Assembly: GCA_036397555.1 (NCBI GenBank)
Contig: DASWIS010000008.1
Location: forward strand, 1 to 64,000
Direction: 5' to 3'
Length of the DNA: 64,000 nt
DNA from: Candidatus Zixiibacteriota bacterium
GTDB lineage: Bacteria > Zixibacteria > MSB-5A5 > WJJR01
Made by a program: the position numbers and the translations under genes
In this document: piece by piece, positions 1 through 64,000 of the stretch
Layout: every line of letters starts with the position of its first letter
How positions within the stretch are numbered: the stretch's first letter is position 1
Notes under the pieces: model-generated
What the model was told of the DNA's origin: nothing
What the model saw: the letters and a program-made list of their open reading frames with translations, nothing else
Databases searched by the model: none

Positions 1-3000
1 GTTTGACTCCGACCCGGCGACGTTCACGGTGACCGCGGTCAACGATGCGCCGGTGGTATCGGACATCCCCGGCGAGACGATTGTCGAGGGTGGCAGCTTC
101 GCGACGATCAATCTCGACGACTACGTCAGCGATATTGACAATCTGGACAGTGAGATCAACTGGACCTACTTGGGCAACACCGAGTTGCTCGTTGACATCA
201 CCGCCCGTGTGGCGACGATCACGACCCCGACACCGGACTGGAACGGCTCGGAGACGATCACGTTTACGGCCACCGATCCCGGCCTGCTGTTTGACTCCGA
301 TCCGGCGACGTTTACGGTCACGGCAGTGAACGATGCGCCGGTCGTATCCGACATTCCGAATCAAACCGTACCTGAGGGCTCGACTTTCACCACGATCACG
401 CTCGATGACTATGTGAGTGACGTGGATAATCTCGATTCAGAGATCAGTTGGACCTACGCGGGCAACACCGAACTGACAGTCAGTATCGTCAACCGTGTGG
501 CGACGATCACGATTCCGGACATCGAGTGGAGCGGTTCGGAGACGATCACGTTCACGGCGACCGATCCCGGTCTGCTGAGCGACTCGGACCCGGCCACGTT
601 TACTGTAACCGCGGTCAACGATGTGCCGGTCGTGTCCGACATTCCGGATCAAACCATTGCCGAGGGTTCTTCATTCACGACGATCACACTCGACGATTAT
701 GTCAGCGACATTGACAACCTGGACAGTGAGATCAACTGGACCTACGCGGGCAATACCGAGTTGACGGTCGATATCACCGCCCGTGTGGCGACGATCACGA
801 TCCCGAGTGCGGACTGGAACGGCTCGGAGACGATCACGTTCACGGCGACCGATCCCGGTCTGCTGAGCGACTCGGACCCGGCCACGTTTACGGTAACCGC
901 GGTCAACGATGCGCCGGTGGTTGCGGACATTCCGAATCAATCCGTAGCTGAGGGATCGACCTTCACGACGATCACACTCGACGACTACGTCAGCGATATT
1001 GACAATCTCGATTCAGAGATCAGTTGGACCTACGCGGGCAATACCGAACTGACGGTCGATATCACCGCCCGTGTGGCGACGATCACGACCCCCAATCCGG
1101 ACTGGTACGGCTCTGAGACGATCACGTTCACGGCGACCGATCCGGGCCTGCTGAACGATTCCGATCCGGCGACGTTCACGGTGACCGCGGTCAACGATGC
1201 GCCGGTGGTCAGCGACATTCCCGACCAAACGATCGGCGAGGGGGCATCGTTTGCAACAATTGCGCTGGACAATTATGTCAACGACGTGGATAACCTCGAT
1301 GCAGAGATCAGTTGGACCTACGCCGGCAACACCGAACTGACAGTCAGTATCGTCAACCGCGTGGCGACAGTCACGATCCCCAATCCGGACTGGAACGGCT
1401 CGGAGACGATCACGTTCACGGCGACCGATCCGGGCCTGCTGTTTGACTCCGATCCGGCGACGTTCACGGTGACCGGAGTCAACGATGCACCTATCGTATC
1501 CGACATTCCGAATCAAACCGTGGCTGAGGGATCGACCTTCACGACGATCACACTCGACGACTATGTCAGCGACGTTGACAATCTGGACAGTGAGATCAGT
1601 TGGACCTACGCGGGCAACACCGAACTGACGGTCGATATCACCGCCCGTGTGGCGACGATCACGATTCCGGACATCGAGTGGAGCGGTTCGGAGACGATCA
1701 CGTTCACGGCGACCGATCCCGGCCTGCTGTTTGACTCCGACCCGGCGACGTTCACGGTGACCGCGGTCAACGATGCGCCGGTGGTGTCCGATATACCGGA
1801 TCAAACCATTGCCGAGGGTTCGTCATTCACAACAATCGCACTCGACAACTACGTGACCGATATCGACAATCTTGATTCAGAGATGAATTGGAGTTACTCG
1901 GGCAACACCGAATTGAGTGTGTCGATCGACCTCAACCGGGTTGCCACGATTACTGTGCCCAATCCGGACTGGAACGGCTCGGAGACGATCACGTTTACCG
2001 CGACCGACCCGGGTCTTCAGTTTGATTCGGATGCCGCTGCGTTTACTGTGACCGGCATCAATGATGCGCCAGTGGTTGTGGACATCCCGAATCAGACCGT
2101 GGCTGAGGGATCGACCTTCACGACGATCACACTCGACGACTTTGTCAGCGACGTTGACAATCTGGACAATGACATCAGTTGGACATACGCCGGCAATACG
2201 GAATTGGCGGTCGATATCACAGCACGTGTGGCGACGATCACGATTCCGGACATCGAGTGGAGCGGCTCGGAGACGATCACGTTCACGGCGACCGATCCCG
2301 GTCTGCTGAGCGACTCGGACCCGGCCACGTTTACTGTGACCGCGGTCAACGATGCGCCGGTGGTGTCGGACATCCCCGGCCAGAGTGTGGCGGAGGGAAC
2401 CTCCTTCGCGCCGATCAACCTCGACAATTACGTCACCGACATCGACAACATCGTTTCCGAGTTGACATGGAGCTACAGCGGAAACAGTCAGTTGAGCGTT
2501 TCGATCGTCAACCGCGTTGCCGTGGTCACTGCCCCGCATGCCAATTGGAATGGCTCCGAGACGATCACCTTCACGGCGACCGATCCTGGCCTGCTGTCGG
2601 ATTCCGACCCGGCAACGTTCACAGTCACGGGCGTCAATGATGCGCCGGTGGTCAGCAATATCCCCAATCAGACTATTGTTGAAGGTGCATCGTTCGCCAC
2701 AATCACCCTCGACAATTACGTGAGCGACATCGACAATCTCGACAGCGAGATGAGCTGGACTTACTCCGGCAACTCGGAACTCAGTGTTTCAATCGATGTC
2801 AATCGGATCGCCACGGTCACTGTTCCCTCGCCCCAATGGAACGGAAGCGAGACCATCACATTCACCGCGACCGATCCCGGTTTGCTGAATTCTTCAGACC
2901 TGGCGACGTTCACTGTCACGCCGACCGATGACGCACCCGTGGTGTCGGACATTCCGGATCAGACAGTGGCCGAGGGATCGACATTCACGACTATCACTCT

Positions 3001-6000
3001 CGACGACTACGTGGCTGATCCGGATAACCTGGACAATGAAATGTCCTGGACGTATTCCGGCAACACCGAGCTGTCAGTCAGCATCAGTGTCGCGCGAATC
3101 GCCACGATCAGCATTCCCGACCCCGATTGGAATGGGTCGGAATTGATCACATTCACGGCAACAGACCCGACGCTCCTGTCGAACTCCGACCCGGCCACGT
3201 TCACCGTGACGGCCGTCAATGACGCGCCCGTCGTGGGCGATATTCCCGACCAAAGCGTCTCCGAGGGTTCCGGATTCGCGACGGTGAACCTCGACAACTA
3301 CATCACGGATGTCGACAATCTCGATTCTGAAATCAGTTGGACCTATTCGGGCAACACCGAACTCAGTGTCGTCATTGATGGCAGCCGGGTCGCGACGATT
3401 ACCGCACCGAGCGCCGACTGGAACGGCGCGGAGGCGATCACGTTCACGGCAACCGATCCGGGCCTGTTGAACGACTCCGACCCGGCGATATTCACGGTGA
3501 CCGGCGTCAATGACGCGCCGGTGGTCGGCGACATTCCCAACCAGACGATTGCCGAAGGAGCGTCGTTTGCAGCGATTGCCCTGGATAACTACGTCGTCGA
3601 CATCGACAACCTCGACAGTGAGATCAGTTGGACCTATTCGGGCAATAGTGCGCTGACCGTGTCGATCAATGGCAGCCGTGTCGCCACCATCACAGTTCCG
3701 GGCCCTGACTGGAATGGCGTTGAGACGATCACGTTCACCGCCACAGACCCCGGGCTGCTGGCCGATTCGGACCCAGCCACGTTCACGGTCACCGCTGTCA
3801 ATGACGCGCCGGTCGTCAGCGGCATCCCCGATCAGACGATTGACGAAGGTGCGAGCTTCACCACGATCAATCTCGACAACTATGTCGCAGATGTCGATAA
3901 CCTCGACTCTGAGATGAGCTGGAGTTATTCCGGGAACATCCAGCTCAGCGTGTCGATCGTCAACCGTCTGGCCATCATCACAACACCGAGTCCCGACTGG
4001 AACGGCTCGGAGACGATCACGTTTACGGCAACCGATCCGGCCCTGTCAGCAGGATCAGATCAAGCAACATTCACCGTGACAGGCGTCAACGATGCCCCGG
4101 TGGTCGGAAACATACCTAATCAGACCATTTCCGAAGGATCGACGTTCGCGACCGTCGATCTGGACAGCTATGTCAGCGATGTCGATAACCTCGACAATGA
4201 AATCACCTGGAGTTGGGAGGGTCAGACACAGCTTTCCGTGTCGCTGAATGTTAATCGTGTCGCAACGATTACGATTCCCAACGCCGACTGGAACGGCTCC
4301 GAGACGATCACGTTCACCGCCACCGATCCGGGGCTCCTCAGCGACTCCGATCCCGCGACCTTCACGGTTACAGCGATCAATGATGCGCCGGTCGTCAGCG
4401 ATATTCCCGATCAGACAGTGGCCGAGGGATCCAGCTTCACTACGATCAACCTGGACAATTACGTCGACGACGTCGACAATGCGGATAACCAGATCAGTTG
4501 GACGTATTCGGGCAACACGGAACTGACGGTCAGCATCGTCAGTCGTGTGGCGGCGATCGGCATCCCGTCGCCGGAATGGAACGGCGCCGAGACGATCACG
4601 TTTACCGCCACCGATCCGGGACTGCTCTCCGACAACGATGCCGCGACCTTCACGGTGACAGCGGTCAACAACGCCCCCGTCGTCAGCGACATCCCCAGTC
4701 AGTCGGTTCCGGAGGGTTCGTCTTTTACGACCATCGCCCTCGACGACTACGTAACCGACAGCGACAACCTCGACTCCGAGATCAGTTGGGCTTACTCCGG
4801 CAACACGCAGTTGGGGGTGAGCATCGTCAATCGTGTGGCAACCATCACAATCCCCGATCCCGACTGGAATGGGTCGGAGGTGATTACGTTTACCGCGACC
4901 GACCCGGGCCTGCTGAGCGATTCCGATCCGGCAACGTTCACGGTCACCGGAGTCAACGATGCCCCGATCGTGAGCAACATCCCGAGCCAGACAATCGCCG
5001 AAGGCGCCTCGTTTGCGACCATCACGCTCGACAACTACGTCAGCGACATCGATAACACCGATGCGCAGATGAACTGGACGTACTCGGGGAATTCCGAATT
5101 GTCGGTCGTGATCGATATCAATCGCATTGCCACGATCACTCCACCCTCGCCGACCTGGAACGGCTCCGAGACGATCACATTCACGGCCACCGATCCCGGA
5201 CTCCTGAGTGACTCCGATAGCGCGACATTCACCGTGAACGCGGTCAACAACGCCCCGGTCGTCAGCGACATCCCCAATCAGACGATATCCGAGGGCGGTT
5301 CATTCACAACGATCAACCTCGACAATCATGTTTCAGACATCGACAACCTCGACAGCGAGATCAGTTGGACATACTCCGGCAATACGGCGCTGCTGGTGAA
5401 CATCAGCGCCAGCCGCGTCGCCACCATTACGACTCCGAATCCGGATTGGCATGGCTCTGAGATCATCACATTTACCGCGACCGATCCGAGCCTCCTGTCG
5501 AATTCCGATCCGGCGACGTTTACCGTCACGCCGGTCAACGACGCCCCGAACGTCGGGGACATTCCCAACCAGACGATCACCGAGGGTGCGTCATTCACCA
5601 GCATCAATCTGGACAACTACGTAACCGACGTCGACGACCTCGCTTCCGAAATGAGCTGGAGCTACGCGGGGAACGTGGCGTTGACGGTGTCGATCACCAA
5701 TCGCGTGGCCATCATCACGATTCCATCAACCGACTGGAACGGTGTGGAATCGATTACGTTTACCGCGACTGATCCGGGCTCCTTGAGTGACTTCGACGCG
5801 GCCTTGTTCACGGTCACTGCGGTTAACGATGCGCCCATCGTGACGAATATCCCGAGCCAAACGATTTCCGAAGGGCAGACATTCGCGACGATCAATCTCG
5901 ATGCCTACGTCAGCGATGTCGACAATCTCGACGCGGAGATGGATTGGACGTGGGAGGGCAATACCGCGCTGTCGGTCTCGATCGGTGTCAATCGGATCGC

Positions 6001-9000
6001 GACGGTCACCATTCCGTCACCCGATTGGTTTGGCACCGAGACAATCACCTTTACGGCGACTGATCCGGGTCTGCTGAGCGACTCCGATCCCGCCACGTTC
6101 GCCGTGACCGCTGTCAATGACGCGCCGGTGGTCAGTGACATTCCGAATCAGACGATCGCCGAGGGATCATCTTTCGCCACGATCAGTCTCGACAATTATG
6201 TCACCGATGTCGATAACACGGATGATCAGATCGTCTGGACCTACGCGGGCAATGCGGAGTTGACTGTCAGCATCAACACGGGCCGGATCGCGACGATTGG
6301 CATCCCGTCGTCGGAATGGAGCGGATCGGAGACGATCACGTTCACGGCGACCGATCCGGGACTGCTCTTCGACAATGATGCTGCAACATTTACGGTCACG
6401 GCGGTCAACGACGCGCCGGTCGTCGGCAACATCCCGGATCAGACAGTACCTGAGGGATCGACATTCACCACGATCACGCTCGATACATACGTCACGGATC
6501 TCGACCACGCGCCCTCCGAGATGGCATGGACATACGCCGGCAACAGCCAGCTCTCTGTCAGTATCAGCGCGGGCCGCATTGCGACGATTACGATTCCCAA
6601 TCCCGATTGGAATGGCACAGAGGTTATCACGTTCACTGCGACCGATCCGGGTCTGCTGAGCGATTCCGATCCCGCCACGTTCACCGTGACCGCTGTCAAT
6701 GATGCACCGGTGGTCAGCAACATTCCCAATCAGACCATTGCCGAAGGCGCCAGTTTCACGACCATCGCGCTCGACGATTACGTCGTGGATATCGACAATT
6801 CTGACAACCAGATCACGTGGACCTATTCCGGCAATACAGAGCTGAGTGTCTCGATTGATGTCAATCGCATCGCAACGATCTCGCCGCCCTCACCAACGTG
6901 GGATGGCAGCGAAGTCATCACGTTCACGGCGACCGATCCGGGGCTGCTCAGCGATTCCGATCCGGCGACTTTCACCGTGACGGCGGTCAACGATGCCCCG
7001 GTTGTCAGCAATATCCCCGATCAAACGGTTGCGGAGGGCGGCACATTCACAACGATCAATCTCGATGACTATGTCACCGACATCGACAATTTGGACAGCG
7101 AAATCAGTTGGACATACTCAGGCAATACGGAACTATCGGTCAGCATCAGCGTGAGCCGTGTAGCGACGATCACGATTCCGAATCCCGATTGGAACGGGTC
7201 GGAACTGATTACGTTCACAGCCACTGACCCCAGTCTGCTGTCGAATTCCGATCCGGCGAACTTCACGGTTACGGCGATCAACGACGCGCCTGTGGTCGGA
7301 GACATTCCCAATCAGACGATAGCCGAGGGCGCTTCGTTCACCAGTATCAACCTGGACAATTATGTCACCGACGTCGACAACCTGGCGTCGGAGATGGCCT
7401 GGGGCTACGCGGGCAACGTGGAATTGAGCGTTGCGATTGTCAACCGTGTGGCGATAGTCACGACCCCCTCTGCGAATTGGACCGGCTTCGAGTCGATCAC
7501 CTTCACGGCAACAGACCCCGGATCGCTGAGCCATTTCGATGCGGCCGTTTTCACGGTGACGCCCGTCAATGACGCTCCCGTAGTCAGCAACATCCCGAAT
7601 CAGACGATTGCCGAGGGCGCCACGTTTGCAACGATCGACCTCGACAGCTATGTGAGCGACGTCGACAACCTGGATTCGGAGATCAGCTGGAGCTGGGTTG
7701 GGAATACCGCCTTGAGCGTCTCATTGGATGTCAATCGCGTGGCAACCATCACGATCCCCTCGCCAGACTGGAACGGCAGCGAAACCATAACATTCGAGGC
7801 AACCGATCCCGGTCTCCTGACCGATTCGGATCCGGCGGTGTTCACAGTCACGGCAGTCAATGACGCGCCGGTTGTGAGCGACATCCCGGATCAAACCGTG
7901 GCTGAGGGCGCGACGTTCGCGACGATCAACCTCGACAATTTCGTGACGGATGTCGACAACATTGACAATCAGATTAGCTGGACATTCTCCGGTAACACGG
8001 AACTGACGGTCGATATCACGAATCGCGTCGCGACGATTGCGATCCCGTCGCCAACATGGAACGGCAGCGAAGTCATCACGTTCAGGGCGACCGATCCGGG
8101 ACTGCTCTTCGACGAGGATGCCGCGATCTTTACCGTTACAGCCGTCAACAATGCTCCCGTTGTGGCGGACATCCCGGGGCAGACGATTTCCGAGGGATCG
8201 AGCTTCACGACGATTTCGCTCGATGGATATGTCAGCGATATCGACAATCTGCCCTCGCAGATGACCTGGACTTACACAGGTAACACGCAGTTGAGCGTGA
8301 GCATTAACGCCAGCCGGATTGCGACGATCACGATCCCGAATCCCGATTGGAATGGAGTCGAGATCATCACGTTTACGGCGACCGATCCGGGTCTGCTGAG
8401 CGACTCAGATCCGGCAACGTTCACGGTGACGGCAATCAACGATGCCCCCGTCGTCAGCGACATACCCGACCAGACAATAGCGGAAGGGGCGTCGTTCGCA
8501 GCCATCAATCTGGATGACTACGTCAGCGATGTCGACAATCCGGACAGCGAGATCGAGTGGACGTATTCCGGCAACTCCGAACTAACCGTCAATATCGTGA
8601 GCCGCGTGGCCACGGTGTCCACTCCGTCTTCGACATGGAACGGCTCCGAAACAATCACGTTTACCGCGACCGATCCCGGTCTGCTCAATTCTTCCGACTT
8701 GGCAGTGTTTACCGTGTCCGCCGTAAACGACGGACCCGTTGTGAGTGACATACCGAATCAGACGATCGCTGAAGGATCCACGTTTGGCACGATCACGCTG
8801 GACAATTACGTCACGGACATCGACAACATCCCGGCGGATATGAGTTGGAGCTATTCGGGCAATACTGAGCTCACTGTCAGCATCAGCGCCGGCCGCGTCG
8901 CGACCATCACCGTCCCTGACCCGGATTGGAACGGCTCCGAGACGATCACATTCACGGCCACTGATCCGGGCCTGTTGTCCGACTCGGACCCCGCCACGTT

Positions 9001-12000
9001 TACCGTCACGGGGGTCAATGATCCGCCGATCGTTAGCAACATCCCGAGCCAGACGATCGCCGAGGGAGCGAGTTTTGCGACGATCAACCTCGATGATTAC
9101 GTCAGCGACATTGACAATCCGGATAATACGATCAACTGGGTGTACTCGGGCAACATAGAGCTGACCGTTATCATCGATATCAACCGTGTGGCGACGATCA
9201 ATGTGCCGTCGCCGACCTGGAACGGATCGGAAACCATCACCTTTACGGCGACCGATCCGGGACTGCTGAGTGATTCCGACTCGGCGACGTTCACGGTCAC
9301 CGCCGTCAACAATGCCCCTGTTGTCAGCGACATTCCGAACCAAACGATCACCGAGGGCGGGACGTTTACCACAATCGCGCTCGATGACCATGTAACCGAC
9401 GTCGACAATCTCGACAGCGAGATCAGTTGGACATACTCGGGCAACACGGCGCTGTTGGTGAGTATCAGTGGCAGCCGCGTGGCCACGATATCGACTCCGG
9501 ACCCGGACTGGAACGGATCGGAAACCATCACCTTCACAGCGACCGATCCGAGCCTGCTTTCGAATTCCGACCCGGCGACGTTCACAGTGACGCCTGCGAA
9601 TGATGCGCCGGTGGTCGGCGACATCCCGAATCAGACGATTTCTGAGGGGGCATCGTTCACGAGCATCAACCTGGACAACTACGTCACCGATGTCGACAAC
9701 CTCGCCTCGCAAATGTCGTGGAGTTACGCGGGCAATGTGGCGTTGAGCGTTTCCATCGTGAACCGAATCGCCATCATCACGACGCCCTCGAGCGATTGGA
9801 ATGGAGTAGAATCCATCACCTTCACCGCCACTGATCCGGGCCTGTTGAGCGATTTCGACGCGGCTGTGTTTACGGTGACGGCGGTCAACGATGCTCCGAT
9901 TGTCACGAACATTCCCAGCCAGACGATCGTGGAGGGCTCGACCTTCGCGACGATTCCACTCGACACCTATGTCAGCGACGTCGACAACCTCGATGCCGAA
10001 ATGGCTTGGTCGTGGGAAGGCAATACGCAACTGACAGTCTCCATCGACGTGAACCGTGTGGCAACCGTAAGCACTCCATCGCCCGATTGGAATGGATCGG
10101 AGACGATCACGTTCACGGCGACCGATCCCGGACTCCTGGGCGATGCTGATCCGGCGACGTTTACGGTGACTGCCGTCAATGATGCGCCGATTGTCGGCGA
10201 CATTCCCGATCAGACCGTCACTGAGGGGTTGACATTTACGTCGATCAATCTGAACGACTATGTCACCGACGTCGACAATGCCGATAACCAGATGAGCTGG
10301 TCGTACGCCGGTAACACTGAACTGACTGTCAGCATTGACCCCAGCCGTATCGCGACGATCACGATTCCGTCTCCGACCTGGAATGGCAGCGAGACGATCA
10401 CGTTCACCGCGACCGATCCGGGCCTGCTCTCCGATTCCGACGACGCAACGTTTACCGTGACCGCGATCAACAACGCGCCTGTTGTCGGCAACATCCCCAG
10501 CCAGACTGTGTCCGAGGGTAGCTCCTTCACGACGATCGCGCTCGACTCTTATGTGTCCGACGTTGACAACCTCGACTCCGAAATCAGTTGGACTTACTCC
10601 GGCAATACCGAGTTGCTCGTGAGTATCGATCTCAACCGAATGGCAACCGTGACAGTTCCGAACCCGGACTGGAACGGTTCAGAGGTGATTACCTTCACGG
10701 CGACCGACCCCGGTCTGCTGAGCGACTCCGACCCGGCTACGTTTACGGTCACGGGCGTGAACGATGCTCCGGTCGTCAGCGATATCCCGGACCAGACGAT
10801 CGCTGAAGGCGGCAGTTTTGCAACCATCAGTCTCGATAACTACGTCAGCGACGTCGACAATGGCGACAACCAGATGGACTGGAGCTACGCAGGCAATACC
10901 GAACTGAGCGTCAGCATCAGCGCCGGCCGCATTGCCACGATTACGATTCCATCACCGACTTGGAATGGTTCGGAGACCATTACGTTTACGGCAGCCGATC
11001 CCGGCTTGCTCTCCGATTCCGATCCGGCCACTTTCACCGTCACATCGGTCAACAATGCGCCGGTGGTCAGCGACATCCCCAATCAGACGGTTGCGGAGGG
11101 ATCGAGCTTCACCACGATCATTCTCGACAACTACGTCACTGACGCCGACAATCTCGACTCGGAGATCAGTTGGTCGTCATCCGGAAACGTCGAGCTGTTG
11201 GTGAGCATCGACGCCGGTCGGATCGCTACGATCACCATTCCTCAGCCCGATTGGAACGGGTCGGAGACGATAACCTTTGCAGCGACCGATCCCGATCTGT
11301 TATCCGACTCCGACGCGGCGACGTTTACCGTGACGGCCATCAATGATCCGCCGATCGTGAGCGATATTCCAAACCAGACCATCGCCGAGGGCGCATCGTT
11401 TGCAAGCATCAACCTCGATGACTATGTCACCGATGTGGACAATGCGGCTTCCGAGATGACATGGACTTATTCCGGAAACGTCGCGCTCAGTGTGTCGATT
11501 GTTAATCGTGTCGCAATCGTCACAACGCCGTCCCCGGATTGGAACGGGGTGGAGTCGATTTCGTTCACGGCGAGGGACCCCGGACTCCTGAGCGATTCCG
11601 ACCCGGCGGTGTTCACCGTCACGGCAGTCAACGATGCCCCGATCGTGGGCGACATCCCCGATCAGACCATCGCCGAGGGAGCAACGTTCGCGACCATCAA
11701 CCTCGACAGCTATGTGACCGACGTGGACAATCTCCCCTCCGAGATGACCTGGAGCTGGGTCGGGAACACACAACTGATGGTGTCCATCAACGTGAGCCGC
11801 GTGGCGACTATCACGATTCCGTCTCCTGACTGGAATGGTTCCGAGACGATCACGTTCACCGCGACCGATCCGGGCCTGTTGTTCGACAATGACCCGGCAA
11901 CGTTTACCGTCACGGCGGTCAACGACGCCCCGGTCGTCGGCGACATCCCCGATCAGACGGTCGCCGAAGGTGGGTCGTTTACCTCGATCAATCTCGACGA

Positions 12001-14200
12001 TTACGCCGCCGACGTGGACAATCCCGACAGCGAGCTCAGTTGGACGTTCGCCGGCAATACGGAATTGACCGTCGACATCACCAATCGTGTTGCGACGATA
12101 TCGATTCCGTCGCCGAATTGGAATGGATCGGAAACGATCACATTCACTGCCACCGATCCCGGCCTGCTGTCGGACTCGGATCCGGCGACATTTACTGTCA
12201 GCGCGGTCAACAATGCGCCGGTTGTGAGCGACATCCCGGATCAAACGGTGAACGAGGGCTCGACGTTTACGACTATTTCGCTCGATAACTACGTCGACGA
12301 TATCGACAATCCGGATCCGGAGATCACTTGGACATACGCCGGTAACACCGAGCTGACCGTCAGCATCGACGTCAGTCGGATTGCAACCATCACGATCCCC
12401 GACGTGAATTGGAACGGCTCCGAGGTGATCACATTTACGGCGACCGATCCCGGTCTGCTGAACGATTCCGACCCGGCAACCTTTACCGTGACATCGATCA
12501 ATGATGAGCCGGTGCTGTCAGCCATTGGCCCACAGTCGACGCCGGAGAGTACACCACTGTCGTTCGGCGTCAGCGCCACCGATGATGATGGCGAGATACC
12601 GGCGCTGACGACGTCGGCCCTGCCCGGAACGTCCGTCTTCAACGATAACGGCAATGGGACTGGTATTTTTGATTGGACGCCCAGCTTCATCGATGCCGGT
12701 GTCTATCCCGTGACGTTCTATGCGGAAGACGCATTGGGAGCTATTGACAGTGAAGTCGTGACAATCACGGTTGTGGAGGTGGGGAACCAGCCGCCCGTTC
12801 TCGATTCGATCGGATCGCGTAACGTGCAGGAATCCTCAATCCTCAGCTTCACGGTTACCGCCAGTGACGCTGAGAGCATACCATCTTTACGAGCGGAGGG
12901 ACTGCCAGGCACTGCGACATTTGGTGACAACGGAAACGGTACGGCGGACTTCGATTGGAACACGACCCTGAATGACGCCGGCGTATACATCGTGCTATTT
13001 ATCGCAGAGGACGACTCGCTCGCAGCGGACTCCGAATCGGTCACGATCACAGTCGGCAACACGAATCAGGACCCGACCGCAAATGCCGGCCCGGATCAGG
13101 GCCCTTTGTCCCTCGGTACTCTGGTGGCTTTGGATGGATCCGCGTCGAGCGATCCGGACGGTGACTCGCTCGGATATCATTGGCGACAAATATCGGGTCC
13201 GGCCGTGGTCCTCTCGGACTCCAATGCCGTGAATCCCACATTCACTGCGACGACGGCAGGAACGATTGTTCTCGAGCTCAAAGTCGACGACGCTACCGTG
13301 ACGTCACCGCCCGATCTGGTGACGATCACCGTATTCTCCGAGCCGTCGGCCGTCGTCGATCTGAACGCGGCCGTAGTGGGGAATACCATTCAATTGACTT
13401 GGTCGGATGTTACAACCGACACTTCGGGTGCGCCGACATCGGTCAGTCGTTACGTCGTCTACCGTGGCACGAGCGCGTACTTTGCGCCCACGCCCGCGGA
13501 TTCCATCGGCAACGTCCTGCAGGGGCAGCAGGGGTTCACAGACAACAACATCGGCGGCGCCGACGTCGTCGGCGACACCGGTACGAACTACTTCTACTGC
13601 ATCCTGGCCGTCGACGTTGCGGCCGGTCGCTCGGCGCTGTCCAACCGCGTCGGCGAGTACGACTACCGCATTTTCACGACCAGCACGACCGACTACACGC
13701 TCATCATGATGCCGTTTGCCAATACCGGCATCACGACCGCATCTGATCTGATTCAGTCGATCGGGGTGGGAAACGTGAACACGGTTAATCGTTACGTGGC
13801 CGCATCTCAGAGTTACGAGTCGCGATTTGCGGCGGGCTTTGGGACAAACTTCGCGGTCGTCCCGGGCGGCATCTATCAGGTCAACGCCAGCGCGCCGACG
13901 ATATTCTCGGTCGCCGGGCGTGTCCCGGCCCCAGGGTCCGTCTCCTACCCGATCGTGACTACGTCGACGACCGATTTCTCGTTTATCGCCATTCCCTTTG
14001 AAGAGGAACTGAACTACGCGACGGCGCAGGACGTCATCGACGCGCTGCCGGGTGTCTTAAACACGTTGAACCGATTCCGCCCGGCGTCGCAGAGCTACGA
14101 GTCGCGATTTGCCGCCGGATTCGGGACAAACTTCCCGGTCAGGCCGGGGCAGGCGTATCAGGCCAATGCCGCCACGACCGGGACATTCCCGGTCCCCTAA
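1..14200 (+). CDS. Giant tandem cadherin-like repeat surface protein, C-terminal 4.7 thousand residues (partial)
   Basis: The reading frame is open from the left edge, so the true start lies outside; the first GTG at 29 is an internal valine codon inside a repeat. About 4,730 residues are visible. From 38 to 12496 there are 43 modules of 96-97 residues, each starting V-N-D-A-P-V-V-x-D-I-P and containing a W-T-Y-x-G-N-T core and an ITFTATDPGLL segment; these are cadherin/Ig-like (tandem-95 type) beta-sandwich modules with many Asp and Asn residues suited to calcium binding. After them come two putative-Ig (He_PIG) modules (about 12500-13060), a PKD/REJ-like module (about 13060-13340), a fibronectin III-like module (about 13350-13650) and two copies of an unrecognised domain of about 90 residues that share SQSYESRFAAGFGTNF. 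No dockerin, LPxTG or type IX tail is seen. Likely a secreted adhesin or surface-layer filament; its partner and anchoring are unknown. The next gene follows after 48 bases. Confidence 0.9.
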   Translation, partial: FDSDPATFTVTAVNDAPVVSDIPGETIVEGGSFATINLDDYVSDIDNLDSEINWTYLGNTELLVDITARVATITTPTPDWNGSETITFTATDPGLLFDSDPATFTVTAVNDAPVVSDIPNQTVPEGSTFTTITLDDYVSDVDNLDSEISWTYAGNTELTVSIVNRVATITIPDIEWSGSETITFTATDPGLLSDSDPATFTVTAVNDVPVVSDIPDQTIAEGSSFTTITLDDYVSDIDNLDSEINWTYAGNTELTVDITARVATITIPSADWNGSETITFTATDPGLLSDSDPATFTVTAVNDAPVVADIPNQSVAEGSTFTTITLDDYVSDIDNLDSEISWTYAGNTELTVDITARVATITTPNPDWYGSETITFTATDPGLLNDSDPATFTVTAVNDAPVVSDIPDQTIGEGASFATIALDNYVNDVDNLDAEISWTYAGNTELTVSIVNRVATVTIPNPDWNGSETITFTATDPGLLFDSDPATFTVTGVNDAPIVSDIPNQTVAEGSTFTTITLDDYVSDVDNLDSEISWTYAGNTELTVDITARVATITIPDIEWSGSETITFTATDPGLLFDSDPATFTVTAVNDAPVVSDIPDQTIAEGSSFTTIALDNYVTDIDNLDSEMNWSYSGNTELSVSIDLNRVATITVPNPDWNGSETITFTATDPGLQFDSDAAAFTVTGINDAPVVVDIPNQTVAEGSTFTTITLDDFVSDVDNLDNDISWTYAGNTELAVDITARVATITIPDIEWSGSETITFTATDPGLLSDSDPATFTVTAVNDAPVVSDIPGQSVAEGTSFAPINLDNYVTDIDNIVSELTWSYSGNSQLSVSIVNRVAVVTAPHANWNGSETITFTATDPGLLSDSDPATFTVTGVNDAPVVSNIPNQTIVEGASFATITLDNYVSDIDNLDSEMSWTYSGNSELSVSIDVNRIATVTVPSPQWNGSETITFTATDPGLLNSSDLATFTVTPTDDAPVVSDIPDQTVAEGSTFTTITLDDYVADPDNLDNEMSWTYSGNTELSVSISVARIATISIPDPDWNGSELITFTATDPTLLSNSDPATFTVTAVNDAPVVGDIPDQSVSEGSGFATVNLDNYITDVDNLDSEISWTYSGNTELSVVIDGSRVATITAPSADWNGAEAITFTATDPGLLNDSDPAIFTVTGVNDAPVVGDIPNQTIAEGASFAAIALDNYVVDIDNLDSEISWTYSGNSALTVSINGSRVATITVPGPDWNGVETITFTATDPGLLADSDPATFTVTAVNDAPVVSGIPDQTIDEGASFTTINLDNYVADVDNLDSEMSWSYSGNIQLSVSIVNRLAIITTPSPDWNGSETITFTATDPALSAGSDQATFTVTGVNDAPVVGNIPNQTISEGSTFATVDLDSYVSDVDNLDNEITWSWEGQTQLSVSLNVNRVATITIPNADWNGSETITFTATDPGLLSDSDPATFTVTAINDAPVVSDIPDQTVAEGSSFTTINLDNYVDDVDNADNQISWTYSGNTELTVSIVSRVAAIGIPSPEWNGAETITFTATDPGLLSDNDAATFTVTAVNNAPVVSDIPSQSVPEGSSFTTIALDDYVTDSDNLDSEISWAYSGNTQLGVSIVNRVATITIPDPDWNGSEVITFTATDPGLLSDSDPATFTVTGVNDAPIVSNIPSQTIAEGASFATITLDNYVSDIDNTDAQMNWTYSGNSELSVVIDINRIATITPPSPTWNGSETITFTATDPGLLSDSDSATFTVNAVNNAPVVSDIPNQTISEGGSFTTINLDNHVSDIDNLDSEISWTYSGNTALLVNISASRVATITTPNPDWHGSEIITFTATDPSLLSNSDPATFTVTPVNDAPNVGDIPNQTITEGASFTSINLDNYVTDVDDLASEMSWSYAGNVALTVSITNRVAIITIPSTDWNGVESITFTATDPGSLSDFDAALFTVTAVNDAPIVTNIPSQTISEGQTFATINLDAYVSDVDNLDAEMDWTWEGNTALSVSIGVNRIATVTIPSPDWFGTETITFTATDPGLLSDSDPATFAVTAVNDAPVVSDIPNQTIAEGSSFATISLDNYVTDVDNTDDQIVWTYAGNAELTVSINTGRIATIGIPSSEWSGSETITFTATDPGLLFDNDAATFTVTAVNDAPVVGNIPDQTVPEGSTFTTITLDTYVTDLDHAPSEMAWTYAGNSQLSVSISAGRIATITIPNPDWNGTEVITFTATDPGLLSDSDPATFTVTAVNDAPVVSNIPNQTIAEGASFTTIALDDYVVDIDNSDNQITWTYSGNTELSVSIDVNRIATISPPSPTWDGSEVITFTATDPGLLSDSDPATFTVTAVNDAPVVSNIPDQTVAEGGTFTTINLDDYVTDIDNLDSEISWTYSGNTELSVSISVSRVATITIPNPDWNGSELITFTATDPSLLSNSDPANFTVTAINDAPVVGDIPNQTIAEGASFTSINLDNYVTDVDNLASEMAWGYAGNVELSVAIVNRVAIVTTPSANWTGFESITFTATDPGSLSHFDAAVFTVTPVNDAPVVSNIPNQTIAEGATFATIDLDSYVSDVDNLDSEISWSWVGNTALSVSLDVNRVATITIPSPDWNGSETITFEATDPGLLTDSDPAVFTVTAVNDAPVVSDIPDQTVAEGATFATINLDNFVTDVDNIDNQISWTFSGNTELTVDITNRVATIAIPSPTWNGSEVITFRATDPGLLFDEDAAIFTVTAVNNAPVVADIPGQTISEGSSFTTISLDGYVSDIDNLPSQMTWTYTGNTQLSVSINASRIATITIPNPDWNGVEIITFTATDPGLLSDSDPATFTVTAINDAPVVSDIPDQTIAEGASFAAINLDDYVSDVDNPDSEIEWTYSGNSELTVNIVSRVATVSTPSSTWNGSETITFTATDPGLLNSSDLAVFTVSAVNDGPVVSDIPNQTIAEGSTFGTITLDNYVTDIDNIPADMSWSYSGNTELTVSISAGRVATITVPDPDWNGSETITFTATDPGLLSDSDPATFTVTGVNDPPIVSNIPSQTIAEGASFATINLDDYVSDIDNPDNTINWVYSGNIELTVIIDINRVATINVPSPTWNGSETITFTATDPGLLSDSDSATFTVTAVNNAPVVSDIPNQTITEGGTFTTIALDDHVTDVDNLDSEISWTYSGNTALLVSISGSRVATISTPDPDWNGSETITFTATDPSLLSNSDPATFTVTPANDAPVVGDIPNQTISEGASFTSINLDNYVTDVDNLASQMSWSYAGNVALSVSIVNRIAIITTPSSDWNGVESITFTATDPGLLSDFDAAVFTVTAVNDAPIVTNIPSQTIVEGSTFATIPLDTYVSDVDNLDAEMAWSWEGNTQLTVSIDVNRVATVSTPSPDWNGSETITFTATDPGLLGDADPATFTVTAVNDAPIVGDIPDQTVTEGLTFTSINLNDYVTDVDNADNQMSWSYAGNTELTVSIDPSRIATITIPSPTWNGSETITFTATDPGLLSDSDDATFTVTAINNAPVVGNIPSQTVSEGSSFTTIALDSYVSDVDNLDSEISWTYSGNTELLVSIDLNRMATVTVPNPDWNGSEVITFTATDPGLLSDSDPATFTVTGVNDAPVVSDIPDQTIAEGGSFATISLDNYVSDVDNGDNQMDWSYAGNTELSVSISAGRIATITIPSPTWNGSETITFTAADPGLLSDSDPATFTVTSVNNAPVVSDIPNQTVAEGSSFTTIILDNYVTDADNLDSEISWSSSGNVELLVSIDAGRIATITIPQPDWNGSETITFAATDPDLLSDSDAATFTVTAINDPPIVSDIPNQTIAEGASFASINLDDYVTDVDNAASEMTWTYSGNVALSVSIVNRVAIVTTPSPDWNGVESISFTARDPGLLSDSDPAVFTVTAVNDAPIVGDIPDQTIAEGATFATINLDSYVTDVDNLPSEMTWSWVGNTQLMVSINVSRVATITIPSPDWNGSETITFTATDPGLLFDNDPATFTVTAVNDAPVVGDIPDQTVAEGGSFTSINLDDYAADVDNPDSELSWTFAGNTELTVDITNRVATISIPSPNWNGSETITFTATDPGLLSDSDPATFTVSAVNNAPVVSDIPDQTVNEGSTFTTISLDNYVDDIDNPDPEITWTYAGNTELTVSIDVSRIATITIPDVNWNGSEVITFTATDPGLLNDSDPATFTVTSINDEPVLSAIGPQSTPESTPLSFGVSATDDDGEIPALTTSALPGTSVFNDNGNGTGIFDWTPSFIDAGVYPVTFYAEDALGAIDSEVVTITVVEVGNQPPVLDSIGSRNVQESSILSFTVTASDAESIPSLRAEGLPGTATFGDNGNGTADFDWNTTLNDAGVYIVLFIAEDDSLAADSESVTITVGNTNQDPTANAGPDQGPLSLGTLVALDGSASSDPDGDSLGYHWRQISGPAVVLSDSNAVNPTFTATTAGTIVLELKVDDATVTSPPDLVTITVFSEPSAVVDLNAAVVGNTIQLTWSDVTTDTSGAPTSVSRYVVYRGTSAYFAPTPADSIGNVLQGQQGFTDNNIGGADVVGDTGTNYFYCILAVDVAAGRSALSNRVGEYDYRIFTTSTTDYTLIMMPFANTGITTASDLIQSIGVGNVNTVNRYVAASQSYESRFAAGFGTNFAVVPGGIYQVNASAPTIFSVAGRVPAPGSVSYPIVTTSTTDFSFIAIPFEEELNYATAQDVIDALPGVLNTLNRFRPASQSYESRFAAGFGTNFPVRPGQAYQANAATTGTFPVP
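38..12496 (+). repeat. Array of 43 tandem repeats, about 290 bp each, within the giant gene
   Basis: Counting the V-N-D-A-P-V-V anchor gives 43 units in 12,459 bases, a mean of 289.7 bases (288 or 291 in most units). The first eight or so units are nearly identical at DNA level, sharing long stretches such as those around 245-300, 540-610 and 830-900, while later units have diverged in third codon positions. Diagnostic variants recur every six units (for example a W-S-W-E/V-G-N-T core in units 15, 21, 27, 35 and 41), showing an underlying multi-unit duplication. Confidence 0.93.
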
Positions 14201-14248
14201 GCGGGTCCGGCCAAACGTTCGACATTGATAATGAATAGGGAGATGTAC

Positions 14249-17200
14249 ATGCAGAGACCTTTCGCTCAGCGAACGATTCGATCCCTCGCGACGGTGGGAA
14301 CCATCCGCCGCCGGACCGTTCCGTTTGTGAGTGCCATTGGCGTCGCCGTAGTCCTCACCCTGGCGCCGACAGTGGTCTTTGCCCAGGGGAGCATCTTCGG
14401 AACGGTGCAGAATGCCGATCTGTCCAATCCGGCGGTCGGCGAACTGCTCTGGGTCGGCTATCTGGACAACACCGACGAGGAAATCCGGATCGAATCGAAT
14501 GTCGGAGCCGGTTACGATGGCGTCAATTGGTTCGACGACTTCCAAAACTACACGACCGAATCGGCGGGAAATCCCTATGATTATGTCTTCGTCAATACAA
14601 CCAATGGCCAGGCATTCGTTCTGTCGAAGACCATACCGTCGAATTCGTTCCAACAGGAAAACATCCTCCTGGGGCCGTTGACCATTCCCGCGCGTCCGAC
14701 CGGACTAACCGCGCAAGTGACTTCCGGAGCCAGGATCAATCTCTCGTGGAATTACCAGAGCGGTGTGACGTACCACGTCTACCGCCGCGCCACGGCCAAT
14801 AACAGCACCTTCCGCCGTCTGGATTCTCCATCAGGTAATCTCGCCAATCCGGGCGTCGCCGATTCCTTCTTTGTCGATGCGACATCCGACGGGGTCTCCG
14901 ACTACACGTACACCATCCTCGGTGAAAACGCGTCGGGGAACTGGTCGGCGCACTCCGTCGAAGTGTCCATTCTGGCCTCGGCGATCACTGCACCAGCGGT
15001 CGCCTCCGTCGATCCCGACTCCGGATCGTCGACCGGCATGCCATCGGTGACCGTCTACGGCGCCAACTTCGACATCGGCGGTGCGTCAGTGACATTCGGC
15101 GGAAACCTCGCGACCAACGTGGTCGTTGTCAGCCCCTTTGAGCTGACCTGCAATGTGCCAACCGGCGTGCCGGGACCCGTCGATGTCGTCGTCTCCAACA
15201 CCGCCTCGGGATCGGCATCGACGCCACTGGCAGGCGGCTTCGTCTATCTCGGCAACCAACGCCCGGTCCTGGCAGCTATCGGCGCGCAAATCGTCGACGA
15301 GGGCGATAATCTCAACTTCATCGCAGCCGCCACCGATGCCGACGGTGATAGTCTGATCTTCACCGCGGCCAACGTACCGGTCAATGCGACATTCCTCGAC
15401 AACTTCAACGGTACCGCAACGTTCGACTTTAGTCCGGATTTCACCCAATCGGGGCTCTACAATGTCTCGATTATCGTCTCCGATGGCGCACTGGCCGACA
15501 CGGAACTCGTCGCCATCACCGTTAACGATATCAGTCTGCAACCGGTGTTGACCGCCATTGGGCCGCAAAGTGTCGATGAAGGGCAGAACCTGAATTTTGG
15601 TGTGACGGCGAACGACGCCGACGGTGACTCCGTCATCCTCTCAGCAGTTGGCGTCCCATTGAATGCGACGTTTAACGATAACTTCGATGGCACCGGCGTG
15701 TTCGACTTTAACCCGGATTATACACAATCGGGTCTCTACAACGTCACGATCATCGCCTCCGATGGCACGCTGGCCGATACCGAAATCGTCGCCATCACCG
15801 TCAACGACGTCAACAACGCGCCGGTGCTGGCCGCCATCGGTCCGCAGAGCGTGGACGAGGGTCAGAATCTCAATTTTAACGTCTCGGGCACCGACATCAA
15901 CGGCGACAGTCTGACATTTGCGGCCTTGAATGTTCCGGTCAACGCGACGTTTAACGACAACTTCAATGGCACTGGGACTCTCGATTTTAACCCAGACTAT
16001 ACGCAGTCGGCCATCTACAACGTCTCCATCATCGTATCCGACGGCGTCTTGGCCGACACGGAAGTCGTGACCATCACGGTCGCCGATGTCAATCGTCCGC
16101 CAGTGCTGTCGGCCATCGGTTCACAGTTGGTCGACGAAGGTCAGAATCTGGCGTTCGGCGTCACGGCAACCGATCCCGACGGTGACTCACTGGTGCTGAC
16201 GGCGCTCGATGTCCCGGCCAACGCGACGTTCAACGATAATTTCAACGGCACCGGCAGCTTCGACTTCAGTCCTGACTTCACACAATCTGGTGTCTACAAC
16301 GTGACGATTATCGCCGCTGATGGGGTGCTGGCTGACACCGAGATCGTCGCGATCACCGTCAATGAAGGCGGAAACCAGCGCCCGGTCTTGACGGCGATTG
16401 CCGACACGACGATCGACGAGAACACGACGCTCGTGATCAACGCCGCTGCCGTCGATTCCGACGGTGATAGCCTGCTTCTCTCGGCGACGGGCGTCCCGGC
16501 CAATGCGACATTCATCGACAACTTCAACGGCACCGGACAATTCAACTTCTCGCCGAGCTTCTTCCAGGCGGGATTGTACAACGTGTCCATCATCGCCTCC
16601 GATGGCCTGTTGGCCGATACCGAAGCGGTGTCCATCACCGTCCTTAACGTGAATCAACTTCCCGTGCTGGCGCCGATCGGTTCGCTCAATGTCCAGGAAG
16701 GAATGCTCCTTTCGGTCTTAATCACGGCCAGCGATGCCGACAGCACCATCCCGGCCATCACCCTGCAGGGAGCGCCGTCCGGTGCGATCTTCGCCGACAG
16801 CACGAATGGTCGTGCGTCGTTCGTGTTCACCCCCGGCTTCAATCAAGCGGGCGTGTATCCGTTGACGTTTGTCGCTTCCGATGGCGTCGCGGCCGACTCC
16901 GAACAGGTCACGCTGACCGTGACCGACGCCGGCAACCAGCCGCCGGTACTGGCGGCCATCGGGAATCGGGTCCTTCAGGAAGGCGACAGTCTTTTCATTC
17001 GCGTGACGGCGACTGATGCGGATCTCACGATTCCGGTGCTCAGTGCGGTCGGGGTTCCGGTGAATGCATCGTTTGTCGACTCGCTGAATGGCGCCGGTGG
17101 ATTCATCTTCCGGCCCAGTCTGACACAAGGCGGCGTGGGCTATCCCATCACGTTTATCGCGTCCGACGGCATCGTCGCCGACAGCGAAGCGGTGATCATC

Positions 17201-19741
17201 ACGGTAACCGAGATCGGGAATCAAGCGCCGATCTTCGACTCCATTCCGCCGCAGACCGTGGCCGAAGGCGACACACTGACGCTCCTGATCCACGCTGTGG
17301 ATCCGGAAGGCACGCAGATTCTGATGGGTACGTTGGAGCCGTTCCCCGACGGCGTCTTCGCCGATTCCGGCAACGGATATGGATCGTTCCGCTACACACC
17401 CGGCTACACCCGCGCCGGCATCGATACACTGAGCATTCTCGCCATCGACCAGGGATCACCGCCGTCGAGCAAGACGCTGAGACTCCAGATTACAACGACT
17501 GAGACAAATCTGCCGCCGACGCTCCTGCCGATCGGCGACCGCACGGTGCTGGCCGGCGACTCATTGAAGATCCGCGTTGTTGCCACCGACTCGAGCGCGC
17601 CGCCGGGCAATGAACTCTTCATGGCGACGCTGAATGCGCCCGCGAATTCGTTCTACGCCGATTCCGGAAATGGCGTGGGCGGGTTCCGCTTCTATCCCAC
17701 CTTCGGCCAGATCGGCGCGCACCAGATGACTTTCCTGACCACCGACAACGGCGATCCCGCACAAGTCGCGCTGGAAACAATCACGATCACTGTGCAGACC
17801 CAAAATCAGGCGCCGGCGCTGGCGACGATTGGTCCTAAGCAAGTCCTTGAGGGCGGCGTCATAAGCTTCAATATCAGTGCCACTGATCCCGATGGGACGA
17901 TTCCGTTCCTGACGGCTGATTCGATCCCGCTAAACGCTACGTTCGTCGATTCCGGAAACGGCATCGGAACTTTCCGGTTCACGCCCAGCTACCTGCAGTC
18001 CGGGCTCTATCAGGTCGTGTTCACGGCCAGTGACGGGCTGATGACAGACGACGAACAGGTCCTCATTCAAGTTGCGGAAGCCGGCAATCAACCGCCGCAA
18101 TTCAACACGTTGCCGGACACGATCGCGGTCGTTGAGAAGTCGACTCTCCAGCTTCTGATCTCCGCCATGGATCCGGAGAGTCAGTCCGTGTCGTTTTTCG
18201 TCTCACCGGAGCTGCCGAATGCCATCCTGACTGATTCCGGCAACGCTGTGGCGCTGTATACGATCACGCCCGACTATTGGCAGGATGCGTTTTACGATTT
18301 GTTATTCGTTGTCGAGGACGTCACCGGGGCCGCCGACTCCGGCGTGGTCGTCCTGGAGATCATCGACATCGGCAATCAGATGCCGGACTTCGTGCCGATC
18401 GACACGCAATTCGTCCTGGAACAGGACATCCTGCAGTTCACGGTCGCTGCGCTCGACTCTGACCTGACGATCCCGACGCTCACGGCGCGACCCCTGCCCT
18501 CTTTTGTGTCCATTGTGCCGCAGATCGACGGCACCATCGACGTCTCCGCCGCGCCGCTCTATACTCATGCCGGAGTCTACGACATCTACTTCGTGGTGAC
18601 CGATGCCGAGGATTCCGGCCTGCAGGACAGCATTCTGGTCCCGCTGGTGGTGCAAGACCGCAACCGTCGCCCGACGTTCATTGCGTCGTCGACCAACGGC
18701 AGCACCGTCCTGATGCCGCAGGGCGATTCAATCACCATTTGGTATCGCGCCACGGATCCCGACGGACCGACACCGGTGATGACGGCGACAAATTTGACCT
18801 CGCCGAACATGACGTGGGCCGACTCGGGCAATGGGTACGTCTATCTGAAGTTCAAGCCGGGATTCACCGAGCTGGGCAATTTCTTCGCAACGTTCGTGGC
18901 GACCGACTCCGTGTATGATACGGCCATGACGCTGTCGAGCCCGCCGCAGACATTCAGCGTCGGATTCACGAATGTGGCGCCGGTCATCGCGACGATTCCG
19001 CCGCAGAATGTGATCGAAAACGATTCGCTTGTGTTCACGGTGACCGCCACCGATGCCAATGGCCAGATACCGACGCTCACGGCGCTCAACCTGCCGACCG
19101 GGGCGACCTTCACACCCTTGGGCGGTGGCCAGGGAGAATTCCGCTGGACGCCGACCTACACGCAGGCCGGGAACTACAACGTGAGCTTCCGCGCGCAAGA
19201 TGCCTCGCTCGCCGACACAGAGACAGTCAGCATCACCGTCATTGAAGCGGGCAATCAGGCCCCGAACTGGATTTCAGCGTTCCCTGTCGATACGCAGTTC
19301 CTGACGGTCTTCACCAATGTGTCGATGCATGTCCGGGCGGCTGATGTCGACAATGCGACGCTGATCCTGACAGCGCTCCCCCTGCCCGCCAACGCGGCAT
19401 TCGTCGACTCGACCAACAAGGCAGGACTGTTTACGTTCTCACCGGATTCCGCGCAGATCGACAGCTCATATGTCGTCACCTTCATCGTAGCCGATACCTC
19501 TCTTGCCGATACGGCAGTGGTTCGATACAAAATATTGCCGTTTAAGCGCGGCGACATGAACGACGACAACGCCATCGACGTCTTCGATGTCGTCCTGCTG
19601 GTTGGCGTCGCGTTTCGCAACGAGCCGTTGCCGGTGCCTTTCGACAAGGGCGATATCATCGTCGACGGATCGATCGACGTTCTTGATGTCGTTCGGTTGG
19701 TCGACTACGTCTTCCGGGCCGGGCCCCCACCCCCGCCGTAA
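14249..19741 (+). CDS. Secreted multi-domain protein: FN3-like, IPT/TIG, 15 putative-Ig repeats, C-terminal dockerin
   Basis: Start chosen at ATG 14249, six bases after GGGAG at 14238-14242; a TTG at 14225 and ATGs at 14231 and 14243 are in frame but less well placed. A twin-basic N-terminus and a hydrophobic stretch ending APTVVFA-QG form a signal peptide of about 47 residues. A fibronectin III-like region follows, then an IPT/TIG domain (about 14995-15250, VDPDSGSSTG start), then about 15 He_PIG-type modules of 85-95 residues, most with the pattern N-x-x-PVLxAIGxQ, EGxxLxF, NATFxDNxNGTG and TQSGxYNV. The last 60 residues are a dockerin: two calcium-loop/helix repeats starting RGDMNDDNAIDVFDVV and KGDIIVDGSIDVLDVV, ending in a proline run. 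Likely an exported scaffold or adhesin that docks to a cohesin-like partner; none is in the window. It may be co-transcribed with the giant gene. Confidence 0.88.
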   Translation: MQRPFAQRTIRSLATVGTIRRRTVPFVSAIGVAVVLTLAPTVVFAQGSIFGTVQNADLSNPAVGELLWVGYLDNTDEEIRIESNVGAGYDGVNWFDDFQNYTTESAGNPYDYVFVNTTNGQAFVLSKTIPSNSFQQENILLGPLTIPARPTGLTAQVTSGARINLSWNYQSGVTYHVYRRATANNSTFRRLDSPSGNLANPGVADSFFVDATSDGVSDYTYTILGENASGNWSAHSVEVSILASAITAPAVASVDPDSGSSTGMPSVTVYGANFDIGGASVTFGGNLATNVVVVSPFELTCNVPTGVPGPVDVVVSNTASGSASTPLAGGFVYLGNQRPVLAAIGAQIVDEGDNLNFIAAATDADGDSLIFTAANVPVNATFLDNFNGTATFDFSPDFTQSGLYNVSIIVSDGALADTELVAITVNDISLQPVLTAIGPQSVDEGQNLNFGVTANDADGDSVILSAVGVPLNATFNDNFDGTGVFDFNPDYTQSGLYNVTIIASDGTLADTEIVAITVNDVNNAPVLAAIGPQSVDEGQNLNFNVSGTDINGDSLTFAALNVPVNATFNDNFNGTGTLDFNPDYTQSAIYNVSIIVSDGVLADTEVVTITVADVNRPPVLSAIGSQLVDEGQNLAFGVTATDPDGDSLVLTALDVPANATFNDNFNGTGSFDFSPDFTQSGVYNVTIIAADGVLADTEIVAITVNEGGNQRPVLTAIADTTIDENTTLVINAAAVDSDGDSLLLSATGVPANATFIDNFNGTGQFNFSPSFFQAGLYNVSIIASDGLLADTEAVSITVLNVNQLPVLAPIGSLNVQEGMLLSVLITASDADSTIPAITLQGAPSGAIFADSTNGRASFVFTPGFNQAGVYPLTFVASDGVAADSEQVTLTVTDAGNQPPVLAAIGNRVLQEGDSLFIRVTATDADLTIPVLSAVGVPVNASFVDSLNGAGGFIFRPSLTQGGVGYPITFIASDGIVADSEAVIITVTEIGNQAPIFDSIPPQTVAEGDTLTLLIHAVDPEGTQILMGTLEPFPDGVFADSGNGYGSFRYTPGYTRAGIDTLSILAIDQGSPPSSKTLRLQITTTETNLPPTLLPIGDRTVLAGDSLKIRVVATDSSAPPGNELFMATLNAPANSFYADSGNGVGGFRFYPTFGQIGAHQMTFLTTDNGDPAQVALETITITVQTQNQAPALATIGPKQVLEGGVISFNISATDPDGTIPFLTADSIPLNATFVDSGNGIGTFRFTPSYLQSGLYQVVFTASDGLMTDDEQVLIQVAEAGNQPPQFNTLPDTIAVVEKSTLQLLISAMDPESQSVSFFVSPELPNAILTDSGNAVALYTITPDYWQDAFYDLLFVVEDVTGAADSGVVVLEIIDIGNQMPDFVPIDTQFVLEQDILQFTVAALDSDLTIPTLTARPLPSFVSIVPQIDGTIDVSAAPLYTHAGVYDIYFVVTDAEDSGLQDSILVPLVVQDRNRRPTFIASSTNGSTVLMPQGDSITIWYRATDPDGPTPVMTATNLTSPNMTWADSGNGYVYLKFKPGFTELGNFFATFVATDSVYDTAMTLSSPPQTFSVGFTNVAPVIATIPPQNVIENDSLVFTVTATDANGQIPTLTALNLPTGATFTPLGGGQGEFRWTPTYTQAGNYNVSFRAQDASLADTETVSITVIEAGNQAPNWISAFPVDTQFLTVFTNVSMHVRAADVDNATLILTALPLPANAAFVDSTNKAGLFTFSPDSAQIDSSYVVTFIVADTSLADTAVVRYKILPFKRGDMNDDNAIDVFDVVLLVGVAFRNEPLPVPFDKGDIIVDGSIDVLDVVRLVDYVFRAGPPPPP

Positions 19742-19762
19742 GCGTGGGACCTTGTCTGACCG

Positions 19763-19791
19763 TTGACAAACGACGGCTCGGATAGTACATA
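19763..19791 (+). promoter_or_regulatory. Candidate sigma-70-type promoter for the subtilisin gene
   Basis: TTGACA at 19763-19768, a 17-base spacer, then TACATA at 19786-19791. It would give a leader of about 140 bases before the protease gene. The -35 box is perfect and the -10 box is weak. Confidence 0.35.
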
Positions 19792-19938
19792 GCCAACAGG
19801 AGTTGCGCGGGCGCCCCTCATCTTGTGCCCGACCTCTTGAACATTACCCCACTTCCGCTCCGACTGCCGTTCGGACGAAGACGTTCTGATGCCTGGTGCG
19901 ATCACGGCCCTACGGGCCAATACATCGAGGAGTGACGG

Positions 19939-22338
19939 ATGATCTGTGAGAGACTGCAGGAGACATCTTCGTATAGGACAGCGCGGGCGTTTGGAGTTGT
20001 CGCAGTGCTCTTGGTGTCCGCCGTAGGTAGCGCGTCATGGGCCGCCGATCTGTACAGGCCGGATGTGCTGGTTGTCCAACTGCGACCCGCGAGCGCCAAA
20101 ATCGTCGGCCTGACTAAGAATGTCGCCGCCACCGGAATCGCGTCCCTGGACGAGTTAAACGTATCCAATGCGGCCATCAGTCTGCATCGTACCGTGCCTC
20201 CTGCTGTCCCGGCATCAGAGGGCGGTCACGATCATCACGGTCTTCATCGCTTCTACACGATCGAATTCATGCCGGGTTCCGATATGGAGGCAATCCGCGA
20301 GCAATACGCGGTCGATCCAAACATCGAAGTCGCCGAATTCGACTACATCATGCCGCTGACCGCTGTGCCCAACGACCCCGGATACGACGATCAGTGGACG
20401 CACAATCAGATCAACGACCATGACATCGATACCGAGGAGGCCTGGGACCTGGAAGTCGGCGATTCGACGATACTGGTCGGCATCATCGATTCGGGTGTCG
20501 AGTATCTGCACGCCGACCTCAATTGGTCGATCTGGGTCAACCCTGGTGAGGACCTCGACGGTGACGGCAAGGTCTGGGACACAGACGATATCGACGGAAT
20601 CGACAATGACGGCAACGGCTATATCGACGACCTGATCGGCTATGACTTTCTCCCGGTGACGGGCGCGTGTTGGGCTGGTGAGGACTGCAATGGTCCCGAC
20701 AACAATCCGGAAGACTTCGCCGGCCACGGCACGCACGTCGGCGGCATCGTCGGCGCAACGACCGACAACGGCATCGGCGTCGCCGGTGTGGCCGGCGGAT
20801 TCCGTGGGCAGCGCCGGCCCGGAGTCAAGCTCATGGCCCTGCGCGCCGGATATCTGGCCAACAGCGGCAATGGTTTCGTCAATATGACCGCCTGTGCCGC
20901 CGCCGCCAACTATGCGGTAGCCAAGGGAGTCTCCGTCATCAACTGCTCATGGGGGTCATCGGGAGCTCTCATCCGCACCGCAATGCTCAATGCCGTCACG
21001 AGTGGTGTCGTTGTCTGCAAATCGGCGGGCAACGATGGCGGAACACCGGACGAAGAGATACCCGACATCCTCGATACCACGTTCGGTGTCATGGCCATCG
21101 CGTCAGTCGATTGGTTCGACAAGAAATCGGGTTTCTCCAGTTTCGGAACGTGGGTCGACATCTCCGCACCCGGATCGGATATCTACAACACGTATTCTTC
21201 GCTGGGCTCTCCGACCTATGCGTCACTGAGCGGAACATCCATGTCCTCTCCCACCGTGGCGGGTGTCGCCGCCCTGATCAAATCGCACCACCCTTCGTAT
21301 GATCGCACCGACATCGAGCCGATTTTGTTCTCGACAGCCGAGAATATCGATGCCGAGAACCCGACCCTTATCGGCAAGCTGGGGGCAGGGCGGATCAATG
21401 CGCTGTTTGCGCTACAGACCTTGTCCACCGCGGATTTCGAAGCCGATATCGCGTTCGGGTCTGCCCCGTTGACTGTCAACTTTACCGACATTTCACCGAA
21501 TGCCCCCGATCCGCCGTACAGCTACGACTTCGGCGACGGCAACAATGCCGCCACGCAGGACGCCGAAAACACCTACGATGATCCCGGCATCTACAACGTC
21601 ACCTACACGGCCAGCGGCCCGTCGGGACCGCACACCCGCATCCGACCCGAGATGATCGTCGTCGTGCAGGACACAATCGAATACGGGGACATTGAAGTTG
21701 AGATCGGCCAAAAGGGTGGTATCCCGGTGCGGCTCCGCAACACCCACCCCATGAGCGAAGTGCTCATGCCGCTGGACCTGATCGGATCCCCGACCACACG
21801 GATCGATTCGATCCAGTTGAATTCGCTGACGGTCGGATGGAATAAGACAAACGTCTACAACAACTTCCTGTTCGGGCAGGGGGCGTTTCTCATTCGCGCG
21901 CTCGGGTCCGGGACACCCATCCCAGCCGGGGATCACATCGTGGCCTACATGTGGATGCGTGTCACCGCCGGCACTCCCGGGCAGGTCGAGACCGCCGACT
22001 CCGCTACTTTCAGCGGCAATGGACTGACCCTGGCCTCGTACTGGGCCACGTTCAAGCCCGAATTTATTCCCGGCTCCGTCACGATCCCCCTGCCTCCATG
22101 CGATTGCCCCTGTCTGGGAGACCCGATTTGCGACTCCGTTGTCAACGTCTTTGACGTGGTCAGTGCTGTGGATGTCGCCTTCCGCGCCGGAGCGCCGATA
22201 TTCGACCTGGCCTGTCCGAGAGAGCGAACGGATGTCGATTGCAACGGCGTGACCAACGTTTTTGACGTTATTAAGATCGTCGATGTGTCCTTCCGGGCGG
22301 TTGATCCGGCGGTGGCGTACTGCGATCCCTGCCTATAA
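19939..22338 (+). CDS. Secreted subtilisin-like (S8) serine protease with PKD domain and C-terminal dockerin
   Basis: Start at ATG 19939 with GAGGAG at 19927-19932, six bases upstream. The 799-residue product has a signal peptide ending near ASWA-AD (about residue 36) and a propeptide to about residue 145. The S8 catalytic triad is intact: Asp184 in GIIDSGVEYL, His263 in AGHGTHVGG and Ser434 in LSGTSMSSPTVAG, with the oxyanion Asn in AGND near 365. Asp/Gly-rich loops at 204-232 look calcium binding. A PKD-type domain (about 490-570, YDFGDG motif) follows, then a beta-rich region, and the last 85 residues are a dockerin-like pair (VVNVFDVVSAVDVAFRAG and VTNVFDVIKIVDVSFRA). Probably an exported endopeptidase held at the cell surface or in a complex, able to process or degrade extracellular protein. 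It shares its dockerin type with the preceding gene. Confidence 0.93.
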   Translation: MICERLQETSSYRTARAFGVVAVLLVSAVGSASWAADLYRPDVLVVQLRPASAKIVGLTKNVAATGIASLDELNVSNAAISLHRTVPPAVPASEGGHDHHGLHRFYTIEFMPGSDMEAIREQYAVDPNIEVAEFDYIMPLTAVPNDPGYDDQWTHNQINDHDIDTEEAWDLEVGDSTILVGIIDSGVEYLHADLNWSIWVNPGEDLDGDGKVWDTDDIDGIDNDGNGYIDDLIGYDFLPVTGACWAGEDCNGPDNNPEDFAGHGTHVGGIVGATTDNGIGVAGVAGGFRGQRRPGVKLMALRAGYLANSGNGFVNMTACAAAANYAVAKGVSVINCSWGSSGALIRTAMLNAVTSGVVVCKSAGNDGGTPDEEIPDILDTTFGVMAIASVDWFDKKSGFSSFGTWVDISAPGSDIYNTYSSLGSPTYASLSGTSMSSPTVAGVAALIKSHHPSYDRTDIEPILFSTAENIDAENPTLIGKLGAGRINALFALQTLSTADFEADIAFGSAPLTVNFTDISPNAPDPPYSYDFGDGNNAATQDAENTYDDPGIYNVTYTASGPSGPHTRIRPEMIVVVQDTIEYGDIEVEIGQKGGIPVRLRNTHPMSEVLMPLDLIGSPTTRIDSIQLNSLTVGWNKTNVYNNFLFGQGAFLIRALGSGTPIPAGDHIVAYMWMRVTAGTPGQVETADSATFSGNGLTLASYWATFKPEFIPGSVTIPLPPCDCPCLGDPICDSVVNVFDVVSAVDVAFRAGAPIFDLACPRERTDVDCNGVTNVFDVIKIVDVSFRAVDPAVAYCDPCL

Positions 22339-22464
22339 TCAGAGGAGTATTCCCAGAATTCTGACTCCGCCCTCCGGCCTGACGGGCGGGCGGACCCATT
22401 GTCGGGCAACCCATTGGGTCGCCGTAGGGGGCACGCGCGACGGTTCATCTGGCCAGAAATGCTG

Positions 22465-22494
22465 TTGACAAAGCGCCGGGCTGGGGTCTATTTG
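22465..22494 (+). promoter_or_regulatory. Candidate promoter for the sorting-tail protein gene
   Basis: TTGACA at 22465-22470 followed after 18 bases by TATTTG at 22489-22494. The leader to the start at 22610 is about 110 bases and contains a small hairpin repeat. A good -35 and a moderate -10. Confidence 0.35.
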
Positions 22495-22545
22495 CCTGTG
22501 GTGCAGTGGGGTAACGACCACTGCTGGTTGTAATCAATAGAGTGG

Positions 22546-22596
22546 CACCGGGGGGACCCCCGCTAATCAGCGTGAACAATCACTCAGCGTGAACCC
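22546..22596 (+). repeat. Short dispersed hairpin repeat, copy A
   Basis: CGGGGGGACCCCC, CGCTaatcAGCG and TCACtcagcGTGA form successive small hairpins in the leader of the next gene. The central AACAATCAC and GCGTGA blocks match copy B at 28783-28838, which has the same order of elements. This looks like a REP-type palindromic element family; only two copies are visible. Confidence 0.4.
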
Positions 22597-22609
22597 AAGG
22601 AGACGGGGA

Positions 22610-23560
22610 ATGATGCGACGGAAAGTAGTGTGGGGGATTCTCACGATTGCGGTAGCAGCCGCATGCGCGCCGGCCCACGCGGCCAATCACGTACTCGTTG
22701 AGTCAAAATCCATGTTGACACCGGGCGCGTCCGGAATCGAGATCGGTGTCTACATCTCCAATGACATCGATCTGTCGGGTATTACCGTTCCACTGGAGTT
22801 GCGGACGCAGGAGCCGGCGAAGGGTGGGGGAGGTGCTTTCATCGAGTCGGGCTTCGACTTCGACACGAGTACCGGCCATCGCTTTCCCGGCGGAGGGTTT
22901 GCGCAGCTGTCGACTCATGATGTGCCGCTTGCTGAGGCGGATACCTTTAATTGCAGCGGCCCAGTTTCAAGTACCTTTTCAAACATTGAACCTATCGGTT
23001 ACTCCAGTCCCGATGCGGTGAGCTATCTGTCCGTATTTGTAAACCCTCTTATGTTGGCAGGCACCGATGGCGTACCCGGCGGCGGCACACCTTCACTGCT
23101 CTTCGTCTTCACCGTCAACAGCGTCGAGGGGTGTTTCGAGATTGATACATGTTGCACAACGCCGGGGAACCACTTGGATTTCGCCGATAACGCTGGCGCG
23201 CCTGCCACACCGACGTTCGAAAAGGGCATCGTGTGTATCGGGGGGAATGCCGTGCATGAACTCGGGAATAATGCCCTCCCGAGGGCCTTCTCGCTGGGAC
23301 AGAATTACCCCAATCCCTTCAATGCGGGGACCGTCATCCCGTTCTCGACCGAGCAATACGGTCATGTCCGTTTGGATGTCTACAACATCCTCGGACGCCG
23401 CGTGACGACACTCGTCGACGAGGACATGGAAGCGAGCCAGTACTCCGTTGACTGGGACGGCACTGACAGCGACGGACGCCCGGTTTCCACCGGTGTCTAT
23501 TTCTACCGCATCGAGACCGACATCAACGTGGCGACTCGGAAGATGTTGCTCCTAAAGTAG
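22610..23560 (+). CDS. Secreted protein with type IX-type (FlgD-like) C-terminal sorting domain
   Basis: Start set at ATG 22610 because AAGGAG at 22597-22602 lies seven bases upstream; the in-frame GTG at 22589 precedes the ribosome site. The 316-residue product has a signal peptide (cleavage near AHA-AN, about residue 24), then a cohesin-like or adhesive beta-sandwich of about 190 residues with a stretch of Cys residues (CFEIDTCC), then a C-terminal domain starting FSLGQNYPNPFNAGTVI and containing VYNILGRRVTTLVDE, SVDWDGTDSDGRPVSTGVYF and a final KMLLLK. That tail is the Por secretion/T9SS type A sorting or FlgD-like Ig domain common in FCB bacteria. The central region, VLVESKSMLTPGASGIEIGVYISNDIDLSG, resembles the first strand of cohesin domains, which would make it a possible partner for the neighbouring dockerins; this is a weak inference. 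Confidence 0.83.
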   Translation: MMRRKVVWGILTIAVAAACAPAHAANHVLVESKSMLTPGASGIEIGVYISNDIDLSGITVPLELRTQEPAKGGGGAFIESGFDFDTSTGHRFPGGGFAQLSTHDVPLAEADTFNCSGPVSSTFSNIEPIGYSSPDAVSYLSVFVNPLMLAGTDGVPGGGTPSLLFVFTVNSVEGCFEIDTCCTTPGNHLDFADNAGAPATPTFEKGIVCIGGNAVHELGNNALPRAFSLGQNYPNPFNAGTVIPFSTEQYGHVRLDVYNILGRRVTTLVDEDMEASQYSVDWDGTDSDGRPVSTGVYFYRIETDINVATRKMLLLK

Positions 23561-23583
23561 CGAGCTCAGATTCGAATGTTCGT

Positions 23584-23616
23584 GAGCCCGCCGTGACTGC
23601 GGCGGGCTCTTTTTTG
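23584..23616 (+). terminator. Rho-independent terminator after the sorting-tail protein gene
   Basis: GAGCCCGCC and GGCGGGCTC form a perfect nine-pair stem with an eight-base loop, followed directly by TTTTTT. Confidence 0.92.
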
Positions 23617-23684
23617 CTCGAACCGGCGGATTTCAGATCGACGTCCCGTATTGCTTTGTTGCACAATATGTTATGACATACACC

Positions 23685-23713
23685 TTGACTTGTGCTTCCC
23701 CATAGGATAGTCT
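23685..23713 (+). promoter_or_regulatory. Candidate promoter for the GH35-like gene
   Basis: TTGACT at 23685-23690, a 17-base spacer and TAGTCT at 23708-23713, in the short gap between the upstream terminator and the glycosidase gene. The -10 box is poor. Confidence 0.35.
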
Positions 23714-23745
23714 GATTGCTTCCCTGATTTGTGGAATCCACTTCA

Positions 23746-25989
23746 ATGGACGATCGATCTCGCGACCCCTTCTCCATAACTATCGGTGGCACAAGGGATT
23801 CGAGGGCGCACCTGCGCGTCGTCGATCACAAATTCTATATCGGGAAGGAAGAGTATACTCCCTACATCGCCGAGATGCACTACTTCCAGGTGGCCAAACG
23901 TCACTGGTCGGTGTGTTTCGAGCGAATTCGTAAGGCCAACTTCCGAATCATCTCCACCGCGGTGCCTTGGAATCTGCATGAGGCCCGGCAGGGGGAGTTT
24001 GATTTTGCCGGCACAAGTGACCCGGCAACCGATCTGGTTGTCTTTCTTGAGCTTTGCCGAGAGTTTGGGTTCAAAATCGTGCTGCGCCCCGGACCCTGGA
24101 TCGGCCAGGAATGGGACCGTGGCGGTATTCCCGAATTCGCAGCCCGTACCCCCGAGATGGTCGCAACCGATGTAAAAGGCGAGCCGATCATCGCCGACCC
24201 CGGCGCCGGCGCTCGTACGGTTCAGTTGCCTTCCTACCTTGGGGGACGTTTCCAGATCCAGCTTAAGAACTACTTTTCCGTCCTGACCGAAGTGGTTCGC
24301 AACTATATCTATCCGCGCGGCCCGGTCTTCATGATCGAATTGGACCACGAGACTTCATTCGGGCGCCACTTCGATCCGTTGTCGGCGGATTTCAACCCCA
24401 AAGGGTCGCTGGCGGCCTTCGGAGAGTACCTCGCAGAGAGGTATCAGGAACTCGATCACCTCAACCGCGCCTGGAAAACAAAGTTTAAGGATTTTACCGA
24501 AGCCACGCCGATCGACAGCGTTTCTCTGAAGACGTCGCAGGATTTCCTGCGTGTGATGGATTGGATCGGGTTTCGCGAGTGGATCATCAACCGGTATGCC
24601 GCAAGTCTCGCCGAGATGTTGTCGCAGACTGAGGTGCTGGTCTTGTTTGCGCGCAGTCTCGCATTCCATGGCCCGTACCACTTCCCCAACACGGCGTCGT
24701 CGACGCCCGAGGACCGTACGGTCTTCACGGTCAATCTCGATTGGGACACGCCCTTTGCCGACACGATCCGCCGCGCGCGCGCGGTCTCCGGCTGGCAGGC
24801 CACCGGCATTTGCACCGGCCTGGCGGTCGGAAGCTGCCATCCCGACGCGAAGGCGGGACACGCATACCGCCCGATTACGCCCGCCGACACACGACGGATG
24901 ATCGTCGCGGCACTGGCGGCAGGGATCAACGGAATCAACTTCCACATGTTTGTCGGGCGTCCGCGCTGGTATGACTCGGCGCTGGAATCCGATGGCGCTG
25001 TGGGTGCGTCCTTCGATGTCGTCGATCGCGCACTGACACGTCTGATTGCGTCGCGTCACGAGATCATGCGCGATTTCGCGGATGTTGCCTTAGTTCAATA
25101 CAGGCCATATCAGCGCATCGCCACGCTCGGCGAGCAGGGAGAATACAGCTACCTGGCCGATCTGTCGGGACCGTCGTTCAATGCCGTTGCCGCCGATTTG
25201 ATGGCGCTCTCCTATGATTATCGCCTGTTTAACTTGGAGTCGACCTCCCGGCTCGACAAGTACGGCACCATCATCGTGCCCTGCGGCGAGATGATGGACG
25301 CCGCCGATCAGGAACGGCTGCTGGAGCTGTACAAAGGCGGGGCGCATCTGATCTTGTACGGTTTGCTGCCCAAGACCGACACGCGCTTTGAGCCGTGTGA
25401 GATTCTGGCTAAAGGCATCGGGTTCCGGACCGTGGCCGAAGGCCAGATCGCCACTGTCGATGCGAAACGGCACGGTTTTCAGTCGTTGGTCTATGGGTCG
25501 ATCCGCCGCGCGCCCGCGCGCGCGGTCAAGCTGGCCAAGGTCGGCACAAAGCTGGTCGGGGCCTCCAATCGTGTGGGCAAAGGTTCGGTCACCGTCCTGA
25601 CCTTCTCGCCGGGATCGCTCCTGTACCCCGAGAAGCTGGTTTTTTTCCGGGAAGTGCTGCATTCCGGCAAGCTCCAGACGCCGGTTTTTTCCTCAGATCC
25701 GCGGACCCATGTCGTGCTCCAGGGACATGCGAAGGCCGGGCTGTTGATGGTCTATCACACCGCCGAAACTGTCGGTGTACCGGACGGCATTTCCGATTCG
25801 CCGAACGCGCGGGGTGTCATCGTTGGGGCCGATGTCAGCGTCGTCGGCCTGTCGGCTCCCCGGATCGGGCTGACCAATGTCTTCACCGATGAGACGATCA
25901 AGATGACACCGAAAGAGTTGAAATCCGGCATCGAAATCCGCATCGGACGTGGCGATTCCCGATTGTTCCTCATCGACAAGCAGCGATAG
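23746..25989 (+). CDS. Beta-galactosidase-like glycoside hydrolase (GH35 family type)
   Basis: The N-terminal 300 residues follow the GH35 TIM-barrel: EMHYFQVAKRHW, STAVPWNLHEARQGEFDF, KIVLRPGPWIGQEWDRGG and, as the acid/base region, VFMIELDHETSFG, where the usual NE pair reads HE. INGINFHMFVGRPRW corresponds to the segment of classical members around YMFHGGTNFG. The usual nucleophile motif (T-E-x-W) before that segment is not evident; the matching stretch reads GWQATGICTGLAVGSCHP, so activity is uncertain. No signal peptide is seen, so it is probably cytoplasmic. Start: ATG 23746 was preferred over the in-frame GTG at 23731; neither has a strong ribosome site. The C-terminal 350 residues are a flavodoxin-like/glutamine-amidotransferase-like region (YGTIIVPCGEMMDAADQERL) and a beta domain as in larger GH35 and GH42 enzymes. 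A single-gene unit after a terminator. Confidence 0.75.
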   Translation: MDDRSRDPFSITIGGTRDSRAHLRVVDHKFYIGKEEYTPYIAEMHYFQVAKRHWSVCFERIRKANFRIISTAVPWNLHEARQGEFDFAGTSDPATDLVVFLELCREFGFKIVLRPGPWIGQEWDRGGIPEFAARTPEMVATDVKGEPIIADPGAGARTVQLPSYLGGRFQIQLKNYFSVLTEVVRNYIYPRGPVFMIELDHETSFGRHFDPLSADFNPKGSLAAFGEYLAERYQELDHLNRAWKTKFKDFTEATPIDSVSLKTSQDFLRVMDWIGFREWIINRYAASLAEMLSQTEVLVLFARSLAFHGPYHFPNTASSTPEDRTVFTVNLDWDTPFADTIRRARAVSGWQATGICTGLAVGSCHPDAKAGHAYRPITPADTRRMIVAALAAGINGINFHMFVGRPRWYDSALESDGAVGASFDVVDRALTRLIASRHEIMRDFADVALVQYRPYQRIATLGEQGEYSYLADLSGPSFNAVAADLMALSYDYRLFNLESTSRLDKYGTIIVPCGEMMDAADQERLLELYKGGAHLILYGLLPKTDTRFEPCEILAKGIGFRTVAEGQIATVDAKRHGFQSLVYGSIRRAPARAVKLAKVGTKLVGASNRVGKGSVTVLTFSPGSLLYPEKLVFFREVLHSGKLQTPVFSSDPRTHVVLQGHAKAGLLMVYHTAETVGVPDGISDSPNARGVIVGADVSVVGLSAPRIGLTNVFTDETIKMTPKELKSGIEIRIGRGDSRLFLIDKQR

Positions 25990-26292
25990 ACGCCCCGACG
26001 ACGCACCGGCCTCTTCCCCGCCCCAATGCACAACAAATCCTGCGGTTTGGCGCATAGGGTCAACAACAGACTTTGGCTTCGCCGCGTATAAGCGGTGGAT
26101 CGGTTTAGAGATCGATTACCGTTGCTGGTTGTCCGCTACCCGTGTCTCCCATGCAAAGTTTCCATCTTCAATGCCTCGACTCTGCCGGCACGGATGGAAC
26201 CTTTCGGGCTCTGACGCGTCGAAACAGTCGGCCCCCGGCCTGATTGAAGTCGAGAATCGGACCGGTTGCGCCAGAAGGGAGCGGATGTTATA

Positions 26293-27798
26293 ATGAGAGT
26301 TTCGGAGCTTTATCAAGAGTCGATGACCCGGGGCAGCAGACGTTCATTAATGGGTAGGAGTCTCTTGGCCGTGGCCGCGGTTGCCATCGTGTGCGCCGGG
26401 GCGCTCGTGCCGGTCAGCGCACTCGCTCAGGCCCCGGCCGGCGGATGGGTCAACTCTCAGGGGCACAGCCCGTTCGTTTCTGTCGTGGCGAAAGTGAAGG
26501 ATGCGGTCGTCAACATCTCCGCCGAAAAGCTGGTCGAGCGCAATCGCAATCTCCAGCCCTTCTGGGGCGACTGGTTTGGCCCGCAGGACACGCCACGGCG
26601 CCAGAAATCGCTGGGGTCGGGGTTTGTCTTTCGACCCGACGGCTATATCGTGACCAACAACCACGTCATCAACGGCGCCGATGAAATCACCGTGCGTCTC
26701 TCCGACAAAATGGAGCTGCCCGCCACGGTCGTGGGGACCGACGAAGCAACCGATCTGGCGCTGCTGAAGATCAATGCCGAGCATTCGCTTCCCTATATCC
26801 CCCTGGGGAGCTCCGATTCGATTCTGGTCGGCGATTGGGTCGTCGCCATCGGCAATCCGTTCCCGGCACAGGGACTCGATCGCACGGTGACAGTCGGTGT
26901 AGTCTCAGCCCTCGGGCGCAACAGCTTGTTCTTCGGCGATGAAACGCCTGTGTATCAGGACTATATCCAGACCGACGCCTCGATCAACCCCGGCAATTCC
27001 GGGGGACCGCTGGTCAACCTGAAAGGCGAGGTGATCGGAATCAATTCGGCGATTGCCAGCCCAACCGGCTCCAATGTCGGCATCGGGTTTGCCATTCCGG
27101 TCAATTTCGTCAAATCCATCATTCCCGACTTGTTGGCGTCCGGGACCGTTTCACGCGGATGGTTGGGCATCCAGCCGCGCAGTCTCTCGTGGGACGATGT
27201 CGAGGCCGAGGGCCTCAGCTCAGCCGACGGGGTGATTGTCGATCGTGTGATTGCCGGTACGCCCGCGGAGCAGGCGGGATTGCGCGTTGGCGACGTCATC
27301 CTCTCCGTGGACGGCGCGAAGGTCAACGACGCTCAGCATTTCATGCAGAAAATCTGGCAGGCGCGCGCCGGTGCGACCATTTCGCTGGGTCTGCTGCGTC
27401 GCGGACACGAGCGCACAGTCGACGTGACACTCGGCGACCGCAATATCCAGTTTGCCGCGTCACAGCAAAATCCCGACGGGGGCAGCTCAGCGCTCGAACC
27501 GATGTGGCTGGGAATGAATGTCAGCACCGCGACGGCCGAGTTGGCCGATCAGTACGGCAGCGAGTATCACCCCGGAGTGATCGTCACCGGCATCGATCCG
27601 GACGGCCCCGCCTACGAGAAGGGGATCCGCGTCGGGATGATCATCGCCGAGATCGATCAGGCGGCCATACGCGACCACGATGAATTTCAGGATGCCATCG
27701 CCCGGCTCGAAGGCGAAACACGGGCGGTGTCGCTTTTGGTCTTTCAGCAGAACGGGCAGACCGGGTACATCACGGTCCGTCCCGAATGGCGGGAGTAA
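26293..27798 (+). CDS. degP: Periplasmic HtrA/DegP-type serine protease with two PDZ domains
   Basis: Start at ATG 26293, with AAGGGAG at 26275-26281; an in-frame TTG at 26266 lies before that site. The 501-residue product has a signal peptide (hydrophobic 21-40, cleavage near ALA-QA about 46), a trypsin-like S1C domain with His124 ([10 protein letters not shown]), Asp154 ([10 protein letters not shown]) and Ser236 ([10 protein letters not shown]), a PDZ domain at about 285-370 ([19 protein letters not shown]) and a second at about 405-490. It should degrade or refold misfolded envelope proteins, which fits a genome producing very large exported repeat proteins. The sigma-factor gene follows in the same reading frame only 24 bases after the stop, so the two are likely co-transcribed. 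Confidence 0.95.
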
Positions 27799-27808
27799 CA
27801 CACTTCAG

Positions 27809-27825
27809 AAGGAGGATCGGGTACG
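27809..27825 (+). promoter_or_regulatory. Strong Shine-Dalgarno site placing the sigma-factor start at an ACG codon
   Basis: AAGGAGG at 27809-27815 is followed after seven bases by ACG at 27823-27825 in the sigma-factor frame. Between the upstream stop (27796-27798) and the conserved region 1.2 there is no in-frame ATG, GTG or TTG. The next in-frame TTG, at 27907, lies inside conserved region 1.2. Confidence 0.6.
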
Positions 27826-28680
27826 AGCGTACGCACATCTCGCAAGTACCGGGATGAAGACCGGTCGTTAGATCTGTACCTCAAGGAGATCGGCGAAACA
27901 CCCCTCTTGACGCCGGCCCAGGAAGTCTCGCTGGCCAAGCGCATCAAGCAGGGGGATCAGCGCGCGCTGGAACGGCTCACCAAAGCCAACCTGCGGTTCG
28001 TGGTCTCGGTTGCCAAACAATATCAGAACCAGGGCCTGTCCCTGGCCGACTTGATTAATGAGGGCAACATCGGACTGATCAAAGCCGCAAAGCGCTTCGA
28101 TGAAACGCGCGGATTCAAGTTTATCTCCTATGCGGTGTGGTGGATTCGCCAGGCGATCCTGCAGGCATTGGCCGAGCAGTCGCGCATCGTGCGCCTGCCC
28201 TTGAATCGTGTCGGCACGCTGCACAAGATCGGAAAGATCGCCTCGTCGCTCGAACAGGAGTTCGGCCGCGAGCCGTCCTCCGATGAGATCGCCAAGGAGC
28301 TGGAACTGTCGGCTTCCGAGGTATCCGACACGCTGAAGATTTCCAACTCGCACCTGTCGCTGGATGCGCCGTTCTCCACGTCGGACGACAACAGTCTGAT
28401 CGACGTGCTCGAGGACGAAATGCAGCCCTCGCCGGATGAATCGCTGTTGCGCGATTCGCTGCGATTGGAGATCGAAAAGGCGCTGGACACGCTCACGCCG
28501 CGTGAGGCGGAGGTGATCAATCTCTACTTCGGTCTGTCACACGAAAAGGCGCTGACCCTCGAGGAAATCGGGGTGCGCTTCAATCTCACCCGCGAGCGGG
28601 TGCGGCAGATCAAGGAGAAGGCGATTCGCCGTCTACGCCATGCCTCGCGCTGCAAGTCGCTGCGCGCGTATTTGGACTGA
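27823..28680 (+). CDS. Primary-type RNA polymerase sigma factor (sigma-70, no region 1.1)
   Basis: Region 1.2 begins [20 protein letters not shown] at about 27868, well upstream of the first standard start codon (TTG 27907). With the ACG at 27823 as start, the product is 285 residues, matching the about 286-residue primary sigma factor of Bacteroidetes; its N-terminal leader also has the expected length. Region 2 has [33 protein letters not shown] and [15 protein letters not shown] (-10 recognition and melting); region 3 has VRLPLNRVG; region 4 has [20 protein letters not shown] (-35 helix-turn-helix) and ends [20 protein letters not shown]. It lies 24 bases after degP and ends in a strong terminator. 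By similarity this looks like the housekeeping sigma rather than a stress sigma. The missing ATG is either true non-standard initiation or a T-to-C change or read error. Confidence 0.93.
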
Positions 28681-28720
28681 AGACCGGTCACAAAAAAACT
28701 TCATACGTATCCGAGAAGAA

Positions 28721-28757
28721 GCCCCGTCCCGCTCTTGCGGGGCGGGGCTTTTGTTTT
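28721..28757 (+). terminator. Rho-independent terminator after the sigma-factor gene
   Basis: GCCCCGTCCCGC, a four-base loop, and GCGGGGCGGGGC (one G-U pair) followed by TTTTGTTTT. Confidence 0.92.
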
Positions 28758-28782
28758 CAGTTGATCCAGGTCGAGACAGTTT

Positions 28783-28838
28783 GTGGCCGGGGTCTCTGAC
28801 CCCGGTTCGCAAAGCGAACAATCACGCTTCGCGTGACC
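28783..28838 (+). repeat. Short dispersed hairpin repeat, copy B
   Basis: CCGGGGTCTCTGACCCCGG, then TTCGCaaaGCGAA, then TCACGCttcGCGTGA: three small hairpins in a row separated by CAA. Copy A at 22546-22596 has the same order. The following GGCCACCCGCC also recurs at about 30265-30275 near another inverted repeat. Confidence 0.4.
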
Positions 28839-28880
28839 GCAATCAGAGATCGCGGCCACCCGCCGTCGGGATCGAGCAAT

Positions 28881-29795
28881 TCATCGGAGTTGCAGAAGAT
28901 GCTCCACGCGGCCGACGAGGGAGTCGGAGTCGAGCAACTGCCCTACATGCATTGCTGCGCCCAATTGGTGCATCCAATAGTCGGGTGTCGATACGGAGTC
29001 TCTCCACGTCCTGCCGGGACCATAGACCAGATAGATGTCCCACGCCATTTCCAGCCCGAGAGACTCGCCCCAAGCGGTTCCCAGGAGTCGCTGAGAGTCC
29101 CAGTAGTGCGTCAGACGCTCATCGGTGGATTCCACAGAAGCCTCGACCGCCCGCTCGCGGACGTCGCCGGGCAGCATCGGCAACCAAATGATGTGCGCCC
29201 TGAGCCGGGCATCTCCGACCGTTTCCAGCACTTCTCTGACCGCGGCGTACCCGCGCCGCCTGCAGGCGGGTCAGGTTGGAGATAGGAGACTCACGAGCCG
29301 CACAAATTGTGAGTCGGCATCAAACGCGTGTGTAAAATCGCTCACAGTCTCGATGTCGGCCAGTTCCGCACCCAGCGTATCGAGCGGTGCCCTCGACGTA
29401 TCAGCCAAAGGTTCGTCGACTGATCCCACTGTCCCTCGGATCAGTGCAATCTTGTCTGAATCGTCAAAGAGGAGTGCGAAGAACAATTCTCCCAGTGCGA
29501 ATCTCAGCGTGACTTGCACTTCCCCGGGAATGGAATCGCGTACATCCACCGCTTGCTGGAATGCCCCGAAGAAGTTGATCCAGTCTGTTCGAGTCTGCAT
29601 CAGCTCGTCGGGCGAGAAATCCGACAACACGCTGTCCGCGAACACGTCCCGCAAATGCGTCGTGTCGCCCGTGCGCATGAAATCCGCCACGACTTCAATC
29701 GCACTGACCCGTGCAGGGGAGACTTCCGCCGATGCATTTCCGCCCCAGAGTGCGGCGAGCGCCGCCAGGAGTGCGACGATGATAGTCCTTCTCAT
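28881..29795 (-). CDS. Candidate selenoprotein: exported thioredoxin-like protein with in-frame TGA in a UPAC motif
   Basis: ATG at 29795 has GGAGG at 29800-29804. The first 174 codons encode a signal peptide (to about A23, NASA-EV), then a helical DUF3887-like domain and a strand DSQFVRLVSLLSPT. A TGA at 29271-29273 follows, after which the same frame continues PACRRRGYAAVREVLETVGD, then RLRAHIIWLPMLPGD, LTHYWDSQRLLG, AWDIYLVYGPG and DYWMHQLG, ending at 28881. Reading TGA as selenocysteine gives T-U175-P-A-C178, a redox motif exactly where a thioredoxin-like fold has its C-x-x-C, and a 304-residue protein. A perfect six-pair hairpin lies 11 bases after the TGA. Alternatives are a true stop, with a truncated protein plus a remnant, or a sequence error. 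The C-terminal part alone lacks a ribosome site, and the domain is cut through its active site if TGA is a stop. No sel genes are in the window. Confidence 0.6.
29242..29259 (-). promoter_or_regulatory. SECIS-like stem-loop just downstream of the in-frame TGA
   Basis: On the minus strand GCGGCG, loop CGGGTA, CGCCGC: six perfect pairs with a six-base loop whose second base is G and which contains GGT. The loop begins 18 bases after the TGA, i.e. 17 bases intervene. Bacterial SECIS elements lie within the coding sequence at roughly this distance and usually carry a G in the first two loop positions. An alternative pairing with the upstream CCGCC is possible. Confidence 0.45.
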
Positions 29796-29965
29796 GTTTC
29801 CTCCGTCATTCCTGTTCCTCGGGTTTGCTGTCCCACCGCTTGCCGAAAGTCCCCCATTGAGGGCGGTGGGAAAGGATTTACCTCAATGCGGACGACTGAA
29901 TTTGCCACATCGGGGAACATGGATCAATCGGGGCATCCCGTCATCAAACCGACGGACCTGAGAAT

Positions 29966-30159
29966 CCCGGACCAAGGGGCGTGTTGAAAAATCCCAATTT
30001 GATGTCACCCCGAGCGGAGCGAGGGGTCTCGATGCGCGAGTGTCCGCCGACAACGCCTTGGAGATTCCTCGCTTCGCTCGGAATGACCCGAATGATTACT
30101 TCCATGAAACTCGATTATGTGGGTTCCAATGGGTTTTTCAACACGCCCCTTGGTCCGGG
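29966..30159. mobile_element. 194-bp MITE-like element, copy 1, with perfect 26-bp terminal inverted repeats
   Basis: Bases 29966-29991 and 30134-30159 are perfect reverse complements over 26 positions (outer end CCCGGACCAAGG, inner end GTGTTGAAAAA). The core at 30003-30087 carries two opposed blocks, CCCCGAGCGGAGCGAGGGG and ATTCCTCGCTTCGCTCGGAAT. There is no transposase. Copy 2 lies at 51284-51476 in opposite orientation. It fills most of the gene-free stretch 29796-30291; the rest of that stretch shows nothing clear apart from CCCGGACGAACGTCCGGG at about 30246-30263. Confidence 0.75.
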
Positions 30160-30291
30160 TTTCAACGGATTATCCAATCTGAAGACTCTCAGAATCTCTC
30201 TTGTAGCGCAATCACAAGGGCTCGAAGGCTCAGAGGATCTCGTGAAACCCGGACGAACGTCCGGGCCACCCGCCGTGGAGCCGGTACTCAA

Positions 30292-30813
30292 TCAGACCCC
30301 AATCCACATCCGTCGTTGCTCCTGAAAATGCAGAGTGTACGGAAGCGCTAGGGTCTCAGTCCTGCCCGTGTTCATCCACTTTAGTCTGCAATGCACCGTG
30401 CATTGAATGCTGTCTGGAAACTGATTGAATGGAGCCAAATCCTCACGTGCCCATATTCGCCGCACCTTGAGCGCAGTTTCAGCTTCGAGGGAGAATAGTA
30501 CAGTTCGCTCCGAGGGTTCACTTCGCTTAGGGTAAAACACAACCAAAGTCACCGAGTCTAATCCTAATACGATATTCGTGTCCTTCCTCTTGTTGTCCGC
30601 TTCGATTGTCAAGCTGAACCCAGCAGTGGAGTCGGCTGGCCCGTGTTCTACCAGCCGCTCTACGATCACTAACATCGTCCAATTCTGTAACTCTCGCTTC
30701 GCAGGACTCTCGGAAGACTCCGTGAATGCCCACCAGCGGTAATAGCCGCATCCCGCAATGACTACGAGCGCTGCAAAAACATGAAATATGGGGGTAGAGA
30801 CTCTTCTTTTCAT
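30292..30813 (-). CDS. Hypothetical membrane-anchored or lipoprotein
   Basis: Not recognised. Start set at ATG 30813; an in-frame TTG at 30822 is the alternative. The 173-residue product begins MKRRVSTPIFH, with a hydrophobic stretch ending VVIAGCGYYRWW, which reads as a signal anchor or a lipobox (I-A-G-C). The rest is a soluble beta-rich domain with no familiar motif, e.g. GFSLTIEADNKRKDTNIVLG and ALKVRRIWAREDLAPF. Its GC content and codon use look lower and less regular than its neighbours, and it sits next to the MITE, so it may be accessory DNA. Transcribed in the same direction as the candidate selenoprotein gene, but separated from it by the element. Confidence 0.6.
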   Translation of the reverse strand: MKRRVSTPIFHVFAALVVIAGCGYYRWWAFTESSESPAKRELQNWTMLVIVERLVEHGPADSTAGFSLTIEADNKRKDTNIVLGLDSVTLVVFYPKRSEPSERTVLFSLEAETALKVRRIWAREDLAPFNQFPDSIQCTVHCRLKWMNTGRTETLALPYTLHFQEQRRMWIGV

Positions 30814-30926
30814 GTGCCGCAAGAACCTACGATGTGCGAGGCTTCGTCGGACAAGGGGCCGGTACCTGAGTCCAATTATCGTGTGCCCGTCACTTGCGGA
30901 CTTGTTGCCCTGACCTTGGTCAGGGT

Positions 30927-32333
30927 TTATCGGCGCGCAACAGGTAAACCGTGACCAAGGTCACGGCCGCGCGGCCGACCGATACCGACGTACGCGAATC
31001 CAAGCTCGCGCATCACTCCCGCATCAAGCAGGTTACGTGCATCGACGATATTTGGCGAGGCCATGCGGTCGCGCAGCGCGGGCCAGTCGAGTTGAGCAAA
31101 TTCGGGCCACTCGGTCATGATCACGACGGCGTCGGCGCAGGCGAGCGCATCGGCTGCGGCGGCGTGAACGGTCAACCGGTTGAGCGGGAGTTTGGCGGAG
31201 ACATCGATCGCCGGATCAAAAGCATGCACATCGGCTCCGGCATCAGTGAGTTTGTTGATCAACGCGAGCGCCGGTGATGCGCGCAGATCGTCGGTTTGTG
31301 CCTTATAGGCCAGGCCCAGCACCGCGATCCGTCGCCCGATCAGTTCACCGATCAGGTTAGTGACTTTCTCGACAATGCGGTCGATCTGCGCCGCGTTGGT
31401 GTCCTGCGCGCCCTGCGCTGTTGCCAGCGTGATATTCTCGCGCCGTCCCAGCGCCAGGTACTCATCAAGGTCTTTAGGTAAACACGAGCCGCCGAAACCA
31501 GGTCCCGGCCGCAGGTGACCCGGGCCGATCCGGGGATCGAGGCCGAGCGCGTGGGTCACAGTGGCCACATCGGCGCCGACCGATTCGCAGAGAGCCGCGA
31601 GTTCGTTGGCGAATGAGAGCTTGGTCGCCAGGAACGCATTGGCGGCATACTTCACCAATTCAGCCGTTTCGTTGTCGGTGATGATCGTTGGCACTCGAGG
31701 CTCCAAACGGTCGGCGTGCAGTTCACTCGCGAATGCACACGCCGACTGGGTTCCACCGAGGACAATGCGATCGGGATAGAAGAAGTCGTAGACCGCGTTG
31801 CCCTCGCGCAGGAATTCCGGACTGCTTACGATCGCGACACCGCTCAGTTGATCGTTGATTCGCGCGAGATGTGCGCGTGCCTTCTTCGCTGTCCCGACAG
31901 GCACCGTGCTGCGGATCACGACGATCTGCTCAGTTGACAGGTGCTCGGCCAGTGTGTGGAGAACGTCGAAGACCGCGCTCGCATCGGTGCGGCTGTAGTC
32001 GACATCGGCTGTGCCGACCGCGACGAAGATCGCGCTTTGCCCTTCAACATTCGGCGCCAGCTCCGTGTCGAATGACAGCCGCCGCCGCCCGGCACACTCT
32101 CTGACAAGTGCTTCGAGGTTGCGTTCCTTGAAATCGACTACCCCACGTCGCAGCGAGGCGATCCGCGCGGCATTCTTATCGATACACAGCACCGTGTGAC
32201 CGAGCCGCGCCAGCCCGGCGGCGGTGACCAGCCCCACGAACCCGGCCCCCACCACACAAGCCCGGATGCCGGTACCAGGGCCGCCTGGGAGGTCGGCGAT
32301 AGTCCAATTCTTGGGGTCGGTGGCCGAGGGCAT
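30927..32333 (-). CDS. ugd: UDP-glucose 6-dehydrogenase
   Basis: Oxidises UDP-glucose to UDP-glucuronate with two NAD, supplying uronic acid for envelope polysaccharide. The 468-residue product has an N-terminal Rossmann motif VVGAGFVGL (residues 27-35), RSTVPVGTAKKA (about 141-152), SPEFLREGNA (about 171-180) and the catalytic Cys284 in GPGFGGSCLPKDL, plus the C-terminal domain with AVLGLAYKAQTDDLRASPAL. Length is typical of the family. ATG at 32333. A perfect hairpin without a T-run (30908-30925) lies just past the stop. It differs from the second family member at 49903, which has the UDP-HexNAc-type active-site sequence. Confidence 0.93.
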   Translation of the reverse strand: MPSATDPKNWTIADLPGGPGTGIRACVVGAGFVGLVTAAGLARLGHTVLCIDKNAARIASLRRGVVDFKERNLEALVRECAGRRRLSFDTELAPNVEGQSAIFVAVGTADVDYSRTDASAVFDVLHTLAEHLSTEQIVVIRSTVPVGTAKKARAHLARINDQLSGVAIVSSPEFLREGNAVYDFFYPDRIVLGGTQSACAFASELHADRLEPRVPTIITDNETAELVKYAANAFLATKLSFANELAALCESVGADVATVTHALGLDPRIGPGHLRPGPGFGGSCLPKDLDEYLALGRRENITLATAQGAQDTNAAQIDRIVEKVTNLIGELIGRRIAVLGLAYKAQTDDLRASPALALINKLTDAGADVHAFDPAIDVSAKLPLNRLTVHAAAADALACADAVVIMTEWPEFAQLDWPALRDRMASPNIVDARNLLDAGVMRELGFAYVGIGRPRGRDLGHGLPVARR

Positions 32334-32626
32334 TTGTACGGCAAGATACGTGCAGGACTTCCTGGTTTCTCACAGAATGTACCTTCGGGCCACTCCGGCT
32401 TGACGTCCTGGCGATGCCACTTTTACATTCCGCGGATTCAGCTTCGGCTCCCCGTCTGTGACGAAAACATAACACGTTGTCCCGCCGTATCTTGTGGAAT
32501 TCCGATTTGGCGATGGAACCAAACATTACTCTTGACGGTTTGCTGAAAGTGTAATCAGATTACCCGACCACCAGATAGGTCATTGACACTAAACGCAGTT
32601 ATTCTCAACCCACGGAGGAAGATGTG

Positions 32627-33160
32627 ATGAGAAAAGCGATGATGGTCCTCGGCGCAGTACTGATCGCCGGGTTCGCCGTCTCCGCCCAGGCCGGCCAGGC
32701 GTCTGTCGAAGAAGTCATGGCCAAAATGGCGACCTGTCAAGCTTGTGCACCGTTCATGAAGCACACCGAAATGCACCCCAGCATGGCCAATGAGACCTTC
32801 GACACCAAGACGGGCTTCATCCAGTGGTTTGGTGTCAACGATTCCAAGATGGCCCCGACCTTCGCCGCTTGCATGCAGGAATGCGGCGGTGTCATGGAGC
32901 AGGCGGGCAAATGGACGGCGGCCGAACGCACCGAGAAGCTCTGCGGGTGCTGCACCGGCATGATGGACCTGATGGCACGCAAAGATGTGACCGTCGAAAT
33001 GTTCGATGGTGCGATGGGCGGATATGTCGTTGCATCGAGCACGACTGCCGAAGGCACGGCCGAGTTGCATAAGTATGCCAAGCTCTCGCGCGACATCACC
33101 GCGGCTCACGCCGCCATGCAGAAGGAAGCGGCCGGCAACATGGCCAAGACCAAAGGTTGA
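32627..33160 (+). CDS. Small exported Cys- and Met-rich protein of unknown function
   Basis: ATG 32627 has GGAGGA at 32614-32619 seven bases upstream; the GTG at 32624 is too close. The 178-residue product has a signal peptide (cleavage near AQA-GQ, about 24). The mature part has three Cys groups: C-x-x-C (ATCQACAPFM), C-x-x-x-C (AACMQECGG) and C-x-C-C (LCGCCTGMMD), together with a His/Met-rich stretch (KHTEMHPSM). That pattern suggests metal binding or a redox helical bundle; the family is not recognised. It is a single-gene unit ended by a clear terminator, and its strong ribosome site suggests good expression. Confidence 0.85.
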   Translation: MRKAMMVLGAVLIAGFAVSAQAGQASVEEVMAKMATCQACAPFMKHTEMHPSMANETFDTKTGFIQWFGVNDSKMAPTFAACMQECGGVMEQAGKWTAAERTEKLCGCCTGMMDLMARKDVTVEMFDGAMGGYVVASSTTAEGTAELHKYAKLSRDITAAHAAMQKEAAGNMAKTKG

Positions 33161-33212
33161 TCCCGTCCGTCCGGCTCGTCATCGAAGACGATGCCGGTCG
33201 ATCCGTTTTAGG

Positions 33213-33246
33213 CACCCCGGTCCGTGAGGGCCGGGGTGTTTTCTTT
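33213..33246 (+). terminator. Rho-independent terminator after the Cys-rich protein gene
   Basis: CACCCCGG and CCGGGGTG pair perfectly around a ten-base loop, followed by TTTTCTTT. Confidence 0.9.
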
Positions 33247-33396
33247 GTGAGGGCGGGCTTGCGTCCGGTCATGCAAAACCGGCATTATGCCGTTTGACCG
33301 ACGGCTGTCACGGCATCCGCTGCTTCACCGAGTCCCACGGCCGCTGTCGTAGCCAATCACTGCGAATCGGACACTCACTCAAGCAAGGTGGCAGGA

Positions 33397-36300
33397 ATGA
33401 CTCAACGCATGCTGACAGTCGCGATCCAGGGACTCAAAGGGCAGCGCCGGACCATGATGGGAGTAGCACTGATGGCATTGACTCTGACCGCATTTACGCC
33501 GCCGGAGGCGCGCAGCGACAACACGCTCGCCGGACTGACGGCCGATCAGCAAATCGCTGATTTTCGGGTGGAGAATCTCTACGACAGCCCCAACGGGCAG
33601 GCGATGGGCGCGCGGTTTCGCCATGTGCCCAGCGGTTTTGTGATCGACTTCCTGCGCATCCAATCGCTGCCGCAGGCGTTCATCTGGGTCAATTCGCCGC
33701 CACCGTCGGATCAGGGTGAGCCGCACACCTGCGAGCATCTGCTTTTGGGTAAGGGCACCAAGGGACGCTACGTCGCGTCGCTTGAGGACATGGCATTGGG
33801 ACAAAGCTCCGCCTTTACCATGCAGTTGGAGACCTGCTACCACTACAACACCTCGGCCGGGACCGATGTCTTCTTCGAGCTGCTGGAAGCCAAACTCGAT
33901 GCCATGATCAGTCCCACATTCAGCGACGAGGAAATCCGCCGCGAGGTGCGCAATTTCGGCGTCACGCTCAATCCCGACGACAGCTCGCTGATGGTCGAGG
34001 AAAAGGGAACGGTCTACAACGAGATGGTCTCAACCTACGAGCGGCCGTGGTCGCCTTTGTTCCGCGAGATGGGGCTGCTGCAATACGGCAAGGGCCATCC
34101 GATGTCGCTGGAATCCGGCGGCGCACCCGAGGCGATACGTACGATGACACCCGACGATCTGCGGGCATTCCATTCCGCCACGCACCACCTCAACAACATG
34201 GGGATGATCATGGCGGTCGCCGACGACATTGGCGTGGAGGGAGCGTTGACCACCATCAGCGGTATCCTCCAGCGTGTCGAGCCGGATGCCGTGCCGGGGC
34301 AAGATCCCGCCGATGCGCACTTTCGCGTGCCGGCGGCGCGGCCGGATCTCGCCGGCGACGTGCGCATCGTCTCGTTCCCGCATCGCAACGCGCAGGAGCC
34401 CGGCAATCTGATGTTCGGCTGGGCGCCGCAATTGAACCTGAACACACACGATCTGATCCTCTTCGAGTTGTTCCTCGACAATCTCGCCGGAGGCGAGACA
34501 TCGAATCTGTACCGTCGCTTTATCGATTCGCAGACACGGACCATGGACATCGGCGCCAGTGAGGTGTTCGGCTGGGTCTCCGACGATGCCGGCTATCCCT
34601 GCTACGTCGGATTCGAGAATGTCCGCTCCGAGTTGCTGACCGACGAGAAAATCCAGGGGATTCGAGGTGCAATCCTGGAGGAAATCAGCACGATCGCTGC
34701 GTGGACAAACGGTTCGCCGGATCTGGCGCGTTTTAACGAGCGCATCAAGAGCCGAATCATCGAAAGCCGCCGCAGCGACCGAAAGTTTCTGGACACGCCG
34801 CCGGGGTTCGGTTCGCGCGGCACAGGCGCCCGCTGGCTGGGGTACCTTCGTCGCGTGCAGGACGCCGATGGTTTCCGCAAGCCGTTGTTGGCCGCCGGCC
34901 ACTACGATTCCATCGAAACACTCGTCAGCGGCGGTGCCAATGTCTGGCGTGACCTGATTGCACAGTGGAATCTGCTCGCATCCGTCCCGTTTGCCGTCGG
35001 CGCGCGTCCTGATCCTGAAATGGTATCGCGCAGCGAGGAGGAGCGCATCGGGCGCAATCGCGCGTTTGTGGAGTCGCTCAAGACGCGCTACACAGTCGAC
35101 GACGGCCACACCGCCATCCGCCGGTACCAGGACGAGTACAATGCGCAGACCGCGATCATCGATACCGAGGCAGCGACCATCGCCATGCCCGGATTCGTCA
35201 ACAACCCGCCGCTGACGCTCGATGACCAGTTGCACTGCGACGTGCAATCATTGCCCGGCGGCGGCCCGCTGGTGGCGTCACGGTTCGACAATATGACGGC
35301 CGCGACCGTCGGTCTCGCGTTTGGCTTGAACGTCATACCCGAAGACCAGCTCCTGTATGTCGTGGCGCTGCCGACATTGCTGACCGACGTCGGGGTCATT
35401 CGCGATGGTCAGCCGATCGCCTATGACGTCATGAAGGAATCGATCCGTCGCGAAATCTCCGAGTTGCGGGCGTATCACAGTGTCAATCACCGGACACGTC
35501 GCGCTGAGCTGGTTCTGCGTGCCTCCGGAAGCGAACTGAATGAGGCGCAGACCGCTCTGGGATGGCTGTCGTCGGCGCTATTCGATGCGGACTGGCGAGT
35601 TGAGAATCTTCCGCGCATTCGCGATGCGGTCGATCTGGAGTTGGCCGACGCGCGCAATACCATGCGCGGTTCCGAAGAATCCTGGGTGCATGATCCTCAA
35701 GAGGCCTACTGGCGGCAAAACGACCCGCTGTTGTTGTCGGCTGACTGTTTCCTGACACAGACCCACGCCCTGCACCGCCTGCGCTGGCGTCTGAAGACCG
35801 CCGATGACGAGGCCGATCGCAATGCGTTCTCCGCATTCATGTCGCGCCTCGCGTCGCTGTCCGGCCAGCAGGGTCGTGATGCGCTGGCGGCGACGGCCGC
35901 GAAACTCGCTGGCGACGACAACGATGCGATCCTGATGGGAACTGCGCAGACTCTGCTTGAGGATGCCGAAGCACTGTCGCATCCGACGCGCGCTCTGGTG
36001 CGCGAAGCAGCACGCGATCTGCAGAGATACGTACCCGATTTCCCCGACGGTTCGCTGGCCGCCGACTGGGCGTATCTGTGCCGCCAGATGGCGCTGGATC
36101 TGAATGTTGCGCCGTCAAAGACGCTGGATGAATTGCGCTCGGCCATGGACCGCCTGCGCGCGCGCGACAATGTCCGTTCGTTTGTCATCGCGAGCACGCA
36201 GACACAGGGCGCATTGCGCCCCTTGATCGATGGCGTGGTCAATCGCCTGGGCACTCAACCCTCGCAGCGGCAGAGCTACGGTTCGCGTCAGCATATCGTC

Positions 36301-37041
36301 GATCGATTGCACGATCACACGCCCGACATCGCCCGCCCCGTGTTTGTCGGTTTGGTCAACGAGAACACCCGCTCGGGCGTCCACATCAACACCGCTCCGT
36401 GCGCCAGCTTCACTGAGCACGACCAGGAATCGCTGCTGCGGTTCTTATCGGCGCGTCTGTACGGCGGCGGCGGCGCTCACAGCATGTTCATGAAGACATG
36501 GGGCGCGGGCCTGGCTTATTCCAACGGCCTGCGGTCGAATGAAGAGGCGGGACGCTTGATTTACTATGCCGAGCGTTGCCCCGATCTCACCCAGACGATG
36601 CAGTTCGTCGTCAACGAATTGAAAAACGCTCCCTACGATAAATCGTTGGCCGAGTACGCGATCGCGCAGGCGTTTGCCATGTACCGGGGAGGGGCGCGCT
36701 ATGAAACGCGCGGAGAGGAAATGGCGGATGACCTTGCCGACGGCGTCACCCCCGATGCCGTTCGTAGTTTCCGCCAGGGCGTCATGGCGCTGCGCGATTC
36801 ACGGAATCTCTTTGAAGAGCTCAATAATCGGATGCCTTATGTCTATGGTCAGGTCCTGCCGGGATACGGACCGACAGAGGCAGACTTGCCAGGGGCGTTC
36901 TACTTTGTGATCGGCCCTGAAAAGCAGTTGGCAACCTACGAGGAATATCTGCGCTCGGTGGAGGGGACGGATATCCGTCTGGCGCGCCTATACCCGCGCG
37001 ACTACTGGCTGATTGATCCGGATGCGGTTGCCGTCAATTAG
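33397..37041 (+). CDS. Exported M16-family (insulinase/PreP-like) zinc metalloprotease
   Basis: Start at ATG 33397; the in-frame GTG at 33388 is an alternative. The 1,214-residue product has an N-terminal hydrophobic segment (ALMALTLTAF) ending near PPEARS and so is probably exported. The inverted zinc motif H-x-x-E-H is intact as HTCEH (His110, Glu113, His114) within GEPHTCEHLLLGKGTKGRY, followed by the ETCYHYNT strand and, about 75 residues later, the third-ligand region EIRREVRNFGV. The layout of four homologous halves with a long C-terminal half resembles presequence protease, but the product is about 200 residues longer than usual. Likely degrades peptides in the periplasm or outside the cell. 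The C-terminal half is less conserved by eye. Single gene, separated by about 125 bases from the next. Confidence 0.88.
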   Translation: MTQRMLTVAIQGLKGQRRTMMGVALMALTLTAFTPPEARSDNTLAGLTADQQIADFRVENLYDSPNGQAMGARFRHVPSGFVIDFLRIQSLPQAFIWVNSPPPSDQGEPHTCEHLLLGKGTKGRYVASLEDMALGQSSAFTMQLETCYHYNTSAGTDVFFELLEAKLDAMISPTFSDEEIRREVRNFGVTLNPDDSSLMVEEKGTVYNEMVSTYERPWSPLFREMGLLQYGKGHPMSLESGGAPEAIRTMTPDDLRAFHSATHHLNNMGMIMAVADDIGVEGALTTISGILQRVEPDAVPGQDPADAHFRVPAARPDLAGDVRIVSFPHRNAQEPGNLMFGWAPQLNLNTHDLILFELFLDNLAGGETSNLYRRFIDSQTRTMDIGASEVFGWVSDDAGYPCYVGFENVRSELLTDEKIQGIRGAILEEISTIAAWTNGSPDLARFNERIKSRIIESRRSDRKFLDTPPGFGSRGTGARWLGYLRRVQDADGFRKPLLAAGHYDSIETLVSGGANVWRDLIAQWNLLASVPFAVGARPDPEMVSRSEEERIGRNRAFVESLKTRYTVDDGHTAIRRYQDEYNAQTAIIDTEAATIAMPGFVNNPPLTLDDQLHCDVQSLPGGGPLVASRFDNMTAATVGLAFGLNVIPEDQLLYVVALPTLLTDVGVIRDGQPIAYDVMKESIRREISELRAYHSVNHRTRRAELVLRASGSELNEAQTALGWLSSALFDADWRVENLPRIRDAVDLELADARNTMRGSEESWVHDPQEAYWRQNDPLLLSADCFLTQTHALHRLRWRLKTADDEADRNAFSAFMSRLASLSGQQGRDALAATAAKLAGDDNDAILMGTAQTLLEDAEALSHPTRALVREAARDLQRYVPDFPDGSLAADWAYLCRQMALDLNVAPSKTLDELRSAMDRLRARDNVRSFVIASTQTQGALRPLIDGVVNRLGTQPSQRQSYGSRQHIVDRLHDHTPDIARPVFVGLVNENTRSGVHINTAPCASFTEHDQESLLRFLSARLYGGGGAHSMFMKTWGAGLAYSNGLRSNEEAGRLIYYAERCPDLTQTMQFVVNELKNAPYDKSLAEYAIAQAFAMYRGGARYETRGEEMADDLADGVTPDAVRSFRQGVMALRDSRNLFEELNNRMPYVYGQVLPGYGPTEADLPGAFYFVIGPEKQLATYEEYLRSVEGTDIRLARLYPRDYWLIDPDAVAVN

Positions 37042-37167
37042 ACGCTGAGACTGGCCGGTTCGTACTGAGAGAAAGCTTGACCGATCAGGTCGACCATTTT
37101 ATATCTCTACGTTTCCGTCGAATCGCAGCGGCGGGTGTGCTCGCAGGATAAACGCATGGAGGGTAGA

Positions 37168-38523
37168 ATGGCGAAACGGAGTTTGGCAGTGGTCCTTGCC
37201 GGCGGCCTGATTGTCATGGCCGGCGTCCTTGGTTGCAGCAACTCAACTGAACCCGGCGGGTCCGACGAGACCGACGCATACTCGGCCGAAGTCGCCACCG
37301 AATGGTTTGTACTCGTGAATACTCTGATCGACAACGAGTCCTTCACACCGCCGCGCGCATCAAGGCTGCTCGGCTACGGTGGTGTTGCACTCTATGAGGG
37401 CGTCGTGTCGGGCATGCCCGAGTACCAGTCGCTGGTCGGGCAACTCAATGACCTCGACTTGCTGCCGAAGGCGACCGATCCGCCATATCATTGGCCCGCG
37501 GTTGCCAACGCTGCTTTGGCAACGGTGTTTCGCGGCATGTTCGAGGGAACCACCGGTGCGACCCAGGATGCCCTCGACGATCTTGAGGCGGACAATACAG
37601 GGCAGTTCGAGGAGGATGGCGTGGATGACGATGTGCTGGCGCGCTCGATCGCCTATGGGCAGTCAATCGGGCTGGCGGTTCTCGAGTGGTCGCGCAGGGA
37701 TGGTTACGCGACTTTGCACGACTGCGCCGGCTATGCACCCAGTGGCGAACTCGGCAAGTGGGAGCCGACACCGCCCGCGAACGCTCCGGCACTGGAACCC
37801 TGTTGGGGAGATTTGCGCGCGTTTGTGCTCGATAATGGCGGCGTGTGCGATCCCGGCCCACCGCCCGTGTTCAGCACCGATCCGCTCTCAGCTTTCTGGA
37901 TCGAAGCGCAGGAAGTCTTTGATGTGGCGAGCAATCTGACCGCAGAGCAACTGGAAATCGCTCAATTCTGGGCCGATGGCGCCAGTACACTCACCCCTCC
38001 GGGGCATTCTATATCGATCGCCACCCAGGTGCTGGAGATGGAAGATGCCTCGCTGGCGCTGGCGGCCGAGACCTATGCCAAAGTCGGCATGGCGGTCGCC
38101 GATGCCTTCATCGGCTGCTGGTGGTCGAAGTTTGAGTACGATCTGATTCGTCCAATCTCCTGCATCAGAGATGAGATCGATCCGGCGTGGCTCTCGCCGA
38201 TCGGCACACCACCGTTCCCGGAATACACATCGGGACATTCCACTCAGGGAGGTGCCGCCTCAGAGGTGTTGACCGACTTGTTTGGCGACGACTACGCGTT
38301 CACCGATCACACGCACGACGCCACAAGCCCGTCGCGGTCGTTCGACTCGTTCTACGAAGCCGCCGACGAAGCTGCGATATCGCGTCTCTATGGCGGCATT
38401 CATTTCCGTACAGCCATCGAGCTGGGTGTCGAGCAAGGACGCTGCATCGGCGGACATGTCAACGCGCTGCATTTCGCCGTCGAAGTGCCAGTCGCAAAGC
38501 GGGTCATCGCATCCAATCAATAG
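37168..38523 (+). CDS. Vanadium-dependent haloperoxidase/PAP2-like lipoprotein
   Basis: ATG 37168 has GGAGGG at 37158-37163; a GTG at 37135 and an ATG at 37156 are upstream in frame. The 451-residue product begins with a lipoprotein signal (VMAGVLGCSNS, lipobox L-G-C). The PAP2/haloperoxidase signature follows: KFEYDLIRPISCIRD (Lys and Arg-Pro of motif 1), PPFPEYTSGHSTQGGAASE (motif 2, SGH) and SRLYGGIHFRTAIELGVEQG (motif 3, Arg and His), which together bind vanadate or phosphate. Members either oxidise halides with hydrogen peroxide or act as phosphatases; sequence alone does not decide. It should be tethered to a membrane facing the periplasm or outside. A terminator follows. Confidence 0.9.
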   Translation: MAKRSLAVVLAGGLIVMAGVLGCSNSTEPGGSDETDAYSAEVATEWFVLVNTLIDNESFTPPRASRLLGYGGVALYEGVVSGMPEYQSLVGQLNDLDLLPKATDPPYHWPAVANAALATVFRGMFEGTTGATQDALDDLEADNTGQFEEDGVDDDVLARSIAYGQSIGLAVLEWSRRDGYATLHDCAGYAPSGELGKWEPTPPANAPALEPCWGDLRAFVLDNGGVCDPGPPPVFSTDPLSAFWIEAQEVFDVASNLTAEQLEIAQFWADGASTLTPPGHSISIATQVLEMEDASLALAAETYAKVGMAVADAFIGCWWSKFEYDLIRPISCIRDEIDPAWLSPIGTPPFPEYTSGHSTQGGAASEVLTDLFGDDYAFTDHTHDATSPSRSFDSFYEAADEAAISRLYGGIHFRTAIELGVEQGRCIGGHVNALHFAVEVPVAKRVIASNQ

Positions 38524-38550
38524 TGCAGCGTTAACTTGGCTTGAGTACAA

Positions 38551-38585
38551 CGCCCGCTGGATCGGTAATCCGGCGGGCGTTTTTG
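38551..38585. terminator. Terminator between convergent genes
   Basis: CGCCCGC-t-GGAT, loop CGGTA, ATCC-g-GCGGGCG, followed by TTTTT. It ends the haloperoxidase transcript and could also serve the convergent gene at 38605. Confidence 0.85.
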
Positions 38586-38604
38586 ATTCTCGCAATCCCT
38601 TACG

Positions 38605-39705
38605 CTATGTGAAACTGACGACACGGACTTCCGTCCGATCTTCGAGGCGGAACTTCTCTGAGGCATCAAGCACGATCAACCGGAGGGCATCCGTGGGCAC
38701 CGCCTTGAAGCTCAAATCGCCCCGATGCCGCCACTCACGCTCGGCAGGCCACAGGTCGGGGAGTTCGCCGCGACGGTGGCACAGTGGTTTCTCTTTGGCA
38801 GGCAATTCGCGCCATTCGTTTTCCGTCACATACCGAACCGGGCGCACGCCATTGGTGATCGCCCAAGCTTTCGAGATTGCGATTCCGTACGGCTCGAAGG
38901 ACCAGCGTGCCCATCGCGCCCGCCAGCGCATCAGCGGCAGAGAATCGTACGGCGATCGCTCGGTGAACGCGATTACCGGCTGACCCTTCGCGATTCTCCA
39001 TGATGACGCGCGGATTGATTTCTCTGCGAGCATACGCCTGAGCGTGTTCAACGCACTGCGACAATAGCCGTCTCTCGAATCGACCAGGTCGGCATAGAAC
39101 CGCGCACGCGTTTCGCCCGGCCACGGACCATGACATGCGCGGGTCCAATGGATCAGCCAGTCGCCATCCCATGCCTTGACTGAGTCACTGAGCTGTGATG
39201 CATCGACTAATGTGCGCGAATGGTTTGCCGTTGGTGCATAGCGGACCTGGAATCGTGTGTCGACTGCCCTTGTCCCCGAATGAGCCGCGATCAGTTTGCT
39301 GAGTTCACCATTTGGTCTGACACTGACCGGCAATAGCATGTCTGCTCGGTCAACCGCTTCGCGATCACGATCCGCCCACCACGACTTGGCACTTCGCCTT
39401 GACTGCGTCGATTCGATCCAGTGCCATGAAGTCTTGGCCGGCTCCAGCTCGAAATCCTCAGTCAATGCGGCAACGACTATTTCTTTCCGCTCGTTTTTAG
39501 GTTTGGGCAGGACGAGTTCAATCTGTCCACCGGCGCGGGCGACCGCCCATGTCACCAGTTCCCACGTATTCAGTCCGATACTCGAGACTACAGTCCAGCC
39601 TTGCGCCGTCGCAAACTGAGCGGCCGCCACAGTCGACTTGACCCACGGATCGTTTCCGACTGGTGTCTTACTCTGGCGCGAGTTGAGGATGGCGACACGC
39701 GTCAC
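38605..39705 (-). CDS. DprA/SLOG-like Rossmann protein with AbiGi-like C-terminal domain
   Basis: GTG start at 39705; no strong ribosome site. The N-terminal 165 residues follow the DprA/Smf-type (SLOG) nucleotide-binding pattern: VAILNSRQS, then GWTVVSSIGLNTWELVTWAVARAGG, IELVLP, and RDREAVDRADMLLPVSVRPNGEL, equivalent to the R-N-R and S-G-S elements of DprA. The C-terminal half has IHWTRACHGPWPGETRARF, FEPYGIAISKAWAITNG, VRPVRYV and PAEREWRHRGDLSF; the Y-G-I-x-x-S-K-x-W, P-V-x-Y-V and E-R-E-W-R series resembles the AbiGi abortive-infection family. SLOG domains often sense nucleotide signals in phage-conflict systems, so a defence role is possible but unproven. It is a lone gene between a terminator and the feo operon, with no recognised partner. 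Confidence 0.72.
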   Translation of the reverse strand: MTRVAILNSRQSKTPVGNDPWVKSTVAAAQFATAQGWTVVSSIGLNTWELVTWAVARAGGQIELVLPKPKNERKEIVVAALTEDFELEPAKTSWHWIESTQSRRSAKSWWADRDREAVDRADMLLPVSVRPNGELSKLIAAHSGTRAVDTRFQVRYAPTANHSRTLVDASQLSDSVKAWDGDWLIHWTRACHGPWPGETRARFYADLVDSRDGYCRSALNTLRRMLAEKSIRASSWRIAKGQPVIAFTERSPYDSLPLMRWRARWARWSFEPYGIAISKAWAITNGVRPVRYVTENEWRELPAKEKPLCHRRGELPDLWPAEREWRHRGDLSFKAVPTDALRLIVLDASEKFRLEDRTEVRVVSFT

Positions 39706-39802
39706 GTGTTAAAGGACATACAGCACCACACTCTCGAACAAGCGGCTAAATCTTTTTGTGGGGGGAATGATCAGTTGTAATGAAAGTCCGAGACAGATCG
39801 AA

Positions 39803-41200
39803 CTAAACCAGCCCCAGCGCCCGTACCAACTGCGCTACTGCGAAGCAAACTGCAATGGCGATCGCCAGCGGGATGATCGCGGAGAGTGTCGACCACTTCA
39901 CGGAAAGCGTCTCTTTGTAGATCGTGTAGATCGTCGTGCCGCAGGGATAGTGCAATAGCGAAAAGAGCATGACGCACACTGCGGTCAGCCATGTCCAGCC
40001 GTTTTGATCCACCAACAGCGTTTTGAGCTGCGACAGCGAATCGAGTTCCAGCATCGCGCCGCTGCCGAGGTAGCCCATGATCATGATGGGCATGACTATC
40101 TCGTTGGCGGGCAGTCCGAGGATGAACGCCATCAGGATGATGCCGTCTAATCCGAGTGCGTGGCCAAAGCCATCGAGTGCGCCGGAGGCGTGATACAGCA
40201 GCGCCTTATCGCCCACGAACACGTTGCCGAGAATCCATGTGATTCCGCCCGCCGGTGCCGCAACGATGATCGCGCGCCACAAGACTTTCAAGGTGCGATC
40301 GATGAATGCGCGCACGAAGATGCGTCCGAGTTGCGGACGACGATACGGCGGCAGCTCCAGCGTAAACGCCGATGGCAGCCCGCGCAGCATGGTTTTGGTC
40401 AGCGCCCATGACACACCCAGTGTCATGAACACGCCGATCAACACCAGCGCGACGAGTGCCGCTGCCGCGACCGTGGTCTGTCCCACGATGACCGCGCCGC
40501 CGATGAACAACGTCGCCATCGTGATGAGTGTCGGCCAACGTCCATTGCACGGCATAAAGTTGTTGGTCAGGATGGCCAGCATCCGTTCACGTGGCGATTC
40601 GATGATGCGCGTGGCGACAATCCCGGCGGCGTTGCAGCCAAAGCCCATCGCCATGGTCAATGCCTGCTTGCCGTGTCCGCCGGCGCGCTGAAAGAGGCGA
40701 TCCAGATTGAACGCGACGCGCGGCAGATACCCCAAGTCTTCCAGAAACGTGAACAGCGGGAAGAAGATCGCCATGGGCGGGAGCATCACCGCAATCACCC
40801 ACGCCAGGCCGCGATATACACCCAACACGAGAAACCCATGCAGCCATGCCGGTGAACCCAGCGACTCAAACAGCACCATCAGTTGCGCTTCGATCCAGAA
40901 GAGCCCGTCGGCCAACAGCGCCGAGGGAACATTGGCGCCGGCAATGGTCACCCACAAGATCGCGCCGAGGATGGCGATCATCGATGCCACGCCCCACACA
41001 CGGCTGGTCACGATGCGGTCGGCCCAGTCGTCCCAACGCCAGGCGATGCCGCCGGGCTGGACACTTACCGTATGCGCGCTGATTTCTTCGGCGCGTCCGT
41101 AGAGGCGCTGCACGATCCGATCGACCATTCCGCGACTTTTCTGCCGCTTGGCGACCTCGCGCAATACGGTGAATCGGTCCTGGTACGGTGCGTGCGTCAT
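39803..41200 (-). CDS. feoB: Ferrous iron transporter FeoB, membrane (Gate) part of a split protein
   Basis: Encodes the membrane half of FeoB: 465 residues with about nine hydrophobic segments and the two nucleoside-recognition (Gate) domains, e.g. PPMAIFFPLFTFLEDLGYLP, FNLDRLFQRAGGHGKQALTM, GFGCNAAGI and LTNNFMPCNGRWPTL, the last two carrying the conserved Cys residues lining the Fe2+ path. Its ATG overlaps the stop of the GTPase gene by four bases (ATGA at 41197-41200), so the two are translationally coupled. Normal FeoB is one chain of about 700-770 residues; here 465 plus 272 together make that length with no missing part. Moves Fe2+ into the cytoplasm with FeoA and the separate GTPase subunit. 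Confidence 0.92.
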   Translation of the reverse strand: MTHAPYQDRFTVLREVAKRQKSRGMVDRIVQRLYGRAEEISAHTVSVQPGGIAWRWDDWADRIVTSRVWGVASMIAILGAILWVTIAGANVPSALLADGLFWIEAQLMVLFESLGSPAWLHGFLVLGVYRGLAWVIAVMLPPMAIFFPLFTFLEDLGYLPRVAFNLDRLFQRAGGHGKQALTMAMGFGCNAAGIVATRIIESPRERMLAILTNNFMPCNGRWPTLITMATLFIGGAVIVGQTTVAAAALVALVLIGVFMTLGVSWALTKTMLRGLPSAFTLELPPYRRPQLGRIFVRAFIDRTLKVLWRAIIVAAPAGGITWILGNVFVGDKALLYHASGALDGFGHALGLDGIILMAFILGLPANEIVMPIMIMGYLGSGAMLELDSLSQLKTLLVDQNGWTWLTAVCVMLFSLLHYPCGTTIYTIYKETLSVKWSTLSAIIPLAIAIAVCFAVAQLVRALGLV

Positions 41201-42015
41201 GATGCCATGGCCCGTTCGGTCATCGTCGCGTCATCGCGACGATAGAACTGTTCGAGTTTGCCCAGAATGGAGTCGTCGCCTTCGAGTATGCGCAGCGCGA
41301 TCCAACGGTCGGGCAGGGATGTGTGATTGATCTCCTGAATGCTGGGGACAATTCCGACGATCGCCGCCTCAACATCCTCGGAGTACACCGGCTTTTTCGG
41401 CGACGGCGACATCTGTCCGGTGACGATTTGATCGATCGCGTCCTTGAGCTCGAGGATGCCCCGTCTCGCGAGCGCTACCGTTCCGACAACCGGCAGGCCC
41501 AACTCCAAAGCCAATTCCTTCAAATCGACCCAGACATGCTTGCGACGCGCCTCATCGAGCAGATTCACACACACCACGATCCGGTCGCTCACCTCGGCGA
41601 TCTGCAACACGAGATTCAGATTTCGTTCCAATGCCGTGGCATCGACGACGACGACCGTGACATCGGGATTGCCGAAACAGATGGCATCGCGCGCGACTTC
41701 CTCTTCGGGCGAGCGTGCCGACAGTGAGTATGTCCCCGGCAAGTCGACGACTTCAATGCGCTTGTCCCGGTGCGGATAGAATCCGCGCGCTTGCAGGACT
41801 GTCTTACCCGGCCAGTTGCCGGTGTGCTGCCTCAGCCCGGTCAGCGCGTTAAATACCGAAGTTTTTCCAACGTTGGGATTGCCCGCCAGGACGACGGTCG
41901 CGTCGGCGCTGCCCTCGCGTGCCAACTGGCCGCTGTCGGTCAACGGATTGAGCGCGCACGAGGAACACTGTGCGTCCATCATCGCCAGACTTTGAATCCC
42001 GATTGACTTTTTCAC
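41197..42015 (-). CDS. feoB: FeoB GTPase domain encoded as a separate protein
   Basis: The N-terminal G-protein half of FeoB. It has G1 GNPNVGKTS, the switch-I region TGNWPGKT, G3 DLPGTYSL, a G4-like CVNLLDE and the following GDI-like helical segment, ending at the ATGA overlap. A Cys-rich leader (MMDAQCSSCALNP) precedes G1, as in many FeoB proteins. The start is uncertain: GTG 42015 lies eight bases after the feoA stop and was chosen; TTG 42069 would overlap feoA by 47 bases. It drives iron transport by the downstream membrane subunit. Confidence 0.92.
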   Translation of the reverse strand: MKKSIGIQSLAMMDAQCSSCALNPLTDSGQLAREGSADATVVLAGNPNVGKTSVFNALTGLRQHTGNWPGKTVLQARGFYPHRDKRIEVVDLPGTYSLSARSPEEEVARDAICFGNPDVTVVVVDATALERNLNLVLQIAEVSDRIVVCVNLLDEARRKHVWVDLKELALELGLPVVGTVALARRGILELKDAIDQIVTGQMSPSPKKPVYSEDVEAAIVGIVPSIQEINHTSLPDRWIALRILEGDDSILGKLEQFYRRDDATMTERAMAS

Positions 42016-42022
42016 TGTAACA

Positions 42023-42244
42023 TCAACCGTCGATGTGAATGCGCCCTGCATCGGCGCGTCGCAACGCAATCACCGCGCCGCGAATGCGATAGGCGACGGG
42101 ATCACCCAAAGGACTGCGACGCAGCGCTTCCACGCGCGAACCGGGAATGAACCCCAAATCCATCAGGCGCCGCCGATCAGCGCCCTCCGCATCAAGTTTC
42201 AGAACCGATGAAGACTCCCCCAGACTTAAATCCAGCAATGTCAT
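42023..42244 (-). CDS. feoA: FeoA, SH3-like ferrous iron transport accessory protein
   Basis: A 73-residue SH3-like protein: LSLGESSSVLKLD, RRRLMDLGFIPGSRVEALRRSP (the conserved L-x-D-L-G-F-x-P-G motif), DPVAYRIRGAVIALRRADA. ATG at 42244; the longer open frame up to 42436 is not needed, since FeoA is normally about 75 residues. It sits 22 bases after the DtxR-like gene and directly before feoB, the classic order. Confidence 0.93.
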   Translation of the reverse strand: MTLLDLSLGESSSVLKLDAEGADRRRLMDLGFIPGSRVEALRRSPLGDPVAYRIRGAVIALRRADAGRIHIDG

Positions 42245-42266
42245 CTCCGTATCCTTCCCATTTTCA

Positions 42267-42752
42267 TTAACTGCGCCAGCCGACTGTCTTTCCGTCGGGC
42301 AAATATGAAAACTCTCTGACTCTTGCGGATGCCTGTTGTCCGAACAATGTGAAGACCCGCCGCTGGTCCGCGCTGAGTTGATCGATGTACTCAAGGAATT
42401 CGTGCAGACGTTCCGCAGCCAGCGGCGAAAGTCCATGCTCCATCTGACAGGCGTCGCTATCGGCCTGCTCTTTGTCCAACCCCAAAATCTGCGTCAGAAA
42501 CGAGACAATGTCGGAGTGCCGATGGGCAATGCTGGCGGCCGTGCGTGCGCCGCTCCGGGTCAGATGGATCAGCCCCCGGGCCTCATGGCTCACCAAACCC
42601 ATCATCGCCATGCGTCGAACCGTGCGGGTGACCGTCGGCAGACGACATTGCAGGCGTTCCGCCAAATCCGTTGTGCGCACTCCGCCGTTGTCGGGTTTCT
42701 CCAGATGATAGATTGCCTCGAGGTAGTCTTCCTGTATCGCCGTCAAGTCCAC
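42267..42752 (-). CDS. DtxR/MntR-family metal-dependent repressor
   Basis: GTG start at 42752, with GGAGG seven bases upstream. The 161-residue product has the DtxR winged helix (AIQEDYLEAIYHLE, VRTTDLAERLQCRLPTVTRTVRRM, GLVSHEARGLIHLTRSGARTA) and the metal-binding/dimer helices (RHSDIVSFLTQILGLD, DACQMEHGLSPLAAERLHEFL, where Cys, Glu and His are the usual ligands). It lacks the C-terminal SH3-like domain; FeoA, itself SH3-like, is the next gene. First gene of the iron operon and its likely autoregulator: a palindrome overlaps the predicted transcription start. Fe2+ rather than Mn2+ is inferred from the feo genes. Confidence 0.92.
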   Translation of the reverse strand: MDLTAIQEDYLEAIYHLEKPDNGGVRTTDLAERLQCRLPTVTRTVRRMAMMGLVSHEARGLIHLTRSGARTAASIAHRHSDIVSFLTQILGLDKEQADSDACQMEHGLSPLAAERLHEFLEYIDQLSADQRRVFTLFGQQASARVREFSYLPDGKTVGWRS

Positions 42753-42763
42753 GAGTTACCTCC

Positions 42764-42788
42764 GGGTAATTACCCTGCGCTAAGTATA
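42764..42788 (-). promoter_or_regulatory. feo operon promoter with palindromic operator candidate
   Basis: On the minus strand a -10 box TATACT (42783-42788) is followed by GGGTAATTACCC (42764-42775), a perfect 12-base palindrome that would cover about +1 to +12, then the ribosome site of the repressor gene. The -10 itself lies in a second palindrome, AGTATACT, flanked by GCGC on both sides. Either could be the site of the DtxR-type repressor. A clear -35 is not seen. Confidence 0.5.
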
Positions 42789-42980
42789 CTGCGCTGTGGG
42801 GGCGGAAGTTTGTGAATTTTTCGTCCCAGAGGCGCTGACATACAAAGTGATGTATGCCAATATCTTACGAATTGCTGAATGAGGATGCATTTCCAGGGTT
42901 TTCGTTCAAAACTACACAAACTAAGGGGGAGATTGCTATAGTGAGAAGTGAGGTGCACCGCACCCCGGAGGAGGCCAGCC

Positions 42981-43373
42981 GTGATTGCCATCAGTCGCAT
43001 CGACCACATCAACATGCGTGTACACAACCTCAACGAATCGATGGAATTCTACCGGCGTAACTTCGGCTTCGAAATCAAAGAGGATCACGCGTCCGACTCT
43101 GAGCCATGGGTCATCATCGGAGTTCCCGACATCGCTTACCTGTGCCTGTATGAGCATCCGGGCAAATCAAAACCGACCGATGGGCTGACGATCAACCACT
43201 TCGGATTTGCCCTGAATGACTTTGATCGGGCACTGGAAATGCTGAAACGCAACGGCGTGGAGATTCTCTACGGCGGGGCGGTCGACTGGCCGCGGTCACG
43301 CTCGCTGTACATCAAAGATCCCAGCGGACACGAAATCGAACTGGCGGAAAAAGTCGGGGGCGGGCTGCAGTAA
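42981..43373 (+). CDS. VOC-superfamily (glyoxalase/dioxygenase-fold) protein
   Basis: GTG 42981 has GGAGGAGG at 42967-42974. The 130-residue product is one VOC unit: two beta-alpha-beta-beta-beta modules, with IDHINMRVHNLNESMEFYRRNFGFE, TINHFGFALNDFDRALEMLKRNGVE and LYIKDPSGHEIELAE. The metal ligands expected in the family are present as His in IDHI, His in NHFGF and Glu in IELAE. The substrate cannot be told; glyoxalase, fosfomycin-resistance and ring-cleavage enzymes share this fold. Divergent from the feo operon; the convergent gene ends six bases after its stop region. Confidence 0.88.
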   Translation: MIAISRIDHINMRVHNLNESMEFYRRNFGFEIKEDHASDSEPWVIIGVPDIAYLCLYEHPGKSKPTDGLTINHFGFALNDFDRALEMLKRNGVEILYGGAVDWPRSRSLYIKDPSGHEIELAEKVGGGLQ

Positions 43374-43379
43374 GCTGTC

Positions 43380-44111
43380 TCACTTCTTGATTCCCAGATA
43401 CAGATACACCCATGGGCGCAGCATCGACCACCAGCCGGTCATCGCGCTGATCTTCGAGTAGTTTTTCATCGACGCAGGATACGTCATCGCCACCGGCGCT
43501 TCCGTAATCCGATACCCCAGGTTGATTGCGTAGTAGTGGATGTAGTACTCCATCTCATAGTGATCCAGCCATGGCTGCGAAATGTCCAGACGTGGGTCGT
43601 TGACAATCGCCATGCGATAGGCACGGTATCCGCAGGTGACATCGGTCCCCTCAAAGCCGGTCAGACGATTGATCAGCCACGTCACCGTCGGGATCGCTGC
43701 GCGCCGAAACAGCGGCAGGTGTTCGAAACGCCCGCCCCTGATGTACCGCGACCCCTGGACGTAATCGCACTCCCCGCTGCGGATCGGACGCAAGACGGCC
43801 GGCAAATCGGAGGGATGCATCTTGCCGTTGCCCGCCATCGAGACGAAGACCTCGTAGCCGTGGGCGTTGGCGTATTCGAATCCCGTCCGGAATGCGGCGC
43901 CGACCCCGCGATTGGTGTCGTGCCGAAGGTACGAGATTCCGAAATCACGAATGACCGACGCCGCGTCGTCGGTGGAGCCGTCATCGACGACCAGCACATC
44001 GTAGTCGCGGTCCTGTGGAAACCGTGCCAGCGTCTGCCGCAATTTCTCGCCCTCGTTGTAGACGAAAACACACACCAGGACGCGCCAGGAATGGGAGTCG
44101 GCATGCGACAT
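43380..44111 (-). CDS. Family 2 glycosyltransferase (DPM1/DolP-sugar type)
   Basis: A 243-residue GT-A protein: VCVFVYNEGEKLRQTLARF, VLVVDDGSTDDAASVI (the Asp-rich nucleotide-sugar site), VGAAFRTGFEYANAHGYEVFVSMAGNGKMHP (in place of the usual D-x-D stretch) and RGGRFEHLPLFRRAAIPTVTWLINRLTG. The sequence resembles polyprenyl-phosphate mannose or glucose synthases, without C-terminal membrane segments. It likely makes a lipid-linked sugar; the large DUF2723 membrane protein directly upstream, 76 bases away in the same direction, is of the family that uses such donors. Confidence 0.88.
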   Translation of the reverse strand: MSHADSHSWRVLVCVFVYNEGEKLRQTLARFPQDRDYDVLVVDDGSTDDAASVIRDFGISYLRHDTNRGVGAAFRTGFEYANAHGYEVFVSMAGNGKMHPSDLPAVLRPIRSGECDYVQGSRYIRGGRFEHLPLFRRAAIPTVTWLINRLTGFEGTDVTCGYRAYRMAIVNDPRLDISQPWLDHYEMEYYIHYYAINLGYRITEAPVAMTYPASMKNYSKISAMTGWWSMLRPWVYLYLGIKK

Positions 44112-44187
44112 CGGGAGTAGTATTCGCCGACCTGGGTGGCGTCGTCAGCTCTGTTTCAGTGGGTACTGAGTCGGCCGAGAGACCCGC

Positions 44188-46731
44188 CTACGAATCGCCG
44201 GCAGTGCGTGCGGCGCCGACCATCTGACGGGCCCGCTGATCGTTGGGATTGTACTCGAGCCACTTAGCCGATGCGCGGCCCGCCTGGTACGTGTTGCCGT
44301 GCCGCACGAGGAGATTGACGTAGTCCTGGTAGAACACACCCTCGGTCGGGTTCATCCAAAAGGCGGTCCCCAACGCCTCTTCGGCTGCGTCGTCATTGCC
44401 GGCGGCATCTTCCATCTTGCCGAGGAAGTACCAATACAAACGCGTCGACGGCATTTCGGACACGAACGCGCGAACCGTATCCAGACCATCCTGAATGACC
44501 TCTTGCGCGCGTGTGCTGTCACCGACTGCGTTCCAGTGTGCCGACATGAGTTGGTGCGTGCGGTAATACGCCGGGAATGTGGCACGCGCCCGGCTCAGCC
44601 ATTGACCCCAGAGGGCCGTGTCGCCCTGTCGGCGATAGTGCTCGGCCACTCCGATCATCTTCTCCGGAAACGCGACGGCCAATCCGACCGCGTTGTCGTC
44701 CAAGCCGATCGTCGGATCGTTGTAACCGCGCATCAAAAAGACCGAATCCAGCAGCGCGGCGGTACCCTCATAGTCCTGTCCCGCCTGCTGCGTGTCGCGC
44801 ACGACTTGCTGCGCCTGTCCGATCATCCGCGTACGATCCTGGAGCGGCAACCGCGACTTGCCGCCAGGCCCGGATGAGAAATAGACCGGACGCTCCCAGT
44901 TGTTATTGATCAGGACGTGCTCAACGATTTGGTGATTGATGGGAACGTAGCTTCCGTCCTTGTCGCGGTAAGCGAAGAGGTAGTGGCGGCTCTTTCCGAC
45001 CGGATCATCGTACGGGTCGCGCGGCCGCTTCAGACCATCGAGTGCCGGATCGCTCACTGTCCACAGGATCTGATGATCGGTCAACGTGATGGGCAGGCCC
45101 CACTGATGCTTCATTTGATAGATGTACCAGTCCGTCTGCGCCAGCGAGAGGTTGACGACCGCGATGTCTTTGCGGACGCCATACACCTCCTGTATGCACC
45201 ACACCGGAAACGTGTCGTTGTCGCCGGAGGTAAACAAAATGGCGTTCGGCCCGCAGGATTGCAGCAGGTTCCACGCGTAATCGTAGGGTGTGTGGTTGCG
45301 CGAACGGTCCGACGATCGCCAGTTCTCCGCCATCGTGCGCACCGGCAACAGCGCCGCCACGATGGCGATCGCGGCCGCGACACGACGTCCCCCCGCCGAT
45401 GTCTCACCGATGCGTCCGGCCAGCGCCGCCAGCCCCAGCCCCATCATCATGCCGAAGATGATAAACCCCGGCGTGAAGAAGTAATCACGATTGCGCACCT
45501 CAAGGTAGGCATCGGGCATACGGGATGAGTAATGCGTGCCATCGGCAAAATTCATGTACAGGATCAGCCCGAGCGAGCCCAGCAGGAACAACACCGCGAT
45601 CAGCGTTCCCCAGGGCATCCGCCTTCGGATCAGCCACAGGGCGCCATAGAAACCGATCAGCATCACAGGGATCATCATCCACCCGTCGAATCCGTATTGC
45701 TGCCGGAAGTAGTGGTAAAACCCCATGTGGGGATGTTCGCCGATCTGGTTGATCCACTGGCCGCGCCGTGTCAGCATCCGTTCAAACATACTGGTCTGGC
45801 CGTATTGTTTGCGCTCCAGGAAACCCTTGAACGACTCCAGCGTTTCCGGATCGTTTTCGTCGATCCAGGGGTCGTGCGCAGAGCGAATCGGCAAGTACAG
45901 GTGGGTTGAATAGCCGATCCAACCGCTGACCATGATCGCGGCAATCAGTCCCCATCGCGCCACATTGCGGCGATTCATTGACATCGCCACGCTGATGACC
46001 AGCCACAATCCGGCGACGATGACGAACAGCGTGATACTGCCGGCGACGAGGAACAGGGCGAAACCGGTCAACCAGAACCGCCAATCCCGGCGGAGGTCGG
46101 GCTCCACGGAGACCAGAAACAGAAAGATGGCCGGCATCGCCAGAAACGCGGTCATGTGGAATCCGATCGAGAGCATGCCCACGTATGCGATGGCGACCAG
46201 ATAGCGGCCGCTGCGCGGCATCTGGCGACGGTCACTCCACCGCATCGCCAGCCACATGAGGATGAGGACACAAAGCATCGCCGGGCCGTAGGCCTCGGCC
46301 TCCACGGCGTTGTTCCAGTGGGTGTTCGAGAACGCCATGAACAGCGCGCCGGAGAATCCGCCGCACAAAGCGACAACGGCGCGCCAGGGTTCCAGCGGAC
46401 CATCGTTTAGCTGCAGACCCGCACGGATCATGCGGACCAGGACCAGAAAGCCCAGTCCGGCCGCCAGCGCACAAGAAACAACCGAGACGTAGTTGACGCG
46501 AAGTGCGATATCCGCGGCAAAGGGGAGGATCGAGGAGACCCGCCCGATCAGGACAAGGAGCGGCGTCCCCGGCGGGTGCGGGATGCCGAGGATATAGCTG
46601 CACGCGACGAACTCGCCGCAGTCCCAGTACGAAAAAGTGGCCGCGACCGTCATCGCGTAGACGACGAACGTCCACACCGTGACAACGACCGCCAGTACCC
46701 GCCGCAGAAGGTTATATGTCCGCTCCGTCAT
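44188..46731 (-). CDS. DUF2723 multi-spanning membrane protein with C-terminal TPR-like region
   Basis: ATG 46731; the TTG at 46734 precedes it. The 847-residue product begins with a membrane segment and then the DUF2723 signature (TFSYWDCGEFVACSYILGIPHPPGTPLLVLIGR), where the Asp/Glu pair resembles the first-loop catalytic acids of protein O-mannosyltransferases (GT-C fold). About 11-12 hydrophobic segments reach to about residue 450. A soluble region follows (NAILFTSGDNDTFPVWCIQE), and the last 200 residues are TPR-like helices (YPAYYRTHQLMSAHWNAVGD, LYWYFLGKMEDAAGNDDAAE). Common in FCB bacteria; believed to be a protein or lipid glycosyltransferase. With the GT2 gene it forms a likely exported-protein glycosylation pair, which could serve the Thr-rich repeat proteins earlier in the window. 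Confidence 0.85.
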   Translation of the reverse strand: MTERTYNLLRRVLAVVVTVWTFVVYAMTVAATFSYWDCGEFVACSYILGIPHPPGTPLLVLIGRVSSILPFAADIALRVNYVSVVSCALAAGLGFLVLVRMIRAGLQLNDGPLEPWRAVVALCGGFSGALFMAFSNTHWNNAVEAEAYGPAMLCVLILMWLAMRWSDRRQMPRSGRYLVAIAYVGMLSIGFHMTAFLAMPAIFLFLVSVEPDLRRDWRFWLTGFALFLVAGSITLFVIVAGLWLVISVAMSMNRRNVARWGLIAAIMVSGWIGYSTHLYLPIRSAHDPWIDENDPETLESFKGFLERKQYGQTSMFERMLTRRGQWINQIGEHPHMGFYHYFRQQYGFDGWMMIPVMLIGFYGALWLIRRRMPWGTLIAVLFLLGSLGLILYMNFADGTHYSSRMPDAYLEVRNRDYFFTPGFIIFGMMMGLGLAALAGRIGETSAGGRRVAAAIAIVAALLPVRTMAENWRSSDRSRNHTPYDYAWNLLQSCGPNAILFTSGDNDTFPVWCIQEVYGVRKDIAVVNLSLAQTDWYIYQMKHQWGLPITLTDHQILWTVSDPALDGLKRPRDPYDDPVGKSRHYLFAYRDKDGSYVPINHQIVEHVLINNNWERPVYFSSGPGGKSRLPLQDRTRMIGQAQQVVRDTQQAGQDYEGTAALLDSVFLMRGYNDPTIGLDDNAVGLAVAFPEKMIGVAEHYRRQGDTALWGQWLSRARATFPAYYRTHQLMSAHWNAVGDSTRAQEVIQDGLDTVRAFVSEMPSTRLYWYFLGKMEDAAGNDDAAEEALGTAFWMNPTEGVFYQDYVNLLVRHGNTYQAGRASAKWLEYNPNDQRARQMVGAARTAGDS

Positions 46732-46892
46732 CAACCCGGTTCCTGTTTCCGGCCTGTATCCCGCCCGTTAAGTCCCATGTGAGGACGCCGATAAGTCAAA
46801 GGTAGGGAAGGTAATTCGGCCGACCGGAGGCGGCAAAGCATTTCGCCGCCTGCGGGAAGTCCGAACCGACTCAAATCCCGGGGGAGGGTGCA

Positions 46893-47171
46893 ATGCTGGC
46901 TTGGTGCGGTATCCTGTTTTCACTCGGTGTGCTGGCCTTCATGGACAGCCTGTTTAACTATGGCGAGATCTTTCGTCAGGTCAATTCCGTGCTCTTCATG
47001 CTGGTCTCGCTCGGACTTCTGGTGCGGACCACCATCAAGACACGGCTCCGGACGATGGAACGTCAGGCAGCGCAGATTGCCGCACAGGAAGAGGAATTGG
47101 CGGCGTTGCGTGAGGGGCGTCCGCATGGTTCGCGTCGTCAGACCGTCGCGTCGGTCGGCGTCGGCGAGTAG
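46893..47171 (+). CDS. Small membrane protein with coiled-coil tail
   Basis: GGGGGAGGG just upstream of ATG 46893 supports this 92-residue gene. Two hydrophobic segments (MLAWCGILFSLGVLAFMDSL and VNSVLFMLVSLGLLV) are followed by a basic stretch and a short heptad-like helix (ERQAAQIAAQEEELAALREG). No family recognised. It stands alone between the DUF2723 gene and the TPR gene, both on the other strand. Confidence 0.75.
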   Translation: MLAWCGILFSLGVLAFMDSLFNYGEIFRQVNSVLFMLVSLGLLVRTTIKTRLRTMERQAAQIAAQEEELAALREGRPHGSRRQTVASVGVGE

Positions 47172-47219
47172 TCGCTCGTCGTCAGCCCGTCCGGGAATCA
47201 CGCGGTTCAGAAGCATTCT

Positions 47220-49121
47220 TTAGGGAACGCCCATTGTCTGGAGGCGGCGTCGCGCCTCCTCGACGACGGGTGAGTCTTTGTATTCCGACAGGATCAGTTG
47301 ATAGGCCGCCCGTGCCTCGCTGGCGTTTCCCAGCGAGTCGGCGTACAGGTTGCCGATCCGAACCCACGCGCGTGGCCGCAACGGACTGTCCGGGAACAAT
47401 TCAATCAGCCGTTCACACGCACCGACCGCCTCCAGGAACCGCGACGTGGCGCCGAACACAGACGCCTGCTCCAACAAGGCATCGTCTGCCAACTGATTCG
47501 CGGAATCGGCAGCCAACGTTTCAAAGAGCGCGATCGCGGAGTCCGGCCGCATACGACGGACCTCCAGCCGCGCCGCGGCGTATTGCTTCAGCGACCAGCC
47601 CATTGCGTCGTTGCCCTCGCGCAGGATCATCGAGAGCCCCAGCGCATCGTTGACATACAGCCCGCGCGGGAACGATTTGACCAACTCCGTCAGTTTCGTC
47701 GTGCTCTCGTCGATATTTCCGGAGAGGAAGAGCAACTCGGCTCTCTTATAGGCGATCTCCTCGGCGATGTTCGTCGGCGGTGACTGCGCCGCCTGTGAAT
47801 AGGCGCTGTCAGCGTCGGTGAGTTCACCGCGCATCACCGCCAAATCGCCCAGTCTCATCCATGCCAGGCACTGATCGCCGGCGCGGCCAGGCGTCGCCTC
47901 CAGCATGCGGAAGTAGTAGGTCTCAGAGGAGTCGAGCGCGCCCATGTGCAACCGGAAGATTTCACCGATCTCGTAGTAAACGCGTCCGCGCTCGCGCGGA
48001 AGCTGAATCTGCCCCGCCAGTGTTCGCAACAGGTCGATGGCGATGTTCGGACGTCCGATTTTCAACTCCGAGTTTGCCAGCGTCATGCTCACGCGCGTGC
48101 GCTCGCGGTGTTCGGGATAGTCGGCGAGAAACAGCGTCGCTTCGCGGCGCGCGGCGACGTAGTTTTTGACTTCCAGTGCCCGTTCGATGCCGAAGATGCG
48201 GTGCATGCCCGGTTCAGCCGAGAGGAGATCGGCCCGTCGGTATTCGGCGAACGCCGAATCGACGCGTCCCGACTCAAACAGCAAATCGCCGTACAGACGG
48301 CGCGCGTACTCATTGTCGGGCGCACCGCGCACGATGCGCTCCAACGATGCGGTGATCTCACCGGCGGCCTCCGGCATTTTGATCAAATTCGTCAGTTGTT
48401 TTTGAACAATGCGGCTGGCGCCCGGCTGTGCCTCGAGCCAGCGGAAGTATTCGTCGACGGCCGCCGCATACTCACGGCGCGCTTCCAGAAGGCGCGAGAG
48501 ATCCTCGGCGAAGATGAGCGAGTCGCCCAGATCGATCCGGCTCTGACGGTAGACCGCCATCGCCTGGATGTAGTCACCGCTGCGCGCGTAACAGCGCGCG
48601 GCTGCCGCGCGTCGCTCCGGATCCTCGCGATCGGCCGCGATCATCCGATCGATGACATGACGCGCTGAATCTTCCGTTCCGCCCGCGAAGAAGGCATCGG
48701 CCATCTCCGAAAGCAGGATCACATCACCGGGACTGTCATCGAGTTGGCGCCGCAGGACGGACTGAAGTCCGGCATAGTTCTTCAGGCCGCGATAGGCACG
48801 CTTGAGCGATCCGGCGACCGCCTCATCGGTAGGGTCGGCCAGCCATAACGGTTCCAACACGTCGACCGCCTGCTCGAACTGCCCGCTCTGGATGAGCATC
48901 TCCCCCTGGACATGCCCCGGAGAAGAGCTTTCACCGCGTCTGCTTTCCCGTTCCAGGAGGCGCCGGATATTGATCCCGTTTTCGCCGGGGGTAATACGGA
49001 TCGTGTCGACAATGACCGGCCGTTCCTCCTGTGCGGGCGATACCTCAGCGGACACCACGCAGATGGCCGCCGTCAACAACAAGGCGGCTCTGCAGATGAT
49101 GGGGTTCGATGTTCCGGGCAT
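47220..49121 (-). CDS. Exported TPR-repeat protein
   Basis: ATG 49121 (TTG 49127 is the alternative). The 633-residue product has a signal peptide (hydrophobic AALLLTAAICVVSAEVSPA, cleaved near residue 33), a short linker with EERPVIVDTIRITPGENG, then about a dozen tetratricopeptide units, e.g. GEMLIQSGQFEQAVDVLEPL, ARCYARSGDYIQAMAVYRQS and AWVRIGNLYADSLGNASEAR. A periplasmic or outer-membrane-associated scaffold resembling BamD/YbgF-type helical repeat proteins, but the specific role is not known. It ends 49 bases from the small membrane gene and starts back to back with the OmpH gene. Confidence 0.85.
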   Translation of the reverse strand: MPGTSNPIICRAALLLTAAICVVSAEVSPAQEERPVIVDTIRITPGENGINIRRLLERESRRGESSSPGHVQGEMLIQSGQFEQAVDVLEPLWLADPTDEAVAGSLKRAYRGLKNYAGLQSVLRRQLDDSPGDVILLSEMADAFFAGGTEDSARHVIDRMIAADREDPERRAAAARCYARSGDYIQAMAVYRQSRIDLGDSLIFAEDLSRLLEARREYAAAVDEYFRWLEAQPGASRIVQKQLTNLIKMPEAAGEITASLERIVRGAPDNEYARRLYGDLLFESGRVDSAFAEYRRADLLSAEPGMHRIFGIERALEVKNYVAARREATLFLADYPEHRERTRVSMTLANSELKIGRPNIAIDLLRTLAGQIQLPRERGRVYYEIGEIFRLHMGALDSSETYYFRMLEATPGRAGDQCLAWMRLGDLAVMRGELTDADSAYSQAAQSPPTNIAEEIAYKRAELLFLSGNIDESTTKLTELVKSFPRGLYVNDALGLSMILREGNDAMGWSLKQYAAARLEVRRMRPDSAIALFETLAADSANQLADDALLEQASVFGATSRFLEAVGACERLIELFPDSPLRPRAWVRIGNLYADSLGNASEARAAYQLILSEYKDSPVVEEARRRLQTMGVP

Positions 49122-49319
49122 GGGCAATGGCAGTCTGTCAGGGGGTTATATACGAAAAACGGGCCCCTCGTTCCGATAGTTTCCGTGGTCCTACGGCTGG
49201 TTTGGAGCCGTGCATTGCATATGGATTGTATCGGACGGCCGAGCGATCTTTTGGTGTCTCAACGGGTACCAAGGTCAATATCGATTAGACGGACCCACCA
49301 GACCCACGGAGGAGACCAG

Positions 49320-49856
49320 ATGATATCAACGACGCGATTCCTCACACTCCTGGCCGCTGCGGCGCTGATTGCGGTGGCCCTGCCTTCCTTGAGCACGGCA
49401 CAGGTGAAGATCGCCACCGTCGACGTACAGAAAATTCGTGACGGTGCGCCCCGTTTTAAGCAGGCGCTTGCGGAAATCGATGACATGGTGGCCGATTTTG
49501 AGGCGCAGCGCGACCAGAAGCGCAACGGGATGGACGGACTGGCGCAAAGCATGCAGGAAGCCACCGACCGTAACCAGGCATCCACAGTGGAGCGTCTGCG
49601 CCGGGAGATGACCGCCCAGTCACAGGACTACCAGGCATTCATGGATGAGACCTTCGGTACCGACGGTATCATTGAAAGCAAGTCCTCCGAGCTGTTGGCG
49701 CCGTTGTACGACGATCTGGCCGAGGCCGCCAAGACGGTCGCCAAGACTCAGGGACTGGATCTGATTCTCGATTTGGAGCAAGTCAATCCGTTGTACTCAA
49801 ACAACGCGCTCGATGTGACCCAGTCGGTTTTGGATGAGTTTCTCAAATTTCGATAG
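49320..49856 (+). CDS. OmpH/Skp-family periplasmic chaperone
   Basis: ATG 49320 with GGAGGAGA just upstream; a longer open frame to 48912 overlaps the TPR gene and has no support. The 178-residue product has a signal peptide ending LSTA-QV (about 27) and then the Skp pattern: KIATVDVQKIRDGAPRFKQA, a central coiled coil (DDMVADFEAQRDQKRNGMDG to MDETFGTDG) and IIESKSSELLAPLYDDLAEA, AKTQGLDLILDLE. Skp-type proteins hold outer-membrane proteins on their way to the Bam complex; it may work with the HtrA protease and signal peptidase encoded nearby. Confidence 0.9.
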   Translation: MISTTRFLTLLAAAALIAVALPSLSTAQVKIATVDVQKIRDGAPRFKQALAEIDDMVADFEAQRDQKRNGMDGLAQSMQEATDRNQASTVERLRREMTAQSQDYQAFMDETFGTDGIIESKSSELLAPLYDDLAEAAKTVAKTQGLDLILDLEQVNPLYSNNALDVTQSVLDEFLKFR

Positions 49857-49902
49857 TCCGAACGCCGCGGATTCGACCACATGATTGTGCTATATTGACC
49901 GT

Positions 49903-51240
49903 ATGGCCATCACCCAGTCTCAGCCGGCCGCCCGCACCGGGCTGGAACTCAAGCTCGCGGAGCGCACCGCGCGGGTGACGATTGTGGGCCTGGGGTATGT
50001 CGGCCTGCCCCTGGCAGTCGAGGTTGCCAAATCGGGGCTGACGGTCACCGGACTGGAGGTTTCCGCCGAAAAGGTCGCACATGTGTCGTCGGGGAAATCA
50101 GATATCGACGACATCAACGATTCGGTGTTGGCGCCGTTGGTCCAGTCCAAAAAGCTTTCGGCGACGCTGGACGCGTCGATCCTCAAGGATGCCGACTGCG
50201 TTGTGATCTGTGTGCCGACCCCGTTGTCGAAGACCAAGGACCCGGATGTCACCTACATCGTCAACGCGGTCGATGCGCTGGTGCCGCACTTACACATGGA
50301 CATGCTGGTCGTGCTCGAATCGACGACTTACCCCGGCACGACCGAGGAACTGATCCGACCCAAGCTTGAAGCATCGGGACTGACGGTGGGCAAGGATTTC
50401 TACCTGGCGTTTTCGCCGGAACGGGTCGATCCGGGGAATGTGCGCTTCGGCATCCACAACACGCCGCGCATCGTCGGCGGGACCACGCCTGCCTGCACAC
50501 GGGTCGCCCGCGCGTTTTATGAAATCTTCCTCGAGACCGTAGTCTCGGTTTCCTCGACACAGGCCGCTGAGACCGTCAAGCTGTTGGAAAACACATTCCG
50601 TTCGGTCAACATCGGCCTGGTCAACGAGGTCGCGCTGATGTGCGATCGGCTCGGACTGGATGTCTGGGAAATCATTGAAGCCGCCGACTCAAAGCCGTTC
50701 GGCTTTATGAAGTTTTATCCCGGCCCCGGCTTGGGCGGGCACTGCATTCCGATCGACCCGCACTACTGGTCGTGGAAGCTGCGTTCGCTGAACTACTATG
50801 CGCGATTCATCGAGTTGGCGGGGGACATCAATGCGCACATGCCCGAATATATCGTCGAACGCGTCGCGCGCGTGCTCAACGAAGACGCCAAATCGCTGCG
50901 CGGCGCGACCATGCTCGTGCTGGGCGTTGCCTACAAGCGCGACATCTCCGACGTGCGCGAGTCGCCGTCGCTGGATGTCATTCACCTCCTGCGGCAGCGC
51001 GGCGCCGCTGTCTCGTATGTCGATCCGTATATCCCCGATGTCACGCTCGAAGACGGCACCGAAATGCGCGCAGTCGCGCTGACCGATGCCGCGCTGAAGG
51101 CCGCCGACTGTGTCGTCATCCTCACCGACCACACCGATTTCGACTACACACACATCTGCGCCACCGCACAGATGGTCTTCGACTCCCGCAATGCCACCCG
51201 CGATGTCCCCCCCGGGACCGGGCGGGTGTGGAAGTTGTGA
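49903..51240 (+). CDS. Nucleotide-sugar dehydrogenase (UDP-N-acetylhexosamine 6-dehydrogenase type)
   Basis: ATG 49903 (an in-frame GTG at 49885 lies just before it). The 445-residue product has TIVGLGYVGLPLAVEVAKSG (residues 26-45), PTPLSKTKDPDVTYI, ESTTYPGTTEEL, SPERVDPGN and the active-site GPGLGGHCIPIDPHYWSWK with catalytic Cys near 275, then AYKRDISDVRESPSLDVI. The H-C-I-P-I-D-P-H-Y pattern is that of WbpA/TviB/WecC, which oxidise UDP-GlcNAc, UDP-GalNAc or UDP-ManNAc, and not that of UDP-glucose dehydrogenase (compare the enzyme at 30927). Likely supplies acetamido-uronic acid for a surface polysaccharide, though no other sugar gene adjoins it. Confidence 0.9.
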   Translation: MAITQSQPAARTGLELKLAERTARVTIVGLGYVGLPLAVEVAKSGLTVTGLEVSAEKVAHVSSGKSDIDDINDSVLAPLVQSKKLSATLDASILKDADCVVICVPTPLSKTKDPDVTYIVNAVDALVPHLHMDMLVVLESTTYPGTTEELIRPKLEASGLTVGKDFYLAFSPERVDPGNVRFGIHNTPRIVGGTTPACTRVARAFYEIFLETVVSVSSTQAAETVKLLENTFRSVNIGLVNEVALMCDRLGLDVWEIIEAADSKPFGFMKFYPGPGLGGHCIPIDPHYWSWKLRSLNYYARFIELAGDINAHMPEYIVERVARVLNEDAKSLRGATMLVLGVAYKRDISDVRESPSLDVIHLLRQRGAAVSYVDPYIPDVTLEDGTEMRAVALTDAALKAADCVVILTDHTDFDYTHICATAQMVFDSRNATRDVPPGTGRVWKL

Positions 51241-51283
51241 TTGGTCCCACCGTGCGTGACCATCAATCGCACGTGTTGTGTGG

Positions 51284-51476
51284 CCCGGACCTTGGGGCAT
51301 GTTGAAAAGCCCTCACGTGACATTGGCACGTTTTTCGTGAACATTATCAACCGATCGTCATTCCGAGCGAAGCGAGGAATCTCCAACGAGTTGTCGGCAG
51401 CCACGCGCATCGAGACCCCTCGCTTCGCTCGGGGTGACATTGAAGTCGGTTTTTCCAACAGTTTCCTTGGTCCGGG
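51284..51476. mobile_element. 193-bp MITE-like element, copy 2, inverted relative to copy 1
   Basis: Ends CCCGGACCTTGGGG-CATGTTGAAAA and TTTTCCAACAGTTTCCTTGG-TCCGGG are decayed versions of the perfect ends of copy 1 (29966-30159). The core at 51358-51438 carries ATTCCGAGCGAAGCGAGGAAT, then CGCGCATCGAGACCCC and CGCTTCGCTCGGGG, which is the reverse complement of the copy 1 core with few changes. Its length differs from copy 1 by one base. It lies in the gap between the sugar dehydrogenase and hydrolase genes. Confidence 0.72.
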
Positions 51477-51503
51477 TCTCTCAGTACGTGACAAGAGATT
51501 ACA

Positions 51504-52604
51504 ATGAAGTTGTTCCGCAGAATCATCAAACTAATGCTCCTGGCCATCGCCGCCCTCGTTGTCCTGGTGATTCTGATCGGCGCGACGCTCGGATACATGT
51601 TCTCCGCACCGGGATACACAGGGGAGGAGTCGGATCACTTCGATGGCGAACGGTTCGTCAATCGCGACACGGTGACGACTGAGCCGGGATTACGCGCCAT
51701 TCTGAAATTCACTTTTCAGGAAAAGCGCGCACCCTGGCCCGACTGGATCGACAACACTGACCACCCACCGCCGCCCGCACGTGTCGGCAACGGCGATCTG
51801 CGCGTGACATTCATCAATCACGCCACGACGCTCATCCAAATGGACGGGCTGAACATCCTGACCGATCCGATCTGGTCGGAGCGGTGCAGCCCGGTGTTCT
51901 GGGCCGGACCCCGGCGCCATCGCGCCCCCGGTGTGACCTTGGAGAATCTGCCGCCCTTGGATGCGATTCTGATCAGCCACAATCACTACGACCACTGCGA
52001 CATCCCGACGCTCAGGCGGCTTTCGGCCGCACATCCGCATGCGCGCGTCATCGTGGGACTGGGAGTCAAGGCGATGCTGGCTCACAACGTAATCGCCAAT
52101 ATTCAGGAGATCGACTGGGAAGACTCGTTGTCGCTGTCCGATGTCGTAGCCCTTCGTGGTGTCACGGCGAAGCACTTTTCGGGGCGCGGGTTTTTCGATC
52201 GCAACAAGACGTTGTGGCTCGGATATGTGATTTCAAGTCCGGCTGGGAATGTCTATTTCGCGGGCGACACGGGATACGGAGCGCACTTTCGGCAGATCGG
52301 CGAGAAATACGGGCCCATCCGGCTTGCGCTCTTGCCGATCGGCGCTTACCTGCCGAGTTGGTTTATGCGACCGGTCCACATCTCTCCATCCGAAGCCGTC
52401 GATGCGCATCGTGACTTGGGTGCACAGACGAGCATCGCGGTTCATTTCGGGACATTTCGTCTCGGTGCCGATGGCGAGACACAGCCCGCCGACGATCTGC
52501 GTCGAGCGTTGTCGGCACATCGCGACGTACGATTCTGGGTGTTGGATCAGGGGGAGGGACGGGATGTGCCGGCAGTCTCGTTAAGGAATGGCATTACGAG
52601 ATAG
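51504..52604 (+). CDS. Membrane-anchored metallo-beta-lactamase-fold hydrolase (NAPE-PLD/UlaG type)
   Basis: ATG 51504. The 366-residue product begins with a basic stretch and a membrane segment (IKLMLLAIAALVVLVILIGA), so it is anchored with the enzyme outside. The MBL motif is H-x-H-x-D-H at 159-164 (ILISHNHYDHCDIPTLRRL), preceded by TFINHATTLIQMDGLNILTDPIWSERCSP and followed by LPIGAYLPSW and IAVHFGTFRL; these elements are typical of N-acyl-phosphatidylethanolamine phospholipase D and related lactonase-like enzymes. Probably acts on a lipid or phosphodiester. Single-gene unit. Confidence 0.9.
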   Translation: MKLFRRIIKLMLLAIAALVVLVILIGATLGYMFSAPGYTGEESDHFDGERFVNRDTVTTEPGLRAILKFTFQEKRAPWPDWIDNTDHPPPPARVGNGDLRVTFINHATTLIQMDGLNILTDPIWSERCSPVFWAGPRRHRAPGVTLENLPPLDAILISHNHYDHCDIPTLRRLSAAHPHARVIVGLGVKAMLAHNVIANIQEIDWEDSLSLSDVVALRGVTAKHFSGRGFFDRNKTLWLGYVISSPAGNVYFAGDTGYGAHFRQIGEKYGPIRLALLPIGAYLPSWFMRPVHISPSEAVDAHRDLGAQTSIAVHFGTFRLGADGETQPADDLRRALSAHRDVRFWVLDQGEGRDVPAVSLRNGITR

Positions 52605-52621
52605 GAGATTCCTCACCACTC

Positions 52622-52640
52622 CCCCGCACTGCGTGCGGGG
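52622..52640. terminator. Hairpin between convergent genes, possible bidirectional terminator
   Basis: CCCCGCAC-TGC-GTGCGGGG, a perfect eight-pair stem midway between the hydrolase stop (52604) and the convergent lepB stop (52686). There is no T-run. The flanks GGAGATTCCTC (about 52603-52613) and CGGAATGACATT (about 52649-52660) match blocks in the MITE core, so this may be a decayed element. Confidence 0.4.
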
Positions 52641-52685
52641 TCGGGATTCGGAATGACATTACTCTTACACTTGATGAGCGAACAA

Positions 52686-53351
52686 CTATAGTCCGGTGCC
52701 GATGCGGTCGGAGCGCAGCCGCTTGGTGAAGTTGATGATGTTATAGCCCGGTATGGTCAACAGCGGCAGAATGTACGGGCTTTCCCACTTCGGTGCTGCG
52801 GGGTCGGGCGCCCACGACCAATAGATGAACATCGCCTTGCCGTGCAACCACTTCTTGTCGAGGAATCCCCAGTCGCGTGAATCGCGCGAGTTGTCGCGGT
52901 TGTCACCCATCACGAACAAGTGCCCTGGTGGAACTACGGTCGGCCCGAAATTGTCCCGATTGGATAGATATCCGGGGATGGATTTTGGGTCCTCGAAGGT
53001 GACCTGTTTGGGAACATTCTCGGGCTCATCGTCGACGTAGACGACCTTGTTGCGGATTTCAACTTTCTGGCCCTCGACTGCGACACACCGTTTGACGAAG
53101 TCCTTCGACGGATTCAACGGATACTTAAAGACGATCACATCCCCCGGCTCCGGATCGCCGAAGTGGTAGGCCAGCTTGCTGACCAGCACGTAATCGCCGG
53201 GGATGAGCGTCCCCTGCATCGAGTCGGTGGGTATACGGTAGGCCTGCACGACAAATGCGCGCAGCACGACCGCGATGATGAGCGCCACCAGGACTGCTTC
53301 GAAATAGTCCCGGAGCGCCCCTTTGTCCTTGCCCCGTCTTGAGTTGCCCAT
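52686..53351 (-). CDS. lepB: Signal peptidase I
   Basis: Cleaves signal peptides of exported proteins at the outer face of the inner membrane. The 221-residue product has one N-terminal membrane segment (YFEAVLVALIIAVVLRAFVV), the catalytic Ser44 in RIPTDSMQGTLIPGDYVLV, Lys87 in DFVKRCVAVEGQKVEIR and the box LFVMGDNRDNSRDSRDWGF. Start set at ATG 53351; an in-frame ATG at 53426 would add 25 residues of low-complexity sequence before it. Only one membrane segment precedes the Ser, as in Gram-positive and many FCB enzymes. Confidence 0.94.
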   Translation of the reverse strand: MGNSRRGKDKGALRDYFEAVLVALIIAVVLRAFVVQAYRIPTDSMQGTLIPGDYVLVSKLAYHFGDPEPGDVIVFKYPLNPSKDFVKRCVAVEGQKVEIRNKVVYVDDEPENVPKQVTFEDPKSIPGYLSNRDNFGPTVVPPGHLFVMGDNRDNSRDSRDWGFLDKKWLHGKAMFIYWSWAPDPAAPKWESPYILPLLTIPGYNIINFTKRLRSDRIGTGL

Positions 53352-53585
53352 AGTCCCCCGGAACGGGGGCGGATACGACCCGTCCCGCGCCCTGTACTCT
53401 ATAATCGGACAGATTGGCTCGCGCATTTAGCTGGTCATTGCGCCCTGATCGGGCTTGGCGGACGCTGCCATCAGCAATGCCGGGCCGGGCGGCAAACAGC
53501 GGTTGCGAACAGACGGGCCGTTTGACTGTTTAAATCACTTGGGGAGCCACCGTCAGTTAGATAGCCTAAAGTTCAGGGGGAGTTG

Positions 53586-54353
53586 ATGACCGACGCTGAA
53601 ACAATCCGAAAGGCCGTAAAGTCCAAGTACGCCGGCATCGCAGAGGGCGTCCGGTCCGGGTGTTGCGATTCTGGGGCATGTGGCGGGCCGATCACCAATC
53701 TCTCGCCGGGATACGCCGTCTCCGAACTGGCCGAGGTCCCGCGAGGCGCCGACCTCGGGCTGGGATGTGGCAACCCGGTCGCTTGGGCTCAGTTGGCAGT
53801 CGGAGAGGTCGTCATCGATCTTGGTTCCGGGGCCGGAATCGACTGCTTTCTGGCGGCGCATCAGGTCGGTGACCGAGGCATGGTCATTGGCGTCGACATG
53901 ACTGAGGAATTGCTGTCGGTTGCCGAGGCGAACGCGATTAAGGGGGGCTACTCGAATGTTGTTTTCCGCCAAGGGAACATCTCACACCTCCCGGTCGAGA
54001 GCTCTGCTGCCGACGTCGTTATCTCCAATTGCGTGATAAACCTGGTCCCCGATAAGAGGGAAGTCTATGGCGAGATATACCGCGCACTGAAACCGGGGGG
54101 GCGGTTCATCGTGTCGGATATCGTCGCGCACGGCGTCATACGCGAGGAGCTTCGTAACGATATGGAACAGTGGGCCGGATGCGTGGCCGGCGCCATGGAC
54201 CGCGATGAATATCTGGCGTTGATCGCGCGTGCGGGGTTTGAGCGTATCGAGGTCAAATCCGAAGTTGCGTACGACTACAAACGTACCGACGAGTTCTGGC
54301 TCTCCTCCATGACGGTCATGGGGTATAAACCCTCGCCTGAAGTATCGGCCTGA
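53586..54353 (+). CDS. arsM: Arsenite S-adenosylmethionine methyltransferase
   Basis: ATG 53586 preceded by AGGGGGAG at 53575-53582. The 255-residue product has the SAM motif VVIDLGSGAGIDCFLA (75-90), VIGVDMTEELL, and the three Cys positions expected to hold trivalent arsenic: Cys61 (LGLGCGNP), Cys149 (VISNCVINL) and Cys199 (EQWAGCVAGAM). It methylates arsenite to methyl, dimethyl and possibly volatile trimethyl arsenic. An extra Cys cluster, C-C-x-x-x-x-C, lies near the N-terminus (SGCCDSGACGG, 26-32). No ArsR, ArsB or ArsC gene adjoins it, so regulation is not evident. Confidence 0.93.
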   Translation: MTDAETIRKAVKSKYAGIAEGVRSGCCDSGACGGPITNLSPGYAVSELAEVPRGADLGLGCGNPVAWAQLAVGEVVIDLGSGAGIDCFLAAHQVGDRGMVIGVDMTEELLSVAEANAIKGGYSNVVFRQGNISHLPVESSAADVVISNCVINLVPDKREVYGEIYRALKPGGRFIVSDIVAHGVIREELRNDMEQWAGCVAGAMDRDEYLALIARAGFERIEVKSEVAYDYKRTDEFWLSSMTVMGYKPSPEVSA

Positions 54354-54574
54354 CCCGGTCGTAGACTCAGACCGGTCATAGGCACCTCCGTGCATTCTTT
54401 CGACGGAACTCCTCATCGCCCCGCGTTTATTACGGCGAGAAATAGCGGCATCTGCGGGGCCATTTTCACCTGGCCCGATATCGTACGGAACTCTATTCAT
54501 CAGACAGCGAAAACACTGCGTAAAGCTCTGTAACGGCATCACGCGATCATCGAATCGCGAAGGAGAACCCAACG

Positions 54575-55288
54575 ATGAACACCGCATTGATCACCGGCGG
54601 GAGCGCCGTCATTCTCGCCGCAACGCTTGGATGCTCCAGGAGCTCGTCGCCGAAGATCGACTATGACCCGGAGATCGACCCGGCGAATTTCGTCGAGACA
54701 GTCGACAACACATTCCTCCCGCTGGCACCGGGAACCACCTTCATCTTTGAAGGCGAGAGCGACGGCGAGACCGAACTCAACAAGGTCGTCGTTGGCCATG
54801 AGACGGTCGAGATCCTCGGCGTGACGTGTATTGTCGTCTACGACAGCGTCTGGGTTGACGGTGAACTCGTCGAGGCGACCGAAGACTGGTTTGCACAGGA
54901 TGTCGACGGGAATGTCTGGTACTTCGGCGAAGACTCAAGGGAAATCGAGAACGGACAGGTCGTCAGCACCGAGGGATCATGGACAGCCGGAGTCGATGGC
55001 GCCAAGCCGGGCATCGTCATGCAGGGCGATCCACAGGTCGGGCAAAAGTACCGCCAGGAATACTACGTCGGTGAAGCCGAGGATGAGGCCGAAGTGGTCG
55101 CGCTCGATGCTGCAGTCACAATCGACTATGGAATGTTCGCGGGATGCCTGCAAACACTGGAGTGGTCACGTTTGGAGCCGGGTATCTCCGAAGACAAGTA
55201 TTATGCTGTAGGCGTCGGCCTGATTCTCATCGAGTCGTCCTCCGGGGGTGACGCCCATATTGAGTTGACCTCGGTCACATCCGAGTAG
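54575..55288 (+). CDS. Hypothetical lipoprotein
   Basis: ATG 54575 has GAAGGAG about nine bases upstream. The 237-residue product has a lipoprotein signal, VILAATLGCSRSS (L-G-C), so it is anchored by Cys20, followed by an acidic beta-rich domain: FVETVDNTFLPLAPGTTFIF, EDWFAQDVDGNVWYFGEDSR and PGISEDKYYAVGVGLILIES. Proteins of this pattern are common in environmental genomes without a known function. It precedes the PAP2 gene by 43 bases, possibly co-transcribed. Confidence 0.82.
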   Translation: MNTALITGGSAVILAATLGCSRSSSPKIDYDPEIDPANFVETVDNTFLPLAPGTTFIFEGESDGETELNKVVVGHETVEILGVTCIVVYDSVWVDGELVEATEDWFAQDVDGNVWYFGEDSREIENGQVVSTEGSWTAGVDGAKPGIVMQGDPQVGQKYRQEYYVGEAEDEAEVVALDAAVTIDYGMFAGCLQTLEWSRLEPGISEDKYYAVGVGLILIESSSGGDAHIELTSVTSE

Positions 55289-55331
55289 GCATCTGGCGGT
55301 GATTCGGGATCCGGAGCAGGGAGGTGGTCTG

Positions 55332-56078
55332 ATGGTGAATGTGCCGCCCACGAGCGTTCCGAGGACGTTGAAGGCGGCGCTCGCGATGGCTGTACTCGGC
55401 TGCGCGTCGGGCAACGCATGGGCGCAGTATTCGCCCTCCCACGAACGTGTACCGTTTCGGTATGAGCGAAGCGTCGCTGCGCCGATCACGAGCTACTTCA
55501 AACCCCTGGCGATCGGTGCGATGTTGACCGTGTGGTCGCTTCGGTACGATCTGACTTCAAACAGCAGGTTTGCCCGCGGATTCTGGGAGACTGATCTGGT
55601 TGATGTCGGCGATGCCTATGGCAATGGCGGCTACCTCAGCGCGATGGGCGCTGGATTTTGGGGATTGGGAACGGTCCTTGGCGATACGGCCATGCGGCAC
55701 ACGGGCCAGGCGGTTCTCACCGGTATGCTGCTTGACGGCATCTGTGTCACCTCTTTGAAACTGGCGACACAGCGCGAGCGGCCCGATGGATCGGATCGCC
55801 GATCGTTCCCTTCCGGGCATACATCCGGCGCTTGGACCGTCTCCACAATCCTTGCCCGGCGGCATGGTCCCATGGTAGGGGTTCCGGCCTATACGCTCGC
55901 GTCGCTGACCGCCGTGGCGCGCATGGAGGACAGCCGGCATTATCTCTCCGATGTCATTGCCGGAGCCACGATCGGGTTCGTGATCGGACGTATCGTGACG
56001 CGTCATCACACAGAAGCCGGGTTGCCTCTGTCCGCCCAGTTCGATGGCCGCAGGGCGTCATTCGGCCTTGCTTTCTAA
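55332..56078 (+). CDS. PAP2-family phosphatase
   Basis: ATG 55332 follows GGGAGG at 55319-55324; the longer frame to 55299 starts before the ribosome site. The 248-residue product has a signal segment (LAMAVLGCASGNAWA-QY) and then the acid-phosphatase superfamily motifs: K-x6-R-P as KLATQRERP, PSGHTSGAWTVS, and SRHYLSDVIAG in the S-R-x5-H-x3-D position, together with several hydrophobic helices. It probably removes phosphate from a lipid or undecaprenyl pyrophosphate at the membrane outer face. This is a second PAP2-fold protein in the window and is unlike the haloperoxidase at 37168. Confidence 0.88.
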   Translation: MVNVPPTSVPRTLKAALAMAVLGCASGNAWAQYSPSHERVPFRYERSVAAPITSYFKPLAIGAMLTVWSLRYDLTSNSRFARGFWETDLVDVGDAYGNGGYLSAMGAGFWGLGTVLGDTAMRHTGQAVLTGMLLDGICVTSLKLATQRERPDGSDRRSFPSGHTSGAWTVSTILARRHGPMVGVPAYTLASLTAVARMEDSRHYLSDVIAGATIGFVIGRIVTRHHTEAGLPLSAQFDGRRASFGLAF

Positions 56079-56222
56079 TTCTCGCCACGCGGGGGCACGT
56101 GGCAGGCACATATGAGTGTGTCCAAACGGGCGATAAGACTGATTCTCAACCGCGCCAGCCGTATTCGCCGTTGCCGTACTACGCTTCGATGACTAACCTG
56201 CCGTCGAAGCCGGGATGTATCC

Positions 56223-56723
56223 GTGGTTATCGAAGCCGTCAAACCGCCATTCGATTTCGAACGCGATGCCCAGTTCATGTGGCAGGCGCTGCACGAGGCG
56301 CAGCAGGCATTCGATGAGGGAGAAGTGCCGGTCGGCGCCGTCGTCGTGGCCGACGGTATGGTCGTCGGGCGCGGGCATAATCAAACCGAACGGCTCGGCG
56401 ATCCGACGGCCCATGCGGAGATTCTGGCCATCGGCGCTGCATCGGAGCACTTCGAGTCGTGGCGGCTCCTGGGCGCGACCTTGTACGCCACCATCGAGCC
56501 GTGCGTGATGTGCGCCGGTGCTTCGGTGATGGCGCGCATCGAACGCATCGTTTACGGCGCCGCCGACCCGAAGTTCGGCGGGTGCGATTCGATATTCCGC
56601 ATCCCGACCGATCCGCGGCTCAATCACCGCGTCGAGATCCTGCGCGGTGTGCTGGCCGATGAGTGTGCGGCGATCATGAAAGAGTTTTTCGCCGGACGTC
56701 GTGCACGCCAGAGTCAGTCGTAA
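56223..56723 (+). CDS. tadA: tRNA-specific adenosine deaminase
   Basis: Converts adenosine 34 of tRNA-Arg(ACG) to inosine. The 166-residue product has the cytidine-deaminase-fold zinc site: His64 and catalytic Glu66 in PTAHAEILAI, and Cys94/Cys97 in IEPCVMCAGA, with ARIERIVYGAADPKFG and the C-terminal helix region LRGVLADECAAIMKEFF of bacterial TadA. GTG 56223 is the best in-frame start before the conserved FMWQALHEAQQAFDEGEVPVGAV; no strong ribosome site is visible. This gene is unrelated to the pilus TadA ATPase encoded at 60130. Confidence 0.93.
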   Translation: MVIEAVKPPFDFERDAQFMWQALHEAQQAFDEGEVPVGAVVVADGMVVGRGHNQTERLGDPTAHAEILAIGAASEHFESWRLLGATLYATIEPCVMCAGASVMARIERIVYGAADPKFGGCDSIFRIPTDPRLNHRVEILRGVLADECAAIMKEFFAGRRARQSQS

Positions 56724-56763
56724 GGGCACGGCGTGCCGCGTCTGCGGACGGGTACGAAGTACC

Positions 56764-57279
56764 ATGCACTCACGATACTCATCCAATCCTTCTCGCGATG
56801 CGTCGTACGATGACCTCGCGCTGCGCATCACCAAGCTCGGATTGCTGATTCATCTGATCGTGCCGGTGCTGATCGTGGTCGCCGCGTACATTCTGCGGCA
56901 ACAGGGCATGGGAGTCGAACCGGCGGCACGCGGTGATTCGTACATGTTCATTCTTTTCGTGTTGCTGGCGGTGGCTCTCTCCGAGCCGATCGTGGCGTTC
57001 TTCCTGCGACGTCTCCTTTTGGCGCCCGAAAAAGTACGATCACTGATCGGTCAACGTGCCGCGCTTGAGGCGCTCTTTGTGCGGACATTCCTCATCGTGT
57101 TCTGCATCGGGGCGACACCGATCGTCTACGGCGTCGTGCTGCTGTTTTTGGGGGGCCAGATTACCGACGTGGTCGGATTCGCTTTGATCACACTCGTGTC
57201 GTATCGCTTGCTGCGTCCCGATGCGGAGTTTCTGGTTGGAGTCGTCAAGGCGGCCTCGACGCCCGCTGTGACTACATAG
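56764..57279 (+). CDS. Hypothetical four-segment membrane protein
   Basis: Start placed at ATG 56764; an in-frame GTG/ATG further upstream would overlap tadA. The 171-residue product has about four hydrophobic segments (LGLLIHLIVPVLIVVAAYIL, SYMFILFVLLAVALSEPIVAFFL, FVRTFLIVFCIGATPIVYGVVLLFL and ITDVVGFALITLVSYRLL). No family recognised. Layout resembles small membrane proteins found beside housekeeping genes; it sits 40 bases after tadA and may share its transcript. Confidence 0.75.
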   Translation: MHSRYSSNPSRDASYDDLALRITKLGLLIHLIVPVLIVVAAYILRQQGMGVEPAARGDSYMFILFVLLAVALSEPIVAFFLRRLLLAPEKVRSLIGQRAALEALFVRTFLIVFCIGATPIVYGVVLLFLGGQITDVVGFALITLVSYRLLRPDAEFLVGVVKAASTPAVTT

Positions 57280-57331
57280 TCGCGCTCAGTTTCTCAACAG
57301 CGACTCTCGTTTTCCTCAAACCGCAAATCAC

Positions 57332-57361
57332 CTGACTTTGGCGGTCGAAGTCGTCTATATT
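57332..57361 (+). promoter_or_regulatory. Candidate promoter for tRNA-Ser
   Basis: CTGACT at 57332-57337, an 18-base spacer and TATATT at 57356-57361, ending seven bases before the mature tRNA, as is usual for single tRNA genes. Confidence 0.5.
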
Positions 57362-57368
57362 CGCCGCC

Positions 57369-57455
57369 GGAGAGGTGCCGGAGCGGTCGAACGGGGCGGT
57401 CTCGAAAACCGTTGACCCTTTACGGGGTCCGGGGGTTCGAATCCCCCCCTCTCCG
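57369..57455 (+). tRNA. tRNA-Ser (anticodon CGA)
   Basis: Acceptor stem GGAGAGG/CCTCTCC, D-arm GCCGGAGCGGTCGAACGGG region, anticodon stem-loop CGGTCTCGAAAACCG with anticodon CGA, a long variable arm (GACCCTTTACGGGGTC), and a T-arm with GGTTCGAATCC. The long variable arm and overall sequence match the bacterial serine class. Discriminator G at 57455; CCA is not encoded. It is not the selenocysteine tRNA, whose anticodon would be TCA. Confidence 0.96.
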
Positions 57456-57649
57456 AATCGTGACTGATTCCTTCCCAAGTCGTTGTGAGGCATGCTCCAT
57501 GAGTCGGAGAGGAACTTACTCTCCTCTGTAACGCGACGTGAAACCCCAGTATCCGTGACTCCAAATCGCTCAGGGGATGTCGCATGCCCAATACCGGGAC
57601 GAAAGGTGGATTCTGAGTTACGTATCCGGACGAATTCTGTCGCACTTCT

Positions 57650-57721
57650 ATGATTGGACAGATGCTTTCTCATTATCGTATCACCGCCAAGCTCGGCGAA
57701 GGCGGCATGGGCACAATCGTC
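57650..57721 (+). pseudogene. Remnant of a Ser/Thr protein kinase gene start
   Basis: The first 24 codons, MIGQMLSHYRITAKLGEGGM then GTIV, match the N-terminus and glycine-rich ATP loop of bacterial Pkn-type kinases (usual form I-G-x-x-L-x-H-Y-R-I-x-x-x-L-G-E-G-G-M-G). The frame then continues to 58063 without any kinase motif (no catalytic Lys, H-R-D or D-F-G). The downstream stretch to 58117 shows no recognisable gene, and the part between the tRNA and 57650 shows nothing clear. Confidence 0.6.
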
Positions 57722-58117
57722 ATACAACTGCTTAGGTGCGCGAAAGAGCCCAACCAAGTCAGCCCCGAGGAAAAGTCTCAGACTCTCCATAGCCCAACCA
57801 CTGCAATTGCTGCCATGGAAACTATGGGGACGGCGTCAATCGACGCCGTTGATCACGGTCCGAAGCCGTGGCGGATTTCCAGGAAAATCTCCTGTGCGCG
57901 TGGAGTTCTATTAATGGACAGCGGGAGTGGTGCACAAGATGGGAACTGGAGCCGGCGCTACGCTCAGGTCTTTGAACTCGAACGGGCGAAGCTGAACCGG
58001 CGCCCCGATTCCGTTACAATAAACGCGGTCAATGCCACGCCGCACCCATTGCAACGTGGTTGAGCGGCTGGAACAGACGGGACCGTGGCCCGTCGGACAT
58101 CGCAGGTCACGACGGCG

Positions 58118-58225
58118 CTATCGCTTCATATCGCGATCGCGATTGATTCGATTCCGACGCCGGGTGTACCATCCGATACCCAGTACCGCCGCCAGCACGA
58201 TGAGTACGATGTTCAGTGTGTTCAT
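58118..58225 (-). CDS. Small single-pass membrane protein at the end of the Tad operon
   Basis: A 35-residue open frame: MNTLNIVLIVLAAVLGIGWY followed by a basic, Arg/Asn-rich tail (TRRRNRINRD, then RDMKR). AGAAGGGAG (58232-58240) lies six bases upstream of the ATG at 58225, and the gene starts 27 bases after the tadC stop on the same strand. One membrane helix with the basic tail inside. Too short for family recognition; the strong ribosome site, hydrophobic helix and operon position support it as real. It might assist the Tad export machine or be a chance small protein. Confidence 0.6.
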   Translation of the reverse strand: MNTLNIVLIVLAAVLGIGWYTRRRNRINRDRDMKR

Positions 58226-58252
58226 GTGCTTCTCCCTTCTGAAGGCTCCTTG

Positions 58253-59146
58253 CTACCGCGCGACGTCCGTCAGTGACCGATACAGTGAAATCGCCGCCGG
58301 GCCGAGAATCACTACCAACAGCGCAGGGAATATGAAGAGGATCAGAGGAAACAGCAACTTAATCGGCATCTTCTGAGCGTCCTCCATGGCGCGCTGGCGA
58401 CGCTTGGTGCGCAGAATCTCCGCCTGCACGCGGAGGACTTCGGCGATGCTTGTCCCCAGCTTGTCGGACTGCAGGAGCACGGTGGCCAAAGACCGCAATT
58501 CATCGACACCGGTTCGGAGCGCCAGGTTTCGAAACGCGTCGGCACGGCTCAATCCCAGAAAGAATTCCTGATTCAGAATACTGAGTTCCGCCGATAACTC
58601 CGGGTACGTCTGGCGCATTTCCTTGGAGATGCGTTGAATCGCCGCATTGAGACTGAGGCCCGCCTCGACGCACACGATAATCAGATCGAGAACATTGGGG
58701 ATCGAGCGCTGGATGTTCGCCCGGCGTCTTTGCACACGGCCACGGACAACCCAGTATGGCAGGGAGAAGCCGCCCAATGCCGCACCGGCCGGAACCAGGA
58801 TTCTCATCGCCCCTTGGCTTATGAACTCACGTTGGAACCAGAACGCAATCCCCCCCAGTATGAGAGCGCCCAGGACCCTCCAGAACCAATACCATGCTTT
58901 CGCATGCAAACCACGGAAACCGGCCCGGGTCAAGTCTGCGCGCAGCGACGTGTACGACGCCGGGTCAATCGCGATCAGGAGAGACGGCGATCCGGCAGCG
59001 GAACCTTCGCCGGCGACTATGCCATCCTGGACATCGCGCAGACGCCTCTCGATCCGATCACGTGATCGCGAAAAATACAGCAGGACCGCGATCAACGCAC
59101 TGAACAGCGCCGCAAATATAATGATGGCAATGACGGTTATCGACAC
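58253..59146 (-). CDS. tadC: Tad pilus inner-membrane platform protein TadC
   Basis: A 297-residue type II secretion F-domain (GspF/TadC) protein: N-terminal membrane segment (VIAIIIFAALFSALIAVLLY), two central segments (FWRVLGALILGGIAFWFQ and ILVPAGAALGGFSLPYWVV), the F-domain helices (IQRSIPNVLDLIIVCVEAGLS, RTGVDELRSLATVLLQSDKLG, RTKRRQRAMEDAQKMPIKLL) and a C-terminal segment. With TadB it forms the membrane platform that the CpaF ATPase drives to assemble Flp pili. It starts 12 bases after tadB. Confidence 0.93.
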   Translation of the reverse strand: MSITVIAIIIFAALFSALIAVLLYFSRSRDRIERRLRDVQDGIVAGEGSAAGSPSLLIAIDPASYTSLRADLTRAGFRGLHAKAWYWFWRVLGALILGGIAFWFQREFISQGAMRILVPAGAALGGFSLPYWVVRGRVQRRRANIQRSIPNVLDLIIVCVEAGLSLNAAIQRISKEMRQTYPELSAELSILNQEFFLGLSRADAFRNLALRTGVDELRSLATVLLQSDKLGTSIAEVLRVQAEILRTKRRQRAMEDAQKMPIKLLFPLILFIFPALLVVILGPAAISLYRSLTDVAR

Positions 59147-59158
59147 GGTCGCATCTCA

Positions 59159-60133
59159 TCAATACCGCAGGCGCACGATCTGCCGTATGGCGAACACGCC
59201 GATCACTTGCAGGACAACCCCGGTCACGATCAAATAGATTCCGACGGGATCTTCGAGAAGTATTTTCAGGTAGTCCTTGTTCATGATTTGTATCATGATC
59301 GCCAACGCAATGGGCAACATGATCAGAATCGTCCCCGATAGCCGTCCCTGGGCCGTGTGAATCCTGATTTCGCGACGCAGCGTGAATCGCTCGCGAATCA
59401 TCCGTGCCAGCAATCCGAGAATCTCAGCCAGATTGCCGCCGGTCCGCCGCTGGATCGAGATGGCCGTCGTCATGATGCGCAAGTCGTCGCTGGGCATGCG
59501 CCGGGTCATGTTGTCCAGGGCCGAGACAAAATCGACGCCCAATTCCTGCTCCTCGTACGTGATGGCGAACTCCGGGCCAACCGGCTCGGGCATTTCCTGC
59601 GCCACCAGACTCAGAGCGGATTCGAGCGAAAAGCCGGACTTCAGCCCATTGACGATCAGATCGATCGCCTCAGGAAGAAGTTCTTCAAATCGATCGATGC
59701 GCTTGTTGCGACGCCAGGACAGCCACATGAATGGGACCGGAATCACGACCAATGCCGCCACCACTCCCAGGAGTCGCGACGCGGTGACCAGCGATACGGC
59801 GAGACCGGCGACACTTGCCAGCGACAGCGATGCCAGGATCATCGCACCCGCGCGGATCGGCAGTCCGGCCTGATCGATGTAGTCTTGCAGCTTGCGCGCC
59901 GACGCCATACCCGACAGGAGCCGGTCGAGGAAGGGGATATGACTGTAAGATTGATCGCGCAGGATGAGGTATTGCTTTTCCGACGATTCGGCCTTTTGCT
60001 CGACGACCTCGCGCATGCGCTCGCGCAATCGGCGGTTGCGCCGGGCCAATCGTTCGTAGGCAATCAGGAATACAGCCAGCAGCAGAAGAAAGATTGTCGC
60101 AAAAATGACGATGGCGATATGCGTCATTGTCAT
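59159..60133 (-). CDS. tadB: Tad pilus inner-membrane platform protein TadB
   Basis: A 324-residue GspF-type protein: N-terminal segment ([20 protein letters not shown]), [14 protein letters not shown], two central segments ([20 protein letters not shown] and [13 protein letters not shown]), [55 protein letters not shown] and C-terminal segments. Its ATG overlaps the CpaF stop (ATGA at 60130-60133), indicating coupled translation. Works with TadC as the assembly platform. Confidence 0.93.
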
Positions 60134-61503
60134 GATGGCTTCTCAACGGGATCGAACAGTTCCTGAGCGAGATAAATCCCGGCCCCCGCAAGTTGGCTCA
60201 TTGCCTTCGGACGAATGCCGCTCGGTCGAAAGCGTCCGAGGATCCGGCCGGTCTCATCGACACCCTCGCGCTCGAACCGGAAGATCTCCTGCATCGTGAT
60301 CGTATTCTGCTCCATGCCGGTTATTTCCGAAATCGATGACACACGTCGAGTGCCGTCGCTGTACCGCGACACCTGGATCACCAGATTGATGCTGCTGGTG
60401 ACCAACTCGCGAATGGCGCGTCCCGGGATATCGATTCCCGACAGCAGCATCAGAGTTTCCAGCCGCAACAGGCAGTCGCGCGTGCTGTTGGCGTGGATGG
60501 TTGTCAGCGACCCGTCATGCCCGGTGTTCATCGCCTGCAACATCTCATAGATTTCCGCACCGCGGACCTCGCCGATGATGATGCGATCCGGCCGCATGCG
60601 CAGCGCATTCCGCAGCAGATCGCGCTGCGTGACGGTTCCGCGTCCCTCGATGTTCGGCGGGCGGGTCTCCAGTCGCACCACGTGCGGCTGCTGCAATTGC
60701 AACTCGGCCGAGTCTTCGATTGTCAGGATGCGCTCATCGCTGGGGATGTAGGCCGACAGGATGTTAAGAAGCGTCGTCTTTCCGGAGCCCGTACCGCCCG
60801 AGATGATGATATTCAGTTTCGATTTCACCGCCGCCGTCAAAAACTCGAATATCGACGCGGTGATCGAATTCCGCTCCAACAGATCCTCGATTCCGAGCAC
60901 GTTGGTGCGGAAGCGACGAATCGACAGCATCGGACCATCGAGCGCCAGCGGAGGAATGATTGCGTTGACGCGCGAGCCATCTTCCAACCGCGCATCCACC
61001 ATGGGCGACGCCTCGTCGAGACGGCGCCCCACACGGCTGACGATGCGATCGATGATTTTCATCAAGTGTTCGTTGTCTTTGAAACGGGTCTCGGTCAGAT
61101 AGAGTTTTCCGCCCTCCTCGATGTATACTTTCTCGTAGCCGTTGACGAGGATATCCGATACCTCGGAACGCTTCATGTACTCTTCGAGCGGACCCAGCCC
61201 CAGGATCTCATCCTGGATTTCCGATATGAGACGTTCCTTGACGTCGGGGGCAAGAAATGTGCCCTCCTCGGCCAGCAAGGCCTCTGTCACGCGGCCGATC
61301 TGCGAATAGAGGACGTTGCGATCGACCGTGATCAGAACGGAGAGATCCAGTCGATTGATCAACGACTGGTGCAGATGCGCCTTCAGTTCGCTGAAGGTAT
61401 CGCGTTTGCCCGGCGGAGGCGGAGGCGGTGTGTCGGATGTCACTTCCCCCCGCTGTACCGGCGCTGGCGGCCGCCGGAAACCGGAACGTGAACGAAAGAC
61501 CAA
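60130..61503 (-). CDS. cpaF: Tad pilus assembly ATPase CpaF/TadA
   Basis: Starts with TTG at 61503; AAGGAG at 61510-61515 lies six bases upstream, which fixes this start. The 457-residue product is a secretion ATPase: an N-terminal helical domain ([29 protein letters not shown]), [20 protein letters not shown], Walker A in [19 protein letters not shown], the Asp box [14 protein letters not shown], Walker B-like [34 protein letters not shown] and the C-terminal domain. It powers pilus assembly as a hexamer at the membrane. The gap to cpaE is 26 bases. Confidence 0.95.
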
Positions 61504-61529
61504 TCTCCACTCCTTCGTCGGCTCTGCTG

Positions 61530-62678
61530 CTAACTGGCCGGACTGGTACCGTTCGATGAAACAAACTGCTGTGCCAACTGGCCGATGCTCCTGGCGACAC
61601 CCGACTTGAGTTTACCCATCGTCAGCGGCTCGCCGCTGTTGACGGCTTCAATCACTGTCCGGTAGTCGCTGGGAATGCGGTACGACACCGGATACCCGAC
61701 TGTCTCGCAGAATTGATCTTCACGGATGAGATCTTTCCGCGACAGCCGATTGAGCACGACCTTAACTTTGTGCTGATCATACCCCAGTGAGCGAAACACC
61801 TGGAGCGCGTAACGCGTCGCGCGAATCGTCGACAATTCTGCCGTAGCCACCAGCAGGATCCGATCGGCCAATTGCAGGGCTTCGTAGGTGTGCGAATCGA
61901 ATATGTGTGGGACATCGAGGACGACATACTGAAACGATTCGCGCAGATGCGACAGGATATGATGCAATTGCTTGGCGGAAATCACGTCCGCGCCGCTGCC
62001 AACATCCTTCTCGCCCAGGAAGTACAAGCCCGACGGATGGCGGAGCAGCGAGCTTTGGAGTCGGCCCGAGTCCAGGGCGCCGTGTTTGTCGATGACATCG
62101 GTCATCACAATCTCCGGCACCAGATCGAGTTGGCTGGCGACATCGCCCAGATCAAACGCCAGATCGGCGATGACGGTCTGTCGTCCGGCCTCGGCGAGCG
62201 CCACGGCAAGGTTGACGGCCAGTGTCGTGACACCGAGCCCACCCTTCTTGCTGAACACAGCGATGATCTGCCCCGCGCCTTGCACCTGCAAAGTCTCGGT
62301 TTCAAATTCGCGCATGATGCGGTCGAGTGCGATGCGCAGCTCGCCCGCCTCAAGCGGCTTGGAGAGGTATTCACTCACACCCGCGCGCATGGCCGACAAG
62401 ATCACATCGGGCTTCTTCGATGCTGAAGTCGCGAAGATTCTCAGTCCCGGAAATTCCGCTTTCCACTTTTCGGCCCAGGTCAGCGCCTCGTCGGGCTTGG
62501 TCGCCAACTCGAGTAAGATGAGTTTGGGTCGTGTCTTTTGAATCAGTTCCTGCGCGGCGTTAAGGCTTTCGGCTTCTCCGACCAATTGAACGCCTGAGAC
62601 GTTGCCCAGGTATTGGCGCACGGCCTTGCGGAATCCGCCGTCTGAATCGATGACGATAATCGGGATATTCTGCATCAT
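61530..62678 (-). CDS. cpaE: CpaE/TadZ pilus-localisation protein (pseudo-receiver plus MinD-like ATPase)
   Basis: Start at ATG 62678 in [14 protein letters not shown]; the open frame reaches 62729. The 382-residue product has an N-terminal receiver-like domain (about 1-125). Its expected phospho-acceptor position reads [10 protein letters not shown], with Glu instead of Asp, so it is probably a pseudo-receiver. A ParA/MinD-type ATPase follows: deviant Walker [75 protein letters not shown]. TadZ/CpaE proteins set the cell position of the Tad machine, often at a pole. Confidence 0.92.
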
Positions 62679-62733
62679 GCGTATTGGACTAACGCCCTCT
62701 CCGGATGGTGTCGCCTGCGAGGGCGACAAATGA

Positions 62734-63885
62734 TTACTCGATCAGTCTGGTTGTGTATAGGAATGTCGGGTCGGATTGATCGACGCAGACCTCGCCTCCC
62801 GGTTCGTTGAGGCGCATGAACCGGCCCGTGATCTGATCACCACCCGATGATCCCTCAACAAACAGCACGAATATCTTCGCGACTTCCATCCGCTTCCGGC
62901 CGTTTCCTGCGTCTGTCAGGCCAATTGCGGGGTTGAAGAATGCCGCCTTGACGATCCGTGGACTGATGGGGAATGCCGAATTGACGACCGTCCCGGTGGC
63001 GTCATCCCAGGTCGCATCGGGATCCGTTGCGATGATGCAATCGAGACCATCATCGTTCGGACCAGTTTTCTTTCCGGGCTCGACGAGCAATGTATCGCCG
63101 GGCTCGACTGTAAATGAGCTGTCGAGACATCCCTCGCACATCCAGTCACGGTAAGTGTCGCCGCCGCAATCGGGGTTGCCCTTATTGACTGGGGGGAGGC
63201 AGACAGAATAGTACCAGAACTCACCAAAATCGGTCTGACCCCCGTTGGCCAGTACGATTGTGATCTGTTCGCCGAGGTCGGCATCCGTGTACCCGGTCGT
63301 GAGCGGGTCATAGTACTCGTCGGGATTGGTAATGCTGTCCGGATCAAACGCATCATTCGCATTGGCGTCATACCAACGATCCGGTGGCGCCCAGGGTTCG
63401 ATGCATTTGCCGCTACACACCCAGAAGAACTCGGCGGCAGCGCGTGCGGTCATCTCGCCGGCAACGTTGCCATCGTCGAAAATCCGGAGGAAGTAGTTCA
63501 TGAACGGATCGCCGGTGGCTTCGGTCCGATGCGTGGTGACCTCGATCCTCCGCGCTTGCGGGAAGACCACGTCCGCATCGGTTATCACGACAGGATCCAT
63601 GATGTTGCCGTTCCCCGAGTCCACGAGGGCGTTATTCGCACCGGCCGCGAGGATCGCCTCATTCTGTGCGAGAGTCGTGTCCCCCGTCATCCCGCCCACC
63701 AAAGCGCCGGCCAGGGCGGCGGCATCCGCGGCGTTCTGCAATTGCGTACGCACCAGGAGCATCTGGCTGGCGTCGATGGCGTAGACGGCAAAGACCAACA
63801 GGAATGCGATCAGGGCGCCGATCATGACGACAACGGCTCCCCGTTCGTCGCGATACATTCTGTTCAGCTCACGTCTAATCATCAA
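62734..63885 (-). CDS. tadG: TadG/TadE-like pilus-associated protein
   Basis: AGGAGA lies just before the ATG at 63885. The 383-residue product has an N-terminal Flp/TadE-G signal segment: DERGAVVVMIGALIAFLLVF then AVYAIDASQMLLVRTQLQNAADAAALAGA, where Arg/Glu/Gly precede the membrane helix, followed by a large extracytoplasmic part with four Cys in CVCSGKCIEPW- and CEGCLDSS-like stretches and an Asp-rich region (DANANDAFDPDSITNPDEYY). These proteins are anchored with the bulk outside and are thought to tether or modulate the pilus. Operon order TadG-CpaE-CpaF-TadB-TadC is as expected. Confidence 0.85.
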   Translation of the reverse strand: MMIRRELNRMYRDERGAVVVMIGALIAFLLVFAVYAIDASQMLLVRTQLQNAADAAALAGALVGGMTGDTTLAQNEAILAAGANNALVDSGNGNIMDPVVITDADVVFPQARRIEVTTHRTEATGDPFMNYFLRIFDDGNVAGEMTARAAAEFFWVCSGKCIEPWAPPDRWYDANANDAFDPDSITNPDEYYDPLTTGYTDADLGEQITIVLANGGQTDFGEFWYYSVCLPPVNKGNPDCGGDTYRDWMCEGCLDSSFTVEPGDTLLVEPGKKTGPNDDGLDCIIATDPDATWDDATGTVVNSAFPISPRIVKAAFFNPAIGLTDAGNGRKRMEVAKIFVLFVEGSSGGDQITGRFMRLNEPGGEVCVDQSDPTFLYTTRLIE

Positions 63886-63927
63886 TTCTCCTGGCCTGGA
63901 GCCGGATGTTACCCCCCGTTGCGCCGC

Positions 63928-64000
63928 TTATTCGGATTCGGGAACGGGTGGCCCGGTTGTATCGGTCTCCGTATCCGTGCCGCCCCACGGCAAAGGCGGG
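63928..64000 (-). CDS. C-terminal end of an upstream gene of the Tad cluster (partial)
   Basis: On the minus strand the frame entering at the right edge reads PPLPWGGTDTETDTTGPPVP then ESE and a TAA stop at 63928-63930. This Pro/Thr/Asp-rich tail is too short to identify. By position it could be the secretin (CpaC/RcpA), a TadE-type protein or another pilus gene; it ends 42 bases before tadG. Confidence 0.55.
   Translation of the reverse strand, partial: PPLPWGGTDTETDTTGPPVPESE

Follow-up and report, generated by a model that had tools for sequence, protein, structure and literature searches.

In a 64,000-nucleotide stretch of DNA from a Candidatus Zixiibacteriota bacterium (the whole of which is called the window below), two open reading frames lie in the same phase and are separated by exactly one TGA, which raises the question whether this triplet ends a protein or is read as selenocysteine (Sec). 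The two frames had been pointed out in an earlier note made from the sequence alone; their coordinates and common phase are confirmed here, and the strand, which was not stated at that time, is the minus strand. Read through the TGA, the gene (28881..29795, minus) encodes a selenoprotein of 304 residues, as judged from translation and sequence as well as from the full-length alignment of homologues. Its ATG start (29795-29793) has a GGAGG Shine-Dalgarno site upstream, which is seen directly in the sequence (29800..29804, minus), its terminal stop is the TGA at 28883-28881, and the sole internal TGA is located at 29273-29271. With the standard code, this internal TGA splits the gene into two ORFs of 174 and 116 amino acids. 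In the continuous protein, it constitutes codon 175 (U175; 29271..29273, minus) in the redox motif context LLSPT-U-PAC-RRRGY, and Cys178 (29262..29264, minus) is the putative resolving cysteine of the resulting U-x-x-C motif. The complete C-terminal domain holds the segments VRLVSLLSPT-U-PACRRRGYAAVREVLE...IIWLPMLPGD...DERLTHYWD...AWDIYLVYGP...WMHQLG.

The genome of the host carries the full set of selenium genes for which a search had been suggested, selA, selB, selC and selD. A tRNA-Sec (ARAGORN: tRNA-SeC, anticodon tca) is encoded at 783689-783783 of contig C8, the same contig on which the gene resides, followed by selA (C8:784039-785121, E=1.8e-113) and selB (from C8:785216, 306 bits, above the cut-off), so that selC, selA and selB lie adjacent and in this order within C8:783689-786355. 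The selD gene is found at C8:180002-180931 (E=9.4e-98) and carries an in-frame TGA of its own, which serves as an internal positive control. Moreover, within the window's phylum, each of the nine genomes with the TGA form, the window genome counted, has a SelB that scores above the cut-off.

Homologues show which residues occupy the position of the TGA. At this column, 26 relatives carry TGA, two Cys and one Ser. Nine of the TGA proteins derive from eight genomes of the same phylum (G023, G030, G028, G048, G078 with two copies, G079, G113 and G112). The other 17 originate from outside the phylum, namely from G132 (locus L008), G342, G243 and G431 as well as from 13 of the 16 genomes of the phylum to which G282 belongs; seven of these 13 members were read through, and the other six are assigned from a single TGA counted within the match. 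Sequence identity of the relatives to the window Sec domain amounts to about 27-44%. The two Cys members are G342:C80 and G426, with TGC and TGT codons, respectively, and every aligned member with TGA or Cys retains Cys178, which is replaced by Ser only where U is Ser as well. This Ser/Ser protein stems from G004, a member of the window's own family, in whose genome SelB and tRNA-Sec both score under the cut-off, yet a selD with TGA is present; perhaps Sec loss is in progress here, or the assembly has a gap. Apart from the one Ser exception, the relatives thus carry TGA or Cys at the position that the earlier note had taken for the first Cys of a C-P-A-C active site. The triplet is no chance occurrence, as a single in-frame TGA is retained in this column by relatives independent of each other. 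Since about 25 other genomes share this TGA, a sequencing error as its source is ruled out.

In a tree, both Cys proteins form one fully supported clade inside a group whose remaining rows are mostly Sec; the root was placed by midpoint only, and the direction of the Sec/Cys change is thus not given by this tree. Among the sampled members, the family is mostly of the Sec type, a proportion in which Cys forms may be under-counted due to limited genome sampling. Protein searches with two different members gave no match in plasmid records, no relative was found in viral contigs, and a phylum-wide search around the first relative from outside the phylum returned only itself. Besides, a short glutaredoxin-like frame with the motif SSPT-TGA-SSC was observed in G243 (L046, 2514-2798, minus), where it precedes the gene of the family member by about 0.7 kb, and it is possibly another selenoprotein.

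A SECIS-like hairpin behind the TGA, likewise suspected in the earlier note, is real. It consists of a 6-bp stem enclosing the loop CGGGTA (GCGGCG-CGGGTA-CGCCGC; 29242..29259, minus, loop at 29248-29253), the loop starting 17 nt past the UGA, and has a free energy of -10.6 kcal/mol. The published bacterial SECIS model (PMC13188914) comprises an upper stem of 4-16 bp and a loop of 3-9 nt with a G at the first or the second place, at a distance of 16-37 nt from the UGA and with a minimum free energy of -7.5 or lower; the window hairpin agrees with this model on each of these points. Compared with synonymous recoding of the same codons, however, the window hairpin alone is borderline (P=0.05), and strong hairpins also follow terminal TGAs, that of the gene itself (-11.9 kcal/mol) and that of another ORF (-14.8 kcal/mol). 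Hairpin strength alone is therefore not specific in this GC-rich DNA, and the case for a SECIS rests on the family, not on the window hairpin. Across 14 TGA members, the hairpin is stronger than predicted from synonymous recoding, with a combined P (Fisher) of about 2e-7, a value that treats the members as independent and is in truth weaker due to shared ancestry; the underlying position-specific test was devised once a broader test of folding energy, covering the 39-51 nt that follow the TGA, had given a weak result. No hairpin excess over synonymous recoding is seen in the two Cys members (P=0.46 and 1.0) or in the Ser member (P=0.84). Furthermore, seven relatives share one common stem register that is 100% paired, including two pairs changed on both sides, compared with 47-76% pairing in slid control registers. 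The register of the window stem differs slightly from that of these relatives and adjoins a one-codon insertion. Taken as a family, the data strongly support a SECIS downstream of the TGA.

Two other readings of the TGA have to be weighed against Sec. The triplet could be a true stop, leaving either two genes or a pseudogene, with the 116-residue downstream ORF decaying or being translated independently. Gene callers would indeed annotate two ORFs, and a GTG at 29231 is available as start for the second one; the residues between the TGA and this GTG (PxCRRG..) are conserved, however, and the same TGA recurs across phyla. Also, dN/dS downstream of the TGA is only 0.06-0.26 in nine pairs of close relatives, which is not expected of an untranslated stretch and thus argues that the region past the TGA is translated as protein. 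A true stop is accordingly regarded as very improbable. Even less credence is given to the decoding of UGA as Trp, Cys or Gly instead of Sec, either by a code change or by an unusual tRNA. The two relatives with Cys at the TGA column would fit this idea, but TGA is the ordinary stop in 11 of the 36 long ORFs of the window, which speaks against a change of the code, the genome contains a canonical selC-selA-selB cluster, and the hairpin goes together with the TGA form. Both the coding of Sec at U175 and the continuity of the window gene as one protein across the TGA are therefore strongly supported, and with them the selenoprotein interpretation at the core of the earlier note.

As to the architecture of the protein, a signal peptide (MRRTIIVALLAALAALWGGNASA, residues 1-23; 29727..29795, minus) is predicted by eye from its positive N-terminal end, hydrophobic core and the A-S-A before the cleavage position. 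N-termini of the relatives display signal peptides or lipoboxes, the latter in G113 and in the second copy of G078 (G078b); the G243 protein lacks an obvious signal. From these sequence features we infer that the window protein is exported. Residues 36-117 (29445..29690, minus) resemble DUF3887 (PF13026), as had been noticed before. This resemblance is weak in the window protein itself (15.4 bits, E=0.029, versus a curated cut-off of 31.8 bits) and clearer in four relatives (25.9-28.7 bits; E=2.5e-6, 1.6e-5, 2.2e-6 and 3.8e-6), one of which, from G048, holds two DUF3887-like copies (E=2.2e-6). All of these scores stay under the curated cut-off, and the N-terminal part is thus described as DUF3887-like and not filed as a member.

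The Sec domain proper (residues 150-304; 28884..29348, minus) was delimited by alignments and has no Pfam or NCBIfam match above the cut-off in any member. Weak Pfam signals are obtained for Thioredoxin_4 and Redoxin (E=0.02-0.25), and the best PDB match in a profile search is thioredoxin 2l5o (E=0.046). The same structure leads the Foldseek results (E=5.7e-4), followed by DsbE, ResA and SCO1, the query being a low-confidence model (pLDDT 52). In this model, the order strand-UxxC-helix-strand corresponds to the thioredoxin pattern, with the motif starting helix 1. Its input, a shallow alignment, comprised the window protein and L008 only; a full-length model reached a pLDDT of 47, too weak for use. 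Together, the weak profile and fold matches suggest that the C-terminal domain is thioredoxin-like.

On this basis, a mode of action can be proposed. SelB and tRNA-Sec would decode the UGA at 29273-29271 as selenocysteine, helped by the hairpin just downstream, and the mature protein would be located outside the cytoplasm. There, the DUF3887-like domain would come in front, succeeded by a thioredoxin-fold domain with U-P-A-C at the start of its first helix. The selenolate of U175 would attack a disulfide or another electrophile, and Cys178 would resolve the selenenylsulfide thus formed. Judging from motif and fold, the protein is most likely an exported selenol/thiol oxidoreductase. That the gene encodes an exported selenoprotein in which UGA is decoded by SelB and the hairpin, and which joins a DUF3887-like domain to a thioredoxin-fold U-P-A-C domain performing thiol/disulfide chemistry, is considered highly probable.

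The surroundings of the gene point to a more specific role for some members. In G028, G048, G078 and G079, genes on the same strand are arranged in the order MerR regulator, MerT/HMA fusion, small thioredoxin-like protein and TGA gene; Pfam was run on the neighbors in G048 and G079, and those in G028 and G078 were read by eye. The small neighbor in G048 is a Thioredoxin_3 protein according to Pfam, and in G079 the TGA gene starts before its preceding neighbor has ended. A single polypeptide of G431 (L050, 1498-2961, minus), a genome from another phylum, even unites MerT and HMA with the Sec thioredoxin-like domain. Location in a mer cluster or fusion to MerT was thus found for G028, G048, the first copy of G078 (G078a), G079 and G431. 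Beside the window copy, mer genes were not seen, nor beside the copies in G023, G030, G113, G078b, the G282-type genomes and G132. The window copy stands by itself, next to a sigma factor gene and with a UDP-glucose-dehydrogenase-like gene farther upstream (names assigned by eye). At L067, L078 and L079 (G048, G028 and G078, respectively), an unannotated outer-membrane-like protein is encoded that separates the selenoprotein from the mer-type genes; none intervenes in G079, and the G048 copy gave no Pfam match. Just upstream of the window gene, at 29962-30163, two 33-nt inverted repeat arms lie 136 nt apart and are 94% complementary. The outer part of this repeat reads CCAAGGGGCGTGTTGAAAAA, a related end with two mismatches occurs at 51294, and the repeat has the appearance of a small MITE-type element.

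Given the very tight binding of Hg(II) by selenols, a mercury role is plausible for the mer-linked branch, and members whose genes lie within merR-merT/HMA clusters probably take part in the handling of mercury. One may go further and regard the whole family as mercury or heavy-metal proteins whose selenol binds or passes on Hg(II), instead of general thiol oxidoreductases, a view compatible with Sec coding. The gene order that recurs in four genomes belonging to one family, the single-chain MerT-HMA-SecTrx fusion in a distant genome and the affinity of selenols all speak for it, but the copies listed above beside which no mer genes were seen speak against it, and the mer-linked copies fall in only two lineages. 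The link to mercury is hence real for part of the family and unproven for its other members, and its extension to all of them appears doubtful. Another view likewise compatible with Sec coding is that the proteins belong to a catalogued but loosely defined UxxC family, e.g., 'Trx-like 3' or 'Prx-like 3'/'Redoxin family protein' of the GOS set. Trx-like 3 and Prx-like 3 were defined by UxxC and weak domain matches (pfam08534 or cd02950, E>0.001), and a weak Redoxin match (E=0.02-0.2) is also present here. Since no NCBIfam selenoprotein model exceeds its cut-off for the Sec domain of any member and a literature text search did not find the conserved motif, such a membership is held to be rather unlikely.

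Among known systems, the exported thioredoxins TlpA, ResA and DsbE have the thioredoxin topology, the redox motif starting helix 1 and the export that are predicted for the present family, with 2l5o, 3gl3 and ResA as best fold and profile matches. Sequence identity to ResA, DsbE and 2l5o is only 7-15%, however, and the present family differs in Sec replacing the first Cys, in extra N-terminal domains and in a distinct conserved tail (W..ML..D, DxRxxxxWD, WDxYxLYG, W, WMHQ). The Rcas_1661 family thioredoxin-like (seleno)lipoprotein NF041057 (DsbG-like) is also an exported UxxC thioredoxin-like selenoprotein and represents the only NCBIfam selenoprotein model with a signal to the Sec domain (E=1.1e-4 for Cys member L049 and 0.053 for one member of alignment A2), but the score reaches 21.9 bits versus a cut-off of 190, and the window protein gives no signal. 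MerT/CopZ fusion-like heavy metal transport selenoprotein NF045683 and MerTP fusion NF033556 have MerT and heavy-metal-associated domains in common with L050, which scores 58 bits (cut-off 375) and 90 bits (cut-off 180), respectively; both models match only its MerT/HMA part and not the Sec domain. Many UxxC thioredoxin-fold selenoproteins of unknown function are contained in the 119-family catalogue (PMC13188914) and among the deep-Sep families (PMC12013277). In the entries covered from these sources, of 2026 and 2025, respectively, a DUF3887-thioredoxin fusion is absent, and the literature text search retrieved neither the motif nor any text naming DUF3887 together with thioredoxin. The impression that the architecture is undescribed therefore holds as far as tested. 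The family is apparently uncatalogued and without a domain model, and displays new domain combinations, its separation from GOS Trx-like 3/Prx-like 3 being based on descriptions only. The missing domain model would be explained by gene callers cutting the gene at the UGA.

A selenoprotein family is, as a kind, already known, and no new principle is involved. As a tentative proposal, the exported thioredoxin-like proteins may make up an uncatalogued, mostly Sec-containing family. One of its branches would have been co-opted for mercury uptake by MerT/HMA, through fusion in one lineage, and its selenol would capture Hg(II) or hand it over in the extracytoplasmic space. The finding enlarges the bacterial selenoproteome by a well-supported family from lineages apparently known mainly from metagenomes, and the repeated tie of this family to mercury-transport genes leads to a proposal that can be tested, namely that selenocysteine serves some bacteria in extracytoplasmic metal handling.
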